A stretch of DNA of 64,000 bases from Prochlorococcus sp. AG-424-E18 (GTDB lineage: Bacteria; Cyanobacteriota; Cyanobacteriia; PCC-6307; Cyanobiaceae). The DNA lies in contig QCNC01000001.1 of assembly GCA_003210155.1 (NCBI GenBank), positions 1 to 64,000 of the forward strand. The letters are read 5' to 3'. The notes under the pieces are model-generated. The model was not told the DNA's origin and ran no database searches. It saw only the letters and a list, made by a program, of their open reading frames with translations. The number at the start of each line of letters is the position of its first letter. Position 1 is the first letter of the stretch. A program made the translations under genes and the position numbers. Positions 1 to 64,000 of the stretch are shown here, one piece after another.

Positions 1-507
1 AAGAAAAATGCAGTCGTAGAAGGATTTAATATTTCATCAGGTGAAACCCTCGCCATAATTGATAGTGACTTTACCGTAGATATTGATGACAGCATTTCAG
101 CAATTCTGGAATCAACCAAAAATAAAAATATTCTAATTAATTGCGCCCGCACAACTTTTCCAATGGAAAAAGATGCAATGAGATGGGCAAATTATATAGG
201 TAATAGACTTTTCGCAATATTTCTTTCAATTCTCATAAATAAGCCTGTATCAGATGCGCTCTGTGGGACAAAAGTTTTTTCAAGAAAATTCTTTAAACTT
301 ATGAAACAAAACGGAAGTTTGGATTCGAAGTCTGACCCATTTGGAGACTTTACAATAATATTTGAAGCTGCAAAAAATAACATTAAAATACTAAATTATC
401 CTGTTAGATATTACGCTAGAAAATCTGGAGCACCAAATATATCTAGATGGATAGATGGATTAAAACTTCTCAAAGTATGCTGGATTTATATGATTTCTGA
501 TGTATGA
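1..507 (+). CDS. Glycosyltransferase family 2, C-terminal part (5' end outside window)
   Basis: The frame is open from the first base, so the N-terminus lies upstream. What is visible is the second half of a GT-A glycosyltransferase resembling dolichyl-phosphate mannosyltransferase-like enzymes. An acidic IDSDF segment near residue 20 fits the metal/nucleotide-sugar site. DALCGTKVFSR and a C-terminal YYARKSG segment followed by a tryptophan-containing stretch also match this family. No transmembrane segment follows, so it is probably a soluble or peripheral enzyme. It would transfer a sugar to a lipid or polysaccharide acceptor, but the acceptor cannot be told. The gene ends about 100 bases before a radical SAM gene on the same strand. 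Confidence 0.8.
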   Translation, partial: KKNAVVEGFNISSGETLAIIDSDFTVDIDDSISAILESTKNKNILINCARTTFPMEKDAMRWANYIGNRLFAIFLSILINKPVSDALCGTKVFSRKFFKLMKQNGSLDSKSDPFGDFTIIFEAAKNNIKILNYPVRYYARKSGAPNISRWIDGLKLLKVCWIYMISDV

Positions 508-613
508 ATTAAATAAAATTTTCATGAGTATTTTCTTAGGATTTTTAATTTCTCCAAATTAGTAATAAAGTAGTTAGATTCTTAAGGTAAATAAATTCAT
601 TAAATTTCATGAC

Positions 614-2233
614 ATGAATTTTAAATTGAGGTTCGAAAAATTAAATAAAAAAAATTACCACAGAATTGACTATAGGAAAATCCTAACTGTAAGACTACCA
701 TGTAATCCAATTTTTCCAATAGGCCCTATTTATTTAATAGACCACATTCATAAATGTTTTCCAGATATAGAACAGCAATTCATTGATCTAGCGATAATTC
801 CATCTAATAAAGTTTCAAAATATTTAACTAGAAAAATCGATCAATTTAGACCTCATTTAATTATTTTTTCATGGAGAGATATACAAATTTATGCACCTGT
901 TGATGGCAGAAGCGGAAATCCTCTACAAAACTCTTTTGAAGTTTTCTACTCAAAAAACATACTTAAAAAAATCAGAGGTTCGTGGGGAGGATTGAAATTA
1001 ATTGCATCTCATTATGGAGAAATATACAGAAATACCTCTTTAGTCAAGATGGGGCTAAAAAGAGCGCAAAAGTACAACAATAATGTAAAAGTAATTTTGG
1101 GAGGCGGAGCTGTTAGTGTCTTCTACGAACAATTAGGAAATCTACTTCCAAAAGGTACTGTTATTTCTGTTGGAGAGGGAGAAAATCTCATAGAGAAAAT
1201 CATAAGGGGGGATTCTATAGAGGCAGAAAGATGTTATTTTGCCGGACAAAAACCTCGGAACAAATTAATACATGAACAACCTTCAGGCACCGTTAAAACT
1301 GCTTGCAACTATCAATATATTCAATCAATATGGCCTGAATTCAATTGGTACATAGAAGGAGGAGATTATTATGTAGGGGTACAAACAAAAAGGGGTTGTC
1401 CTCATAATTGTTGTTTCTGTGTTTATACAGTAGTAGAGGGGAAGCAGGTTCGCGTTAATCCTGTTCACGAAGTCATCAAAGAGATGAAGCAACTATATGA
1501 TCTAGGAGTAAGGGGATTTTGGTTCACTGATGCACAGTTTATACCAGCCAAAAAACATATTGAAGATGCGAAATCACTTCTCCAGGCTATTAAGGATCAA
1601 GGCTGGGACGATATTAATTGGGCTGCATATATCAGAGCAGATAATATTGATGCTGAGCTAGCTCAACTAATGGTTGATACAGGTATGAGCTATTTTGAAA
1701 TAGGTATCACTTCTGGATCTCAAGAACTTGTTAGAAAAATGAGATTAGCTTATGACCTTAAAACTGTATTAAATAATTGCAGAATGCTAGTCCAATCAGG
1801 TTTCAAGAATCATGTTTCAGTCAATTACTCATTTAATGTATTTGACGAAACGCCAAGCACCATAAGACAAACAATTGCTTACCATAGGGAATTAGAAAAT
1901 ATTTTTGGTGAAGGATTAGTCGATCCAGCTATATTTTTTATAGGTCTGCAGCCTCACACTCTTCTTGAGAAATATGCTTTAGATCATAAAATTTTGAAGC
2001 CAAATTATAATCCAATGAGCATGATGCCCTGGACAGCGAGAAAACTTCTATGGAATCCAGGCTTATTAGGGGAAAAACTTGGTCAGGTTTGTTTAGAAGC
2101 TTTTGATAATCCAGAAGATGAATTTGGCAAAACAGTTATAAACATTCTTGAGAGAGAATATGGAAAGTCCTCCTTAAGAGAATCCTTAAAAATCCGTCCC
2201 TTATCAGAAAGGAAATTAGCTGAATCTAAATAA
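614..2233 (+). CDS. Radical SAM protein with N-terminal cobalamin-binding-like domain
   Basis: The protein is 539 residues. The radical SAM cluster motif CxxxCxxC is at C262, C266 and C269 and would bind the 4Fe-4S cluster that cleaves S-adenosylmethionine. The roughly 230 residues before it have the Rossmann-like pattern of B12-binding domains (a GGGAVS segment near residue 170), although the classic DxHxxG cobalamin motif is not obvious. The order B12-like domain then radical SAM is that of BchE-type cyclases and methylthiotransferase-like enzymes. The substrate is unknown. The long C-terminal part is specific to this family. It is followed convergently by clpS, 15 bases away. I recognise the superfamily but not the reaction. 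Confidence 0.8.
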   Translation: MNFKLRFEKLNKKNYHRIDYRKILTVRLPCNPIFPIGPIYLIDHIHKCFPDIEQQFIDLAIIPSNKVSKYLTRKIDQFRPHLIIFSWRDIQIYAPVDGRSGNPLQNSFEVFYSKNILKKIRGSWGGLKLIASHYGEIYRNTSLVKMGLKRAQKYNNNVKVILGGGAVSVFYEQLGNLLPKGTVISVGEGENLIEKIIRGDSIEAERCYFAGQKPRNKLIHEQPSGTVKTACNYQYIQSIWPEFNWYIEGGDYYVGVQTKRGCPHNCCFCVYTVVEGKQVRVNPVHEVIKEMKQLYDLGVRGFWFTDAQFIPAKKHIEDAKSLLQAIKDQGWDDINWAAYIRADNIDAELAQLMVDTGMSYFEIGITSGSQELVRKMRLAYDLKTVLNNCRMLVQSGFKNHVSVNYSFNVFDETPSTIRQTIAYHRELENIFGEGLVDPAIFFIGLQPHTLLEKYALDHKILKPNYNPMSMMPWTARKLLWNPGLLGEKLGQVCLEAFDNPEDEFGKTVINILEREYGKSSLRESLKIRPLSERKLAESK

Positions 2234-2248
2234 AAAATTAAACTATTA

Positions 2249-2566
2249 TTAATCCTCTTTCTCAATTGAACTAGAAATTCCTTTAGATTTTAAAGATTCT
2301 GAATAGAATTCTGCTGGCTCTAAATCACAAATAATTACCAACCCCACACCAGTATTGTGTGCTTCTAGCATTATAGAAATAGCATCTTGTTCGCTTAATT
2401 GTGGTACAACTTCTCTAAGTGAGATAGTGACATACTCCATAGAATTAACTGGGTCATTATGAAGTAAAACCTTATATTTTGGAGATTTATTTTTTAATTC
2501 AGCAGGTTTCTTTTCAATCACTGCTGAATTATTACTTACACTTTGTTCTAACTTTATAGAGAGCAT
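2249..2566 (-). CDS. clpS: ClpS, adaptor of the Clp protease
   Basis: This 105-residue protein has a variable N-terminal arm of about 30 residues, then the ClpS core beginning YKVLLHNDPVN (residues 31-41). An LEAHNTG segment lies near residue 70. The Asn-Asp pair at 37-38 and H70 lie where the family binds N-degron side chains. ClpS docks on the N-domain of ClpA/ClpC and hands N-end-rule substrates to ClpP. Cyanobacteria often have two ClpS paralogues; which one this is cannot be decided here. It lies between two unrelated genes, 31 bases downstream of the dapL stop on the same strand, so co-transcription is possible. Confidence 0.9.
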   Translation of the reverse strand: MLSIKLEQSVSNNSAVIEKKPAELKNKSPKYKVLLHNDPVNSMEYVTISLREVVPQLSEQDAISIMLEAHNTGVGLVIICDLEPAEFYSESLKSKGISSSIEKED

Positions 2567-2597
2567 TAAAATTTTAGAATCTAAATAGTACTAATAA

Positions 2598-3824
2598 TTA
2601 TATATTAATTATTCTTTCCATTGCATCATTGACGTTTGAACGTGAGTTAAATGCTGACAAACGAAAATAACCTTCTCCTGCTAATCCAAATCCGCTTCCA
2701 GGTGTTCCTACTACACTAACCTTTTGAAGAAGGAAATCAAAAAAGTCCCAAGATGTCATTTGATCAGGAACTTTAATCCAAATATAAGGAGCATTGTCCC
2801 CACCATAAACTTTATACCCTTCATTTTGAAGTTTATTTTTCATAATTTTTGCATTTTCCATATAAAAATCAATTAAACCTCTCACCTGTCTCTTCCCTTC
2901 AAGAGAATAAACAGCCTCTGCTCCTCTCTGCACAACATAACTTACTCCATTGAACTTAGTGGATTGTCGCCTATTCCAAAGAGGCCATAAGTATATTTCC
3001 TCATTTGTTGAGCTCAAACCTTTTAGATTTTTAGGTATTACTGTAAAAGCACATCTAACTCCAGTGAATCCGGCATTCTTTGAAAAAGATCTAAATTCAA
3101 TAGCACAATCCTTTGCTCCCTCAATCTCATATATTGAATGTGGGATATCATTATCTTGAATAAATGCTTCATAAGCAGCATCAAAAAGTATTAGAGATTT
3201 GTTTTGCAGCGCATAGTCAACCCACTTTTTCAATTCTTTTTTATTAATCGTTGCTCCAGTCGGATTGTTGGGAAAACACAGATATAAAATATCAATTTTT
3301 TTTTCAGGTAGTTCTGGTAGGAAGTTATTCCTCTCGTTTATTTCAAGATATGTCAATCCTTTATAAGTACCATTTTCAAGAGCATCTCCAGTTCTGCCTG
3401 TCATTACGTTACTATCTACATATACGGGGTAAACAGGATCAGTTACAGCTATTGAATTATCTCTGCCAAGAATATCTAAAATATTACTACTGTCACATTT
3501 AGAACCATCTGAAACAAAGATCTCTTCAGGTGAAATTTGACAGCCTCTCGAAATAAAATCATGCTCAGATATTTTCTCTCTAAGCCAAGAATAACCTTGT
3601 TCTGGTCCATAACCTCTAAAACGATCTTTTGTTCCCATTTCATCTAAAGCTTTACCCATAGCTTCTATGCATGATCTAGGTAATGGTTCTGTGACATCTC
3701 CTATGCCAAGCTTGATAATTTCAGCACTCTTATTTGATTGAGAATAAATTTTTACCCTTTTAGCAATTTCAGGGAATAAATAGCCTGCCTTGAGTTTTAA
3801 ATAATTTTCGTTTACTTGAACCAC
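2598..3824 (-). CDS. dapL: LL-diaminopimelate aminotransferase
   Basis: A 408-residue fold-type I PLP aminotransferase. It converts tetrahydrodipicolinate plus glutamate directly to LL-diaminopimelate, the plant/cyanobacterial shortcut in lysine and peptidoglycan precursor synthesis. Family signatures include [11 protein letters not shown] (39-49), the PNNPTG loop (185-190) and the PLP lysine K249 in [12 protein letters not shown]. Length matches the family. The start fits the usual N-terminus ([20 protein letters not shown]). The promoter lies in the 296-base gap shared with the divergent rne. Confidence 0.95.
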
Positions 3825-4064
3825 TTTAGAAAAAAAATTTCAACAATATTAGAATAATGTATCAACGTGCTTTAGTGATGATTAGATGTTAAAATTATGT
3901 TAGTTATGGTTAATTTAAGAGATAATCATAGCTATGAATTCAATTTCAATTAGTTTGAAAATCGTTTAAAGCTCTATAAATAGCAGAATTCAATCACTTT
4001 TAACTTTATTAATTTTAAAAAGTAAATAATAATAGCTATAAAAAATTGCTTTATAAAAAAGATA

Positions 4065-4091
4065 AAAATCTAATTCTTTAATTTAGATTTT
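4065..4091 (+). promoter_or_regulatory. AU-rich hairpin in the rne leader
   Basis: A perfect 9-bp inverted repeat AAAATCTAA/TTAGATTTT with a 9-base loop ends 29 bases before the rne start. The 3825-4120 gap is otherwise AT-rich, with a TTAAAAT box near 3888 that could serve as a -10 element. RNase E genes are known to be autoregulated through AU-rich 5' leaders, and in Prochlorococcus the rne leader is known to matter during phage infection. That this stem takes part is inference. Confidence 0.45.
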
Positions 4092-4120
4092 CAAAATCCA
4101 AATCATTCAGAATCAATTAT

Positions 4121-5929
4121 ATGTCTCAGCAAATTATCATCGCTGAGCAGGCTCGAATTGCAGCACTACTCACAGATGATCGAGTTGATGAATTAATCGT
4201 CGCACAAGGTCAATATCAAATTGGCGATATTTTCTTAGGAACAGTTGAAAATGTTCTACCTGGCATTGATGCTGCTTTCATAAATATAGGCGAAAGTGAG
4301 AAAAATGGATTTATCCATGTTTCCGATTTAGGTCCACTAAAACTTAAGAAAGGGACATTTGGCATAACCGAATTGTTAGAACCGAAACAAAAAGTTCTAG
4401 TACAGGTAATAAAGGAACCGACAGGATCTAAAGGGCCCAGACTAACTGGAAGTATTTCAATCCCAGGAAAGTACTTGATATTACAGCCATATGGCCAAGG
4501 AGTAAATATTTCAAGAAAAATAAATACAGAAACAGAACGCAGTCGTTTAAAAGCTCTGGGAGTTTTAATAAAACCACCTAGCACTGGCTTGTTATTTAGA
4601 ACAGAGGCTACAAAGATAAAAGAAGAACTTCTAATTGAAGATCTAGAACATTTAATTCAACAATGGGAAAATTTACTAAAGGTTTCTGAGGCTACTAATC
4701 CACCAAATTTAGTAAAAAGAGATGACGATTTCGCTCTTAAGATTTTAAGAGATCATATTAAAGAATCAACTAAAAACATAATTATCGATAATAAATTTTC
4801 AGTTGCAAGGGCAAAAGATTTTTTAATAAATTATGAATCTGATATAGATATCGAATTTCACGATAACAATATAAACCAACATATTTTCGAAAAGTACGAA
4901 ATTAAGAAAACAATTCAAAAAGCTCTCCAGCCTAGAGTAGATCTTCCTTCGGGGGGTTATATTATTATCGAACCTACTGAAGCTTTAACAGTAATAGATG
5001 TAAACTCGGGATCATTTACAAGATCCGCCAACTCAAGACAAACCGTTTTATGGACAAACTGCGAAGCAGCAGTTGAAATCTCAAGGCAAATGAAATTAAG
5101 AAATATTGGTGGAGTTATAGTAGTAGATTTTATTGATATGGAATCTAGAAGAGATCAATTTCAGTTACTTGAGCATTTTACCTCTGCAATAAAAGATGAT
5201 TCTGCTAGACCTCAAATAGCTCAGCTTACTGAATTAGGCTTAGTGGAGTTAACCAGAAAAAGACAAGGTCAAAATATATATGAATTATTCGGTAAAAAAT
5301 GTTCTACATGCGATGGTACAGGACATTTAGAAAATATATTAAATAACGAAATTTCTAACTTAAAAATTAAAAATGTTGAAAATAAATCTAGTCAATCAAA
5401 CAATCTAAGATCTTTAGATACAGATACTTCTCAATCTACTGATGAGCAGGAAAACATAATTGACAAGAAATTAATTAACTCCAAAGACCTAAGTAAAGAT
5501 AATTCTTCTAATAAAAAAGAAAATGATAATTTGAACCAATCAAATTCAAAAGAAAAAAATATAATAACAGTTGATCTTACTAATGAAGAGAAAATTGTTT
5601 TCAGTCAATTAGGTATTAATCCACTTATTAAGTTAGGGAAAGATTATCTCAATAGCAATAATTTTGTGCGTTTAAAAGAAAATAATAACGAAACGGGGAA
5701 AAACCTAGATAATAGAAAAACAAAACAAATTAAAAAAAGCTCAAAATCGGGAGAAGAAAAGATTCAAATTAAAATTGAAGCAAATGAAAATTCTAAAGAT
5801 AAATCAACAAATGAAAATATTGAAAATAATGAACTTGTATTTAAAGATAAAAAAGATGAAATTGAACTTACAGATGAGCTAAACAATGCACGAAAAAAAA
5901 GAAGAAGATCTTCCGCAAGCGTTGAATAA
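4121..5929 (+). CDS. rne: Ribonuclease E/G family endoribonuclease
   Basis: This 602-residue protein is the main single-strand-specific RNA endonuclease for mRNA decay and rRNA processing. An S1 RNA-binding domain starts near residue 36 ([14 protein letters not shown]). The catalytic domain has the metal-binding aspartates D293 (VIDVNSGSF) and D336 (VIVVDFIDM). A CSTC zinc-link motif is at 394-397. After about residue 405 the protein is a low-complexity N/K/S/E-rich tail ending in RKKRRRSSA, the conserved cyanobacterial nonapeptide known to recruit polynucleotide phosphorylase. That tail is encoded in the 44-base overlap with rnhB. The gene has a long AT-rich leader. Confidence 0.96.
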
Positions 5930-6503
5930 AGTATCCGAAGTTGGAATAGATGAAGTAGGAAGGGGAGCAATTTTTGGTCCAGTTTTTTCAGCAGCTGTAA
6001 AATTAACTGAAAAAAATAAATTTATCCTAAAACAATTTGGAGTAACAGATAGTAAAAAACTAACTCCAAAAAAAAGAAAATTACTTTTACCAAAAATTTT
6101 ATTACTCTCTTCAGATTATGGAATAGGGCAATCTTCGGCTAGAGAAATAGATAAGTTAGGGATCAGAGTTGCGACAGAACTTTCAATGATGAGAGCTTTA
6201 AAAAAATTAAAAGAGAAGCCATCTGAAGTAATAATTGATGGCTCTTTATTATTAAGGCCATGGAAAGGAATTCAGAAAAACATTGTATCTGGAGACTCAA
6301 AATTTATCTCGATAGCATCAGCAAGCATAGTTGCCAAAGTATCTCGCGACAATCTAATGGAGAGGTTAGAAAAAAAATACTCAGGATACTTGATATTTAA
6401 AAACAAAGGTTATGGTACCAGAGAACATCTTTCATCGATCAAACAAAAAGGAATAACTAAACTCCATAGGAAAAGTTTTTTAAAAAAATCAAATCTTATT
6501 TAA
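5886..6503 (+). CDS. rnhB: Ribonuclease HII
   Basis: A 205-residue enzyme that removes RNA from RNA/DNA hybrids and nicks at single ribonucleotides. The catalytic pair is D22-E23 in [19 protein letters not shown] (D118) and [19 protein letters not shown] supply the remaining metal ligands. The ATG at 5886 puts the first 14 codons inside the rne 3' end. An in-frame TTG at 5922 is an alternative start that would shorten the overlap and still keep the whole domain. Translation is probably coupled to rne. Its 3' end overlaps the convergent DUF1997 gene by 15 bases. Confidence 0.93.
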
Positions 6504-7007
6504 TTCACACCAATCTAAAAAATCTTTTACTAGTTGCTGTTGAACCCTTGACTTTATACCCAACAGAATCCCATTTAATACCGAATGACCAGTAGATTCT
6601 AAAATTTTCTTTGGAACCAGCTTTAGTAGAGGGGGTTGGCTTACAGATACTCCAAGAAGCGCCTCACCTTCTAACCCAATATCAGTTGCTTCCAAATTCG
6701 CTTTCAAAATAAGATTAAAATCGTCTACGATCCCTAAACCATCCAATGTACTCTCAAGGGCACTCATTTTTAAAATTCCATCTTTATTTTCTACCGCAAT
6801 TGAGACAACAGGGTTAATATCTAATTGAAAAACCTTAAAACTTGTTACTGTATACTTATATCTACCTACTCCTTCTGGTACTAATTTTTTGGAGTCAAGC
6901 ATTGCTCCAACAACTCTTTCTTCTTCCAAAAGATATTTAGAAAGATATTCTTTATTACGCGTTACAGAAAGCTTAAGTTTCTGTTTAGCATCAAAAGACA
7001 ATAGCAT
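6489..7007 (-). CDS. DUF1997 family protein
   Basis: The 172 residues match my recollection of the DUF1997 family, which is shared by cyanobacteria and plastids. The protein starts with a basic region ([22 protein letters not shown]). It continues as alternating beta-strand-like segments with no transmembrane helix or signal peptide. No catalytic motif can be named. A lipid- or START-like binding fold has been suggested for similar proteins, but that is not visible here. It is transcribed divergently from pheA, with 50 bases between the starts. Confidence 0.7.
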
Positions 7008-7057
7008 TTTCTATATTCCTCCAATGCTTATTTGATCTCTTTTTTTTTCGATTAATC

Positions 7058-7903
7058 ATGCGCAAACAAGTTGCATATTTAGGTCCTAAAGGAACATACG
7101 CAGAAAAAGCAGCTAATATATTATCAAAGCTTGCCGATTTTCAGACACCTATATTTGTACCATGTAATGGGTTACATTCGGTAATTAAATCAATAGCGTA
7201 CAACAATTGTGATGCTGCGGTAGTCCCTATTGAAAATTCAGTAGAAGGGGGAGTTACAGCCACTTTAGATGCCCTTTGGAAATTTCCAGACATTTTTATA
7301 AATAAAGCAATCGTTTTGCCTATAAAACATGCATTAATTAGTAATGGAGAACTTTCAAACATTTCAGAAGTATTATCTCATCCTCAAGCATTAGCTCAAT
7401 GTTCAGAATGGTTATCTGAAAATCTCCCAAATGCAATTCCTCTCCCAACAAATTCAACATCAGAAGCTGTCAATATGGTCAAGGGAAGTAAATTCAGAGC
7501 TGCTATAGGTTCAAAATCATTAATTCAAATTGAAGGACTTAAAGAATTAGCCTTTCCTATTAATGATGTACCCGGGAATTGTACTAGATTTGTTTTATTG
7601 AGCAAGGAATCAAATTCAAATTTAGCTAATATTGCCAGTTTTGCTTTCTCATTAATATCTAATAAACCTGGTGCTTTGCTTAAAGCAATAAATAATATTG
7701 CTGATTTTGGATTTAATATGAGTAAAATTGAATCAAGACCCTCAAAAAGAGAATTAGGCGAATATATAATTTATATTGATTTAGAAATAAACGATCAGAA
7801 TAATATTAAAAATTATCTTGAATTAAAAAATAAGTTAAATCCTCTTTGCACTAATTTTGTAGATTTTGGAAATTATTTTTCTGAAAATATTGAACTAGAT
7901 TAA
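7058..7903 (+). CDS. pheA: Prephenate dehydratase
   Basis: This 281-residue enzyme converts prephenate to phenylpyruvate in phenylalanine synthesis. The N-terminal periplasmic-binding-protein-like catalytic domain has AYLGPKGTYAE, PIENSVEGGV and the active-site TRF triad (T176-F178). The C-terminal ACT domain has the ESRPSKRELGEYIIYID segment that binds phenylalanine for feedback inhibition. No chorismate mutase domain is fused. tyrA, the competing tyrosine branch, is elsewhere in the window (58.9 kb). The gene ends 1 base before the stop of the convergent methyltransferase. Confidence 0.95.
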   Translation: MRKQVAYLGPKGTYAEKAANILSKLADFQTPIFVPCNGLHSVIKSIAYNNCDAAVVPIENSVEGGVTATLDALWKFPDIFINKAIVLPIKHALISNGELSNISEVLSHPQALAQCSEWLSENLPNAIPLPTNSTSEAVNMVKGSKFRAAIGSKSLIQIEGLKELAFPINDVPGNCTRFVLLSKESNSNLANIASFAFSLISNKPGALLKAINNIADFGFNMSKIESRPSKRELGEYIIYIDLEINDQNNIKNYLELKNKLNPLCTNFVDFGNYFSENIELD

Positions 7904-7904
7904 T

Positions 7905-8840
7905 TTATCCTCTACATTTATAAACTCCAAACTCCATTAAACCTTTTCTAAATGCCCAATTCATGAGAAGTATGGTTGGAATCTCTCTAATCGACTTCAC
8001 TATACCAAATGGACCAAGTGACAAAATTGCGAAAGGCCTTCGAATGCCCTCAATAATGGAGTCGTACCATGAAGGATTTGTATAAAAATTCCAATTTTCA
8101 GAAATAATTCTTCCTGAACTATTTTTGTTAGTTCTAAGAATATTACCGAATTCATTAATACTTATAAAATTAGGATGAACCCATTGTTCAAGTAATTGCT
8201 TAAGAACTAACTTCTCAAAGAATGATGGTGGGTATGCCTTAAGGTTTCTTGAGTTCCAATCAGCTAATGCTAAATAACCTCCAGGCCTTAAAGTTCTCAG
8301 CATTTCATCTGCAAACCTATTTTTATCATTCATGTGTGCACCAGCCTCAACACTCCAGACAGCATCGAATGATCCATCTTCAAATTTCAGATCCAAAGCA
8401 TCCATAACTTGGAAACTACAATTTAGCCCATGAGGAGTTAGTTCTCTTGCTCTTTTAACTTGTGCCGGACTAATTGTAATACCAGTGACATTAAACCCAT
8501 AATATTCTGCAAGGATCCTAGAACTGCCCCCTATTCCGCAACCTACATCGAGTATTCTGGATCCCTTAGGTAATTTATCTAAACCACTCCATTTGGCTAA
8601 TTCATGAACAAACTGAACTTTAGCCTTTCTAAAATCAATATTTTTTTTCCCTGAGGGATAAAAACCTAAATGTATATGTTCTCCCCACAATCTTTCAAGT
8701 AACTTATCTTGGGTCCAAGCATCATATGCAGAAGCCACTGTCCCAGATGAAATATATTTTCTAGCATTAATTCTCCAAATTAAAGAAAGGACTAGAAAGA
8801 GTAAAACTAGTAAAAACAAAGTGAATAACAATTCAAACAT
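7905..8840 (-). CDS. Membrane-anchored MPBQ/MSBQ methyltransferase-like enzyme
   Basis: The 311-residue protein has a hydrophobic N-terminal anchor (about residues 3-22) and then a class I SAM methyltransferase. Motif I is ILDVGCGIGGSS (96-107), followed by GFNVTGITISPAQVKRA. Anchor, length and motifs match the Synechocystis sll0418 type as I remember it. That enzyme methylates 2-methyl-6-phytyl- or solanesyl-benzoquinol in tocopherol and plastoquinone synthesis. It should act at the membrane. A gamma-tocopherol methyltransferase is the main alternative. It directly abuts the upstream LON-domain gene with no spacer, suggesting one transcript. Confidence 0.82.
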   Translation of the reverse strand: MFELLFTLFLLVLLFLVLSLIWRINARKYISSGTVASAYDAWTQDKLLERLWGEHIHLGFYPSGKKNIDFRKAKVQFVHELAKWSGLDKLPKGSRILDVGCGIGGSSRILAEYYGFNVTGITISPAQVKRARELTPHGLNCSFQVMDALDLKFEDGSFDAVWSVEAGAHMNDKNRFADEMLRTLRPGGYLALADWNSRNLKAYPPSFFEKLVLKQLLEQWVHPNFISINEFGNILRTNKNSSGRIISENWNFYTNPSWYDSIIEGIRRPFAILSLGPFGIVKSIREIPTILLMNWAFRKGLMEFGVYKCRG

Positions 8841-9497
8841 TTAATTTTCTTTTGTATCAGGAAAACTTTCTTTCAATGCTGTTCTTGCTGCAAGTTGTTT
8901 TCTTGTATGATCAAGCATTTCATACTCTCTTTGCAAACGAGTAAAAGTATTTCTTTCCTCAAGAAGTCTTTGCTGTTCCTCCGCAACAGGACCTCCCAAA
9001 TGAGCACCTATCCAAAATGATAAATCCATTGGATTATCAGGTAATTTATCAGGTAGATTTTTCTTAGTATTAGTCAATTTACTTGTTAAGTTAATAACAT
9101 CACTAAGTGCTTCTTTTACTGAATCTTTTAAAGAATCTAATTTTTGAAAGTCATCAATATTTTCATCACTAATCCAACTAACCATCGCGGAACAAAATGG
9201 CGTCGAACGGGTAATTTCTAAGACTTGAAATCTTTGTTGTCCGAGAGTGATAATATTACTTCTGCCATCCTCTGCAGTTTGATGTTTTATAATTTGTGCG
9301 CAACATCCAACGTTAGCCATACTCTTAGTATTTGGATCCCACTTAATAACTCCAAACATGGAATCACTCTCAAGAGCGGATTGGAGCATTATCCTATATC
9401 TAGATTCAAAAATATGTAAAGGCAATACTTCTTGAGGAAAAAGAACTACCTCTGGCAAAGGAAACAAAGGTAATTCCCTTACTGAGAGTTCTCCCAT
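8841..9497 (-). CDS. LON substrate-binding-domain protein
   Basis: The 218 residues carry only the N-terminal domain of Lon proteases (RELPLFPLPEVVLFPQEVLPLHIFE near the start), with no AAA+ or peptidase domain. Stand-alone LON-domain proteins are conserved in cyanobacteria near the str cluster, and their function is not established. The C-terminal third is charged and probably helical. It sits 55 bases downstream of rpsJ and directly upstream of the methyltransferase, so it may be the tail of the ribosomal transcript. Confidence 0.85.
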   Translation of the reverse strand: MGELSVRELPLFPLPEVVLFPQEVLPLHIFESRYRIMLQSALESDSMFGVIKWDPNTKSMANVGCCAQIIKHQTAEDGRSNIITLGQQRFQVLEITRSTPFCSAMVSWISDENIDDFQKLDSLKDSVKEALSDVINLTSKLTNTKKNLPDKLPDNPMDLSFWIGAHLGGPVAEEQQRLLEERNTFTRLQREYEMLDHTRKQLAARTALKESFPDTKEN

Positions 9498-9552
9498 TTA
9501 GACCTCATTTCTTTAGTTTATATTAATCAATTTAGAGCAGTTTCGGGATTAA

Positions 9553-9873
9553 TTAAAGTTTAACTTCTATATCTACACCACTAGGAAGATCTAGTTTCAT
9601 TAAAGCATCAATAGTTTTTGCAGAAGGACTATAGATATCTATTATTCTTCGATGTGTTCTTGTTTCAAAATGCTCTCTAGAGTCTTTATCAACATGTGGT
9701 GATCTTAGGACACAATAAATCTTTCTTTTTGTAGGTAAAGGGATTGGACCTATTGCTGAGGCAGAAGTACTATCAGCAGTTTGGATTATTTTGTCACAGG
9801 ACAAGTCAAGCATTCTTCTATCGAATGCTTTGAGTCTTATTCTTATTTTTTGTTGTGCAATTGATGCAGTCAT
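9553..9873 (-). CDS. rpsJ: 30S ribosomal protein S10 (NusE)
   Basis: A 106-residue S10 with the family pattern [14 protein letters not shown] at the N-terminus and [27 protein letters not shown] in the middle. Besides its place in the 30S head, S10 is NusE in antitermination complexes. It lies at the end of the str cluster, not at the head of the S10 cluster, which is the usual cyanobacterial arrangement. A hairpin in the 100-base gap to tuf may set its expression relative to EF-Tu. Confidence 0.98.
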
Positions 9874-9897
9874 AATTTCAAATCACTTATAGTAAAA

Positions 9898-9917
9898 GGT
9901 CATTGATTAAAATGACC
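9898..9917 (-). terminator. Hairpin between tuf and rpsJ, terminator or attenuator
   Basis: GGTCATT (9898-9904) and AATGACC (9911-9917) form a perfect 7-bp stem with a 6-base loop. Read on the minus strand, it is followed by a TTTTA run, as in an intrinsic terminator. It sits just after tuf and before rpsJ, so it could end or partly attenuate transcripts from the str genes. Confidence 0.6.
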
Positions 9918-9973
9918 CTTATACATAAATCTATATTAGATGATTGAGGTTAAATTTCTAAAGTTCAAATTTA

Positions 9974-11173
9974 TTATTTGAGTATTTTAGAAACAACTCC
10001 AGCACCGATAGTACGTCCACCTTCTCGTATTGCGAATCGCATACCTTGTTCAATAGCTACTGGACAAATTAATTCTCCAGTCATCTTAATTCTATCTCCC
10101 GGCATAACCATTTCAACGTTAGAGCCATCATCTGAGGTAAATGCGGTTATTTGACCTGTAACATCAGTTGTTCTGATATAGAACTGAGGTCTATATCCTG
10201 CAAAGAAAGGAGTATGTCTACCTCCCTCTTCTTTTTTGAGAACATAAACTTCTCCTTCAAACTGAGTATGAGGGGTAATAGATCCTTTCTTCACAAGAAC
10301 CATTCCTCTTTCTATATCTTCTTTCTGGACACCCCGCAAAAGTAAACCAACATTATCGCCAGCCATACCTTCATCAAGAAGTTTTCTGAACATTTCAACT
10401 CCAGTAACAGTTGTTACTCTTGTATCTCTTATTCCAACTATTTCTACTTCTTCTCCAACCTTAACTTTACCTCTCTCAATTCTTCCAGTAGCTACAGTTC
10501 CTCTACCAGTAATCGAGAAAACGTCTTCAACTGCCATCAAGAATGGTTTATCAACTTCTCTTTCTGGCTCAGGAATGCTAGCATCAACTGCTTTCATCAA
10601 TTCTTCAATCTTTGATTCCCAAGCAGAATCGCCTTCGAGAGCTTTTAAACCTGAAACTTGAACTATAGGAATATCATCTCCAGGGAAATCATAACTATCT
10701 AACAGTTCCCTAATTTCCATTTCTACAAGTTCAATAATTTCTTCATCATCGACCATATCGCACTTATTGAGAGCAACCACAAGAGCAGGAACTCCAACTT
10801 GTTTAGCTAAAAGAATATGCTCTTTAGTTTGAGCCATAGGACCATCAGTAGCAGCACAAACTAGAATAGCTCCATCCATCTGGGCGGCACCTGTGATCAT
10901 GTTTTTCACATAATCAGCATGCCCTGGACAATCGACATGAGCATAATGCCTGCCTTCAGTTTCATATTCAACATGAGCTGTATTAATGGTAATACCACGC
11001 TCTCTTTCTTCAGGAGCACCATCAATGTCTCCATAGTCTTGAGCTTGAGCTTGACCTTTTTTAGCTAATACATTTGTAATAGCAGCTGTTAGTGTTGTTT
11101 TTCCATGATCAACGTGGCCAATAGTACCTATGTTGACATGTGGTTTGTTTCTTTCGAACTTCTCGCGAGCCAT
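9974..11173 (-). CDS. tuf: Elongation factor Tu
   Basis: A 399-residue translational GTPase that brings aminoacyl-tRNA to the ribosome. The G1 loop is in GHVDHGKTT, the switch region has [10 protein letters not shown]3 is [12 protein letters not shown] and G4 is NKCD. The beta-barrel domains end in the usual [15 protein letters not shown] terminus. It is a single complete copy, 45 bases downstream of fusA. Followed by a hairpin that separates it from rpsJ. Confidence 0.99.
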
Positions 11174-11218
11174 TTTGAATTAAAGAATCGAGGGTTAAAG
11201 AGTGTTTTAGTTTAGAGA

Positions 11219-13294
11219 TCAGGAGTTGCCCTGATTCTTGGAAATGATAGCTTCAGCAACATTACGAGGAACTTCCTCATAATTTGCGAACTCCATTGAA
11301 AATATACCCCGACCTTGAGTCATTGATCGGAGTTGAGTGGCATAACCGAACATTTCGGCTAAGGGCACTTTGGCCTGCACCTTAGACAATCCATCATCAA
11401 CAGATTGTCCTTCGACTTGACCTCTTCTGGAAGAGAGATCGCCAATTACAGATCCAAGAAAGTCGTCAGGACTTTCAACCTCAACTTTCATCATAGGCTC
11501 TAAGAGGACAGGATTGCATTTTTTAACCCCGTCTTTAAAAGCCATGGAACCTGCAATTTTGAAGGCCATTTCAGATGAGTCTACATCGTGGAATGAACCA
11601 TCGACTAGTGTTACTTTTACATCAATGAGTGGATAACCGGCAAGAACACCAGATTCACAGGTCTCTTTCATTCCATTAGATGCAGGTCCAATATACTCTT
11701 TTGGTACAGCTCCACCTACAATTTTGTTTACAAATTCGAAACCTTTACCAACTTCAGCAGGTTCCATTTCAATAATTACGTGACCATATTGACCTTTACC
11801 TCCAGTCTGTCTTGCATATTTACCTTCACCTTTAGAACTAGACCTAATAGTTTCTCTATATGAAACCTGTGGAGCTCCTATATTTGCTTCAACTTTAAAT
11901 TCCCTTAACATTCTGTCAACAAGGATTTCTAAGTGCAACTCTCCCATACCTGCGATAACAGTTTGATTTGTCTCAGGATCTGTACTTACCCTAAAGGTTG
12001 GATCCTCCTCAGACAAAGCAGTTAGAGCTTTTGATAATTTTTCCATATCGCCTTTAGTTTTTGGCTCAACTGCTACTGAGATAACTGGTTCAGGGATAAA
12101 CAATGTCTCCAAAACTATTGGATCTTCTGTGTTACACAAAGTGTCACCAGTTGTTGTGTTCTTTAGGCCTAATACAGCTCCTAAATCCCCAGCCCTCAAT
12201 TCATCAACCTCCTCTCTTTCATCAGCCTTAAGAATCACTAATCTAGAAATTCTCTCTTTAGCATCCTTGGTAGAATTCATTACATAACTTCCCTTTGAAA
12301 GAACACCTGAATACATTCTTACAAAAGTTAATTTCCCATAGGGATCTGACATCACTTTGAAAGCTAATGCACTAAAAGGAGCATTATCATCTGAAGGTCT
12401 AAAATCTTCTTTGCCACTTGGCAAAACGCCTTGTATTGGTTTCACGTCAACTGGAGCTGGCAAGTAATCAACTACAGCGTCTAATACAAGTTGAACACCT
12501 TTATTCTTAAAAGCTGAACCGCATAATACTGGAACCAATCCATGTTTTAATACACCTTCTCTAATACCTTTTTTGAGTTGCTCTTCAGTTAATTCTCCTG
12601 TTTCGAGAAATATTTCTATTAATTCTTCATCATTTTCTGCAACACTCTCCATTAACTTAAGTCTCCACTCAGCAGCTTCCTCCTCCATGTCAGATGGAAT
12701 TGGTGCTTGTTCAATATCAGTACCTAAATCGTTTTTGTAAAGATATGCTTTGTTAGCTACTAAATCAATAATGCCTGTAAGATCACCTTCAGCACCAATA
12801 GGTAACTGGATTGGAAGTGCATTTGCCTTTAGTCGATCTTTAATTTGCTTATTAACCTTTAAAAAATCGGCACCAGTTCTGTCCATTTTATTAACAAAAA
12901 CCATTCTTGGAACAGAGTATCTATCTGCTTGTCGCCAAACAGTTTCGGATTGAGGCTGAACTCCACCAACTGCGCAAAATACAGCTATGACTCCATCTAA
13001 GACACGCATTGATCTTTCAACTTCAATAGTAAAGTCAACGTGTCCAGGAGTATCAATAATATTAATCCTATGATCTTGCCAACTAGTAGATATTGCAGCA
13101 GCAGTAATAGTTATTCCTCTTTCTCTTTCTTGAGCCATCCAATCTGTTACAGCAGCACCATCATGAACCTCTCCTATCTTATGAACTACACCTGAATAAA
13201 ACAAAATCCTTTCAGTAGTTGTTGTCTTACCTGCATCAATATGAGCGGCTATACCTATGTTCCTTACTCGTTCTAGGGGAAAGTCGCGTGCCAA
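11219..13294 (-). CDS. fusA: Elongation factor G
   Basis: The 691-residue translocase GTPase has the G1 loop AHIDAGKTT, the switch segment [12 protein letters not shown]3 DTPGHVDF and G4 NKMD, followed by domains II-V of the standard length. EF-G moves tRNA and mRNA through the ribosome and recycles ribosomes with RRF. It lies in the canonical order rpsL-rpsG-fusA-tuf, with 96 bases separating it from rpsG, enough for an internal promoter. Confidence 0.99.
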
Positions 13295-13390
13295 TTTTAA
13301 AGCTCCAAATAAAATAATTTTTGATAAGTGTAGTTCACTCCAAAAGCAAACTTTAATAATAATAAACTACTTAAGTACCTTTTGATGAAA

Positions 13391-13861
13391 TTAATATCTG
13401 TAATGTGCAAAAGCTTTATTAGCTTCTGCCATTTTATGAGTATCTTCTCTTTTTTTAACGGCACTACCTGTTTCATTTGCTGCATCCATCAGTTCCCCAG
13501 CAAGCTTTTGGGACATGCTTTTTCCATTTCTTGCGCGTGAAAATGTAACAAGCCATCTTAATGCCATAGCCGTACCCCTCTCTTGGCGAACTTCCATAGG
13601 TACTTGATATGTTGCACCACCAACTCTTCTAGCTCGTACCTCTACAAGAGGAGTAGCATTTTTTACAGCTGTTTCAAATAATTCCACTGCATTCCCTCCT
13701 GTTCTCTCGCTTATTAGAGAAAACGCATCAGACAATATCCTTTGAGCTGTAGATTTTTTACCATGTTTCATCAATCGAGAAATCATCATTGAAGCAAGAC
13801 GACTATTAAATTGAGGATCAGGCAGAACTGGTCTTTTTACTGCTGCATTACGACGTGACAT
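13391..13861 (-). CDS. rpsG: 30S ribosomal protein S7
   Basis: A 156-residue protein with the S7 pattern [16 protein letters not shown] at the start and [20 protein letters not shown] in the centre. S7 nucleates assembly of the 30S head by binding the 3' major domain of 16S rRNA and is often the autoregulator of the str operon. It lies 25 bases downstream of rpsL. A 62-codon minus-strand frame at 13297-13485 overlaps its 3' end out of frame and is spurious. Confidence 0.98.
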
Positions 13862-13886
13862 GTTTTAAAAAAGTGATGTTTGCAAA

Positions 13887-14261
13887 TTAATCTTTTGGAG
13901 CTTTTGCTCCATACTTAGATCTGGATTGACGTCTATCTTTGACTCCAGCTGTATCTAAAGTTCCTCTTATTATATGATATCTAACTCCTGGCAAATCCTT
14001 GACTCTTCCACCCCTAAGTAGTACAACAGAATGCTCTTGCAAATTATGTCCAATCCCAGGAATATAAGCAGTCACTTCGAAACCAGAAGTTAATCTAACT
14101 CTAGCAACTTTCCTCAAAGCTGAATTAGGCTTCTTTGGTGTTGATGTATAGACTCTTGTACATACCCCTCTTCTCTCAGGGCAAGCTTTTAATGCAGGAG
14201 ATTTTGTTTTCTTTGTCAGACGTTTTCTTTCTGAACCTACTAATTGTGAGATGGTGGGCAT
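13887..14261 (-). CDS. rpsL: 30S ribosomal protein S12
   Basis: A 124-residue decoding-centre protein with [18 protein letters not shown] and the [11 protein letters not shown] loop. The lysines whose mutation gives streptomycin resistance in other bacteria are present (TPKKPNS and [10 protein letters not shown]). It is the first gene of the str cluster; the promoter must lie in the 195-base gap shared with the divergent gltB. Confidence 0.98.
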
Positions 14262-14456
14262 CTATTAAAACTTAGATAAAAATAAACATTTAACCATCAT
14301 AACCTTTTAAGAGCACTTACTAAAAGTTTTTAATTATATTTTTTTTAAAATTTGTCAAATTAAAATCTTTGGTAAATATTCATTATCTTTAGATTTATTT
14401 TCATATTTATTTTTATAATAGGAATACATAAATAACTAAATTGAATTAAATAATCT

Positions 14457-17400
14457 ATGGGAGAGAGTAACAAAAGAATCGTTTGCCCATATCAAGATAG
14501 TTATTCCCCAAATGGAATAATTGGGGAAAAAGATGCGTGTGGAGTTGGTTTCGTAGCAAATGTCGAAGGTATAGAAAGCAACTGGATACTTAAACAATCT
14601 CTAAAGGGCCTCAACTGCATGGAGCATAGAGGAGGTTGCGGGGGAGATAGTGACTCAGGAGATGGAGCAGGCATTTTATGTTCAATTCCATGGGGATATC
14701 TAGAAGAGAAAATTAATCTAAAAAATAATCAAGAATTTAATAGAGGTTTAGGCATGGTTTTTATGCCTAATAAAAAAGAAAAAATTGAAATATGTAAATC
14801 CATATGTGATGAAGAAGCAGAAAAATTAAAAGTCAAAAAAACATCTTGGAGAACAGTACCTGTTAATAATGAAATCTTAGGTCCTTTAGCTAAAGCAAAT
14901 GCTCCATTCATCTGTCAGTGGTTTTTATATATAGATAAAAAAGACCATAAGGATGTTGAACGGCTTTTATTCCAATTAAGGAAAAGAATTGAGAAAAAAA
15001 TAAGAGAAACTTTCAAAAACGATGTTGGAGATTGTGAATTTTATTTTGCCTCACTAAGTTCTCAAACAGTTGTTTATAAAGGTATGGTTCGCTCTGAAAT
15101 ATTATCTGAGTTTTATCAAGATCTAAAAGAAAAGAGTTTTAAAGTTTCATTTTCTGTTTATCATCGTAGATTTAGTACTAATACACTTCCAAAATGGCCG
15201 CTAGCTCAACCCATGAGATTTTTGGGTCATAATGGCGAAATAAATACTCTCTTAGGGAATATTAACTGGGCTAAAGCTTCAGAAACACACATAGATGATT
15301 TTTGGGGAGAGTTATCTAATGAAATTAAGCCCATTGTAGATGTAAACAAAAGTGATTCATCAAATCTTGATGCAACTCTTGAAATCAATATACGTTCAGG
15401 TCAGCCCATTACTGACTCATTATTAAAACTTGTTCCTGAAGCATTTAGAGATCAACCAGAACTTGAGGAGAGAGAGTATATAAAAGCTTTTTATGAATAT
15501 TCTGCAAGCCTACAAGAAGCTTGGGATGGTCCAGCACTCCTTGTGTTTGCTGATGGAAATTTTGTCGGAGCAACTCTTGATAGAAATGGCCTAAGACCAG
15601 CAAGATATTCAATCACAAATGATGGTTTTGTAATAATGGGTTCTGAAACAGGAGTGGTAGATCTTGAAGAGGAAAGAGTAATAGAAAAAGGTCGATTAGG
15701 ACCGGGACAAATGTTGGCAGTTGATTTTCATAAAAATAGAATCCTCAGAAATTGGGAGGTAAAATCTGAAGCAGCTCAGAGGCATGATTATAAAAAACTT
15801 CTTAGTAATAGAACTATAAAAATAAAGAATAGTGAATGGGTTAAAGACTGCAAACTAAAAGACCTTGAGTTATTACAACAACAAACTGCGTACGGTTTTT
15901 CAGCAGAAGATAATGATCTTATCTTAGATTCAATGGCTTCATTAGCTAAAGAGCCTACCTATTGTATGGGCGACGATATCCCATTAGCTGTCCTTTCTTC
16001 AAAGCCACATATCTTATATGACTATTTCAAACAAAGATTTGCTCAAGTTACAAATCCTCCTATTGACCCACTGAGAGAAAAATTAGTAATGAGTTTAGAG
16101 ATGCATCTTGGAGAAAGATGTACACCATTTGAGATTAAAGACTCTAAACCTTTTGTTCATTTACAAAGTCCAATTCTTAATGAGGAAGATCTCATTTCTA
16201 TTAAAAAATCTAAAATTAAATCTCAAACAATTTCTAGTTTGTTTGATATTGAGGAAGGTGTTCAAGGCTTAGAGAACCAATTAAAAGCAATTTGTAAACA
16301 GAGTGAGCTCTTTATAAAAGACGGTTGCTCTTTAATTATTATTTCTGATAAGGGAATTAATCCTAGTAAGACTTTTATTCCTCCTTTACTTGCTGTTGGG
16401 GCAATTCATCATTATCTTCTTAAAAAAGAAATCAGGCTAAAAGCTTCTCTAATAATTGAGACCGGCCAATGTTGGAGCACACATCACTTAGCTTGTTTAA
16501 TTGGATATGGAGCAAGTGCAATTTGCCCTTGGTTGACTTTCGAAGCAGGTAGACACTGGTTAAAACATCCAAAAACACAAAAACTCATTGATAGCAAAAA
16601 AATAAATCCATTATCAATAGTAGATGTTCAAGAAAATATTAAAAAAGCTCTAGAAGACGGTCTAAGAAAAATTCTCTCAAAAATAGGCATCTCACTTTTA
16701 TCTAGTTACCATGGTGCACAAATTTTTGAAGCTGTAGGCCTTGGATCTGACTTAATAAAAATTGCTTTTGATGGTACAACAAGTCGCATCGCAGGCATAA
16801 CATTAAAAGAATTAACTAATGAAACACTTTCAATACATACGAAAGCCTATCCAGAGATCGATTTAAAGAAATTAGAATTTTTAGGATTTGTACAGTTTAG
16901 AAATAATGGAGAATATCATTCCAATAACCCAGAGATGTCCAAAGTTTTACATTCAGCGGTAAAACAAGGGCCAGGATATGATCATTTTGAAACTTACAAA
17001 AAACTTATTAGTAATAGACCGACAACATCTTTAAGAGATTTACTAACAATTAATTCAAAAAGAAAAAGTATTCCATTAGAGGAAGTTGAAAGTGTTGAAT
17101 CAATTTGCAAAAGGTTCTGTACTGGAGGAATGAGTTTAGGTGCTTTATCCAGAGAGGCGCATGAAGTTTTAGCAGTTGCAATGAATAGAATTGGTGGAAA
17201 AAGTAATAGTGGAGAAGGGGGAGAAGATTCAGCTCGTTTTAATGTTTTAAATGATATCGATGAAAATACTCAGTCAGCTACGTTGCCATTTATTAAAGGC
17301 TTAAAGAATGGAGACACCGCATGCTCAGCTATTAAACAAATAGCATCAGGAAGATTTGGAGTTACACCTGAATATCTAAGAAGTGGTAAACAACTCGAAA

Positions 17401-19028
17401 TTAAAATGGCTCAAGGGGCAAAACCCGGAGAGGGGGGACAATTACCTGGTCCAAAAGTTGATTCTTACATCGCAAAACTAAGAAATAGTAAACCTGGAGT
17501 AGCTTTAATATCTCCTCCCCCGCATCATGATATTTATTCAATTGAAGATTTAGCTCAACTTATCCACGACTTACACCAAGTTCATCCAAAAGCGAAGGTA
17601 AGCGTTAAACTTGTTTCTGAAATTGGTATAGGCACTATTGCTGCTGGAGTAAGCAAAGCTAATGCAGATGTAATTCAAATATCAGGTCATGACGGAGGTA
17701 CAGGTGCTTCACCCCTGAGTTCTATTAAACATGCAGGTTTACCATGGGAACTTGGTGTTGCTGAGGTTCATAAATCTCTCTTAGAGAATAACTTACGTGA
17801 AAGAGTAATTTTGAGAACTGATGGAGGTCTTAAAACAGGCTGGGACGTTGTAATCGCAGCTTTACTAGGTGCTGAAGAATACGGTTTTGGTTCTGTAGCG
17901 ATGATTGCTGAAGGATGCATAATGGCTCGGGTTTGTCATACAAACAAGTGTCCTGTTGGAGTTGCCACTCAAAAAGAAGAATTAAGAAAAAGATTTAAAG
18001 GTATTCCAGAAAATGTCGTCAATTTTTTCTTGTATATTGCTGAAGAAGTAAGACAGATAATGAGTAGTATCGGTGTTTCTAATATGGAAGAACTGATTGG
18101 TAATCAAGAATTTCTTTCTGCAAGAAATATAGATCTTCCTAAAACTTCTAATATTGATCTTTCTTCTTTAGTAAATGAACACTCAACCCCTGACAGATCA
18201 TGGTTAAAACATTTAAAAACTGCCCATAGTAATGGTTCTGTATTAGAAGACGAATTTTTGTCTGATACTAAATTTATAGATTCAATTAAAAATCACGAAA
18301 TATTTACCAAAGAAATTGAGATAAAAAATACAGATAGAAGTGTTTGTGCAAAAATATCTGGTGAAATCGCAGAACTTCACGGCAACACTGGCTTCAATGG
18401 CAAACTCAACTTAAATTTCAAAGGATATGCAGGACAAAGCTTTGGTGCCTTTTTATTGAAGGGAATGAATGTTCAATTAATCGGAGAAGCTAATGATTAT
18501 GTTTGTAAAGGAATGAATGGAGGAATACTCACAATAATTCCACCAAAAATAAATGAAATCTCATCCGAACAAGTCATCCTGGGAAATACTTGTCTTTATG
18601 GAGCAACAGGTGGGAAATTATTTGCATTAGGAAAATCGGGAGAAAGATTTGCGGTTAGAAATAGTGGTGCTATAGCGGTAACAGAAGGAGCAGGTGATCA
18701 TTGTTGTGAATACATGACTGGTGGGAAAGTAGTTATTCTAGGTTCCACAGGAAGAAATATTGGTGCGGGCATGACTGGTGGAATAGCTTTTATAATCGAT
18801 GAAAATAATGATTTAAGTAATAAAGTAAATAAAGAAATAGTAAGCATTCATCAAATAACTTCATTAAAACAGGAAAATATCTTATTGGAAATTATTAGAG
18901 AATATCAAGCAAAAACAAATAGCTTAAAGGCTGCCAAAATAATTGAAAATTGGTCTCATTTTAAGAGTACTTTCAAATTGATTGTTCCCCCAAGCGAAGA
19001 AGAGATGCTTGGTATAAAAAAAATGTAA
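14457..19028 (+). CDS. gltB: Ferredoxin-dependent glutamate synthase
   Basis: A 1523-residue GOGAT that combines glutamine and 2-oxoglutarate to give two glutamates with electrons from ferredoxin. The class II amidotransferase nucleophile is C28 in DACGVGF, after a short propeptide. The central and FMN-binding domains follow (GGMSLGALSREAHEVLA, GGTGASPLSS). A 3Fe-4S cluster motif has C1154, C1160 and C1165. The C-terminal GltB beta-helix domain contains GATGGKLFALG and MTGGKVVILG. The single-subunit length and lack of a nearby gltD support the Fd-dependent type (also called glsF). It is the main nitrogen-assimilation exit in cyanobacteria. Confidence 0.97.
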   Translation: MGESNKRIVCPYQDSYSPNGIIGEKDACGVGFVANVEGIESNWILKQSLKGLNCMEHRGGCGGDSDSGDGAGILCSIPWGYLEEKINLKNNQEFNRGLGMVFMPNKKEKIEICKSICDEEAEKLKVKKTSWRTVPVNNEILGPLAKANAPFICQWFLYIDKKDHKDVERLLFQLRKRIEKKIRETFKNDVGDCEFYFASLSSQTVVYKGMVRSEILSEFYQDLKEKSFKVSFSVYHRRFSTNTLPKWPLAQPMRFLGHNGEINTLLGNINWAKASETHIDDFWGELSNEIKPIVDVNKSDSSNLDATLEINIRSGQPITDSLLKLVPEAFRDQPELEEREYIKAFYEYSASLQEAWDGPALLVFADGNFVGATLDRNGLRPARYSITNDGFVIMGSETGVVDLEEERVIEKGRLGPGQMLAVDFHKNRILRNWEVKSEAAQRHDYKKLLSNRTIKIKNSEWVKDCKLKDLELLQQQTAYGFSAEDNDLILDSMASLAKEPTYCMGDDIPLAVLSSKPHILYDYFKQRFAQVTNPPIDPLREKLVMSLEMHLGERCTPFEIKDSKPFVHLQSPILNEEDLISIKKSKIKSQTISSLFDIEEGVQGLENQLKAICKQSELFIKDGCSLIIISDKGINPSKTFIPPLLAVGAIHHYLLKKEIRLKASLIIETGQCWSTHHLACLIGYGASAICPWLTFEAGRHWLKHPKTQKLIDSKKINPLSIVDVQENIKKALEDGLRKILSKIGISLLSSYHGAQIFEAVGLGSDLIKIAFDGTTSRIAGITLKELTNETLSIHTKAYPEIDLKKLEFLGFVQFRNNGEYHSNNPEMSKVLHSAVKQGPGYDHFETYKKLISNRPTTSLRDLLTINSKRKSIPLEEVESVESICKRFCTGGMSLGALSREAHEVLAVAMNRIGGKSNSGEGGEDSARFNVLNDIDENTQSATLPFIKGLKNGDTACSAIKQIASGRFGVTPEYLRSGKQLEIKMAQGAKPGEGGQLPGPKVDSYIAKLRNSKPGVALISPPPHHDIYSIEDLAQLIHDLHQVHPKAKVSVKLVSEIGIGTIAAGVSKANADVIQISGHDGGTGASPLSSIKHAGLPWELGVAEVHKSLLENNLRERVILRTDGGLKTGWDVVIAALLGAEEYGFGSVAMIAEGCIMARVCHTNKCPVGVATQKEELRKRFKGIPENVVNFFLYIAEEVRQIMSSIGVSNMEELIGNQEFLSARNIDLPKTSNIDLSSLVNEHSTPDRSWLKHLKTAHSNGSVLEDEFLSDTKFIDSIKNHEIFTKEIEIKNTDRSVCAKISGEIAELHGNTGFNGKLNLNFKGYAGQSFGAFLLKGMNVQLIGEANDYVCKGMNGGILTIIPPKINEISSEQVILGNTCLYGATGGKLFALGKSGERFAVRNSGAIAVTEGAGDHCCEYMTGGKVVILGSTGRNIGAGMTGGIAFIIDENNDLSNKVNKEIVSIHQITSLKQENILLEIIREYQAKTNSLKAAKIIENWSHFKSTFKLIVPPSEEEMLGIKKM

Positions 19029-19322
19029 ATGCCTTTCTTTGTAAAAACTGAACTTATAAAAAAAGAATACTTAATTAATCATGATTTAAAACAAAAAATA
19101 ATTAACGAACATATTGATTGGATAAAAAAATTAAAAAAAGAGGGAATTAATATTAAAAGTGGTTTTTTGGTAGACGAGTTAAAGAGGCCAGGTGACGGCG
19201 GATTACTCATTCTTGAGATGAATAATTATAAAAATGCACTAAAAATAATTAAGAATGATCCAATGATTAAAAATGATCTAGTTGAATGGAAATTTAATGA
19301 GTGGCTAGATTCAAATAAATGA
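19029..19322 (+). CDS. YciI-like small protein
   Basis: This 97-residue protein starts at the base after the gltB stop, so the two are almost certainly translated from one mRNA. The pattern PFFVKTELIKKEYL, an HIDWIKKLKKEG helix and GDGGLLILEMNNYKNALKII resemble the ferredoxin-like YciI/dimeric alpha-beta-barrel fold. Members have no settled enzyme activity. The tight link to gltB could point to a role in nitrogen metabolism or may be coincidental. Confidence 0.7.
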   Translation: MPFFVKTELIKKEYLINHDLKQKIINEHIDWIKKLKKEGINIKSGFLVDELKRPGDGGLLILEMNNYKNALKIIKNDPMIKNDLVEWKFNEWLDSNK

Positions 19323-19328
19323 AAATGA

Positions 19329-20222
19329 CTATCTTGGATGCTTTTTCATAAGTTTTTGAATCTCTTCCGCATGGTAACTGCTACGAGTTAAAGGAGAACT
19401 AACTACTTGCATAAAGTCCAAATCTTTTTCCCCGAAAACTTTAAAATAATTGAATTTTGAAGGACTCACAAATCTTTGAACAGGTAAATGGTTAGGGCCA
19501 GGAGATAAATACTGGCCAATAGTAACAATATCAACGAAATTGCTTTTTAAATCCTTGAGCAGACTTAAAACCTCCTCGTCTTTTTCCCCTAAACCAAGCA
19601 TGAAGCCTGACTTTGTATAAATTTTGGGAGAATAGTCTCTGGTTCTTTTAAGCAACTCAAGAGTTCTTTCATATTTACCCTGAGGTCTTACTTTTTTATA
19701 TAGCGAAGGCACAGTCTCAATATTATGATTTAAAACGTTTGGATTTGAATCAAGAACTTTTTCAAGAGCTTTCCAGTTGCCGCAAAAATCAGGAATTAAA
19801 AGCTCAATAGTAGTTTCAGGAGATTTTTCTCTTATTTGATGAACACATTGAAAAAATTGAGATGCGCCACCATCCTCAAGATCGTCTCTATTAACTGATG
19901 TGATTACAACATGCTTAAGCTTCATTCTAAAAACAGCTTCGGCTAGACGATATGATTCGGTTGGGTCTAAGTCTCTCTTAGATCTATCAAAATCAATATC
20001 GCAATATGGACATGCCCTAGTGCAACCAGGACCCATTATGAGGAAAGTTGCAGTTCCACTAGCAAAACATTCGCCGATATTTGGACAGCTTGCTTCTTGA
20101 CATACGGTATTGAGATTTAAATCATTTAATAAATTTGCAGTATTACCAATTCGTTCAACTTGTGGAGCTTTGACCCTTAACCATTCAGGTTTTGAAATTA
20201 AACTATTATAATTATGAGTCAC
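19329..20222 (-). CDS. lipA: Lipoyl synthase
   Basis: The 297-residue radical SAM enzyme inserts two sulfurs into octanoyl groups on lipoyl domains. The auxiliary cluster cysteines are C41, C46 and C52, the SAM-cluster cysteines C67, C71 and C74 (CTRACPYC), and the C-terminal RSSY cluster ligand motif is present near residue 282. Cyanobacteria often carry two lipA paralogues; this is a complete one. It converges on the YciI-like gene with a 6-base gap. Confidence 0.95.
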
Positions 20223-20514
20223 ATTAAATCTTCTTGACCTGTAATTTTATTTTACTAAAAACAAGATGAATTAACTATTTATAATTTCATAGACCAAGCT
20301 CATTCAACAGAATAAATAAATAAATGAATTCAACTAATCCTTCTGCAATTTAGAAAATCTTAAATTAAATTTACTCGTTACAAAACGTTCTTGTTTCATT
20401 AACTAAAATTGAATTAGATTTCATAACGTTATTTTTAATACAGATATCAGAACATACTAATTTCAAAAATATAGCTTTTGATTTAGTAAAAGCTATAAAA
20501 TTTTGTACTAAAAA

Positions 20515-21189
20515 GTGTTTTTTTATTTATTATTTGATACAGTAAAAAATATATGTAATAAAACATTGACTTTTAAATTTAAAAGAAAACGTATTTTATT
20601 ATCGGAAAAAAATAAAAACTCTAAAGCAATAGGTTACGCTAGAGCTACTAATAACGAATACGAATATTTAGAAGAGCAAATAAAAATTTTGAAGGAAGAG
20701 GGTTGCAGTTTAGTGTTCTCTGAATTTATAAGTTTAGATGAAGAAATCAAACCCCAACTCAATAAAGCTATAAATTACTTATCAAAAGGCGATCAATTAA
20801 TAATAACTCAGCTTGATCGAGCATTTAAAAATAAAAAAGAATGTTTGATAACAATAAATAAACTTATTAATAAGGATATTCAATTGCGAACTTTGACTGG
20901 TTTTTTTGCTGCTAATGAATCTTCCAATACAAATTCTTCAATTTTTAAGATTTTATATGAATTAGATAATTTAGAAGACAAAAGTTTAGGTGAGATAAAA
21001 AAAGAACAACTATTACGAAGAAAATTATCTGGAAATAATTTGGGAGGAAGGCCCAAAATAAGTCCTTTAAAGGAATCTTTAGTAATCAGATTGCGTAATG
21101 AAGGATATTCATATCGATCAATCAGAACACAAACTGGAATTGCATTATCGACAATTAGGAGAGTGATTTTGGAGGGAGAATTAACATAA
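20515..21189 (+). CDS. Serine recombinase (resolvase/invertase) homologue, catalytic residues altered
   Basis: The N-terminal resolvase domain (IGYARATNN from residue 39, DR at 101-102) is followed by a GGRPKIS linker (190s) and a C-terminal HTH of the Hin/gamma-delta type (YSYRSIRTQTGIALSTIRRV). By eye-alignment with gamma-delta resolvase, the nucleophile Ser10 is T45, Arg45 is K79 and Arg71 is K105, while the DR pair is kept. It may therefore be a DNA-binding protein rather than an active recombinase. Annotated from GTG at 20515; the first ~30 residues fall outside the domain and a TTG near 20566 is possible. No inverted repeats or invertible segment were seen nearby. Confidence 0.75.
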   Translation: MFFYLLFDTVKNICNKTLTFKFKRKRILLSEKNKNSKAIGYARATNNEYEYLEEQIKILKEEGCSLVFSEFISLDEEIKPQLNKAINYLSKGDQLIITQLDRAFKNKKECLITINKLINKDIQLRTLTGFFAANESSNTNSSIFKILYELDNLEDKSLGEIKKEQLLRRKLSGNNLGGRPKISPLKESLVIRLRNEGYSYRSIRTQTGIALSTIRRVILEGELT

Positions 21190-21193
21190 AATA

Positions 21194-21403
21194 ATGAAGA
21201 AAGAAATTGAAAATTTAATAAAAGAAAATTTTAAAGATACCGCATTGCGTATTTATGAATTAGATAATGAAGATAGAAAAAGTTTGTTAGCAGAATATAG
21301 AGAATGGATTATGAATGATTTAGATTTTGAAGAAGTAATGATGCTACCTTATGAAGCATATACTGACAAATTAGATTCTAATTCTTTAGAAGATTCACTT
21401 TAG
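21194..21403 (+). CDS. Small acidic hypothetical protein
   Basis: A 69-residue acidic, probably helical protein (LYDE-rich, with EYREWIMNDLDFEEVMMLPYEAY in the middle). It starts 4 bases after the recombinase-like gene and should be co-transcribed with it. Its last 4 bases overlap the stop of the convergent beta-lactamase-fold gene. There is no signal peptide, membrane segment or recognised motif. Small size and pairing with a DNA-binding gene would suit a regulatory partner, but this is speculative. Confidence 0.6.
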   Translation: MKKEIENLIKENFKDTALRIYELDNEDRKSLLAEYREWIMNDLDFEEVMMLPYEAYTDKLDSNSLEDSL

Positions 21404-22308
21404 TCCCCAATAGTATATCTCTTATTAAAATCGTATACTTCTTTTGCTATAAAAGGTAAAAGGGAAGAATCTTTGGAATATTTTTCTCCATTACAAAAAA
21501 CTACTAATAAAGTTTGTAGAGATTGATTATTAATCCACCAAGCTGAATCATGTCTAACTTCAGACATTAAGCCTGCTTTACTCCAAAGATTAATGCTTTC
21601 TGGTAATCCTTCACCCAAAAAACCATCTATTTGATTAAGAGAATCCTTTTTAAGAACAACTTTATTTAAATTTCTTTTTAAAAAACTTCGCAAATTTAAA
21701 TTATTTTCTTGATAATCAATATGAATCATAATTTCCTCCAAAACCCTTGCAGCTGAATCAGAGTTCATAGCGTTTCTATTTTTATTATCATATCCATAAA
21801 ATTCTTTCTCACGACCAAATGGTCCATCATCCCAAGTCTTCTGACAGCAATTTATACCAACCAATTCTTCCCAATTTAAATCATGTAGCCAATCATTTAT
21901 TATACTTCTTTGGTATTTCCAATTTTCCCATATTTCGCCTTCAATACGAGGTCCACTTGTTGTTCCAGTAAGCAAATCAATTAAAAAGCTTGTTGCATTA
22001 TTACTGGAGAAAGACAACATTTTTCCTACAGCATCAATAATTTCATCTGATAATAATAAACTTCCTTTTTTAATCCAATAAAATGCAGCAAGGCCATAAA
22101 CTAACTTGACTATGCTGGCAGGGTAAACCATTTTTTTATTATTAATGCCAGTTCCAAAACCTTTAAATACACTTTTATTTTCACTTTTATAATTAATCCA
22201 AGTTATCGAAATATCTTCTCTTGAAAAATCTTTATTATGAGAGCATACTCTCCTTAAAATATCATTTAAGGCTAAACCCATCTCCTGACTTAAATAATAA
22301 AAGGGCAT
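21400..22308 (-). CDS. Serine hydrolase of beta-lactamase / penicillin-binding fold
   Basis: This 302-residue protein keeps the three active-site boxes of the family: SIVK (SxxK, S65-K68), SNN (102-104, in place of SDN) and KAG (near residue 255, in place of KTG). This fits a class A-like beta-lactamase or D,D-peptidase relative. No clear signal peptide is seen, so a cytoplasmic or non-classical location is possible and true beta-lactam resistance is unlikely. It is transcribed divergently from an NlpC/P60 peptidase gene with only 3 bases between starts, consistent with a peptidoglycan role. Confidence 0.8.
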   Translation of the reverse strand: MPFYYLSQEMGLALNDILRRVCSHNKDFSREDISITWINYKSENKSVFKGFGTGINNKKMVYPASIVKLVYGLAAFYWIKKGSLLLSDEIIDAVGKMLSFSSNNATSFLIDLLTGTTSGPRIEGEIWENWKYQRSIINDWLHDLNWEELVGINCCQKTWDDGPFGREKEFYGYDNKNRNAMNSDSAARVLEEIMIHIDYQENNLNLRSFLKRNLNKVVLKKDSLNQIDGFLGEGLPESINLWSKAGLMSEVRHDSAWWINNQSLQTLLVVFCNGEKYSKDSSLLPFIAKEVYDFNKRYTIGD

Positions 22309-22311
22309 TGT

Positions 22312-23070
22312 ATGGAAATTTATAAAAATCCTATCTCACTATTTAAACAAACTAATTTTTCAAAAACTATTTGGTGGCAATTAAAAGTTAATATTTCGGG
22401 ATATCAAAATGAAACAGAAGATAAATTAGTTACTGAAATATTTAAAAATAGAATTTTTAGGCTTATTTATCCAAATATTTATAAAAACAACCATAAATTT
22501 TCAAGAATACTAGTTCAACTATATGAAGATGGTTACGTCTGTTGGATAAATTTAGATGGATTAATTGTTGAGAAATACGAATTCAAAAAAAATAACAGTT
22601 TAGAAAATGAACACTTCTTTATAAAAGATAAAGTTAACTCAATTTTAAAATGGATCAAGGATCAATCTGAGTTAAATAATGAATATCTTTGGGGAGGTAC
22701 ATTAGGACCCAATTTTGATTGTTCTGGATTAATTCAGACTGCTTTTTTAAAGCATCAAATTTATATACCTCGAGACTCTTTTCAAATAAAAAGTTTTTGT
22801 AAGCAACTTTTTTTTTACAAAGAATCGTATGCGGCTTTACGACCTGGCGATCTTTTATTTTTTGGAAATGAAAAAAAATGTGATCATATTGGAATCTACA
22901 AAGGAGACGGATTATATTACCATAGCTCTGGAATGGATTTTGGAAGAAATGGAATAGGATTAGATACCCTAAAAAAGTCTAATGATAAAATCTCATTGCA
23001 TTATAAATCTAAACTAATTTCGGCAGGAAGAGTAGTTAGAAATTATAGATGGGACCGTACTATACGTTAA
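22312..23070 (+). CDS. NlpC/P60 family cell-wall peptidase
   Basis: The 252-residue protein has an N-terminal SH3-like region (about 1-100) and a C-terminal NlpC/P60 domain. The catalytic Cys lies in FDCSGLIQ, and the His in CDHIGIYKG after LRPGDLLFFG. A second polar residue is supplied by the YYHSSG segment. Such enzymes cut gamma-D-Glu to diamino-acid bonds in peptidoglycan stems. No classical signal peptide is apparent from the annotated start, as in several cyanobacterial homologues. Its start lies 3 bases from the divergent beta-lactamase-fold gene. Confidence 0.88.
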   Translation: MEIYKNPISLFKQTNFSKTIWWQLKVNISGYQNETEDKLVTEIFKNRIFRLIYPNIYKNNHKFSRILVQLYEDGYVCWINLDGLIVEKYEFKKNNSLENEHFFIKDKVNSILKWIKDQSELNNEYLWGGTLGPNFDCSGLIQTAFLKHQIYIPRDSFQIKSFCKQLFFYKESYAALRPGDLLFFGNEKKCDHIGIYKGDGLYYHSSGMDFGRNGIGLDTLKKSNDKISLHYKSKLISAGRVVRNYRWDRTIR

Positions 23071-23134
23071 TTAATATAGCTCAACTTTAAATTTTAAATT
23101 AAATTAAAATATTGCTTATTCTTTTATTTAGAAA

Positions 23135-23734
23135 TTAACCAGCAGTCCAAATATTTTTAATGATTGGCATTATGGTATCTAAGTGTAATGTCCCAACAAG
23201 TAACCAAGCAAAAACAGCTCCTCCACATCCTCCTAACCAAAATCCACTTGTAAAATCAGCCCAACCAGCTCTTGTAAATAAGTCCTTTGGCGGATTATTA
23301 ACAGTGGCATCTGGAGGTTGAACATTAGGTGCTTTACCAGGTGCATTGTATAGCACAAAAAGTGCTGTCAAAATATGAACAGCTCCAATAGTAGCGAGAA
23401 GTCCAGCTGTTAGAGCAAATTCAGAATTTCTTAATGGGCCAGTCATGGTAAAAGGTCCGTATAGAAGATATCCAAAAGCTGCTCCAGTTTCTAAACCTCT
23501 AAAATTAGGGGAAATACCTTCTCTGTAAAAAGGTAAATTATTTATAAAGGCTTTTGTAAAATAACCACTATTAACTGGAGTAGCTAAATTACCAACACAA
23601 GGATCAGCAACTGTTTTTACTGCCCATTGTTCTGCTACGCCAATATCATTTGGTTGTACAGAAGTATCTATGTATTTCTCATCAAACTTAATAGAACTTG
23701 TTGATTCAGAGAATGATTTTTGAAAGTCGCTCAT
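23135..23734 (-). CDS. psaL: Photosystem I subunit XI
   Basis: A 199-residue membrane protein required for trimerisation of cyanobacterial photosystem I. The N-terminal part contains [12 protein letters not shown] and [14 protein letters not shown], followed by transmembrane stretches ([30 protein letters not shown]). The longer N-terminus compared with freshwater species is usual in marine picocyanobacteria. It lies 27 bases downstream of psaI, with which it should be co-transcribed. Confidence 0.97.
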
Positions 23735-23761
23735 TTTTTTAATAGTTTAGTGTTTGATAAT

Positions 23762-23875
23762 TTATTCAGTTGCTGTAATTAATCTTCCAATCAATACGAT
23801 AAAAACAGCAGGCATTGCTATACCAATTAATGGAACAAAAATTGAGGGTAAAAGACTTGGTAAATCAGATGGCAT
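23762..23875 (-). CDS. psaI: Photosystem I subunit VIII
   Basis: A 37-residue protein read directly from the minus strand: it starts MPSDLPSLLPSIFVPLIG and ends RLITATE. It has one transmembrane helix (about residues 11-31). Size, the proline-rich N-terminus and position immediately upstream of psaL identify PsaI, which helps dock PsaL in the photosystem I trimer interface. The ATG is at 23873-23875 and the TAA at 23762-23764. Confidence 0.92.
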   Translation of the reverse strand: MPSDLPSLLPSIFVPLIGIAMPAVFIVLIGRLITATE

Positions 23876-23967
23876 AGTTCTTTAAACATCTTTAAACACT
23901 TTAGTATTGATCAGCGAAATAATGTTAATTTTATTACTGGATGATATAAAAATTATTAACTTTTTAC

Positions 23968-24360
23968 ATGTTAAATTTTTTCGCAATTTTACTTATTATT
24001 TTTATAGGAATATTACTTCTAATTTTTAAAAAAAGAAGCTTTAATAAGTTAATAAATCAAAGCAATTTAAATTCTATTAAATTTAAGAAAAATAAAAAAA
24101 TTAATAATAAATTTCTATCTAAAAAAAATAGTAATTTATACAATCACGAAGAAAAAAAGTACTCAATATTTTATAAAAATTCTCAAAGAAATAAAATGAT
24201 TAGTCTTTTTCAGGGTGATACAGAAAATAAATTAAAGGCATTAAAAATTGCGGAAGAATTGGCTGATAAATCAACATTACCAATTTTACGAAAAGGCTTA
24301 AGAGATATTTCTCCTGAAGTCGTTGAAATTTCAGCTTTATTAATAAGACAGTTCAAGTAA
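23968..24360 (+). CDS. Membrane-anchored hypothetical protein with HEAT-like end
   Basis: This 130-residue protein has an N-terminal transmembrane helix (about residues 2-20), a Lys/Asn-rich linker (about 25-75) and a C-terminal pair of helices. The helices contain KLKALKIAEELADKSTLPILRKGL, which resembles a single HEAT-type repeat. It is not a recognised family. It is divergent from psaI with 92 bases between starts. The C-terminal helices would be cytoplasmic and might bind another protein. Confidence 0.65.
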   Translation: MLNFFAILLIIFIGILLLIFKKRSFNKLINQSNLNSIKFKKNKKINNKFLSKKNSNLYNHEEKKYSIFYKNSQRNKMISLFQGDTENKLKALKIAEELADKSTLPILRKGLRDISPEVVEISALLIRQFK

Positions 24361-24364
24361 ACAA

Positions 24365-25327
24365 TCAATTTTGCTTAGCACTGTTTATTGATCTAATTCT
24401 GTAAATTGGACGACTTTGACTTTCATGATATGTCCTAATTAAAAGTTCACTCAACAATCCAAAACTAAATAATTGAACACCAGCAATTCCTAATATTAAT
24501 GCAAACATCAGCAACGGACGATTTCCAATATCCTCACCCATTATTTTTAAAACTATCAAATAAGAACTTATCGCAAGGCTAAAGAAAATACTTATAATTC
24601 CAACAAAACCAAATCCATACATCGGTCTTGTTAAAAATTTAGTCATAAACCAAACAGTTAGTAAATCCATTAAAACTCTAAAAGTTCTATCAATTCCATA
24701 TTTACTAGATCCATATTGCCTGCTCCTATGATTTACTTTAATTTCTTTGATTCTTGCACCTTCAATATTTGCTAAAACGGGCAAGAACCTGTGCAGTTCC
24801 CCATATAACTTTATATCTTCTATTATTTCTTTCTTAAAAGCTTTTAGTGAGCAACCATAGTCATGCAACTTCAAACCTGTTACGTGAGCTATTAACTTAT
24901 TCGCTATTTTTGATGGTATCTTTCTATTAATTAATTTATCTTTTCTATCAAACCTCCATCCACAAACCAAATCAAAACCATTATTAATTTCTGAAATTAA
25001 TAAAGGAATATCATTTGGATCATTCTGTAAATCACCATCCAAAGTAATAACAATATCGCCCTTAGAATTATCAAAGCCAGCTGACATTGCTGCAGTTTGA
25101 CCATAATTTTTGCGAAGGGAAATTACTGACAATTCTTTAATTTTGAGAGTTAGTTTCTTTAACACTTGATGAGTATTATCTTTAGAACCATCATTTACAA
25201 CAATCAATTCAAAATTAAATTTATGAGATGACATTACATTTATAACTTCATCCAATAAAAGACCAATACTCTCGCTTTCATTGAAAACAGGGACGATAAT
25301 AGAAATTAATTGTTTTATATCTGACAT
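24365..25327 (-). CDS. Family 2 glycosyltransferase with two C-terminal membrane helices
   Basis: A 320-residue GtrB/DPM-like glycosyltransferase. The GT-A domain has IIVPVFNESESIG (start), VVNDGSKDNT and the DxD metal site in ITLDGDLQNDP. GSSKYGIDRTF lies before two transmembrane segments (about 230-265 and 270-300). Such enzymes make polyprenyl-phosphate-linked sugars used for cell-envelope modification. The sugar is not evident. It follows psaB at a distance, beyond a terminator, and probably has its own promoter. Confidence 0.88.
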   Translation of the reverse strand: MSDIKQLISIIVPVFNESESIGLLLDEVINVMSSHKFNFELIVVNDGSKDNTHQVLKKLTLKIKELSVISLRKNYGQTAAMSAGFDNSKGDIVITLDGDLQNDPNDIPLLISEINNGFDLVCGWRFDRKDKLINRKIPSKIANKLIAHVTGLKLHDYGCSLKAFKKEIIEDIKLYGELHRFLPVLANIEGARIKEIKVNHRSRQYGSSKYGIDRTFRVLMDLLTVWFMTKFLTRPMYGFGFVGIISIFFSLAISSYLIVLKIMGEDIGNRPLLMFALILGIAGVQLFSFGLLSELLIRTYHESQSRPIYRIRSINSAKQN

Positions 25328-25390
25328 TTATATCTAATAATAATTACACAATTTTAACTTAATTTAGAACATTAAAATTAAACAAAAAAA

Positions 25391-25410
25391 ATCACCACAA
25401 ACGTGGTGAT
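25391..25410 (-). terminator. Intrinsic terminator after psaB
   Basis: ATCACCAC and GTGGTGAT form a perfect 8-bp, half-GC stem around an AAAC loop. On the minus strand it is followed by a run of seven T. It lies about 20 bases beyond the psaB stop and should end the psaAB transcript. Confidence 0.88.
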
Positions 25411-25430
25411 TTAAATTATTTAAGGGAAAT

Positions 25431-27659
25431 TTAACCAAACTTACCTGAAGTGGATGCGATAACAAATGCTCCAAATGTAAGTATGTTTCCAATAGTGAAA
25501 TGTGCTAGTCCAACTAATCTAGCTTGAACAATTGAAAGTGCAACTGGCTTATCTCTCCAACCAACAAGGTTAGCAATTGGAGTACGCTGGTGAGCCCAAA
25601 CTAATGTTTCAATTAATTCTTGCCAGTAACCACGCCATGATATTAGGAACATGAAACCAGTAGCCCAAACTAAGTGACCGAATAGAAACATCCAAGCCCA
25701 AGGAGATAGGGAATTAACTCCAAATGGATTATATCCATTAATAAGTTGTGCAGAGTTTAACCAGAGATAATCTCTGAACCAACCCATTAGATAAGTTCCT
25801 GATTCGTTAAATTGTGCTACGTTACCCTGCCAAATTGCGAGGTGTTTCCAATGCCAGTAGAAAGTTACCCATGCTAGTAAATTTAATGCCCAGAACATAG
25901 CTAAGTACATAGCGTCCCAAGATGAACTATCACAAGTACCTCCACGTCCAGGACCATCGCAAGGAAATGCATAACCTAAATCTTTCTTATCAGGAATTAA
26001 TTTTGTTCCTCTAGCATCAAGTGCTCCTTTGATAAGTATTAAAGCGGTTGTATGAAGACCTAAAGCGATAGCATGGTGAACTAAGAAATCTGCAGGACCG
26101 ATAGGTAAGAAAGCACTTAATGCATCTTGTCTATTGATCAAATCCATCCAGTAGTGATTACCTGGCAATGAATTAGCAGCGAGACTTGCTGAACTTGTTG
26201 GATCAGATAATAAAGCATTAAAGCCGTACATCATTTTACCTTGAGCAGCTTGAACAAATTGAGCAAATACTGGCTCAATTAGAATTTGCTTTTCAGGATT
26301 ACCAAAAGCTACAACAACGTCGTTATGAACATAAATTCCTAGAGTATGGAATCCAAGCAGCATTGTTACCCAACTAAGATGGCTTATCAAAGCTTCCTTT
26401 GTGCCAAGAACTCTTGCCAATACATTATCTTTATTTAATTCTGGATCATAATCTCTTACAAAGAAAATAGCTCCGTGTGCAAATGCACCAACCATCAAGA
26501 ACATTGCTATGTACTGATGATGACTATATAAAGCAGATTGTGTAGTGTAGTCCCGTGCAATAAAAGCGTAAGAAGGAAGTGCACCCATGTGTTGAGCTAC
26601 AAGAGAAGTTGCCACTCCAAGTGATGCTAATGCTAATCCAAGTTGGAAATGTAATGAATTATTTACAGTTTCATATATTCCATCGTGGTTAATTCCAAAA
26701 CTACCTTTATGAGGATCATTAGGGTGTCTTGTATTATGGGCTTCTGTAATTTCTTTGAGGCTATGACCAATACCAAAAGTATTTCTATACATATGACCAG
26801 CAATTACAAAAACTGTTCCAATCGCAATATGGTGATGAGCAATATCGGTAAGCCATAATGCTTCACTTTGAGGATGAAGACCACCTAAGAAAGTAAAGAT
26901 TGCTGTTCCAGCTCCTTCAGCTGTTCCAAATACTTGATCTAAAGAATCAGGATTTTGGGCATAAGCTCCCCAGTTTAAAGTAAAGAAAGGAGCTAATCCT
27001 GCAGGGTGAGGAAGCACTGTTAACCAGTTATCCCAACCTACATGCTGACCTCTTGATTCAGGTATAGCAACATGAACCAAATGTCCTGTCCAAGCGATAC
27101 TACTAAAACCAAATAAGACAGCTAAATGATGATTTAATCTTGACTCTGCATTTTTAAACCAAGCTAAAGAAGGTCTAAATTTTGGCTGTAAGTGTAACCA
27201 ACCAGCAAATAGAGTCCAACAAGCCAAAATACTCATGAATATTGAAGCTTGGAAGAGTTGCTCGTTAGTTCTCATTCCAATTGTGTACCACCAATGGTAG
27301 AGACCTGAATAAGCGATGTTTACTGGACCGCTTGCTCCAGCTTGTGTCATTGCTTCTGTTATACCAGATCCAAAATGAGGGTCCCAAATAGCATGAGCTA
27401 TTGGGCGGACATGAGTTGGATCGAGTACAAATTGCTCAAAATTACCTTGCCAAGCAATATGAAATAAGTTACCAGCTACCCAGAGAGCGATTATTGCTAG
27501 ATGTCCAAAATGTGTAGAGAATAACTTCTGATAAAGTTTTTCTTCGGTCATACCGTCATGACTTTCAAAGTCATGAGCGGTAGCTATTCCGTACCATATT
27601 CGTCGGGTTGTGGGGTCCTGAGCTAGACCCTGGTTAAATGATGGAAATTTTGTTGCCAT
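25431..27659 (-). CDS. psaB: Photosystem I P700 apoprotein A2
   Basis: The 742-residue core subunit binds half of the P700 pair, antenna chlorophylls and the shared FX iron-sulfur cluster. The cluster ligands are C567 and C576 in the [10 protein letters not shown] loop. Eleven hydrophobic segments with many paired His residues (for example HHYIAMF-like motifs) fit the known topology. It lies 27 bases downstream of psaA. In Prochlorococcus the protein would bind divinyl chlorophylls. Confidence 0.99.
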
Positions 27660-27686
27660 TGAATTAAAAAGGTGAAGTTCAGGTTA

Positions 27687-29990
27687 TTAGCCCAGCCCGA
27701 AAAGGCGAGCATGGAAGAAGGCCCATGTGGTGGCTATACCACCTACAAGGAAGTGTGTAACACCTACTGCACGTCCCTGAGTAATAGATAGAGCTCGAGG
27801 TTGAATGGTTGGTGCAACCTTTAGTTTATTGTGTGCCCAAACAATTGATTCGAACAATTCTTGCCAATATCCTCTTCCACTGAAGAGGAACATTAAACTG
27901 AACGCCCATATAAAGTGAGCTCCCAAGAACATCAAACCGTACATGCTTATTGATTGACCATAGCTTGTTAATACTTGAGAAGCTTGAGCCCAGAGGAAAT
28001 CTCTTAACCAACCATTGATAGTAATTGAACTTTGTGCAAAATTACCACCAGTAAGTCCCCAAACATCACTCTGCATTTTCCAAGAGAAGTGGAAAATAAC
28101 TATTGATAAACAGTTATACATCCAGAAGAGAGCCAAGAAAACGTGATCCCATGAAGAAACTTGACATGTACCACCTCTTCCAGGGCCATCACAAGGGAAT
28201 CTAAATCCTAAAGAAGCTTTGTCAGGAATCAACCTTGAACTTCTTGCATAAAGCACTCCTTTAAGAAGTATCAAAACAGTGACATGGATTTGAAAAGCAT
28301 GAATATGATGAATCATTAAATCAGCTGTCCCTAATGGAATTGGAGCTATAGCTACTTTTCCACCAACTTCTACTAAACTTCCATTAAAGACTTCACTTAA
28401 AGCTTTGTGAGGTAAAGCTTCTGCAGTACCTGCTAAAAGGGAAGTCCCAACAGCAGATGCTTGAATACTCTGTACCCATTGAGCAAAGATTGGCTGAAGT
28501 TGTATTGCAGAATCACTAAACATATCTTGAGGTCTACCTAAAGCTCTCATAGTATCGTTGTGAATATAGAGTCCAAAACTATGGAATCCTAACCACATAC
28601 AAACCCAGTTCAAGTGACTAATTAAAGCATCTCTTGCCTTAAGAATTCTGTCTAATACATTATCAATATGTTTTGCTGGATCATAATCTCTAACCATCGC
28701 AATTCCAGCATGCGCACCTGCTCCTACTATGAATAATCCACCTATCCACATGTGATGGGTAAATAATCCAAGTACTGTCATATAGTCAGTAGCTATATAA
28801 GGATATGGAGGCATCGCATACATGTGATGAGATACGAGTATGCTTATTGAACCAAGCATCGCTAGGTTTACTGATAGCTGAGCATGTCTACTTTCTGCCA
28901 TGAACTCAAAAAGACCTTGATGACCTTTCGGCGCAGGGAATAATATTGGGTCTCCTTGTTGTGAATCTAATATTTCTTTCATACTATGACCAATACCGTA
29001 ATTGGTTCTATACATATGACCACCGATTATCGCTATTACACCAAAAGCTAAATGATGATGTGAAACATCAGTCATCCACAAGCTTCCTGTCACGGGGTTA
29101 AGTCCACCTTTGAAAGTAAGAAAGTCTGAGAAAGCTAACCAGTTTAAACTAAAGAAATTGCCTGTACCACTCGCTAATCCTGGAAATATCTGACCGATAA
29201 TTTGTGGATCACAAAGTTGATGGGGCATAGGCATATCTGCAATAGTTGCAATTTCTTTCCCATTAATGACTAAAGGAGAACCTGCATCAATTGCATCTAA
29301 AAGTGCTGCAGTAGGAGCTCCGATATGAATACAATGACCAGCCCATGCTAAAGATCCTAGTCCTACTAAACCTGCTATATGATGGTTAAGCATAGACTCA
29401 ATATCTTGGAACCACTCCATTTTTGGAGCTGCTTTGTGATAATGAAATATTCCAGCATGAAGCATAAGAGCAGCCATTACTACAGCACCAATTGCTAAAG
29501 CCATCAATTCACTCTCGTTAGTAATTCCCCATGCTCGCCACATGTGAAATATTCCTGAACTGATTTGAATACCGTTGTAGTTAGCACCAAGATCAGCATT
29601 AAGCATTTCTTGACCTACAATTGCCCATACCTGCTGAGCTCCGGGTTTGACATGAGTTGGATCAGCTAACCAGCCTGAATAATTAGAAAATCTTGCTCCA
29701 TGGAAAAATGCAGCACTCATCCATATAAAGATGACTGCAAGATGTCCAAAATGAGCTGAAAAGATTTTTCTTGTAGCTTCTTCAGCATCGCCTGTATGCA
29801 CATCAAAATCATGTGCGTCAGCATGCAAATTCCAGATCCATGTTGTAGTTTTTGGACCTTTAGATAATTTACTTGACCAGAAACCTGGCTTATCTAATTT
29901 GGCAAAATCAATTGGTCTTGGATCCGCCTTAACAGGATCCTCCAAGACTTTTTTGTTTTTTTCTCCACTTTCTGGTGGGCTGATGGTCAT
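27687..29990 (-). CDS. psaA: Photosystem I P700 apoprotein A1
   Basis: The 767-residue partner of PsaB has FX cluster ligands C600 and C609 in [10 protein letters not shown] and the same 11-helix pattern. The N-terminus ([23 protein letters not shown]) is the soluble stretch typical of marine strains. psaA heads the two-gene psaAB operon. Its promoter and leader lie in the 337-base gap before the divergent cobJ, where two inverted repeats sit close to the start. Confidence 0.99.
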
Positions 29991-30327
29991 CTAGCACCTC
30001 GAAAATAATTGACATTAAAGCCGATTGATCGGATCTTGAACTTATTTCTAATGATAGGGTTCAAGAAAACGAATCATTCAGAAACTTTAGATATTCGTTT
30101 CAAAAATAATAAGGCAAAGATTCTTTCGTTATGCATTAACGTAACAAATGTTCTAATGATTGTTACTATATGAATATTTTGTTAAATTCTAGTCTATGAC
30201 TAAATTATGAGTATTTTTACTCAAATTTTATATAAATTTCTTAAATTTTTTTTTATATTTCAAAGAAAATTTTTTTAAATCCAGAGACAGGATATAATTT
30301 CAACGTAACTATCAAAAAGTTTTTGAT
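29991..30327. promoter_or_regulatory. psaA/cobJ divergent intergenic region with leader inverted repeats
   Basis: This 337-base stretch separates the starts of psaA (minus) and the CbiG-CobJ gene (plus). Within the likely psaA leader, CCGATTGATCGG (30021-30032) is palindromic with a 2-base centre. CTTGAAC (30035-30041) pairs perfectly with GTTCAAG (30059-30065) across a 17-base loop. Further up, CGTTA and TAACG (30127-30141) flank a TGCAT centre next to GTAACAAATG. High-light regulation of psa genes by RpaB through paired TTACA-like motifs is known. I do not see a clean match, so function is open. Confidence 0.4.
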
Positions 30328-32136
30328 TTGAAAGGAATTGCTATAGGTCTATCTCATAATTCAAAAGAAATTTTAAAAAGGCTTAAAAAAAACAAATTTG
30401 TGAAAGCTATATATATTGCAAGTTCTGCAAAAGAGGACGGAAAGGTAAATGAACCTATTCAAGTACATAAACCTAGAGAAATCTTACTAAAAAAATGGCA
30501 GGAGACAGATTTAATAATTTTTATAGGCTCAATTGCTGCAACAATACGCATAATAAATTCATATTTAACTTCTAAAGATAAAGATCCAGGAATAATAGTT
30601 ATAGATAACAAATGTTCCAAAATAGTTCCTTTAATTGGCTTACATCAGTCAAATACGCAAAATATTGCATGTCAAATTGCTAGTTTACTTGGTGGCGAAG
30701 TAATAGAAACTAATAATTCTAATGATCAAAGCCTCTTAAATCTTGATGCATTTGGTAATCAATGGGGTTGGAAAAGATCTGGCAACATAAAGGATTGGTC
30801 AAAACTAGTAATTAAACAAGCTAAGAAAGAAGAAATATTTTGCAAACAAATATCTGGTAATAGCTTGTGGAAAACTTCAGAATCAGGAGAGATTATTAAG
30901 CAAATTAATATAAAAGAAACTAGAAAACCAGATTCAACATTTCATGTAAGTATATTCGAAAATCATGAAACAACTTGGCACCCGCCAGTATTATGGATTG
31001 GCATTGGATGTGAAAGAAATACAAGCAAAGAATTAATAGAAAATTCTTTAAATAATTTTTTGGAGTCAGGAAATTTCTCACAGCAATCAATTGCGGGATT
31101 TGCAACTATTGATATTAAAAAAGATGAGAAAGGGATTTTAGAACTTTCTAAAGAAAAAAACTTGCCTCTAAGGTTTTTTAGTAAAGAAGATCTTTCAACA
31201 ATAATTGTTCCAAATCCATCAAATGTCGTGCAAAAGGAAATTGGCACACCTTCCGTAGCAGAAGCATCTTGCTTACTCGCAGCAGGAGAAGAATCAAAAT
31301 TATTAGAAGAAAAAAGAATTTTTAAAAATCGATTTGGGGCAGTAACTATCGCTGTAGCAGAATCAAAAAATCAATATAATCCAACTCATGGAGAAATACA
31401 TATCATTGGAAGTGGGCCTGGTGATATCTCCTTCTTAACAAATAATGCAAAAAAAGCACTTTCAAGTTGTACTGTTTGGATCGGATACAAAATGTATTTA
31501 GATTTAATTAAGCCCTTAAAAAGGAGTGACCAAGTTTTAATTAAAAGTAATCTTACTGAAGAAAAAGAGAGATGCCATAAAGCAATTAAACTAGCAGAAG
31601 AAGGAATAAAAGTGGCTTTAATTTCTTCAGGTGAATCAGGTTTTTATGGCATGGCTGGTTTACTTTTAGAATTACTTCAAAAAATCAAAAAAGAATATAG
31701 ACCTTATTTTGAAGTACATCCAGGTATAAGTAGTGTTCAATTAGCTGCTGCGCTTAGTGGCGCACCTCTAATGAATGACTTTTGTTCAATAAGCTTGAGC
31801 GATAAATTAACTCCATGGCCTTTAATAGAAAAAAGGATTGAAGGAGCTATTGTGGGTGACTTTGTAATAGCTTTATTTAATCCTCAATCCATTGAAAGAA
31901 ATTGGCAGCTAAAAAGTGCAATTGAGCTATGTTTAAAATCCAGAAGAGGAGATACTCCCGTTTTAATAGCTAGACAAGTAGGGAGAGAAAATCAATCCAA
32001 AAAATTTTTCACTTTAAATAAGATTCCTTTCGAAGAAATCGATATGTTATCAATAATTATTATTGGTAATTCTCAAACGACCTTAGTGGATGAAATATTT
32101 CTTACTCCAAGAGGATACTTAAATAATCAAGCTTAG
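30328..32136 (+). CDS. cobJ: CbiG-CobJ fusion, precorrin-3B C17-methyltransferase
   Basis: The 602-residue protein joins two corrin-synthesis activities. The first part (about 1-340) is CbiG-like: GSIAATIRIINSY-type segments, HPPVLWIGIGCERNTS and the GTPSVAEASCLLAAG lactone-opening region. The second (about 350-602) is a tetrapyrrole methylase starting GEIHIIGSGPGD with VALISSGESGFYGMAG and ALFNPQS. CobJ ring-contracts the macrocycle while methylating C17; CbiG removes the C20-derived fragment in the anaerobic route. The fusion is common in cyanobacteria that make pseudocobalamin. It starts with TTG. Confidence 0.93.
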   Translation: MKGIAIGLSHNSKEILKRLKKNKFVKAIYIASSAKEDGKVNEPIQVHKPREILLKKWQETDLIIFIGSIAATIRIINSYLTSKDKDPGIIVIDNKCSKIVPLIGLHQSNTQNIACQIASLLGGEVIETNNSNDQSLLNLDAFGNQWGWKRSGNIKDWSKLVIKQAKKEEIFCKQISGNSLWKTSESGEIIKQINIKETRKPDSTFHVSIFENHETTWHPPVLWIGIGCERNTSKELIENSLNNFLESGNFSQQSIAGFATIDIKKDEKGILELSKEKNLPLRFFSKEDLSTIIVPNPSNVVQKEIGTPSVAEASCLLAAGEESKLLEEKRIFKNRFGAVTIAVAESKNQYNPTHGEIHIIGSGPGDISFLTNNAKKALSSCTVWIGYKMYLDLIKPLKRSDQVLIKSNLTEEKERCHKAIKLAEEGIKVALISSGESGFYGMAGLLLELLQKIKKEYRPYFEVHPGISSVQLAAALSGAPLMNDFCSISLSDKLTPWPLIEKRIEGAIVGDFVIALFNPQSIERNWQLKSAIELCLKSRRGDTPVLIARQVGRENQSKKFFTLNKIPFEEIDMLSIIIIGNSQTTLVDEIFLTPRGYLNNQA

Positions 32137-32221
32137 ATAATTCATTATTAATAACAGAATATTCTTTTGCTTTTTTCGAATAAGAATACTAATCTTTTAT
32201 TAAAACGATTAAGAAAATTCA

Positions 32222-33010
32222 TTGAAAAATATTGGTTTAATTTTATTTGACATCGATGGTGTAATACGCAGCGTAGAAAATAGTTATAGGCTTTCATTAA
32301 AAAAAACAGTGTGCAAATTTTGCGGATGGGAGCCAAGTTATATAGATATTGATAATGCAAAAAATGAAGGGATATGGAACAATGACTGGGATTTAAGTCT
32401 AGAGCTTATAAAAAGATATATAAAAAAAGAGAACTTAAAGCTTGCAATACCTCCAATAGAATCAATAGTTAAGTGTTTTGAAGAGTTTTACTTTGGAGGC
32501 GACCCAAATAAAGATAGTAAATATTGGTCTGGATCTATAATAAATGAGGAATTATTAGTTGATAAAGAGTTTTTTGATTCATTACAAAGCAATGGAATAA
32601 TTTGGGGTTTTGTCAGTGGTGCAGAGTCTGCTTCTGCAAAATTCGTTTTAGAAAAAAGGCTTGGACTAAAATCACCTCCATTAATATCCATGGAAGATGC
32701 CCCTGAGAAGCCTAATCCTAAAGGTTTTATTAATTTATCAAAAAAGCTTCTTAGAAATAAACTTGGCGTATCAAATATTCCCATTGCATATGTAGGAGAT
32801 ACTATTGCAGATATAAATACGGTTATAAATGCTAGAAAAGAAATTCCATCTCAAAAATTCATAAGCATTGGAATATCTCCCCCTCATTTACACTTAAAGT
32901 CAAGATTAAAAGAACGTAAGGAATACGAAAAAAATCTAAAAAATGCAGGTGCTGACTTAATTTTAGATTGTATTAATGACGTTAAAAATATTAATCTTGC
33001 CCTATTTTGA
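32222..33010 (+). CDS. HAD-superfamily phosphatase (TIGR01548-like)
   Basis: A 262-residue HAD hydrolase with motif I FDIDGVIRSVE (D10 nucleophile, D12), motif II FVSGAES, a downstream lysine and motif IV YVGDTIADI. Length and the RSVENSYR segment resemble the TIGR01548 family, in some cases fused to histidine-biosynthesis enzymes; no fusion is seen here. Substrate unknown. It starts with TTG at 32222, 85 bases after cobJ on the same strand. It is the last gene before the disrupted tRNA-Ser region. Confidence 0.82.
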   Translation: MKNIGLILFDIDGVIRSVENSYRLSLKKTVCKFCGWEPSYIDIDNAKNEGIWNNDWDLSLELIKRYIKKENLKLAIPPIESIVKCFEEFYFGGDPNKDSKYWSGSIINEELLVDKEFFDSLQSNGIIWGFVSGAESASAKFVLEKRLGLKSPPLISMEDAPEKPNPKGFINLSKKLLRNKLGVSNIPIAYVGDTIADINTVINARKEIPSQKFISIGISPPHLHLKSRLKERKEYEKNLKNAGADLILDCINDVKNINLALF

Positions 33011-33202
33011 AGATTTAATAATTGAAAAAATATTTTTAATTGATTACTGAAAGAGACTTCTTTAGAGTTAGTTCACATAACATAATAAAAAAAATAAAGG
33101 TAAATTTCTGATTTATTATCCTGGATTATGACTTCTATATTTTTTGAAAATTTTAACTGATTTTTTAAAATAAAGGGTTCAATATAAATTTTATCAAAAC
33201 AA

Positions 33203-34356
33203 TTATTTATCTATCTTATTAAATATTGAATCAGCAACTAATTTATTACCATGAGGAGTGATATGAACAAAATCCATGAAGTAATAGCCAGGATTTTTAA
33301 ATGAACTCCCATAGAAAATATCTGATAAAGATGTTCCATTAAATTTATGTAACCTATTTTTATATGAATTATTAAGATTCTTATAGTGACCTGAGGATAA
33401 TTCCAAAAAACATAATGAAGATTTATTAGTTTCTCCTATTGCTTTTAAGTATTTGTAGTCAGATTTTTTTAAGAGGTGAAAATTTAGAGTTGGCTGTAAA
33501 AAGTGATAAAAAATACCGCCGTTAGACTCTGTATAATTTTTTGCCTTGATTAAAGAATCGTAATAAGACGCCCATGTTTTTTAAAAATCGATTTTGTTGA
33601 AATTATCTACCGTACATTTAGTAATATTTTTAGATCTAAGTTCTCCCCTTAAACTCTTCTTTATTTTTGAACTCAAATTATAAAAATTTGAATTACCTGC
33701 TAAAAAATTTCTTAAATCAGAGAAAAAAAATCCTAATCTATTATCTTGGTTGTAGCCTATTATTGACCCCTCTGATTTTTGGTAAATTTCTCTTTGAACA
33801 ACGTCATTTGCTCCATCATAAAAAATAACAATGTCATTTTTCTTTATAGGAATTTTTAGTAATCTTTGAAGCTGTTGTGTGACCACAAAAGAACTAAAAC
33901 CATGATTTATAACTTTAGTTTTATAGTTTTTTTTATTTAATTCTTTTTGTAATAGAGATGGAATTGTAAAGTTATCTGATGATCCTATTCCAAAGATGGT
34001 GGATCCTCCAAATACATGAACTTTTCTTTCAAAAAAAACAGGTTGATAAGTTGTTACCCTTTTATTATCTTTGACAGAAATTCCTGCACAAGACCAATTT
34101 TGATTTTTATATCTAACAAGTGATCCGTCTGTATCCTTAGAGATAATTTTTTCTCTAGGACAATAATAATGCGAATGAAATGTTTTAAACTCATCTTCTA
34201 ATTCTGCATAAGCCTTTTCTTTAATTTCTGCGAAGCGATTATTTTTTGTATTATTATCGTTCTTTTGTAAAAATACTGCAGCAAAATATTCTAAGCCTAA
34301 AATTAACCCACCTAAAACAATAAAATTTAATATATGATTTTTTTAAATTTTTTCAT
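33203..34356 (-). pseudogene. Broken SGNH/GDSL hydrolase gene, membrane-anchored
   Basis: One minus-strand frame runs from about 34335 to 33203 with a single internal TAA at 33581-33583. Conceptual translation gives an N-terminal anchor (NFIVLGGLILGLEYF), block I VFGGSTIFG, block III DGAND and block V DFVHITPHGN, the full Ser/Asn-Asp-His set of SGNH esterases. The natural ATG at 34356 (MKKFKKII...) is out of frame by one base. Restoring one A in the seven-A run (T run 34338-34344 on the plus strand) joins it to the frame, giving about 384 residues. Both lesions together make an inactive gene likely. A fragment from 33886 would keep block III only. Related SGNH proteins act on acylated polysaccharides. 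Confidence 0.8.
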
Positions 34357-34497
34357 ACATTTTGCGATTTAGAACAAAACCCGCAAATCATTCTCAGGAA
34401 TAAAAAATTTTTCTAGATTAAAAAACATAATATTTTTTTATCGGTAAGTTAAATATAATTTTAATAATAATTCACTAAGCACAGACACTACATATTT

Positions 34498-34566
34498 TTA
34501 TATCGATTGTCTTATAAGTAGATCTGCTACCTCAGCAAACTCTTCAAACTTCCACGAACCAAATAT
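34498..34566 (-). pseudogene. Coding-like C-terminal remnant ending at the repeat
   Basis: The frame reads FGSWKFEEFAEVADLLIRQ then SI and TAA at 34498-34500, with a stop upstream at 34564-34566 inside the 23-bp repeat. The amphipathic protein-like text and absence of a start suggest the tail of a gene cut at the recombination point. It is not recognised, and chance cannot be excluded. Confidence 0.35.
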
Positions 34567-34580
34567 TTACGGAGAGGGAG
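34558..34580. repeat. Direct repeat of tRNA-Ser 3' end (candidate att site, distal copy)
   Basis: This 23-base sequence matches 35962-35984 at 21 positions, with differences only at the ninth and eleventh bases. The shared part includes CGGAGAGGGAG, the last 11 bases of the tRNA-Ser gene, plus 12 bases of 3' flank. A copy of a tRNA end about 1.4 kb away in the same orientation is the hallmark of site-specific integration. Confidence 0.7.
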
Positions 34581-34651
34581 TTACTCGGAGTGAGTCTTGA
34601 AGGCACTCTATGACAAGTATAGGGAAGGCAAAAAGATGATGATAATGAGAA

Positions 34652-34674
34652 TTATCCCCTAATTTATCCCCTGA
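34652..34674. repeat. Pair of TTATCCCCT words, left cluster
   Basis: TTATCCCCTAA (34652-34662) and TTATCCCCTGA (34664-34674) lie 12 bases apart in direct orientation, 70-95 bases inside the distal repeat. The same word recurs near the tRNA-side repeat. Clusters like this resemble recombinase or excisionase arm sites, by inference only. Confidence 0.5.
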
Positions 34675-34703
34675 GTTTATTTGTTAATTTGGAGTATTTT
34701 ATT

Positions 34704-34829
34704 TTATCCCTCGATCTCTACACTCTCATTCGGTAAACCAGTTTTACCTTTAATTTCATCTCCAAGTGATATCCACCATCTATAGTCTATTTGTTCAAAA
34801 GCAAAAAACACTTTGTAGTAAAAATCATT
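34704..34829 (-). pseudogene. Coding-like C-terminal remnant downstream of the lyase
   Basis: The minus-strand frame is open for about 41 codons with text such as FAFEQIDYRWWISLGDEIK and ends with TAA at 34704. A GTG at about 34813 could start a 34-residue protein, but there is no ribosome-binding site. Trp/Tyr-rich content suggests real coding origin. It overlaps the lyase stop by a few bases and is not recognised. Confidence 0.35.
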
Positions 34830-35730
34830 TTATATAACTATCTAAAGTTTTCTCATCTGAAACAACAATGAAATCATCAAAGTGAATCGTTTGGTCGGGG
34901 TAACTCACTCCAACTACTCGATCTCGATAGATACCGATTCTGACATGAGTTTGATAATACTGTCCACGCCAATCATAAGTGACACCATTATAATCAAACA
35001 TCAATTCCCCATCCTTATAGACTCTCACAAACCCATCGTTATCTCTTGTATTGTAGATTCCAATCTTATATGTACTCCATTCCCCTAATGGAGTCACTTT
35101 TGCTGTACCATCAACATCTCTGTCTTTATATTGACTTCTGAACTTTTCCCATCTTTGAACCCAATTTCCTTCATAGTTTTTATACTTTGATTCAATACGA
35201 TACTTGTCTTCTTTCTGCCGACTCATTTTCCTGTCATTTCCTCCAGTATCTCCTCCTATTTTCAATCTTTCTCCATTTTCGTAATAACGTAATCCTATCA
35301 AAGGACCATTCGGTCCATCATAATGCATCGTATTCTTGAACTGAAAGAATAGAACTCTATCGTCGATATGAGTAAAATCCTCTGGAAGTCTTTTTCTGAA
35401 ACTGATCCATATTTCTTTACCTAATGCCTTTTTAGGAAACGGTTGAAATTCTGCTCTTTCAGTGAATTCTTTTGTTCTTCCCTTTCGGTCCACATTATAT
35501 CCATCTTTCACAGTGACTGAGAGATACTGATTACCATCAGGATCTACCTTAATTTCAAATGGTTTTCGACCTGTACCTTTATTATTAGTCGTAAATTTAT
35601 TTGTTCTCAATCTTCCTACATTTTCATTTTCAAAGTCCTCAAAGAAATTCCAAGGAGATCGACCCTTTGAGTATGAAGTACCAGAGGTAAACACACATAG
35701 TATCAAAAAAAGGTATACAAGTTTTTTCAT
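34825..35730 (-). CDS. Secreted polysaccharide-lyase-like protein
   Basis: From the ATG at 35730 the protein is 301 residues and begins with a classic signal peptide (MKKLVYLFLILCVFTSG, cleavage near TSYS-KG). An upstream ATG at 35763 would bury the signal behind 11 residues and is less likely. The mature part is a jelly-roll-type sequence with FEDFENENVG, the FTERAEFQPF motif, WISFRKRLPEDF and HFDDFIVVSDE. It resembles the heparin-lyase-I-like polysaccharide lyase family (Pfam Polysacc_lyase), which cleaves uronic-acid polysaccharides by beta-elimination. Several arginines use CGA/CGG, whereas neighbouring genes mostly use AGA. It lies alone between the two tRNA-end repeats. The substrate is unknown. 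Confidence 0.72.
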   Translation of the reverse strand: MKKLVYLFLILCVFTSGTSYSKGRSPWNFFEDFENENVGRLRTNKFTTNNKGTGRKPFEIKVDPDGNQYLSVTVKDGYNVDRKGRTKEFTERAEFQPFPKKALGKEIWISFRKRLPEDFTHIDDRVLFFQFKNTMHYDGPNGPLIGLRYYENGERLKIGGDTGGNDRKMSRQKEDKYRIESKYKNYEGNWVQRWEKFRSQYKDRDVDGTAKVTPLGEWSTYKIGIYNTRDNDGFVRVYKDGELMFDYNGVTYDWRGQYYQTHVRIGIYRDRVVGVSYPDQTIHFDDFIVVSDEKTLDSYIK

Positions 35731-35805
35731 GTCCGAAAAAAATTTTGTGTACTTTAGCACCATCTTTTTTAATTTTTTGTCAACTCATTTTGATAACTTA
35801 GAACT

Positions 35806-35850
35806 TTATCCCCTAACAAGTCAAAAAATATCCCCTTCTTTATCCCCTAA
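35806..35850. repeat. Three TTATCCCCT-type words, right cluster
   Basis: TTATCCCCTAA occurs at 35806-35816 and 35840-35850, with a variant ATATCCCCTTC at 35828-35838. Spacings are 22 and 12 bases, about two and one helical turns. The cluster lies 110-155 bases inside the tRNA-side repeat and mirrors the left cluster in orientation and spacing. Confidence 0.5.
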
Positions 35851-35961
35851 CCCTTGAAAACTTTGTGATACGATATGATCCTTCCTGATACTAATTATTT
35901 CTCAATCATGCTTCATAGCAAGTCATATGAGCATTTTTAGAACTATATGAACCTTTCTGAA

Positions 35962-35984
35962 ACCAAATAATCACGGAGAGGGAG
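35962..35984. repeat. Direct repeat at tRNA-Ser 3' end (candidate att site, tRNA-side copy)
   Basis: This is the intact-tRNA copy of the 23-base repeat also found at 34558-34580. Bases 35974-35984 belong to the tRNA: discriminator, acceptor 3' strand and start of the T stem. The other 12 bases are 3' flank. Integration here would keep the tRNA functional. Confidence 0.7.
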
Positions 35985-36062
35985 GGATTCGAACCCTCGA
36001 CAAAAGTTACCTCCTGTAACTCCTTAGCAGGGAGCCGCTTTCAACCACTCAGCCACCTCTCC
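35974..36062 (-). tRNA. tRNA-Ser (anticodon GCU)
   Basis: The minus-strand gene is 89 bases without CCA. The acceptor stem GGAGAGG pairs with CCTCTCC, followed by discriminator G. The anticodon stem GCTCC/GGAGT closes the loop CTGCTAA, giving GCU. A long variable arm and the T loop GTTCGAATC are present, as expected for a class II serine tRNA. It decodes AGC/AGU. Its 3' end is duplicated 1.4 kb downstream. Confidence 0.97.
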
Positions 36063-36123
36063 AGTTCTTATACATTATCAATTTTTTTGCAAACAATCAA
36101 AATTTTTTATTTAATCGAAATGT

Positions 36124-37323
36124 CTAATCAACTTTAACTTTCGGTAATCTATTTTTAAAAGAACAAAGAATTTCCCAAGGAATAGTATTAGATTCTCTTG
36201 CCCAATCAAGAGGAGAAATTTTTTTATCTCCATCAGATCCAAGTAAGGTCATAGTACTACCAACTTTAACTTCATTTGAATCTGTGATGTCCACCATCAT
36301 TTGGTCCATAGTTATAGATCCAACTTGAGGATAAAAATTATTGTTATGAATTACGTTTATCTTGCCTGAAAGATTTCTTGGTACGCCATCTGCATAACCA
36401 ATACTTAATACAGCTAACTTTGTTTTTCTACTACTTACAAATTTTCCTCCATAACTTACACTTACACCTTGATCAATAATTCTTATAAAAGCTACTTTGG
36501 CTTTTAAAAATAAAGCTGGTTTAAGCAATAAATTGTTATCTATTATTGGTAGAGGATTATATCCATACATAGAAAGCCCAACGCGTACCATATCAAAATG
36601 GAAACTTTTATCAAGAAGCATACCCGCTGAATTAGCTAAATGAGTCTTAATATTTTTATTTCTATCAAAATTAATTTCATTTAATAATTTCTGAAACTTC
36701 TTCCTTTGTAAATTTGTAGTACTTTTTGAATCTAATGAGTTTAATTCATCTGCAGATGATAAATGACTATATATTCCTTCAATCAAAATATTGTCAAAAG
36801 ATTTGATTTTTTCAAATTGCTGAACAAATTTATTACATTCAAATCCTAATCTCGACATTCCGGTATCAACTTTCAGATGTAAAGAAAATTTCAATCCAAA
36901 ATGCTTCCCAATATTATTGCAAATTAAACATTCTCTTATACTACTGATAGTTGGCATAAGATCATTTTTAAAAGATATTACTAAATCCTTTTTGGTATAG
37001 AGATTGCCTAAGATAAGAATTGGTTTTTTAACTCCAGAAGAACGAAGCTTAATTCCTTCTTTTAATGTGGCAACTCCTAATTGAGAAGCTCCACCTCTGA
37101 AAGCATATTCAGATACTAATTTTGCATCATGTCCATATCCATCAGCTTTAACAACTGCCATAAATTGGCAACTTTCATTTAATTTGGATTTCAACTGCCT
37201 TACATTTGCCTCTATTGCTTTGCCTTTGACTTCTATCCATGCTCTTTGTTTTGGATCTATATCTTGTTTAAAATTTGGATATTTATCAAAATTAAATTCT
37301 TGATTAGTTTGCCGAATTTGCAT
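36124..37323 (-). CDS. alr: Alanine racemase
   Basis: The 399-residue PLP enzyme makes D-alanine for peptidoglycan. The PLP lysine is K59 in VVKADGYGHDA, and the catalytic tyrosine lies in VSYGGKF (near residue 288). The barrel motif HLKVDTGMSRLGF and the C-terminal beta domain with SITMDQMMVDIT complete the fold. The annotated N-terminus is about 25 residues longer than in E. coli. It lies just upstream, in genome order, of tRNA-Ser and is divergent from the HNH gene. Confidence 0.96.
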   Translation of the reverse strand: MQIRQTNQEFNFDKYPNFKQDIDPKQRAWIEVKGKAIEANVRQLKSKLNESCQFMAVVKADGYGHDAKLVSEYAFRGGASQLGVATLKEGIKLRSSGVKKPILILGNLYTKKDLVISFKNDLMPTISSIRECLICNNIGKHFGLKFSLHLKVDTGMSRLGFECNKFVQQFEKIKSFDNILIEGIYSHLSSADELNSLDSKSTTNLQRKKFQKLLNEINFDRNKNIKTHLANSAGMLLDKSFHFDMVRVGLSMYGYNPLPIIDNNLLLKPALFLKAKVAFIRIIDQGVSVSYGGKFVSSRKTKLAVLSIGYADGVPRNLSGKINVIHNNNFYPQVGSITMDQMMVDITDSNEVKVGSTMTLLGSDGDKKISPLDWARESNTIPWEILCSFKNRLPKVKVD

Positions 37324-37391
37324 TAACTTTGCACAAATGTATGCGCTTATTGAAATATACAGTTAGCATGACATGTAAATTGTATTTTGGC

Positions 37392-37898
37392 ATGGGCCAG
37401 ACTCTAGTTTTAAATGCATCTTATGAACCTTTAAACATCACTTCTTGGCGAAGAGCTGTAATTTTGATGATCAAAGGTAAAGCAGAAAGCTTAGAGGAAG
37501 ATAACACATATTCAATACATAGCGGAAGAAAATTACCGACAGTTATAAGACTTCGTTACTACGTGAAAGTGCCTTTTAGAGAGGTTTCTTTAACAAGGAA
37601 AAATATTCTTCTCAGAGATAATAATGTTTGCCAATACTGTAACTACAGGGGTAGTGACCTTTCAATAGATCATGTTTTACCGAGAAGCAGAGGTGGAACA
37701 GATAATTGGGAAAATGTCACTACAGCATGTCTCAGATGTAATGTACAAAAAGGTAACCAAACTCCAGAAGAGGCAAATATGCCTTTAAAACGCAAGCCTT
37801 ATCGTCCACTTAGTAATCTCAATTTTGAGGCCACAAGACAAATTGACTCTGGCAGACATAAAGAATGGAGTAAATATGTAATAGGGATTGCAATCTAA
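37392..37898 (+). CDS. HNH endonuclease family protein
   Basis: I chose the ATG at 37392 (MGQTLVLNASYEPLNITSW), the conserved beginning of this cyanobacterial family; a longer frame from 37329 adds 21 unlikely residues and nearly touches alr. The 168-residue protein has a zinc-type HNH motif: CQYC, then SIDHVLPRSRGGTDNWENV, then CLRCNVQKG. HNH proteins of this short kind are probably DNA nicking or repair enzymes, but the role in cyanobacteria is unknown. It is found as a core gene and shows no sign of an intron or mobile element. Confidence 0.88.
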   Translation: MGQTLVLNASYEPLNITSWRRAVILMIKGKAESLEEDNTYSIHSGRKLPTVIRLRYYVKVPFREVSLTRKNILLRDNNVCQYCNYRGSDLSIDHVLPRSRGGTDNWENVTTACLRCNVQKGNQTPEEANMPLKRKPYRPLSNLNFEATRQIDSGRHKEWSKYVIGIAI

Positions 37899-37911
37899 AA
37901 AAATTAAAAGC

Positions 37912-39006
37912 TTAATTTACTTCTTCATTAAAATCCTCCATCATTCTTTTTTGTTCTTGTGCTATGCATGCATCAATTATTTCTTCTAATTGACCAGCAA
38001 GAATTGGCTCAAGAGAAAAATTGGAACCTAATCTATGATCAGTTGTCCTGTTATCTTTAAAATTATAAGTTCTAATTTTTTCACTCCTATCTCCTGTTCC
38101 AACCTGGGAAAGTCTTTGTGATCTCTCTTTTGCATTAGCTTCTTTTAATTGAATTTCATATAATTTAGCTCTTAAAATTTCCATTGCTCGTTCGCGATTT
38201 TGCAATTGTGATCTCTCTTGAGTACAAAAAACTCTTATTCCTGTAGGCTTGTGCAGAAGATCAATAGCTGTTTCTACCTTATTAACATTTTGTCCCCCTG
38301 CACCTCCTGATCTTGCTGTTCCAACCTCTAGATCTGTTGGATCAATTTTAACCTCAACAGGATCAGCCTCAGGCATAACGGCCACTGTAGCAGTAGAGGT
38401 GTGAACTCTACCTTGAGATTCAGTAGCTGGAACTCTTTGGACTCTATGTACACCAGCCTCAAATTTAAGTTGACTATATACAGAATCTCCCTTAACGGAA
38501 ATAACTAACTCCTTAAAACCTCCCATATCTGACTCGGAAGCACTAACAGGTTTTACAGACCATCCAATTTTTTGTCCATATCTTTCATACATTCTTGCTA
38601 AATCACCTGCCCAAATACAAGCCTCGTTACCTCCAGCACCAGCTCTGATTTCTAACATTACACTTCTTTCATCTCTTGGGTCTTTTGGCAATAAGGCGAT
38701 AGTGGTTTTTTGAATCAGTTCATTCTTGCATTCCTCTAGAGCTACTAACTCCTCATTTATCAAAGATTCCATTTCTTTATCATTTCTATTCTCTTTTAGT
38801 AGATTTTTTGAATCTTCGATTTCTTTATCAGTATCAAGCAACTTATTAAAATCAATCACGAGAGGTTCCAATTTTGACCTTTCTCTAGCTATTGATTCTA
38901 ATTTTTTTGGATCATTAGCTATATCAGGATCTGCAAGTTGCACTTCCAAATTTTCAAAACTTTCTGCAGCATTTTTCAACCTTGCAATTAATGTTGAGTA
39001 TTCCAA
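37912..39006 (-). CDS. prfA: Peptide chain release factor 1
   Basis: The 364-residue factor ends translation at UAA and UAG. The GGQ peptidyl-hydrolysis loop is in [14 protein letters not shown] (near residue 238), and the [14 protein letters not shown] segment and C-terminal [12 protein letters not shown] agree with RF1, not RF2. It lies last in the long minus-strand translation gene run, 28 bases after rpmE. Confidence 0.96.
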
Positions 39007-39034
39007 TTGAAATTGTGCTTAATTTTTGAAGATT

Positions 39035-39295
39035 TTATTTTTTAGAATCTTTTTTATCTTTTTGATCTTTTGATGTGGCTGAATTGGCTGAACCCATTCC
39101 ATATTTTTTCATAAACCTATCAACCCTACCTTCTGTATCAAGAATCTTCTGAGTTCCAGTGAAGAAGGGATGATTACCACTCCATACATCAACATGTAAT
39201 TCAGGCTGTGTTGAGCCAGTTGTCATTACAACTTCTCCATTACAAATAACTTTTGCATCTGGATACCATTTTGGGTGTATTTCTGATTTTGGCAT
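39035..39295 (-). CDS. rpmE: 50S ribosomal protein L31
   Basis: The 86-residue L31 starts MPKSEIHPKWYPDAKVICNG and lacks the CxxC zinc-ribbon set of zinc-type L31 (a single Cys in VICNGE), so it is the zinc-free kind. HPFFTGTQKILDTEGRVDRF is typical. A lysine/serine/aspartate-rich tail extends the C-terminus. Spacing to rpsI is 13 bases. Confidence 0.95.
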   Translation of the reverse strand: MPKSEIHPKWYPDAKVICNGEVVMTTGSTQPELHVDVWSGNHPFFTGTQKILDTEGRVDRFMKKYGMGSANSATSKDQKDKKDSKK

Positions 39296-39308
39296 GATTT
39301 AAATTCCT

Positions 39309-39719
39309 TTAACGTTTGGAGAATTGAGGAGCTTTTCTTGCTTTTTTAAGACCATATTTTCTTCTCTCCTTAGCTCTAGGATCTCTACTGAGATGACCTT
39401 CAGTTTTTAGAGGTTTTCTATTGTCAGGAGATAATTCGCAAAGTGCTCTTGCCGCTCCTTGCTTGATAGCATCTGCTTGACCTGTCAATCCACCACCAAA
39501 AACATTTACAAGAATATCATAAGAATTTTCAAGGCCTAATGTTTGCAAAGGTGCTTTTATTGAATTTAAGTGGAGAGGGTTAAAGTTTAAGTAATCATCT
39601 CCAGAACGACCATTGATTTTTATTAGTCCATTTCCAGGGATCAAGCGTACTCTAGCTACTGAAGTTTTTCTTCTTCCAGTTCCCCAATACACAGCTTTGT
39701 TTTTTATTTGACTGTTCAT
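39309..39719 (-). CDS. rpsI: 30S ribosomal protein S9
   Basis: The 136-residue protein has the S9 pattern [14 protein letters not shown] near the start and ends [12 protein letters not shown], the tail that reaches the P-site tRNA. It lies 9 bases after rplM, the conserved L13-S9 pair. Confidence 0.98.
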
Positions 39720-39728
39720 TTTAGTAAA

Positions 39729-40160
39729 TTAACTATTTAATAATACAGGATTCTGAGCAGCATGAGGATGATCAGCACCTTTATAAACTTTTAGTTTTTT
39801 AAATTGCTGTCTTCCTAAAGAGTTATGAGGCAGCATACCCTTAACAGCTTGCTCAATGATTCTTTCAGGAATTCTTTCTTGTAGAGACTCAAATTTTTCA
39901 ATTTTCATTCCTCCTGGTCTTCCAGAGTGTCTTCTATATAACTTTTGTGATGCTTTTTTACCTGTTACCTCAACTTTTTCAGCATTAACTACAATGACAA
40001 AATCTCCAGTATCCAAATGAGGTGTAAATGTTGGTTTATTCTTACCTCTTAATACAGTTGCAATTTCTGTAGCAAGTCTCCCAAGTGTCTTATCTTTTGC
40101 GTCAACTAAAAACCAATTTCTTTCAATGGTTTCTAAAGATGGAGTAATTGTTTTATTCAT
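39729..40160 (-). CDS. rplM: 50S ribosomal protein L13
   Basis: A 143-residue protein with [17 protein letters not shown] at the start and [21 protein letters not shown] in the C-terminal half. L13 is an early 50S assembly protein. A 131-base gap upstream, AT-rich and without a clear hairpin, separates it from truA and may hold a promoter. Confidence 0.98.
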
Positions 40161-40291
40161 TTACCAAATTTATGAAAATAAATTTAAAGTTAATATTAAA
40201 TTCTACCTTATTGGAGGAATATTAAACAACAATTTTGAATGATTTACGCAAAAAATGCGATTAATTAACTTTACTAAAGAAAAACCCTTAA

Positions 40292-41080
40292 TTAAAAAAC
40301 AGGAAAAAAATCATTGTAATTAATCTTTTTAAAAACATTTTCTTCATAAACAGCATTTACAAAACATAAGCCCTTGGCTGGAGCAGATTCTTTAACATCA
40401 TTTTTCTTTTTGTTTACCCATCTATCTGTAAAAATTTCTGGCGATATTTTTTTTTCTCCAACTAAAACTAGTTGACCAATAATTAAACGGACCATTCCAT
40501 ATAAAAAACCAGTAGCTTTAATATCAACCAAAATCAAATCTTCTACTCTTTTAATATCTATATTTTTTATTGTTGTAATTGAGTTTTTTCTATTACTACC
40601 ACTTTTCTGGAAAGCAAAAAAATCATGTTCTCCTTCCATTAACTTTGATGCATTTAACATTAAAACTTCGTCTAAAACTTTTTTATACCTATGCCATGAC
40701 CAATTATTGATGAACAAGTTAGGGAATTTACTGTTATTAATAACATATCGATAGTGTCTATACATAGCTGAATAGCATGCATGCCAACTATCTTTAACCT
40801 CAACTGATTGTAAGATCCTAATTGTTGAGGGTAAAAGACTATTTAAGAGATTGGAATAACTATTTGCTGGAATAACACAATCAACATCAAAGTGTACTAC
40901 TTGACCTGATGCATGAACCCCAGCATCAGTCCTGCCTGCTGCAAAAGTCTTTACTGAATGATTTGTAATCTTTAAGATAGCTCTGTCTAAAATTTCTTGA
41001 ACAGTACTAGCATTTTTTTGTTTTTGCCAACCTGAATAATGAGATCCATCATATTGGACTAGTAAAGCTACTCTTTTCAA
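40292..41080 (-). CDS. truA: tRNA pseudouridine(38-40) synthase
   Basis: A 262-residue TruA modifying the anticodon arm of tRNAs. The catalytic aspartate is in AAGRTDAGVHASGQVVHF. The N-terminal VALLVQYDGSHYSGWQKQ and C-terminal FLYGMVRLIIGQLVLVG are family marks. It lies between rplQ (37 bases upstream) and rplM, a conserved cyanobacterial order. Confidence 0.95.
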   Translation of the reverse strand: MKRVALLVQYDGSHYSGWQKQKNASTVQEILDRAILKITNHSVKTFAAGRTDAGVHASGQVVHFDVDCVIPANSYSNLLNSLLPSTIRILQSVEVKDSWHACYSAMYRHYRYVINNSKFPNLFINNWSWHRYKKVLDEVLMLNASKLMEGEHDFFAFQKSGSNRKNSITTIKNIDIKRVEDLILVDIKATGFLYGMVRLIIGQLVLVGEKKISPEIFTDRWVNKKKNDVKESAPAKGLCFVNAVYEENVFKKINYNDFFPVF

Positions 41081-41117
41081 GAATTATTTTTTAGTAAAGG
41101 ACCCTTTATTAACTAAC

Positions 41118-41468
41118 TTAAACAAGCTCGATTATGGCCATCTGAGCATTATCACCTTTTCTAGATACAGTTCTGACAATGCGAGTATAACCACCATTTC
41201 TGTCTCCATATCTTTCTTTTGCTTTTTCAAATAATGAATGAACTAATTTCTTATCATAAATATAACCAATAGCCCTTCTTCTTGAAGCCAAACTTCCCTC
41301 TTTAGCGAGTGAAATCATTCTTTCAGTTTCATTTCTTAAAGCTTTTGCTCTAGCTTTTGTTGTCGTTACTCTACCTTCCCTAATTAATTGAGTAGTTAAA
41401 CCTCTTAGAAGTGCTTTCCTCTGGTCAGCAGGTTTACTTAATAATGGAATTCTATGTTGGTGTCTCAT
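41118..41468 (-). CDS. rplQ: 50S ribosomal protein L17
   Basis: The 116-residue L17 starts with the canonical [24 protein letters not shown] and has [17 protein letters not shown] near the end. It lies 14 bases after rpoA, as in the alpha operon of most bacteria. Confidence 0.98.
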
Positions 41469-41482
41469 AATCTTAAAAATTG

Positions 41483-42421
41483 TTAAACAGATGTTCTGCT
41501 TTGTGGAATAGAAATGCCGATGCGCTCAAGAGCCTCAATAACCTCATCTGCAGATTTTGAGCCAAAGTTCTTAATTTCAAGAAGATCTTCATAGCTGAAG
41601 CCCATTAAATCCGAAACTGAGTTTACTTGCGCCCTCTTCAGACAATTATATGCTCTAACGGACAAGTTTAGTTCTTCAAGAGGTATTTGAGCTTCGGGCG
41701 ATGGTTCAGGTTCTTCAGGAATTTCCTCAACCATTGTTACAGTAGCAAGGGGTTGAAATAGTTCTATTAACTGATTTGCTGCTTCCGCAATAGCATCGTC
41801 AGGGCTTGTTGAACCATCTGTTACTACTTCCATTTTTAATCTTTCTCTTCCTGTTCCGCCTTCTGCGACGGCAGTTTCATCAATCGTAAAATTCACTCTC
41901 TTCACTGGCATAAATACAGCATCTATTTGAAGTAAATCAATAGCAGTTGTCTCTTCACTCTTACGGTCCACTGGTCTATATCCAAAACCTCTTTCAACAT
42001 GAATTTCCAACTCTAAATTATGACCATCCTGAATAGTTGCGATCGGTTTTTCGCCATCAACAATTTCAACTTGAGAGGAGAACTGAATGTCATTGGCCTT
42101 CACCTCCATTGGACCAGTTGCTACTAGCCTACCTATTTCTAGCTCTGGATTAGAACTATTTATTGATAGTTGCTTGCAATTGAGAAGAATATCTAAAACG
42201 TCTTCTCTAACTCCAGGGATAGTGGCATATTCATGATTAATTCCTGCTATTCTTACTGCAGTCACTGCACTCCCTTCAAGTCCTCCCATAAGGACTCTTC
42301 TAAGAGAATTACCCAAAGTTGTAGCTTGTCCTCTTTCTAGAGGTCCAATTAGAAAAGTTCCTGTTATGGAGCGATCATCTGCTATTTGATGGTCGATTCT
42401 GTCAATCTGGTATTGCAACAC
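41483..42421 (-). CDS. rpoA: RNA polymerase alpha subunit
   Basis: The 312-residue subunit has the N-terminal dimerisation domain ([19 protein letters not shown]) and a C-terminal DNA/activator-binding domain with [20 protein letters not shown] and [23 protein letters not shown] start is used at 42421. The leader contains an unusual run of eight C followed by eight A in transcript sense (42443-42458). Confidence 0.98.
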
Positions 42422-42442
42422 GGAAAATAATGAGGTTGAGAG

Positions 42443-42458
42443 TTTTTTTTGGGGGGGG
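42443..42458. repeat. Homopolymer pair T8G8 in the rpsK-rpoA gap
   Basis: Eight T are followed by eight G on the plus strand (C8A8 in the rpoA transcript), 22-37 bases before the rpoA start. Long G/C runs are rare in such an AT-rich genome and are prone to slippage. Confidence 0.8.
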
Positions 42459-42477
42459 TTGTGAGAATGTTTAAAAA

Positions 42478-42870
42478 CTAAACGCGTCTCCGTTTAGGTC
42501 TTCTACATCCATTATGAGGTAATGGAGTTACATCTCTTATTAGAGTTATTTCTAATCCGGCTACTTGTAAAGCTCTTATGGCCGTTTCCCTACCTGCGCC
42601 AGGGCCTCTAACAAGCACTTCTATTTGTCTCATACCCTGATCTAGTGCTCTTCTAGCCGCAGCTTCAGCAGCTGTTTGAGCAGCAAATGGTGTACCTTTT
42701 CGAGCACCTTTAAATCCACTAGCGCCTGCAGAAGACCAAGAAATTACATGACCAGAGGTATCAGAAATTGAGACGATAGTATTATTAAATGTGCTTTGGA
42801 TATGTACCACACCATTAGGTACATTACGTTTAGATTTCTTTGAACCTGTTTTTTTTGCTGTAGCTGCCAT
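42478..42870 (-). CDS. rpsK: 30S ribosomal protein S11
   Basis: A 130-residue protein with [18 protein letters not shown] and the C-terminal [18 protein letters not shown], both strongly conserved. It sits on the 30S platform. It lies 44 bases after rpsM. Confidence 0.98.
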
Positions 42871-42914
42871 AATGTTTTAATTTAGTACTTCAATTTGTAA
42901 ATAGATTTAGTTAA

Positions 42915-43280
42915 TTATTTTTTCCTTCCAGCAACTGTTTTCCTAGAACCCCTTCTAGTTCTGGCATTTGTTCTAGTTCTTTGACCTCTGACTGGAAGAC
43001 TCATTCTGTGTCTTCTTCCTCTTACACACCCTATATCTTGTAGACGCTTTAAAGCCATTCCCTCCTTTCTCCTCAAATCCCCTTCTAAAGTGAATTCTTC
43101 TGTGGCACCTCTAAGTTTTTGCACATCAGAATCTGAAAGGTCTTTGACACGAGTATCTGGGTTTACACCCGTATTAGCAAGAATTAGCTTTGACCTCGTT
43201 AAACCAATCCCATAGACGTATGTAAGTGCAATTTCAACTCGCTTTTCGCGAGGTATGTCAATTCCTGCAATCCTGGCCAC
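42915..43280 (-). CDS. rpsM: 30S ribosomal protein S13
   Basis: The 121-residue S13 begins [21 protein letters not shown] and ends with the basic [20 protein letters not shown] tail that contacts tRNA and bridges to the 50S. It lies 41 bases after rpmJ, the normal order. Confidence 0.98.
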
Positions 43281-43321
43281 GTGTTTTGAATAAGTAAAAG
43301 TTTGAAATTAAGGGTTGAAAT

Positions 43322-43438
43322 TTAACCCTGACGCTGTTTATTGCGAGGTCTTTTCTTGTTAATAACATAGATTTTACCTCTTCTCCTCACGATCTGATCG
43401 TCAGGACTAATTTTTTTGACTGAAGATCTGACCTTCAT
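43322..43438 (-). CDS. rpmJ: 50S ribosomal protein L36
   Basis: A 38-residue protein read from the minus strand, [20 protein letters not shown] at the start and [12 protein letters not shown] at the end. The four zinc ligands of the common L36 (CxxC...C...H) are absent: positions are Ser, Asp and others, so it is the zinc-free type. It occupies the usual place between adk and rpsM; infA, often next to it, is missing here. Confidence 0.95.
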
Positions 43439-43483
43439 GGGGGTTTAACAAATAAAACGTTAATACTATATTCTACATCATCA

Positions 43484-44032
43484 TCAAGCCATTTTTTGCT
43501 TGATATCAGAGGAAATAGTTTTTAAATCTCTATCAGCATCAATATATTCTAACAATGAGAGATCTTTAAAATATTGAATCAGTGGTTCTGTAGTTTTTTT
43601 ATAAATATCAACTCTTGTTCTAATTGTCTCTTCTGTATCATCTTTTCTACCTCTTAAAAGCAAACGCTTAATTAGCACTTCTTCTGGAATATCTAAATAA
43701 AAAACCACTTCTAAAGGTTGATTTATTTCATTTAGGACTTCATTCAATGAATTCGCTTGAGATAAATTTCTTGGGTAACCATCTAGAATCCATCCTTTAT
43801 TGTCCTTAACTAGATTATGTCTTACTATCTTTAATACAAGTTCGTCACTAACAAGTTCTCCTCGATTCATAATATCTTTTACCTGGATACCAAGAGTAGT
43901 ATTCATTTCGATTTCTTTTCTTAATAATTCACCAGTAGAAAGGTGTAAGTAGGAATTAGTTTGACTTAGCAATTCCGCTTGAGTTCCTTTCCCTGCTCCA
44001 GGAGCTCCTAAAAATAGTAAATGTTTCTTCAT
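43484..44032 (-). CDS. adk: Adenylate kinase
   Basis: The 182-residue short-type enzyme interconverts ATP, AMP and ADP. The P-loop is [10 protein letters not shown] (near residues 8-17), the AMP-binding segment LSTGELLR follows, and DGYPRN is present. The zinc LID is lacking, giving the short form common in cyanobacteria. Start and secY stop share one base (TAATG), so translation is coupled. Confidence 0.97.
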
Positions 44033-45351
44033 TAATTGTTTATTAGTCCTTCATACCTTTGTGAAATAACATAAGTTTTGATTTGCTTAGCAGTATCTAT
44101 AGCAACACCCACAAGGATAAGTAATGAAGTTGCTCCTAAACCCTGAAAGGTCTGAACATTTGTAGCTCTTTCTACTGCAGCTGGGATTATAGCTACTGAA
44201 CCCAGAAATAATCCTCCCAATAATGTCAACCTATTTTGTATACCTGATAGGTAGTTTGCTGTATTAGTTCCTGGTCTAACTCCAGGTATCGCTACTCCTC
44301 CTTTCTTTAAATTTGAAGCTACATCCACTGGATTGATGGTAAGAGATGCATAAAAATAAGAGAACCCCAAAATCAAAGCGAAGAATGTAAGAGCATATGG
44401 CCATGGATTAGAAGATCCGGGATTTAAACTACTCGCTAACTTTATTAAAACTGGATTTCCCGTAACATTCGCAATGGTTATAGGTAAAAAGATTAAAGCA
44501 GATGCAAATATAATAGGCATTACTCCTCCTGCATTTAATTTCAAAGGTAAATAACTTTGCCTTGTAGGAAGCAGTGTTGAATTTCCTATTTGCCTTTTAG
44601 CACTAACAATAGGAATGCGTCTTGCTCCCTCTTGAACAAAAATTATCCCTACAATTGTCAGTAAAAATACTAAAAGTAAAACAGCTATACCTAAAACATC
44701 TCCTCTATCGCCAGTTTGAGCTTTTTCAATCGTTGAACTTAGAGCCTTAGGTAATGTCGAAACAATATTCAAAAAAATTACCAGTGAAGCACCTTGACCT
44801 ATTCCTTTCTCCGTAATAATTTCACTAAACCACATTACTAACATTGAACCAGTAACTAAGGCAATGGAAGTTTGTAAGACAAATGTAGTTTCACTTATCC
44901 CCTGAATAGCATATTGTCTCAGGATTAAGGAAAAAATTATACTTTGCAAAAACCCCCATCCTAATGAAACATATCTAGTTATTTGAGCAATTTTTCTTCT
45001 TCCCGCTTCTCCTTCATTTTTTTGTAAATCTTCAAGCACAGGTAATGAAGCTGTGAGAAGCTGAATAATAATTGATGCGTTGATAAAAGGAAGTATGCCT
45101 AATGCAAATATTCCTAAGGTTGAAATTCCTCCTCCAGTAAAAATATCTAAAAAACCTATTAATTGACCCCCTTGATCTATAAAACTTTTAAAAGCAACCC
45201 TATCAATACCCGGCATGGGGATATAGATACCGAGTCTTACTAAAAGGAGAAGACCTAAAGTTGTTAAAACTCTAGTCCTTAGCTCTTTATTCAAAAATAA
45301 TTGGGAAATTATTTCAGAAGCACCAGGATTTCTTCTTTTGTTGACAAACAT
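44032..45351 (-). CDS. secY: Protein translocase subunit SecY
   Basis: The 439-residue channel has about ten transmembrane segments. Characteristic stretches are [18 protein letters not shown], the plug region and [12 protein letters not shown], with the cytoplasmic loop [12 protein letters not shown]. In cyanobacteria one SecY serves the plasma and thylakoid membranes. It follows rplO by 29 bases. Confidence 0.98.
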
Positions 45352-45380
45352 TTTGAAGCCTACCTAAATTTTTAGCAAAT

Positions 45381-45839
45381 TTATTTATTTTTTATAAGCT
45401 CGCAGGATCCACCTGCGTCCTCAATTTTTTGTTTTGCAACTTTTGTAAATGCATGGGCTTGGACTTTTAACTTAACACTAAGTTTTCCATTACCAAGAAT
45501 TTTTAAAGGAAATTTTGGCTTGAATATCAATCCTTTCTTAACTAGTGAGTCTAGGTTAACAGTATCGTTATCTTTGAAACCGTTTAATTTTTCTAAATTA
45601 ATTATAGAAAAGTTCTTTTGATTAATTATTTCAAAGTGCTTTAATTTTGGAACTCTCCTATATAGTGGCATTTGACCACCTTCAAAACCAGGACGTGTAG
45701 GTCTTCCAGAACGTGATTTTTGTCCTCTCATTCCAAAACCACATGAAGCACCCTGACCAGCTGCAATACCTCTGCCCTTTCTTAATTTTTTCTTTCTAGA
45801 GCCAGAGTTTGATTTAAGTGTATTTAATGATGAAGTCAT
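45381..45839 (-). CDS. rplO: 50S ribosomal protein L15
   Basis: The 152-residue protein starts at the ATG at 45839 ([18 protein letters not shown]); an in-frame TTG at 45848 is less likely. [24 protein letters not shown] is the conserved basic arm. It lies 5 bases after rpsE with no rpmD (L30) between, as in cyanobacteria and plastids. Confidence 0.97.
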
Positions 45840-45844
45840 GATTT

Positions 45845-46465
45845 TCAAGAATAGAGCTGTTCAAGTGAGATCCCTCTCTCCCTTGAAGCGGATTTGTGTG
45901 TTCTTAATTGAGAAAGAGCCACCATAGCAGCTCTAGCATTATTCAAAGGTGTCTTACTACCCAATCTTTTTGCTAAGACATTTTTTATTCCCGCTAATTC
46001 TAAAACTGTTCTTATTGAACCACCAGCAATTACACCTGTACCTGGTGCAGCTGGTCTGATTAGTACATTAGCAGCACCATTTTGACCTATAGATAAAGTC
46101 GGTATTGAATTATTTGGAGTTAAGGGAACCCTAACAAGATTCTTTTTACCATCTGAAACTCCCTTTCTCACCGCTCCAATGACATCCCCTGCTTTACCTA
46201 CTCCTACCCCTACTTGTCCTTTCTCATTTCCTACAACAACAATTGCTCTAAAACTCATTTTTTTTCCGCCCTTAACAGTTTTAGAAACGCGTCTTATTTG
46301 AACAACCCTTTCTTGCCAATCAGAATCTCTCTCAAGATTTTTCGAATCGCCTCTTCTATTTCTTTTTCGATCATTGCGATTATTCTTTTTTTGTTCCATA
46401 GGCATGGCTCCAGGAACGTTATCTTTATTGGATTGAATTTCTTGTTTTGTAGGAGTGTCAGTCAT
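45845..46465 (-). CDS. rpsE: 30S ribosomal protein S5
   Basis: A 206-residue S5 with a 45-residue polar N-terminal extension before the core [34 protein letters not shown] and the second domain LASTGVIAGG-like region (here [19 protein letters not shown]) follow. S5 guards the mRNA entry channel and decoding fidelity. Confidence 0.98.
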
Positions 46466-46480
46466 AGTAAAAATTAAAAG

Positions 46481-46849
46481 TTAGAATTCTAAGCCAGCTT
46501 CACGAGCAGCGTCAGCAAGTGCCTTAACTCTACCATGATATAAATTACCTCCACGGTCAAAAATAACTTGCTTAATACCTTTTTTTATCGCTCTCTTTGC
46601 TAGTAATTTTCCAACAATGGAAGAGGACTTACAATCAGAGGATAATTTCTCGGATTTTTCTTTTAGTTCCTTATCAAGAGTTGAAGCTGAGCAAATAGTT
46701 GTTTGAGCGCTATCATCAATAACCTGGGCATAAATATGGTTATTAGAGCGAAAAACAGATAACCTAGGACGGGTTGCATCTCCAATTAAGAATCTCCTTA
46801 ATCTTCTATGTCTTTTTTGGGTTTGTAATTTCCTGGAAAGTTTGGTCAT
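46481..46849 (-). CDS. rplR: 50S ribosomal protein L18
   Basis: A 122-residue 5S rRNA-binding protein with [20 protein letters not shown] and the C-terminal [20 protein letters not shown]. It lies 14 bases after rplF and 15 before rpsE. Confidence 0.98.
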
Positions 46850-46863
46850 TTTTTTAATTGAAA

Positions 46864-47403
46864 TTATTTTTTGCCAGATTTACCAGCTTTTCTGAGAATT
46901 CTCTCATCATGGTATTTAATTCCTTTACCTTTATATGGCTCTGGAGGTCTAATTGATCTGATTTTTGCTGCTTCATTGCCAACAATTTCTTTATCAATTC
47001 CAGATACGGTAACGTTTGTATTACTCTCAACTTTGTATGTTATACCATCAGGGGGGATCATTTCTACAGGATGACTATATCCTGCACTTACAACAAGATT
47101 CTTACCTTTAACTTGTGCTCTTGATCCAACGCCAACAATTTCTAGTTTCTTTGAAAAACCTTGAGTAACCCCTTCAACCATATTTGCAATTAAGGCTCTA
47201 CATAAACCATGTCTTTGCCTTGAATATATTTTGGTTGTGGAAGGACTTACGACAACAGTATTATCTTTTTTATCAAAACTTACTCCCTCAGGCATGAGAC
47301 GTTTTAATTCACCCTTTGGGCCTTTCACTGTAACTGTTAGTCCATCAAAGTCAACAGTTACTTTCTCTGGGATTAGTACTGGTGTTTTTCCGATTCTTGA
47401 CAT
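46864..47403 (-). CDS. rplF: 50S ribosomal protein L6
   Basis: The 179-residue L6 begins [19 protein letters not shown] and ends with [19 protein letters not shown], the signature next to the GTPase-associated centre. It lies 12 bases after rpsH. Confidence 0.98.
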
Positions 47404-47415
47404 GATTAATTCTCC

Positions 47416-47817
47416 TTAATAAACATAGCAGAGGACTTCGCCGCCAATGCCTTGTTTCCTAGCATCGCGATCACTCATTACACCTTTAGAAGTTGATATT
47501 ATGGCAACTCCAAGACCTCCCAGAACTTTTGGTAAACCTCTAGTATTTTTATATATTCTCAAACCAGGTTTACTAACTCTTTGCATAGATCGGATAGTAG
47601 GAAATTTGTTTTTTCCACTATATTTGAGGCCGAGTATTATTTGTGATTTATGACCTTCACCTTCCTCATTAATATCAGAAATGAACCCCTCTTTTTGAAG
47701 CACTTTAGCGATACTTAAGGACATTTTTGAACCTGGGATTGTTGTGGTTGTATGCTTTTTTTGACTCGCATTTCTAATTCGAGTAAGCATATCTGAAATA
47801 GGATCGTGATTTGACAT
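47416..47817 (-). CDS. rpsH: 30S ribosomal protein S8
   Basis: The 133-residue S8 starts with [14 protein letters not shown] and ends [23 protein letters not shown]8 binds helix 21 of 16S rRNA and represses the spc operon in other bacteria. rpsN (S14), often found just upstream, is not here. Confidence 0.98.
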
Positions 47818-47826
47818 AGTTTTAAT

Positions 47827-48366
47827 TTAATTCTTACTAAAAGGCATTCCTAACTCCTGCAAAAGAGCTTTACCTTCTTGATCTGATTTTGCACTAGTGA
47901 CAATAGTTATATCCATACCTCTTATTGAATCTATTTTATCAAAAGAAATTTCAGGAAAAATCAATTGCTCTTTCACTCCAAGGGTGTAATTCCCTCTCCC
48001 ATCAAAACTTTTTGGATTAACTCCTCTAAAGTCTCTTATTCTTGGTAAAGCTAGATTTATGAATCTCTCCAAAAAGGAATACATCCTGTCTCCCCTCAAA
48101 GTTACAGTACAACCAATAGGCATACCCTCACGAATTTTAAAACCCGCGATTGCTTTTTTGGCCCTAGTTACTAAAGCCTTTTGTCCTGTAATTGTTGCCA
48201 TTTCATTTAAAGAGGCTTCTAGAGCTTTCGAATTTGAAGCTGCCTCACCAAGACCTCTGTTAACGTTGACTTTGACAACTTTAGGTACTTGATGAATATT
48301 TTTAAGACCAAGATCTTTTAAAAGTTTTGGTCTAATTGATTCTTTGTAGCGATTTTTTAAAGTCAT
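47827..48366 (-). CDS. rplE: 50S ribosomal protein L5
   Basis: A 179-residue 5S rRNA-binding protein with [16 protein letters not shown] and [20 protein letters not shown]. It lies 74 bases after rplX, the largest gap inside the S10-spc run, perhaps holding a regulatory segment. Confidence 0.98.
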
Positions 48367-48440
48367 AATTTTTTGTTAATTCTGGTCTTTGTCAGAATTG
48401 ATAAATTAGAAAAAATTGAAATCTGGTTTCTGATGAAAAA

Positions 48441-48797
48441 TTAATCAATTACTTCACCAGTTTTCTTCAATCTTCTTTTCTTAACTCCCTCTTTATCAAT
48501 AAAGTATTCAATCTTACTTGTAAGATTTTTATCCTTTGAAAAAAACATTACATTTGATGCATGTAAAGATGCTTCTTCTGTAAGTATTCTTCCATTTTCT
48601 GCTTCCTGAGTTGGTTTTACGTGTTTAGTCCTAAGGTTAATTCCTTTAACTACAACTCTATTTTGAAGAGGGATAGTTTTTAAAACCTCACCAGTTTTCC
48701 CTTTGTCCTTACCGTTAATTACTTTAACCAAATCTCCAGTTTTGATTCTCATTTTTATTCTCTGGATATTTTTCTTTTGTTTTAATGAATCCAACAT
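48441..48797 (-). CDS. rplX: 50S ribosomal protein L24
   Basis: A 118-residue L24 with the KOW motif [20 protein letters not shown] at residues 16-35, preceded by 15 extra residues from the annotated start, which directly follows the rplN stop. An internal ATG at M16 (48752) is an alternative start. Confidence 0.95.
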
Positions 48798-49163
48798 TTA
48801 AATTACCTCCGGAGCAAGAGAAACAATCTTTGTATAATTTTTATCCCGCAATTCTCTAGCTACAGGACCAAAGACTCTAGTACCTTTTGGATTCTTATCT
48901 TCATTAATCAATACTGCCGCATTGTCATCAAATCTAATTGAATTACCAGTATTTCTTCTTAATGTCGCTTTAGTTCTGACAATAACAGCTTTAACAACTT
49001 CAGATTTCTTAACTCCCATATTAGGGAGAGCGTCTTTTACAGTTGCTACGATAACATCCCCAACATGAGCATACCTTCTATTAGAGCCTAAAACTCTAAT
49101 ACATTGAAGTCTTTTAGCTCCGCTATTATCAGCAACTGTTAAATAGGTTTCTTGTTGGATCAT
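48798..49163 (-). CDS. rplN: 50S ribosomal protein L14
   Basis: A 121-residue L14 beginning [21 protein letters not shown] strong AAGGAGGT ribosome-binding site lies in the 3' end of rpsQ, whose stop overlaps this start by 4 bases. L14 contacts the 30S subunit and the silencing factor RsfS. Confidence 0.98.
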
Positions 49164-49426
49164 TTTTTTACCTCCTTAACCTGACTTGATTTATTGAGAA
49201 TTTCTTCTATTGCCCATCTTTTATGAGCGCTAAGCGGTCTAGTTTCTCTAATTTTAACTCGATCACCTAAGACACAATTATTTTCGGGGTCATGAGCCTT
49301 GTATCTCGTAGTTCTACTTACAATTTTTTTATAAGTAGGATGTGGGTATCTGTTAATAACAGCAACAACAACTGTTTTATCCATTTTGTCGCTGACAACA
49401 GTACCAATTCTTTCTTTAAGTGCCAT
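49160..49426 (-). CDS. rpsQ: 30S ribosomal protein S17
   Basis: An 88-residue S17 with [32 protein letters not shown] and the [12 protein letters not shown] signature. Overlaps rplN by 4 bases and follows rpmC by 9. Confidence 0.98.
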
Positions 49427-49435
49427 AACTAATAA

Positions 49436-49654
49436 TTAATCAGAAGTAGTTTTAGAAGCAGATTGACTCTTACTGAGAGTTAGTAATTGCGCAACTTGTT
49501 TCTTGATAATTTTGAATTTATGAGTTTCATTGAGCTGTCTAGTAGCTTGCTTGAATCTCAAATCAAAAAGATCTTTTCGTAATTGTTCAATCTTTTCAGT
49601 AATTTGATCAGAATTTAATTTTTTAAATTCTTTAAGAGACTCTGAATTTTTCAT
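49436..49654 (-). CDS. rpmC: 50S ribosomal protein L29
   Basis: A 72-residue two-helix protein at the peptide exit tunnel, with [17 protein letters not shown]. Its start overlaps the rplP stop by 4 bases, and a GAGGAGG ribosome-binding site lies inside rplP, pointing to coupled translation. Confidence 0.97.
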
Positions 49655-50133
49655 TGTTTAACCTCCTCTTGAGATTTTTTACTATTTTTTGCATTTTCTT
49701 GGGAGGAATCTTCTAGATTTTTATCAATGGAGATAAATTTAGTTTTTACAGGAAGTTTGTATTGAGCAAGACGCATAGCTTCCTTTGCAGTTTCCTCAGT
49801 GATATCCTCACCACCCATTTCAAAAAGTATTCTTCCAGGTTTTACAACTGCGACCCAAAACTCTGGATTACCTTTACCAGAACCCATTCTAGTTTCGGCA
49901 GGTCTCATTGTTACAGGTTTATCAGGAAATATTCTTATCCAGATTTGACCACCACGTTTGATATATCTTGTCATAGCTCTTCTACTTGCTTCAATCTGAC
50001 GTGCAGTTACCCAACCACAGTCTTGAGCTTGGAGAGCAAATTGACCAAATGCAATAGTATTACCTTTTGAGGCTACCCCTCTCATTCTACCTCTGTGTTG
50101 TTTACGGAATTTAGTACGTTTTGGACTAAGCAT
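49651..50133 (-). CDS. rplP: 50S ribosomal protein L16
   Basis: A 160-residue L16 beginning [19 protein letters not shown] with [20 protein letters not shown]. The last ~20 residues are a lysine/serine/glutamate-rich extension beyond the usual end. AGGAGGT precedes the start by a few bases. Confidence 0.98.
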
Positions 50134-50144
50134 TTTTATACCTC

Positions 50145-50876
50145 CTATGAATTCTCATTTGAACGATCCTCAAATTGCTGAGGTCTTCTACTAGCTTTCC
50201 TCTTAGGGCTAGCACCAACAGGGATGGTTTGTTCTTCTTTAGGGAGAACTTCACCTTTGAAAACCCAAACTTTAATGCCTAGAACACCGTAAGTTGTATT
50301 AGCTTCACGTGTTGCATAATCAATTTCAGCTCTCAAAGTATGTAATGGTACTCTACCTTCTCTAGTCCATTCAGTTCTAGCTATTTCGGCACCATTCAAC
50401 CTTCCCCCTACTTGAATTTTAAGACCTAAGACACCAGCTCTTTGAGCCCTTTGTAAGGCCATTCTTATAGTTCTTCTAAAGGCGACTCTTTTTTCTAGTT
50501 GTTGTGCAATATATTCAGCCAGTAAAAAAGCATCTGCATCTACGCGTTCAACTTCAACAACGTTTATTCTGACTTGCCTTGTTCTATCACCTATAGTTTT
50601 TTGAATGCCAGATCTTAATTCTTCAATACCACTTCCTTGTCTCCCAACTATAACTCCTGGTCTTGCTGTTTTTAATTCAAGTTCCAGTTGGTCAGCTTTT
50701 CTAGCTATTAAAATATCACTAATTCCTGCGGCTCCGTATTTTTTTTGTATGAAAGTACGAATTTTAAAATCTTCTTGGAGAAGAATTGGATATGTTTTAG
50801 AAGTAGCAAACCACTTGGAGCGATGCTCTTGTGTAATTCCTAATCTCAGTCCAGTAGGATGTATTTTGTGTCCCAT
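50145..50876 (-). CDS. rpsC: 30S ribosomal protein S3
   Basis: A 243-residue S3 with [21 protein letters not shown], the KH domain ([17 protein letters not shown]) and the C-terminal [13 protein letters not shown]-like end. S3 lines the mRNA entry with helicase activity. It overlaps rplV by one base. Confidence 0.98.
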
Positions 50877-51262
50877 TAGTTTTGTACCTCCGCATTAGTT
50901 TGGGTTGGAGCAGATTCTACAGAAATACTTATATGGCAAGTCTGTTTTTTAATTGAAAAAGCTCGACCTTGAGCTCTGGGCCTATACCTTTTCATGACAG
51001 GACCGCTATTAGCCCATGCAGAGGAAATCACTAGGGTAGATGGATCCATTCCAAGATTATGTTCTGCATTGGCAACTGCAGATCTTAGAACTTTAGTAAT
51101 AGGGTCTGTAGATCTGTAAGGCATAAATTCCAACATAATCAATGCATCTCTATAAGACCTACCCCTTATCTGATCCAAAACTCTTCTCACTTTAGAGGCT
51201 GAACCGCGAACATAATTCCCATGTGCAACGGCTGTTTTTTGTGCTTCAGGTGTTTTTGTCAT
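50876..51262 (-). CDS. rplV: 50S ribosomal protein L22
   Basis: A 128-residue L22 with [19 protein letters not shown] and the tunnel-loop region [17 protein letters not shown]. Overlaps rpsS by 4 bases. Confidence 0.98.
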
Positions 51263-51537
51263 GATTTTGCTCCTTTCTTATCTCTAATATGACCTCGGTA
51301 AGTGCGAGTAGGAGCAAATTCACCGAGTTTATGACCAATCATTTGTTCAGTAATAAATACTGGGATATGAGTCTTGCCATTATGTACAGCGATTGTGTGA
51401 CCGATCATTAAAGGTAAAATCGTAGAAGATCTTGACCAAGTTTTGATAACAGACTTGTCATTATCAGTATTTTGTTTTTCTACCTTCTTGAGCAAGCTAT
51501 CTGCTATAAAAGGTCCTTTTTTAAGTGAACGTCCCAT
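51259..51537 (-). CDS. rpsS: 30S ribosomal protein S19
   Basis: A 92-residue S19 starting [20 protein letters not shown], with [20 protein letters not shown] and [12 protein letters not shown]. It lies 37 bases after rplB. Confidence 0.98.
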
Positions 51538-51574
51538 GATTATGTAATAGAAATTGAAATGATAGATGAAGTAA

Positions 51575-52438
51575 TCAAGAGTCTCTTCCTCCTCTACTCC
51601 TTTTAGAAACTCGACGACGTCTTCGAACTACTAATTTATTACTTGGTTTGTTCTTTTTACGTGTCTTTAATCCAAGAGCCGGTTTACCCCAGGGAGTAAC
51701 TGGGCCTGCTCTACCAATTGGTGCTTTTCCCTCTCCTCCTCCATGTGGATGATCACATGGATTCATTACACTACCTCTTACTTGAGGCCTTCTTCCAAGC
51801 CATCTTCTTCTTCCTGCTTTACCTAAGCTAGTATTTCTTATTTCAGAATTACCAACTTCTCCTAGAGTTGCGTAGCATTCTTTTCTTACAAGTCTTACCT
51901 CGGTAGATGGGAGTTTTAAAGCAACATAATCTCCCTCTTTTGCCATAACTTGAGCACTAGCTCCTGCGGATCTAACCATTTGAGCACCCCTGCCCGCATA
52001 TAACTCAACACAATGAACACTAGATCCTAATGGCATTACAGAAAGTGGCATGGCATTTCCATCTTCAATTGGAACACTTTCTCCAGATATGACATTTTGT
52101 CCAACTTTTACTCCTGCTGGAGCGATAATATATCTTTTTTCTCCATCTTCGTAGAATAAAAGTGCCAACCTTGCGTTTCTATGAGGATCGTAGTGTATAG
52201 CTGCAACTTTAGCGTTAATATTTCTTTTATCTCTTCTAAAGTCGACTAATCTATATTGCCGTTTGTGACCACCTCCACGATGACGACAGGTAATAACTCC
52301 ACGATTATTCCTGCCTTTAACTCTATGTTTTGAAACTATTAGTGATCTTTCAGGTTTTGCACTTGTTATTTCACTAAAATCAGTAACTACTCTCTGTCTA
52401 GTGCCAGGTGTATAAGGTTTAAATTTACGAATTGCCAT
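51575..52438 (-). CDS. rplB: 50S ribosomal protein L2
   Basis: A 287-residue L2 with [20 protein letters not shown] and the conserved [14 protein letters not shown], which includes the histidine near the peptidyl transferase centre. The C-terminus is a basic [13 protein letters not shown] tail. Confidence 0.98.
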
Positions 52439-52450
52439 GATTAAAACTCC

Positions 52451-52753
52451 TTAAGATTCTGGAAAAAGTTGGATTTTGTCCCCTTCAGCAAGACGTACAA
52501 TAGCCTTCTTGACCTGAGAACGTTTACCGGAAAATTTCCCGACTCTTCTTGTTCTCCTAGGAGGATTCATAGTGTTAACTCCTATGACTTTAACACTGAA
52601 CAAAGCTTCAATAGCTGCCTTTATTTGAGGTTTTGCCGCCCTATGATCTACTTCAAAGGTATATTGGTTAAGATCCAGTGCGTTTGTAGCTTTTTCAGTA
52701 ATAACAGGCTTTCGTATTACATCGGCTAAACGAGAATCGAATAATTTACTCAT
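52451..52753 (-). CDS. rplW: 50S ribosomal protein L23
   Basis: A 100-residue L23 at the tunnel exit, the docking site for trigger factor and [18 protein letters not shown] and the [14 protein letters not shown]-like segment ([12 protein letters not shown]) are typical. Overlaps rplD by 4 bases. Confidence 0.97.
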
Positions 52754-53382
52754 GATGCATAAACCTCCTGAATTTTATTTATTGCTGATTGACCTATTAC
52801 CAACTTATTAGCATTGAGAATGTCAAATACATTCAATTGATCGGCGGCAATTAATTTTACTTTTTCAATATTGTTGATGGATTTTTTTATTACATCTGAC
52901 GGACTATCAAGAATAACCAAAACTTTTTCAGCTTTTTGTATACCTAATCGAGCAAGGCCATTGATGATATCGCTTGTTTTAGGTTGCTTTATAGTAGATC
53001 CAAAATCTTCAACAGCCTTCATATCAGATACTCTTGACATAAGTGCTGTTCTTAGAGCTAATCTACGTTCCTTACGATTCATATCCAAATTATAAGAACG
53101 TGGCTTCGGACCAAAGATAATTCCTCCCCCAGGTCTTAAGGGTGTCCTTATTGATCCTTGACGAGCTCTTCCTGTACCTTTCTGTTTATATGGTTTTCTA
53201 CCGCCCCCACGAACTTCAGATCTTGTCAAAGTTGATGCTGTCCCTTGTCTTTTATTTGCTAGCTGCCTAAGAACTGCTCTATGAATTAAGTCTGCCGAAG
53301 AAGTTTCTTTAGCAACTGCTAAATCAAGAGTAACTTTGCCTGCTTTTTTACCATCCCACTTAAGAGTTTCAAGAGTTGTCAT
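52750..53382 (-). CDS. rplD: 50S ribosomal protein L4
   Basis: A 210-residue L4 with the tunnel loop region [19 protein letters not shown]. An AAAGGAGGTG ribosome-binding site lies in the rplC 3' end, and the two genes overlap by 4 bases. In other bacteria L4 represses the S10 operon; no leader structure of that type was identified here. Confidence 0.97.
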
Positions 53383-54032
53383 GATTTTTCACCTCCTTTT
53401 TTGCCAACAACATTATTTGGCTTTATGTTGACAATTGAGCCAGGCTTACCTGGTACAGAACCTTTCACTACAAGTAAATTTTTTTGATCATCAATTTTTA
53501 GAACTAACAAACCTTTCGTAGTTATCTGTTTTCCTCCATATCTTCCAGCCATTCTTTTCCCTGGATAAATTCTGCCAGGAGTTGTCCCTGCTCCTGTAGA
53601 TCCAGGTAACCTATGATTCTTTGAACCATGGCTCATAGGACCTCTGCTAAAACCATGTCTTTTTTGGTAACCAGCAAAACCCCTACCCATAGATTTCCCA
53701 CTGATATCAACTTTTTGGCCAACCTCAAAGTTTTTTACAGTTATTTGATTTCCGATTTCATAAGATGAAGTTTCTTCAACCCTATATTCTTTTAAATGCT
53801 TTAAAAGTTCTTCACCTGATTTCAACAAATGTCCTTTTTCAGGTTTGCTTATATGCTTAACCGTGGACAAGCCATAACCTATCTGAACAGCAGTATAACC
53901 ATCCAAAGCTGTAGTTTTCAATTGAGTAACACGGCAAGGACCTGCCTCAATAAGAGTCACGGGTACAGCATTACCTTTGTCGTCGAAAAGTTGGGACATG
54001 CCCAATTTCTTTCCTAAAATTCCTATAGACAT
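53379..54032 (-). CDS. rplC: 50S ribosomal protein L3
   Basis: A 217-residue L3 starting [20 protein letters not shown], with [20 protein letters not shown] reaching toward the peptidyl transferase centre. It is the first gene of the minus-strand S10-spc-alpha run, as rpsJ is in the str cluster. The promoter should lie in the 279-base gap shared with ndhN. Confidence 0.98.
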
Positions 54033-54311
54033 AAGACTAAATTAGGCTAGCTCGTAATGATTTTTCCATTATCTAAACCTTTCAGTTATTAAGGTGAAGT
54101 TAATAAAAAAACAATTAATAAGGCTGAGACTTATCTGAAAAATCGATAGTTTCTCTTGGGATAAACCCACCTGAATTTTTTAACGAAACGCTAAAAATTG
54201 TGAAATTTTGTAGAGGCTCGGCTAGCTTGCGAGCTTAAAAATTCACTGAGTTACAATTGTACATCATCAAGTACCATAAAATAAAATAAAATAATAATAA
54301 AGGGAATTTTT

Positions 54312-54788
54312 ATGCCATTACTTCTCACAGGAAAAAAGTTTCATAACGATTTAAAAGCTTACAAATGTCTTGCAATCTTTGCTCCTCTTGAAGGTGGTTA
54401 TGAAACTCGTCTTTTGAGAAGAATGAGGGCCAAGGGCTTTAAAACACTCATAACCTCAGCAAGAGGCCTAGGAGATCCAGAAGTCTTTTTGCTCAAATTG
54501 CATGGCGTTAGACCACCTCACCTCGGTCATCAAAGTGTCGGAAGAAACGGAGCACTCGGAGAAGTTCAACAAGTAATCCCACAAGCTTCTGAGTTGTTTA
54601 ATGAAAATGATAAAAATAAATTACTTTGGTTATTAGAAGGTCAAGTATTGTCTCAATCTGAATTAGAGAGCATAATAGAAATTTGTACTAATGATAACAA
54701 ACTAACAATTGTTGTTGAAATGGGTGGTTCAAGAAAACTTGAATGGAAACCTTTAAGTGAGTATATTTTGGATGAATTTGAAAGTTAA
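54312..54788 (+). CDS. ndhN: NAD(P)H-quinone oxidoreductase subunit N
   Basis: The 158-residue oxygenic-photosynthesis-specific subunit of NDH-1 stabilises the hydrophilic arm and ferredoxin-dependent cyclic electron flow. Segments [38 protein letters not shown] and [20 protein letters not shown] match the family. It is divergent from rplC. Confidence 0.95.
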
Positions 54789-55039
54789 GTTGTTTTAAAG
54801 TAATTAAAGAAAAATTATGCAGCCCTTTTATTGAATTTGCTCACGCAAATAAAAAAGGACTCTATGAGCATCCTAAAAAATATTTATAGCAACCAAAAAA
54901 AAGTCAGAAATTTCTAAAATCATGAAATTCTAGATAAATCAAATAATATTTTTATTTTTCAAAACCTGCGCCTTGTTTATAAAAACTTTTATTTTATTGA
55001 TAGAAAAAAATCTTTTCATGTATTAAAATGATAGTTTAA

Positions 55040-55111
55040 TGGGCCGTCGCCAAGTGGTAAGGCATCGGGTTTTGGTCTCGACATTCCTAGGTTCGAATCC
55101 TAGCGGCCCAG
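55040..55111 (+). tRNA. tRNA-Gln (anticodon UUG)
   Basis: A 72-base gene without CCA. The acceptor TGGGCCG pairs with CGGCCCA, discriminator G follows, and the anticodon loop TTTTGGT gives UUG. The T arm CTAGG/TTCGAAT/CCTAG is perfect. A HAD gene begins about 14 bases later. Confidence 0.97.
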
Positions 55112-55124
55112 TTCTAATAATCAA

Positions 55125-55907
55125 TTGGTGTTTTCTCAAAAAATTTTTTTATTTGATTTTGATGGAGTAATAATCGATGGAATGCATGAATATTGGCATA
55201 GTTCCTTGCTGGCCTGCGAAAAATATTTAAATTCACCTTACATCTCTTCTGTGGATCAAAAACTTTATAAAAGAGTACCAAATTCTTTCAAAGAAATCAG
55301 GCCTTGGGTTAAGTATGGTTGGGAAATGATTCTAATTGTTCACGAAATTATAAAAACAGAAAATCCATTAAAAAATCATAATCAAGAGGATTTCATTAAT
55401 AATTATCATCAAAATTGCCAAAGAATACTAAATGAAAATTCCTGGATTTCCGAAGATTTACAAAAAATATTAGATAAGTCTCGCAAGTTCCAAATTGATA
55501 AAGATTTTAAATCATGGGTAAATTTACATAATCCATTTTTTGAAGTTATAAATTTTATGAAAGAATTAAATAAAAGAGAAATAAAAACTGGAATAATAAC
55601 AACAAAAGGGAAAATATTTGCAGAAAAAATTCTCAAACAATTAAATATTTTTCCAGAATTTATTTTTGGTTATGAATCTGGAACAAAAATAAAAATAGCT
55701 GAAAACCTTTCTCAAACTTATGAAATATTAGGTTTTATAGAAGATAGAAAAAAAACCCTAATCGATATTAAACAAAATTCAGAAACGTCGCATATTCCCT
55801 GCTTCCTGGCGGATTGGGGATATTTAAAAGAATCAGATAGATATAATTTAAGTAGTGAAATCAAATTATTAAAATTAGGTAACCTTGAGAAATTAGTTGC
55901 AATTTAA
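55125..55907 (+). CDS. HAD-superfamily hydrolase
   Basis: The 260-residue protein has motif I FDFDGVIIDGM (nucleophile Asp), a helical cap (about 25-135), motif II GIITTKG, a lysine near residue 200 and IGFIEDRKKTLIDI as motif IV. It resembles phosphoglycolate-phosphatase-like enzymes, but the substrate is unknown. It starts with TTG or the adjacent GTG just behind tRNA-Gln. Its end precedes the recA operator by 14 bases. Confidence 0.8.
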   Translation: MVFSQKIFLFDFDGVIIDGMHEYWHSSLLACEKYLNSPYISSVDQKLYKRVPNSFKEIRPWVKYGWEMILIVHEIIKTENPLKNHNQEDFINNYHQNCQRILNENSWISEDLQKILDKSRKFQIDKDFKSWVNLHNPFFEVINFMKELNKREIKTGIITTKGKIFAEKILKQLNIFPEFIFGYESGTKIKIAENLSQTYEILGFIEDRKKTLIDIKQNSETSHIPCFLADWGYLKESDRYNLSSEIKLLKLGNLEKLVAI

Positions 55908-55921
55908 AGATAATCAGCTAG

Positions 55922-55935
55922 AGTACAGATGTACT
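55922..55935. promoter_or_regulatory. LexA (SOS) operator upstream of recA
   Basis: AGTACAGATGTACT is a perfect 5+5 palindrome with a 4-base spacer and fits the published cyanobacterial LexA consensus RGTACNNNDGTWCB at every position. A TATAGT box (55935-55940) directly at its edge could be the recA -10, so bound LexA would block RNA polymerase. The start codon of recA is 84 bases downstream. Confidence 0.88.
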
Positions 55936-56019
55936 ATAGTTTGTATTTATGAAGTTTGGTTTAAATAAAAATTTCCAAATTTAGAATAATTACAAGAACT
56001 TTAACCGATAAATCAAACA

Positions 56020-57117
56020 ATGAGCCTTGAAGAAAAGAGAAAAACTGAATCAAAAGAAAAAGACAAGGCATTAAGTCTTGTCTTAGGTCAAATAGAAAGA
56101 AATTTTGGACGAGGTTCAATAATGAGACTTGGTGACGCCTCAAGAATGAAAGTAGAAACAATATCTACTGGAGCGCTCACATTAGATTTAGCATTAGGAG
56201 GAGGCTATCCAAAAGGAAGAGTAGTAGAAGTTTACGGACCAGAAAGTTCAGGAAAAACTACATTAACGCTTCACGCGATTGCGGAAGTCCAAAAAAATGG
56301 AGGAGTAGCTGCATTTGTAGATGCTGAGCATGCACTCGATCCAGTTTATGCGGCCTCTTTAGGTGTTGATGTTGAAAATTTGTTAGTTTCACAGCCAGAT
56401 ACTGGTGAAATGGCTCTAGAAATAGTTGACCAACTTATAAGATCGAGTGCGGTAGATCTTGTTGTTGTTGACTCGGTCGCAGCACTAACCCCAAGAGCCG
56501 AGATAGAAGGAGAGATGGGAGATCACGTAATTGGAAGCCAAGCAAGGCTAATGAGCCAAGCAATGAGGAAAATAACAGGAAATATTGGCAAATCTGGATG
56601 TACGGTAATATTCCTGAATCAATTACGCCTAAAAATTGGCGTTACATACGGCAATCCAGAAACAACCACTGGAGGTAATGCATTAAAATTTTATGCCTCA
56701 GTAAGACTTGATATCAGAAGAATTCAAACTCTTAAAAGAGGTACTGAGGAATATGGAATAAGAGCAAAAGTGAAAGTAGCAAAAAACAAAGTTGCACCAC
56801 CATTTAGAATTGCAGAATTTGATATTCTCTTTGGGAAAGGTATTAGTACAACAGGATGCTTATTAGATTTAGCAGAAGAGACTAATATCATCATAAGGAG
56901 AGGTGCTTGGTATAGTTATGAAGGAGAAAATATTGGACAAGGAAGAGATAATACAATTATTTGGCTTGATCAAAACTTAGAAATCAGGAATAAAGTAGAA
57001 TCTATAGTTAAAGAGAAATTAACAGAAGGAACTGAAGTCAGCTCTAATTCAATGAAAGCATTAAATAGCAGTCCTGCTAATACAATCGCTGTTAATGATA
57101 TAAAAACAGTAGCTTAG
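56020..57117 (+). CDS. recA: Recombinase RecA
   Basis: The 365-residue strand-exchange ATPase has Walker [10 protein letters not shown] (73-81), Walker [11 protein letters not shown], the L2-region [21 protein letters not shown] and a variable acidic-poor C-terminal tail. It catalyses homologous pairing and activates LexA self-cleavage. A LexA-type operator lies upstream, so it should be DNA-damage inducible. Confidence 0.98.
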
Positions 57118-57119
57118 AT

Positions 57120-57365
57120 TTATAAAGAATCAGCTAAAGTCCACCACCCAGCAGCAGGACCTATAAATCTCACTACAATCCATAAGATTACTAGCCCTCC
57201 GATTCCAAACCAACTGGCCTTAATACTTAATTTAATTAGTTTATCTCTTTGATTGATTGTAAAGGGAAGCCATTCAAATAATCTTGGAGACTCATTAATT
57301 TTAGGTTTAGTATTATTTTTTTTTGGAGGTAAACCAAGTGTTTTACGTCTTTTTGCTTCTCCCAT
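57120..57365 (-). CDS. DUF2839 small membrane protein
   Basis: An 81-residue cyanobacterial protein starting MGEAKRRKTLGLPPKK, the DUF2839 signature. A basic linker is followed by one transmembrane helix (about 50-68) and a short Trp-rich end (GPAAGWWTLADSL). Function unknown. It converges on recA with a 2-base gap and lies 29 bases after the DinG-like gene, so probably follows it on one transcript. Confidence 0.85.
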   Translation of the reverse strand: MGEAKRRKTLGLPPKKNNTKPKINESPRLFEWLPFTINQRDKLIKLSIKASWFGIGGLVILWIVVRFIGPAAGWWTLADSL

Positions 57366-57394
57366 ATTTCTTTAGTTATTTACGAAATCATAAC

Positions 57395-58843
57395 CTAATC
57401 AAAAGGTAGCATATAGTGAATTTGTTTTGAGGGTTGAATGTTTTGCAAAAGTAATCTTCCCCAGTTTCTTTTATTTGCTCTTCCATCTAGAATTATTAAC
57501 TTACCTGAATTTCTTCTTAAAGGAGAAATAGATCTTTCAAGTTTAATTCTAGCTTGAGGAAGAAAGAAGTCTCTAAACCAATCTTGAGAAAGCTTCTTTT
57601 TATGAGAGACAGTAATTGCATTAATGGGTTCCGACATATTCGGAATCGGAAGTAAAGGAATGATAATTTGTTCTGGAATTTGAATTAAATAAGAATTCAT
57701 AATCCACCAGTCAAAACTAGAGCAAAGGATTTCATTTCTTCCTGAGGGAATTGTCTCTAGCAATACTCTTTTCCCGTAAGTAGAAGCTAATTCTGTAGCA
57801 AGATTAGTTTTTAAATCAATATCATCAGACAACACTAAAGTTAAACCCTTTCTAAAAAGTATTAACTTTTTGCATTTGTCCAAGATTGAATTGGTAAAAA
57901 GAGGATTATTAGGAAGCAACTGTTTAGTGGGTATATATAAAGAAATCTTTTTCTCTTCAAAATTACTCTTAAAATTAATAACCAAGTCAATATCTAAACT
58001 ATGCTTTTTAAAATACATTTGGAAAAAATTATCTTTTCTCAATGCTGATAAAAAAACAAATTTATTATTTGAAAAAAATTCCTTAATTTGAAAAAGTTCA
58101 TCTATTGGCTGTAAATACAAATTCCAATCTAAATTTGTATCGTTTAACTTTACCCAGCATGCCCAACCTTGAGATAGTGCTTTGTTGACGCTTAAAAATT
58201 TATCAGAAAAAAAAGAATTTTCATGAAAAAAATTTGACAAGAAACTAATTTCTTTTTCTTCTAAACTGATATAACTATTTCCTAAGACCTTTCTCAAAAA
58301 GAACTTTTTCTTCAACGAATCATATACTTTTATAAATTTTTGATTGATTAATTCGAATTCTTTAAAATTTTTTGTCCAATCCTTTTTAAGTAAAGAAATC
58401 CTAAAATGATTTTTTAAATCCTGTTTTATATCCTCGATTCCTGAATAAACTATTCGATGATTTCTAAGATTACGAGAATTGGGATCATTAAGAAAGTTTT
58501 GGATAGTTATCAAGTGAACATGATGATTTGCAAAAATAAATTGATCATTTTTCAAAATAAAATTAAAACCTAGATTTTTCAATGAATCAATCTGAAATTG
58601 GCTTATAAATTGGATTTTTTCTTTAGATAAAATAAAAGTTGAATCCTCTTCCTTTAAAAATAAAGAAATCAAAATTGGAGGTAACCAATCATAGCTAGAG
58701 AAAATTTCTGAATTAATTAGATAGGTAGAATCATTTTCAATACATTTGGAAACTATCCTCCCAAAAGAATATATGTGCTCCCAATTAATACTTTGATCTC
58801 TCAAAAAATTTTTCAAATATTGATGACTTAAAATTTCAAGCAT
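57395..58843 (-). CDS. DinG-like helicase-related protein without recognisable Walker A
   Basis: The 482-residue protein ends with a stretch close to the DinG/XPD helicase motif VI region (FLPQARIKLERSISPLRRNSG, then KLIILDGRANKRNWGRLLLQ near residue 460). LVLSDDIDLKTNLATELA could match motif IV/V. However, no GxGKT Walker A loop or DEAH box is seen in the first 200 residues, which are rich in Phe, Asn and Lys. It may be a degenerate helicase acting as a scaffold or a fast-evolving ATPase. No Fe-S cysteine cluster is visible. Confidence 0.6.
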   Translation of the reverse strand: MLEILSHQYLKNFLRDQSINWEHIYSFGRIVSKCIENDSTYLINSEIFSSYDWLPPILISLFLKEEDSTFILSKEKIQFISQFQIDSLKNLGFNFILKNDQFIFANHHVHLITIQNFLNDPNSRNLRNHRIVYSGIEDIKQDLKNHFRISLLKKDWTKNFKEFELINQKFIKVYDSLKKKFFLRKVLGNSYISLEEKEISFLSNFFHENSFFSDKFLSVNKALSQGWACWVKLNDTNLDWNLYLQPIDELFQIKEFFSNNKFVFLSALRKDNFFQMYFKKHSLDIDLVINFKSNFEEKKISLYIPTKQLLPNNPLFTNSILDKCKKLILFRKGLTLVLSDDIDLKTNLATELASTYGKRVLLETIPSGRNEILCSSFDWWIMNSYLIQIPEQIIIPLLPIPNMSEPINAITVSHKKKLSQDWFRDFFLPQARIKLERSISPLRRNSGKLIILDGRANKRNWGRLLLQNIQPSKQIHYMLPFD

Positions 58844-58938
58844 TTATAATTAATTTAATTTCAAAAACATGCAAAATTTATGAACCTAATATACAAAAAA
58901 TTGGTATCAATAAAAGAGGGTCTTGAATTAATTAATTT

Positions 58939-59778
58939 ATGAAAATTGGAATAGTAGGATTAGGATTAATTGGTGGTTCTTTAGGATTAAAACTCCAAAG
59001 TCTAAATCATACAATTTATGGAATAGCCAATAATGAATTTAATGAAAAAAAAGCTAAGGATAAAAAACTTGCAAATTTTGTTAGCTGTGATCTGAGCTTA
59101 TTAAAAAAATGTGAGTTAATAATTTTGGCATTGCCTATCAAAGATTTGATCAGTCCGCCGCAACAATTACTAGCATCAATACCTCAGGAATCAATACTAA
59201 CTGATGTAGGGTCTGTAAAAGAACCAATTGTAAATACATGGGAAAATTCACATCCTCTATTTATTGGATCTCATCCAATGGCAGGCACAGAAAAAAAAGG
59301 AGTGGATTCAGGTTTTGAAGGTCTTTTTAAAAATGCAAAATGGATTATTACCCCAACACAAAATAGTGATTTAAATTCAGTCAGAACTATTTCCGAGCTC
59401 ATAAAATCAATGGGTTGTGAAATTTGCAAAGCTTCACCAAAAGAGCATGATGAAGCAGTATCTCTAATTTCTCATTTGCCTATATTTTTAGCTTCTGCCC
59501 TCATAGAAACTGCGCAAACAAAAAATAATCAATCTTTATTAGATCTCTCGCAAAAATTAGCTGCTACAGGATTTGCTGACACTTCGAGAGTTGGCGGAGG
59601 CAATGAACAACTAGGCCTAGATTTAGCTATTAATAATCAGATCAATGTTTTAAATTCCATAAATAATTTTAAAAATAAGCTGAATATACTGGAATCTCTT
59701 ATTAAAGAAAAAAATTGGGATTTACTTTCTAAAAAACTTGCTGAAGCAAAAGAACACAGACAAAATTTTATAAACTAA
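58939..59778 (+). CDS. tyrA: Prephenate/arogenate dehydrogenase
   Basis: The 279-residue enzyme makes 4-hydroxyphenylpyruvate or tyrosine. The NAD(P) loop GLGLIGGS (7-14), TDVGSVKEPIV, and GSHPMAGTEKKGVDSG with the catalytic His match the TyrA family. Cyanobacterial members usually prefer arogenate and NADP, but specificity cannot be read here. No ACT domain. It overlaps the convergent CrtD-like gene by 11 bases. Confidence 0.94.
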   Translation: MKIGIVGLGLIGGSLGLKLQSLNHTIYGIANNEFNEKKAKDKKLANFVSCDLSLLKKCELIILALPIKDLISPPQQLLASIPQESILTDVGSVKEPIVNTWENSHPLFIGSHPMAGTEKKGVDSGFEGLFKNAKWIITPTQNSDLNSVRTISELIKSMGCEICKASPKEHDEAVSLISHLPIFLASALIETAQTKNNQSLLDLSQKLAATGFADTSRVGGGNEQLGLDLAINNQINVLNSINNFKNKLNILESLIKEKNWDLLSKKLAEAKEHRQNFIN

Positions 59779-61273
59779 AATTTTCTATACCTTTGGAAGC
59801 TAAAATTTGCCTTGAAACCATTAATGCAGACTGACTAACACCCGCAGTCCCCTCTCCTGGATAAATCGAATCTCCACATAACCATAAACCTTCAAAAGGT
59901 GTCCTACTTGATAATCCAAATAAACCAAAAATATCTGGATTTTGACCAAGCCCACCTACTATTCCATTAGGTCTTTTTGTCCATTTTTCAAAGCCCAATG
60001 GAGTTGCTAATTCTCTATGTAGCCATTTTTCAGGATCAATATCAAAGTGACTTTCCAATTCAAGGGATATTTTTTTCATGAAACCATTTTTTTTCTTTAA
60101 GTAAGTTTCTTTATCTAGATCAAACCAATCTTTAGTTTTGGTAAAGATACTGGCAATTAAAGTAACCTCACCTTTTGGCGCTCTTCCATCACCATCATCA
60201 CTAATTGATACAAATAACGAACAAAATTCTTTTGAAACAAATTGATAATGATTGGAGAATGTTTTTTTAATATGTTCTTTTTTTAATGCTGAATAAAACA
60301 CTACAGCTCCACTTGGATCAGGCAAATTATTAAGTCGATTTTTATAATTTTTTTTTCTTTCTAAAGGATCTTTCAAATGCTTGACCAAAGATTGTGGAGG
60401 TGCGGTATAAATCACATCTTTTGCTTGATAAATAAATGATTTTTTTTTCGAATTAGCAGATAGTTGCCAACACATATTTACGTCGTCAAAAGTTATAGAA
60501 TTAACTTCTTGTCCAAAAATTAAATTAACTCCAGTTTTAATTAATGAACTTTCTAATGCTTCACTTAAAGACTGCATAGATTTTTTAAGATGCCACAGAC
60601 CATGTGGCTGTTGACACATCTGAAGAACAGTAGATCCATATAATGCTGCAGTACTATAAACGTCCTCTTGAGAATAAAGTTTTAGTTGAAGATTTAAGAA
60701 TTTAATCAAGCGCTCATTCTTGGATAATCCACATATCCGCAATAGATCAAAAATAGTAGATTTAAGTAAGATACCTGTGACAAGGTTTGAAGGTACTAGT
60801 GCCTTAAAAAGTTGAGAAAAATCCCAAAAATTACTTATTGGTAATACAGGATTATTATTAGCAAATATCCAATTACTTTCATGTATTAGGGTACAAAGCT
60901 TCCAAAATCTTTGACTCCCAGGAAACTGCATTTCTCGTTCAGCAATCCATTTACTTTTTTCATACCAAATAGGTATAGGATTACCACCATCATTTAAATC
61001 AACAATGCAAGCAGGGTCTAAAATTGTGGCTTCTGGGGATGGAATATTTAAAAAATCAAAAATTCTAGAATGTATTCCTCCCTTCTCTAAACCAGCAACC
61101 TGAGTTGCGCCAACATCGAAAGTATAATTCTTTCTTTTAAAAGTACCGGCACATCCTCCGGCTTGAGTATGAGATTCGATTAAAGTCACTGATAAGCCTT
61201 GTTTTGATAAAATCGCTGCAGAAGTTAGTCCTGCTATACCGGCGCCTACAACAATAACTTCAGACTTTTTCAT
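59768..61273 (-). CDS. CrtD-like carotenoid oxidoreductase
   Basis: The 501-residue FAD enzyme has the dinucleotide loop VVGAGIAGL (8-16), ESHTQAGGCAGTF, and the C-terminal LWLCGDSIYPGEGTAGVS of the phytoene-desaturase/isomerase superfamily. It resembles cyanobacterial CrtD-type C-3',4' desaturases more than CrtP or CrtQ. Myxol glycosides made by CrtD are not known from Prochlorococcus, so the in vivo carotenoid is uncertain, and a CrtH-type isomerase role is possible. It is divergent from the fructosamine-kinase gene by 4 bases. Confidence 0.72.
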   Translation of the reverse strand: MKKSEVIVVGAGIAGLTSAAILSKQGLSVTLIESHTQAGGCAGTFKRKNYTFDVGATQVAGLEKGGIHSRIFDFLNIPSPEATILDPACIVDLNDGGNPIPIWYEKSKWIAEREMQFPGSQRFWKLCTLIHESNWIFANNNPVLPISNFWDFSQLFKALVPSNLVTGILLKSTIFDLLRICGLSKNERLIKFLNLQLKLYSQEDVYSTAALYGSTVLQMCQQPHGLWHLKKSMQSLSEALESSLIKTGVNLIFGQEVNSITFDDVNMCWQLSANSKKKSFIYQAKDVIYTAPPQSLVKHLKDPLERKKNYKNRLNNLPDPSGAVVFYSALKKEHIKKTFSNHYQFVSKEFCSLFVSISDDGDGRAPKGEVTLIASIFTKTKDWFDLDKETYLKKKNGFMKKISLELESHFDIDPEKWLHRELATPLGFEKWTKRPNGIVGGLGQNPDIFGLFGLSSRTPFEGLWLCGDSIYPGEGTAGVSQSALMVSRQILASKGIENFSL

Positions 61274-61277
61274 TAAA

Positions 61278-62156
61278 ATGCAAAAATTATCTCCTATTGA
61301 AATTAACGAAATTTGTGAAGAATTAGGTGAAACCTATCCAAAAAGTATTGAACAAGTACATGGTGGCGATATTCATAATGCATGGCGAATAGAATTTTCA
61401 AACAAAAAATTATTCCTTAAAAGAAACATTAGAAACAAAAAATTTCTTGAATTTGAAAAATATTGTCTCCAAAATTTGAGAAAATACATTAATCAAGAAA
61501 ACTTAGTTATTCCTGAAGTTATTGCATATAAAAATATAAAAAATATAGAGATTCTTTTAATTGAATGGATAGATATGCATAACTTTGACCAAAAAAAGCT
61601 TGGAAAAGGTTTAGGTGAATTGCACTTGAAATCAGCTGAATCTAACCCCAAAATGTTTGGGTTTCCAGTTGAGGGTTTTATCGGAACAACAGATCAGAAA
61701 AAAGGCTTGGAAGATAAATGGATAGATTGTTTTTTAAACTTAAGGATAATACCTCAATTATTAATTCTTAAATCGAGAATTTTAGATAAAGAAATTATAA
61801 ATAAAGTTAAAGAAAAAATTAAATCAGAATTGCTGAATCACAAACCAATAAATGCTCTAGTTCATGGTGATTTGTGGTCAGGAAATGCAGGAATGGACAA
61901 AAATGGAAAGGGGGTTATATTTGACCCCGCATCTTGGTGGGCAGATAATGAAGTAGATATAGCTATGACAAAACTATTTGGAGGTTTTAGAAAAGAATTC
62001 TATGAAGAATATCATAGAATTTTTCCTTTAAAAAACGGATTTGAAAAAAGAATTATTATTTATAATTTTTATCACATATTGAATCACGCCAATATGTTTG
62101 GAGGAGGGTACTTAAACCAAGTTGAAGATTACGTAAAAGTAATTCTTAATATGTAA
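61278..62156 (+). CDS. Fructosamine kinase / ketosamine-3-kinase family protein
   Basis: A 292-residue FN3K-type kinase. VHGGDIHNAWRIE is the nucleotide-binding N-lobe pattern, LGKGLGELHLKSAE follows, and the catalytic HGD is in ALVHGDLWSGNAG with a metal-binding FDPASWW downstream. Such kinases phosphorylate glycated amines, so that the adduct breaks down, a form of protein-damage repair. The substrate here is inferred from family only. Confidence 0.88.
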   Translation: MQKLSPIEINEICEELGETYPKSIEQVHGGDIHNAWRIEFSNKKLFLKRNIRNKKFLEFEKYCLQNLRKYINQENLVIPEVIAYKNIKNIEILLIEWIDMHNFDQKKLGKGLGELHLKSAESNPKMFGFPVEGFIGTTDQKKGLEDKWIDCFLNLRIIPQLLILKSRILDKEIINKVKEKIKSELLNHKPINALVHGDLWSGNAGMDKNGKGVIFDPASWWADNEVDIAMTKLFGGFRKEFYEEYHRIFPLKNGFEKRIIIYNFYHILNHANMFGGGYLNQVEDYVKVILNM

Positions 62157-62163
62157 TCTTTAA

Positions 62164-62529
62164 CTACCCTAAATATGTTTTCTTAAGATTTTGTACCTTA
62201 TCTAAAACAGCTTCACGATTTTCACTGGTACGAAGATTTTGCCAGCTCCATTGACCGACAACAATTACGCCCAGTAGTTCTAGTAAACCAGGGAGAATTG
62301 GGAAAAAGTTTATCGTGTCAATGACAACTTTAATTATTATCTGAGCTATTACGACAACAGCAATTATGCCTGCCGCTTTGCCGTACTTACCCATTTGAGT
62401 CCAATCAACATTACCAAGGGTTTCGTTGACTTTTCCCATAACATCAGAGTACTTCTCTGAAAAACTTTTGGTTTCTGAGCTTGTATCGGAGCCGGAGTCT
62501 TGGTTTGACTCTGGAGTGTTATCACTCAT
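62164..62529 (-). CDS. CAAD-domain / CURT1-like thylakoid protein
   Basis: A 121-residue protein with an acidic, Ser-rich soluble N-terminus (about 1-45), two closely spaced transmembrane helices (about 52-72 and 76-93) and an amphipathic C-terminal helix (REAVLDKVQNLKKTYLG). This matches the CAAD domain, also attached to some cyanobacterial aminoacyl-tRNA synthetases, and CURT1 proteins that bend thylakoid membranes. It converges on the kinase gene with a 7-base gap. Confidence 0.85.
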   Translation of the reverse strand: MSDNTPESNQDSGSDTSSETKSFSEKYSDVMGKVNETLGNVDWTQMGKYGKAAGIIAVVVIAQIIIKVVIDTINFFPILPGLLELLGVIVVGQWSWQNLRTSENREAVLDKVQNLKKTYLG

Positions 62530-62824
62530 GAATTCAATAAACTTAATATATGAACCAGACAGTATCGGAAAAAACGTCTATTGACTACCTTTTTGTTGTG
62601 CAAAATTCCGAACCGAAACATTTTGTATTTTTTTAGAAGCGTTGGTATGTAGGCTTTCTGAAGATATTTAAACTTAAAATTGATTTATAAAAACTTCACA
62701 TTATCGTCTACTTCTAACAAAAAAATCAATAAATCACAGTAATAAGAAAAATTTAAAAGGCTAAATATTTATATTTTAATTATTATATTTTCATAGTTTA
62801 GCTCGCAAAAATTAAAGTTTCGAA

Positions 62825-63970
62825 ATGTCAAAAGATATCAAATTTAATTTCTTAAACTCTGATGAAGAAGAAAGATATCAAAAACATTTAACACTCAAAG
62901 AGATAGGTTATGAGGGGCAACTAAATCTTAAAAACAGCTCAGTATTATGTATTGGAGCAGGTGGGCTTGGGTCTTCCGCTTTGCTTTATCTTGCTGCAGC
63001 AGGAATTGGGAAAATTGGAATAGTTGATAACGATCAAGTTGAAAAGTCTAATCTTCAAAGACAGATAATTCATGAAACAAATACTATTGGCAATCTTAAA
63101 ATTGATTCTGCCAGGGAAAGAATTAAAAAATTCAATCCTAATTGTGAAATATTAACCTTTTCAAAGAGAATTAATCCTAAAAATGCTCTTGAATTAATAA
63201 AGGATTTTGATGTTATCTGTGATTGCTCGGATAACTTTGGCACAAGATATTTAATAAATGATTCATGCCTGATATTAAATAAACCCCTGGTCTTTGGAAG
63301 TGTGCAAGGCTTTGAAGGGCAAGTGAGTGTTTTCAATTTATATAAAAATAGTCCTAATTTAAGAGACTTACTTCCAGAATCGCCTTCAAAAAATGCTGCT
63401 CCTAGTTGTGCAGAATACGGAGTTGTGGGTGTTTCAACAGGTTTAATAGGAATTCTTCAGGTTAATGAAATTATCAAAATCATTTTGAAAAAAGGTGAAA
63501 TTTTAGATGGGAAGATTTTAATTTTTGATCTATTGAATATGAATATGAAAAAATTACATCTAAAAAGTGATCATCCTAATAAACGAATAAAAAATCTGTC
63601 TCAGTTTGAGAGCTTTTATAATAGTGTTGAATATTGTGAGAAAAACGATGCAATTAATAGTATTAATGCTTATGACTTTAGTAGTTTATACAAAGCAAAA
63701 CCCAACAAAATTCTTTTAATTGATGTTAGAGAAAATGAAGAATTTTCTATATCTGCAATAGAGGGATCTATCTCAATTCCCTTAAGTCATTTGAACCAAG
63801 AATCTGACTTAAAATTCATCCAAAAAGAAAGTTTAAATAAAGAGGTTTTCACTATATGTAAATCGGGGAAACGTTCTGAAAAAGCTTCAAGAATCTTGTC
63901 TAAATTCAAAATTCAGTCACGATCTATTGAAGGCGGCATTGAAAAGGTAAAGAAAATATTGTGCAATTAA
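62825..63970 (+). CDS. moeB: MoeB/ThiF-type adenylyltransferase with C-terminal rhodanese domain
   Basis: The 381-residue protein joins an E1-like adenylating domain (CIGAGGLGSSALLYLAAAGIG, 42-62; reactive Cys C195 in APSCAEYG) to a rhodanese domain (about 270-381; persulfide Cys C345 in TICKSGKRS). It activates the C-terminus of sulfur-carrier proteins such as MoaD or ThiS and supplies sulfur for molybdopterin or thiamine synthesis. The paired CxxC zinc sites of E. coli MoeB are not visible. Fusions like this are common in cyanobacteria. The 295-base gap upstream is AT-rich; CAAAAT/ATTTTG with a following T run near 62610-62640 is a weak hairpin. Confidence 0.88.
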   Translation: MSKDIKFNFLNSDEEERYQKHLTLKEIGYEGQLNLKNSSVLCIGAGGLGSSALLYLAAAGIGKIGIVDNDQVEKSNLQRQIIHETNTIGNLKIDSARERIKKFNPNCEILTFSKRINPKNALELIKDFDVICDCSDNFGTRYLINDSCLILNKPLVFGSVQGFEGQVSVFNLYKNSPNLRDLLPESPSKNAAPSCAEYGVVGVSTGLIGILQVNEIIKIILKKGEILDGKILIFDLLNMNMKKLHLKSDHPNKRIKNLSQFESFYNSVEYCEKNDAINSINAYDFSSLYKAKPNKILLIDVRENEEFSISAIEGSISIPLSHLNQESDLKFIQKESLNKEVFTICKSGKRSEKASRILSKFKIQSRSIEGGIEKVKKILCN

Positions 63971-64000
63971 TTATTCAAGAATAGTTAATAATCTACACCT

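Follow-up and report, generated by a model that had tools for sequence, protein, structure and literature searches.

Genes and direct repeat at the tRNA-Ser(GCU) locus

The window (the whole 64,000-nt stretch of DNA analysed here) carries a tRNA-Ser(GCU) gene on the minus strand at 35973..36063, which was called by ARAGORN and is the anchor of the 120 oriented loci described below; on its other side lies the chromosomal gene for alanine racemase (36124..37323, minus strand). Beyond the tRNA 3' end come, one after another, the lyase element, the core, the decayed element and a chromosomal HAD-like hydrolase gene (32222..33010, plus strand). Two copies of a 23-bp repeat, ACCAAATATTTACGGAGAGGGAG at 34558-34580 and ACCAAATAATCACGGAGAGGGAG at 35962-35984, stand in the same orientation and are identical at 21 of 23 positions; the positions, orientation and two mismatches were re-found as the sequence-only reading of this stretch had given them, and the two copies are the sole matches in the window at up to three mismatches. 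The last 12 nt of the tRNA as called (35973-35984) fall within the repeat. This tRNA 3' end, CTCCCTCTCCGT on the tRNA strand, is the proximal core, and the distal core (34569..34580) is identical to it at 12 of 12 positions.

Chance had been thought unlikely for such a match, and 100 dinucleotide shuffles of the window indeed gave no match to the 23-bp repeat. That the repeat arose by chance, or from a tRNA duplication that had nothing to do with integration, is extremely improbable in view of these shuffles, and also of the empty sites and of the distal cores joined to the attB flank that are found in other genomes (see below). The repeat is real, but its full 23 bp do not stand as the attachment repeat, since in relatives the core is only 11-12 bp long, CTCCCTCTCCG(T). 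A second element begins with the distal copy, which is why the non-core half resembles the proximal-end motif of several elements.

Bordered by the two cores is a mini-element body of 1392 nt (34581..35972, minus strand), without recombinase, whose limits also agree with the empty sites and with five near-identical-ended copies in other genomes. The lyase gene is, as stated before, the only sizeable intact ORF between the repeat copies; the other listed ORF, of 68 aa, runs antisense inside it. This sole cargo gene (34825..35763, minus strand) encodes a polysaccharide-lyase-like protein of 312 aa that matches PF14099 (Polysacc_lyase, E 8.5e-15) and whose N-terminus looks, by eye, like a signal peptide. 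The AlphaFold2 model, of low confidence (mean pLDDT 63), is all-beta; its best structural match in the PDB is glucuronan lyase 2zzj (E 5.9e-9, TM 0.50/0.63), and ulvan, alginate and heparin lyases are among the further matches, while a phmmer search against the PDB gave no meaningful relative. Because the PF14099 match and the all-beta model with lyases as its best PDB matches agree, "polysaccharide lyase" appears to be a reasonable label for the predicted protein. Translation likely starts at an internal ATG near 35730 (MKKLVYLF...), because in the alignment the copies in other end families share only that part of the protein. The lyase was also considered as phage cargo and this was rejected, with no match in phage records or viral contigs. 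In a cursory look, homologues in Pelagibacter were seen beside tmRNA.

Empty and occupied sites across the genus

The tRNA together with the neighbouring racemase end was searched against 200 genomes of the genus, and 199 matched, some over the tRNA alone. Orientation at the tRNA gave 120 loci, i.e., the window and 119 of the 149 other listed places (the remaining 30 were left out), of which 114 are readable through to the HAD-like gene on the far side. Sixty-six of these 114 readable sites are empty, with only 29-72 nt from the tRNA to the HAD gene, and they supply the empty site with one repeat copy next to tRNA-Ser that had been proposed as a check on integration. Occupied sites number 48 of the 114, with inserts of 217-10721 nt after tRNA-Ser(GCU). 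A second CTCCCTCTCCG with at most one mismatch is present in 32 of the 52 occupied loci inspected, and no distal core was found within one mismatch in the other 20. Where present, the distal core usually precedes the HAD gene by 47-55 nt, although not in, e.g., the window, L017, L068, L100 and L137; many occupied loci have it joined directly onto the empty-site flank TGATTTATTTAGAAAATTTTTAATTAATATTTG.

The empty sites, and the distal cores joined to the empty-site flank in relatives, bear out the earlier view of the tRNA 3' end as the attachment site and indicate that the insertions are site-specific integrations at this 3' end with a core of 11-12 nt. Larger recombinase-bearing elements with the same core, which the sequence-only reading had also suggested looking for, are found in L060, L061, L076, L131, L099 and G358 (= L242).

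A second, decayed element and tandem arrays

In the window, the distal core runs into TAAATATTTGGTTCGTGGAAGTTTGAAGAGTTTGCTGAGG and not into the empty-site flank, and TAAATATTTGGTTCGTGGAAGTTTGAAGAGTTTGCTGAGG is closely like the proximal end of an element type found in L134, L135, L145, L147 and L064. The region beyond (33058..34568, minus strand) contains broken-gene fragments and is read as an older, decayed element of this other type: its proximal end resembles TTTGGTTCGTGGAAGTTTATAAGAGTTCGCTGAGG, one gene fragment shares 33% identity over 93 aa with the 345-aa cargo protein of L146, and its decayed distal core (33047..33057, 7/11) is followed by an attB-like flank. No recognisable arms were found in the older element (~33058-34568). 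These features indicate that the window carries two elements in tandem and that the distal repeat borders the second, decayed one; it is the border of an older element and not part of a duplicated tRNA, the origin that had been named as speaking against integration.

Larger arrays are found elsewhere. L223 has three elements, L226 also has three, the middle one with a recombinase gene (the search reports an internal stop), and L241 has a recombinase-bearing element immediately followed by a CGA-type core and a lyase element.

Paired direct repeats inside the element ends

Paired direct repeats of the lyase element sit ~80-160 nt inside each end, all on the minus strand. The proximal pair is formed by two copies of AGGGGATA 12 nt apart (35829..35848; TATCCCCT at 35829 and 35841 on the plus strand), with a third proximal copy of AGGGGATA at 35807..35814, and the distal pair likewise by two copies of AGGGGATA 12 nt apart (34653..34672; TATCCCCT at 34653 and 34665 on the plus strand). 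The exact pair pattern TATCCCCTNNNTTATCCCCT was matched 26 times, in 18 of the 266 genomes of the genus, and the reversed-pattern control not once; 20 of these matches are in loci that show tRNA-Ser(GCU) itself, four are at the same tRNA-Ser(GCU) site in longer loci (L060, L122, L129), and two (G404, G382) have the core and HAD gene on a tRNA-less contig. In a wider family sample, the AGGGGATA pair was found in five of 390 genomes, all five of the window's genus. Seven arm-pair matches in viral contigs are likely chance and were set aside, because no tRNA was called there and only one near-core match was seen (L218, 10/11).

The same geometry recurs with other arm sequences, i.e., TGTTGTTGGG in L060, L131 and L076 (recombinase present); GTGGCGAA in L061 (recombinase) and L115 (none); GGGGATGAA in L099 (recombinase); GGGTAGGA in L081, L100, L105 and L123 (no recombinase) and at the recombinase end of the L226 element (L240); and TGGTGGGTA in L126, L128, L135 and L223 (no recombinase). 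An arm score was defined as the mutual similarity of the four arm copies, taken at the best position within fixed windows, with a maximum of 54, and was computed for core-bounded elements of at least 600 nt (38 of 46; eight shorter segments were left out). The mean was 47.8 of 54 for the 38 elements, which are not 38 independent cases because several are near copies, against 26.9 for shuffles (largest 34) and 27.6 for displaced windows (largest 37). Thirty-three of the 38 score at least 40; among the five under 40, one (at 29) is below the largest shuffle. Leaving out the eight scored elements whose loci had been picked via the lyase or the arm pattern gives a mean of 48.3 for the remaining 30. 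Two tRNA-Ser(CGA) elements have other, less regular repeats, found by a repeat search and unscored.

The lambda integrase system consists of a core plus arm sites. Our elements have the same layout, a core in a short tRNA segment and direct-repeat pairs on both sides; the lyase element differs in that it has the DNA sites only, the enzyme presumably coming from elsewhere, and the function of its arms is judged from their geometry. We therefore speak of the paired repeats as probable lambda-type arm sites, a reading which is supported because recombinase-bearing elements share the site, the core and the repeat geometry with the mini-element.

Spread of the lyase element and probable exchange of its cargo

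Fifteen lyase genes at no less than 70% identity were compared (a truncated copy in G404 was left out). Six of them are at tRNA-Ser(GCU) with AGGGGATA arms, four at tRNA-Ser(CGA), three beside CGA-type cores with no tRNA called on the locus, one (a 70% relative) at tRNA-Asn with its own 3'-end repeat, and one (G464) shows no tRNA. The non-coding ends of the six GCU elements (209 nt proximal, 244 nt distal) are 98.8-100% identical, whereas the flanks of the same genomes are 85.3-96.4% (HAD) and 91.3-97.8% (racemase) identical. In four of the six, the distal core is followed by an attB-like flank; in G000 it is followed by the decayed element and in G488 by other inserted genes; therefore, insertion beside the tRNA happened more than once.

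On the tree of the flanking genes, the six lyase loci need six changes, five of them forced by well supported (starred) branches, where shuffled labels also give about six and 69 of the 114 inner branches are weak; the empty or occupied state needs 32 changes among 117 loci, with a shuffled mean of ~38. With six changes for six loci, the lyase and both repeats are not at the same place in all close relatives, the distribution that had been put forward as contrary to integration. Near-identical ends, divergent flanks, differing distal neighbours and the six tree changes together indicate that the lyase unit spread recently, without its flanks.

Such a spread could also be put down to ordinary homologous recombination across the alr-tRNA-HAD region, site-specific integration no longer playing a part, and homologous recombination does seem to have exchanged the lyase CDS itself between elements. 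As an account of the whole unit we hold it to be quite unlikely: the flanking genes do not co-travel (six changes for six lyase rows, many branches being weak), and the flanks differ by up to 15% around ends that hardly differ at all. Within the unit, the case for homologous exchange of the CDS is as follows. GCU and CGA elements have only the CDS in common, e.g., G365 (GCU) and G468 (CGA) are ~99% identical over the CDS and look unrelated outside it. Across the six GCU elements the CDS is 84.4-99.8% identical, so that near-identical ends enclose alleles up to 16% apart, and on the CDS tree the starred branches force three changes for GCU and four for CGA. Both the CDS shared across end types and the divergent alleles in the same ends would be explained by homologous recombination inside the CDS. 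The outer ends of the tRNA-Asn copy differ, and the stretches adjoining its CDS resemble the CGA type by eye. In G477 and G537, the proximal end is the same or nearly the same as that of the lyase element, with other content between the ends, either a secreted-looking protein of 122 aa or no ORF as long as 70 aa.

The sequence-only reading had offered a 1.4-kb cargo remnant or satellite-like element with its integrase lost or acting in trans. The 1.4-kb element without an integrase of its own stood, whereas "remnant" fits less well than "intact non-autonomous element", because six genomes have intact, nearly identical ends and arm pairs; movement in trans is the putative part. A decayed remnant in the style of a cis-mobilizable element would be an autonomous island that lost its integrase, is now fixed, and moves, if ever, only with a tandem neighbour. 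We judge this to be unlikely, even though the lyase element contains no recombinase, stands in tandem with a clearly decayed element in the window, and has counterparts elsewhere, minis lying directly beside a recombinase-bearing element in L241, L060 and L226. A fixed remnant would hardly be expected as a short, near-identical-ended element in six genomes with differing downstream neighbours and divergent flanks, its arms are intact, and four of the six copies stand between the tRNA and the attB-like flank with no neighbouring element to ride with.

Recombinases and candidate helpers

An A1-type tyrosine recombinase is encoded in four of the 48 inserts and also in L099 and L142, two loci that could not be read as far as the HAD gene. 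Across the genus, a search of 266 genomes at E 1e-20 gave 25 matches, two of them partial, in 22 genomes. At this threshold, an A1-type recombinase was found in none of the six lyase-element genomes (among them G000, the window genome, 87.5% complete), where a distant helper recombinase could be missed by the A1 profile. Exact AGGGGATA arms were not found among the recombinase-bearing elements with readable arms (in L250-L255 the arms of several were not identified). Within 700 nt upstream of 11 of 18 aligned recombinases lie two 10-mers, 11-12 nt apart, that agree at 9 or 10 positions; the arm pairs of L237 (= L099) and L239 lie farther than 700 nt off, that of L241 is weaker (7/10), and no pair was established for L250, L251, L253 and L255.

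The structural model of the L099 recombinase (mean pLDDT 86, pTM 0.53) has a beta-sheet N-terminal domain, and its top PDB matches are to full-length lambda integrase (E 1.4e-8), with TM of only 0.39/0.46 over the whole chain. L131 recombinase has a sub-threshold match to Arm-DNA-bind_3. Arm similarity correlates with recombinase similarity for 13 recombinases with hand-chosen arm strings (rho 0.45 for the N-terminal, 0.32 for the middle and 0.38 for the catalytic part; permutation p 0.002-0.004). A correlation specific to the N-terminal, arm-binding domain was rejected; it is present there but also across the whole recombinase. The core-plus-left-end pattern, which would catch attP and attL, found nothing in viral contigs.

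These elements might instead be moved by a resident tyrosine recombinase of ~389 aa that most of the 46 searched genomes possess; this protein is the only PF00589 match in G000 and would thus be at hand. We consider its involvement very unlikely: it has no match to the A1 profile at E 10, its gene is not at the tRNA-Ser(GCU) site, and differing arm sequences go with differing element recombinases.

Proposed mechanism and place among known systems

It is likely, in our judgement, that the lyase gene is the sole cargo of a 1392-nt non-autonomous integrative element that is moved in trans by an arm-matching recombinase. The tyrosine recombinase of an autonomous, tycheposon-like element would recognise the AGGGGATA arms; this helper would excise the mini-element as a circle, whose junction would be the distal end joined to CTCCCTCTCCGTGATTATTTGG, and would integrate it in trans at tRNA-Ser(GCU). 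The arm sequence may be the address that decides which helper moves which element, and passage from cell to cell would be by the helper's route, be it phage particle, vesicle or DNA uptake.

Hackl et al. 2023 (Cell) reportedly introduced tycheposons as tRNA-targeted, cargo-carrying elements of Prochlorococcus. The portions of text available for PMC10872708 describe them as elements of 4-200 kb at seven tRNA genes with their own tyrosine recombinase, and "cryptic elements" from the work of Hackl et al. are mentioned in the corresponding portions of PMC10187409. The genus, the tRNA target, the cargo genes and the tyrosine recombinase of larger relatives at this site are the same here. The lyase element is integrated at a tRNA gene as tycheposons are; it has no recombinase of its own, the lyase being the only ORF longer than 68 aa in 34581-35972, and with 1392 nt and one cargo gene it is outside the size range given in that text. 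Integrative and mobilizable elements have an integrase of their own and a transfer origin or relaxase, whereas the one gene that the lyase element contains, the lyase, encodes neither an integrase nor a relaxase. Phage satellites (PICI, PICMI, VEIME) carry an integrase plus packaging or replication genes. The lyase element has no such genes, only the lyase, which was itself not found in phage records or viral contigs.

Cis-mobilizable elements (CIMEs) keep attL and attR and have lost the integration and transfer genes, as stated in the available portion of PMC5704250, and for Dehalococcoides that of PMC3146451 mentions 15 ssrA islands without an integration module as possibly CIME-like. As far as these portions go, CIMEs and tandem accretion (the Streptococcus ICESt1 family, the Dehalococcoides ssrA islands) have in common with our locus the attL and attR borders, the lack of a recombinase and the tandem stacking at the 3' end of a target gene. 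The lyase element retains both borders (cores at 35973-35984 and 34569-34580; the junctions in relatives match the empty site), and its one gene, the lyase, is neither an integration nor a transfer gene; regarding descent from an ICE or IME, recombinase-bearing relatives occur at the site, none of them identified as ICE, IME or parent. It differs from CIMEs in its single-gene size of 1.4 kb (some elements here being ~0.2 kb), in the occurrence of the same short unit with near-identical ends in six hosts, and in the intact arm pairs of many sequence types that the elements here possess.

The literature found by a full-text search does not describe such mini-elements at the level of titles and abstract openings, Hackl et al. 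2023 itself lying outside that search, and the available portions of PMC10872708, PMC5704250, PMC11389934, PMC10187409, PMC12416821, PMC3146451 and PMC2784084 contain no description of them. The lyase element works like a non-autonomous tycheposon or a cis-mobilizable element, without the tycheposon's recombinase and size. Cis-mobilizable elements and tycheposons are known already, and the lyase element is a variant of these.

Other cargo and possible biological meaning

The ~206-nt elements L068 and L097 are little more than ends. Pfam matches in the cargo of other elements include a YadA anchor, a methyltransferase, an endonuclease/phosphatase, polysaccharide export (Poly_export, SLBB), DUF4379 and a carbamoyltransferase, and further an arylsulfotransferase and a sulfotransferase; four of the ten cargo proteins scanned (L122, L159, L146, L065) had no Pfam family. 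PADLOC on ten proteins gave one weak partial match only (the L062 protein, E 0.0035). Several family-matched cargo genes relate to the cell surface (polysaccharide lyase, polysaccharide export protein, YadA anchor), and others concern group transfer (carbamoyltransferase, sulfotransferases). Speculatively, such cargo could bear on phage adsorption.

In integrons, single genes are stored serially as cassettes at a fixed head site. The elements here may be compared with these, single genes standing one behind another at a fixed head; the lyase element appears to differ in having a tRNA core with probable arms in place of a folded attC. We put forward tentatively, as something that may well turn out otherwise, that Prochlorococcus tRNA genes could be the heads of cassette arrays, in which enzyme-less single genes within ~450 bp of DNA sites would be inserted serially, the arm address would pick the recombinase, and cargo would swap between addresses by homologous recombination. 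If this is true, a gene could change both its tRNA and its helper.

The genome of Prochlorococcus is streamlined, although its shared gene pool is very large, and by what route single genes come into these genomes or are lost from them is an open question. One-gene elements that come and go at a tRNA site could shuffle single genes between cells. A fixed tRNA address with a readable arm code would be a testable route, which predicts a helper recombinase for each gene from the DNA sites alone.

Elements and arrays at tRNA-Ser(GCU)

Two complete tRNA-Ser(GCU) genes are present in one of the compared genomes (G484; locus L227, 4710-5883 in coordinates local to the locus, as for all loci here), a stretch whose sequence is partly N, and a AGGGGATA pair of arms, i.e., the paired direct repeats inside element ends, lies between both genes together with a piece of the alanine racemase gene. 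A three-element array was found in G502 (L223, 1874-7001): one member holds a 555-aa gene and has AGGGGATA-type arms, another is carbamoyltransferase-like, and the third, 207 nt long, consists of ends only. The element with a recombinase gene in G390 (L226, 4044-11150) carries arms of different classes, GGGGATAA/GGGGACAA on the left versus AGGGTAGGA on the right, and is perhaps a fusion of two elements. A 2.7-kb insert in G325 (L129) is also mixed-arm, with GGGGACAA on the left and AGGGGATAA on the right, and its cargo is a YadA-anchor protein.

The window's own genome has a 389-aa tyrosine recombinase (contig C3; L183, 853-2022) beside a gene that is cobO-like by eye. This protein gave no match to the A1 profile, the recombinase family of recombinase-bearing elements; of the 46 genomes searched, most have frames of similar length that match PF00589.

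Lyase homologues and their addresses

A second, longer homologue of the polysaccharide-lyase-like protein (56%) is encoded in the window's genome (contig C2; L008, 965-2164), a locus in which a search found neither a tRNA nor a GCU-type core, and many genomes have homologues at 53-56% in frames of about 400 aa. The tmRNA gene is a classic integration target; SAR11 (Pelagibacter) homologues (L024, 5001-6138; L027, 5001-6206) end at or overlap a called tmRNA gene. Behind tRNA-Asn(GTT) in G152, a 70% lyase relative (L069, 5896-7460) is bounded by a 12-nt repeat of the tRNA 3' end, with ATGTGTTTT repeats inside both ends. tRNA-Asn(GTT) is thus a third tRNA address for lyase-type cargo.
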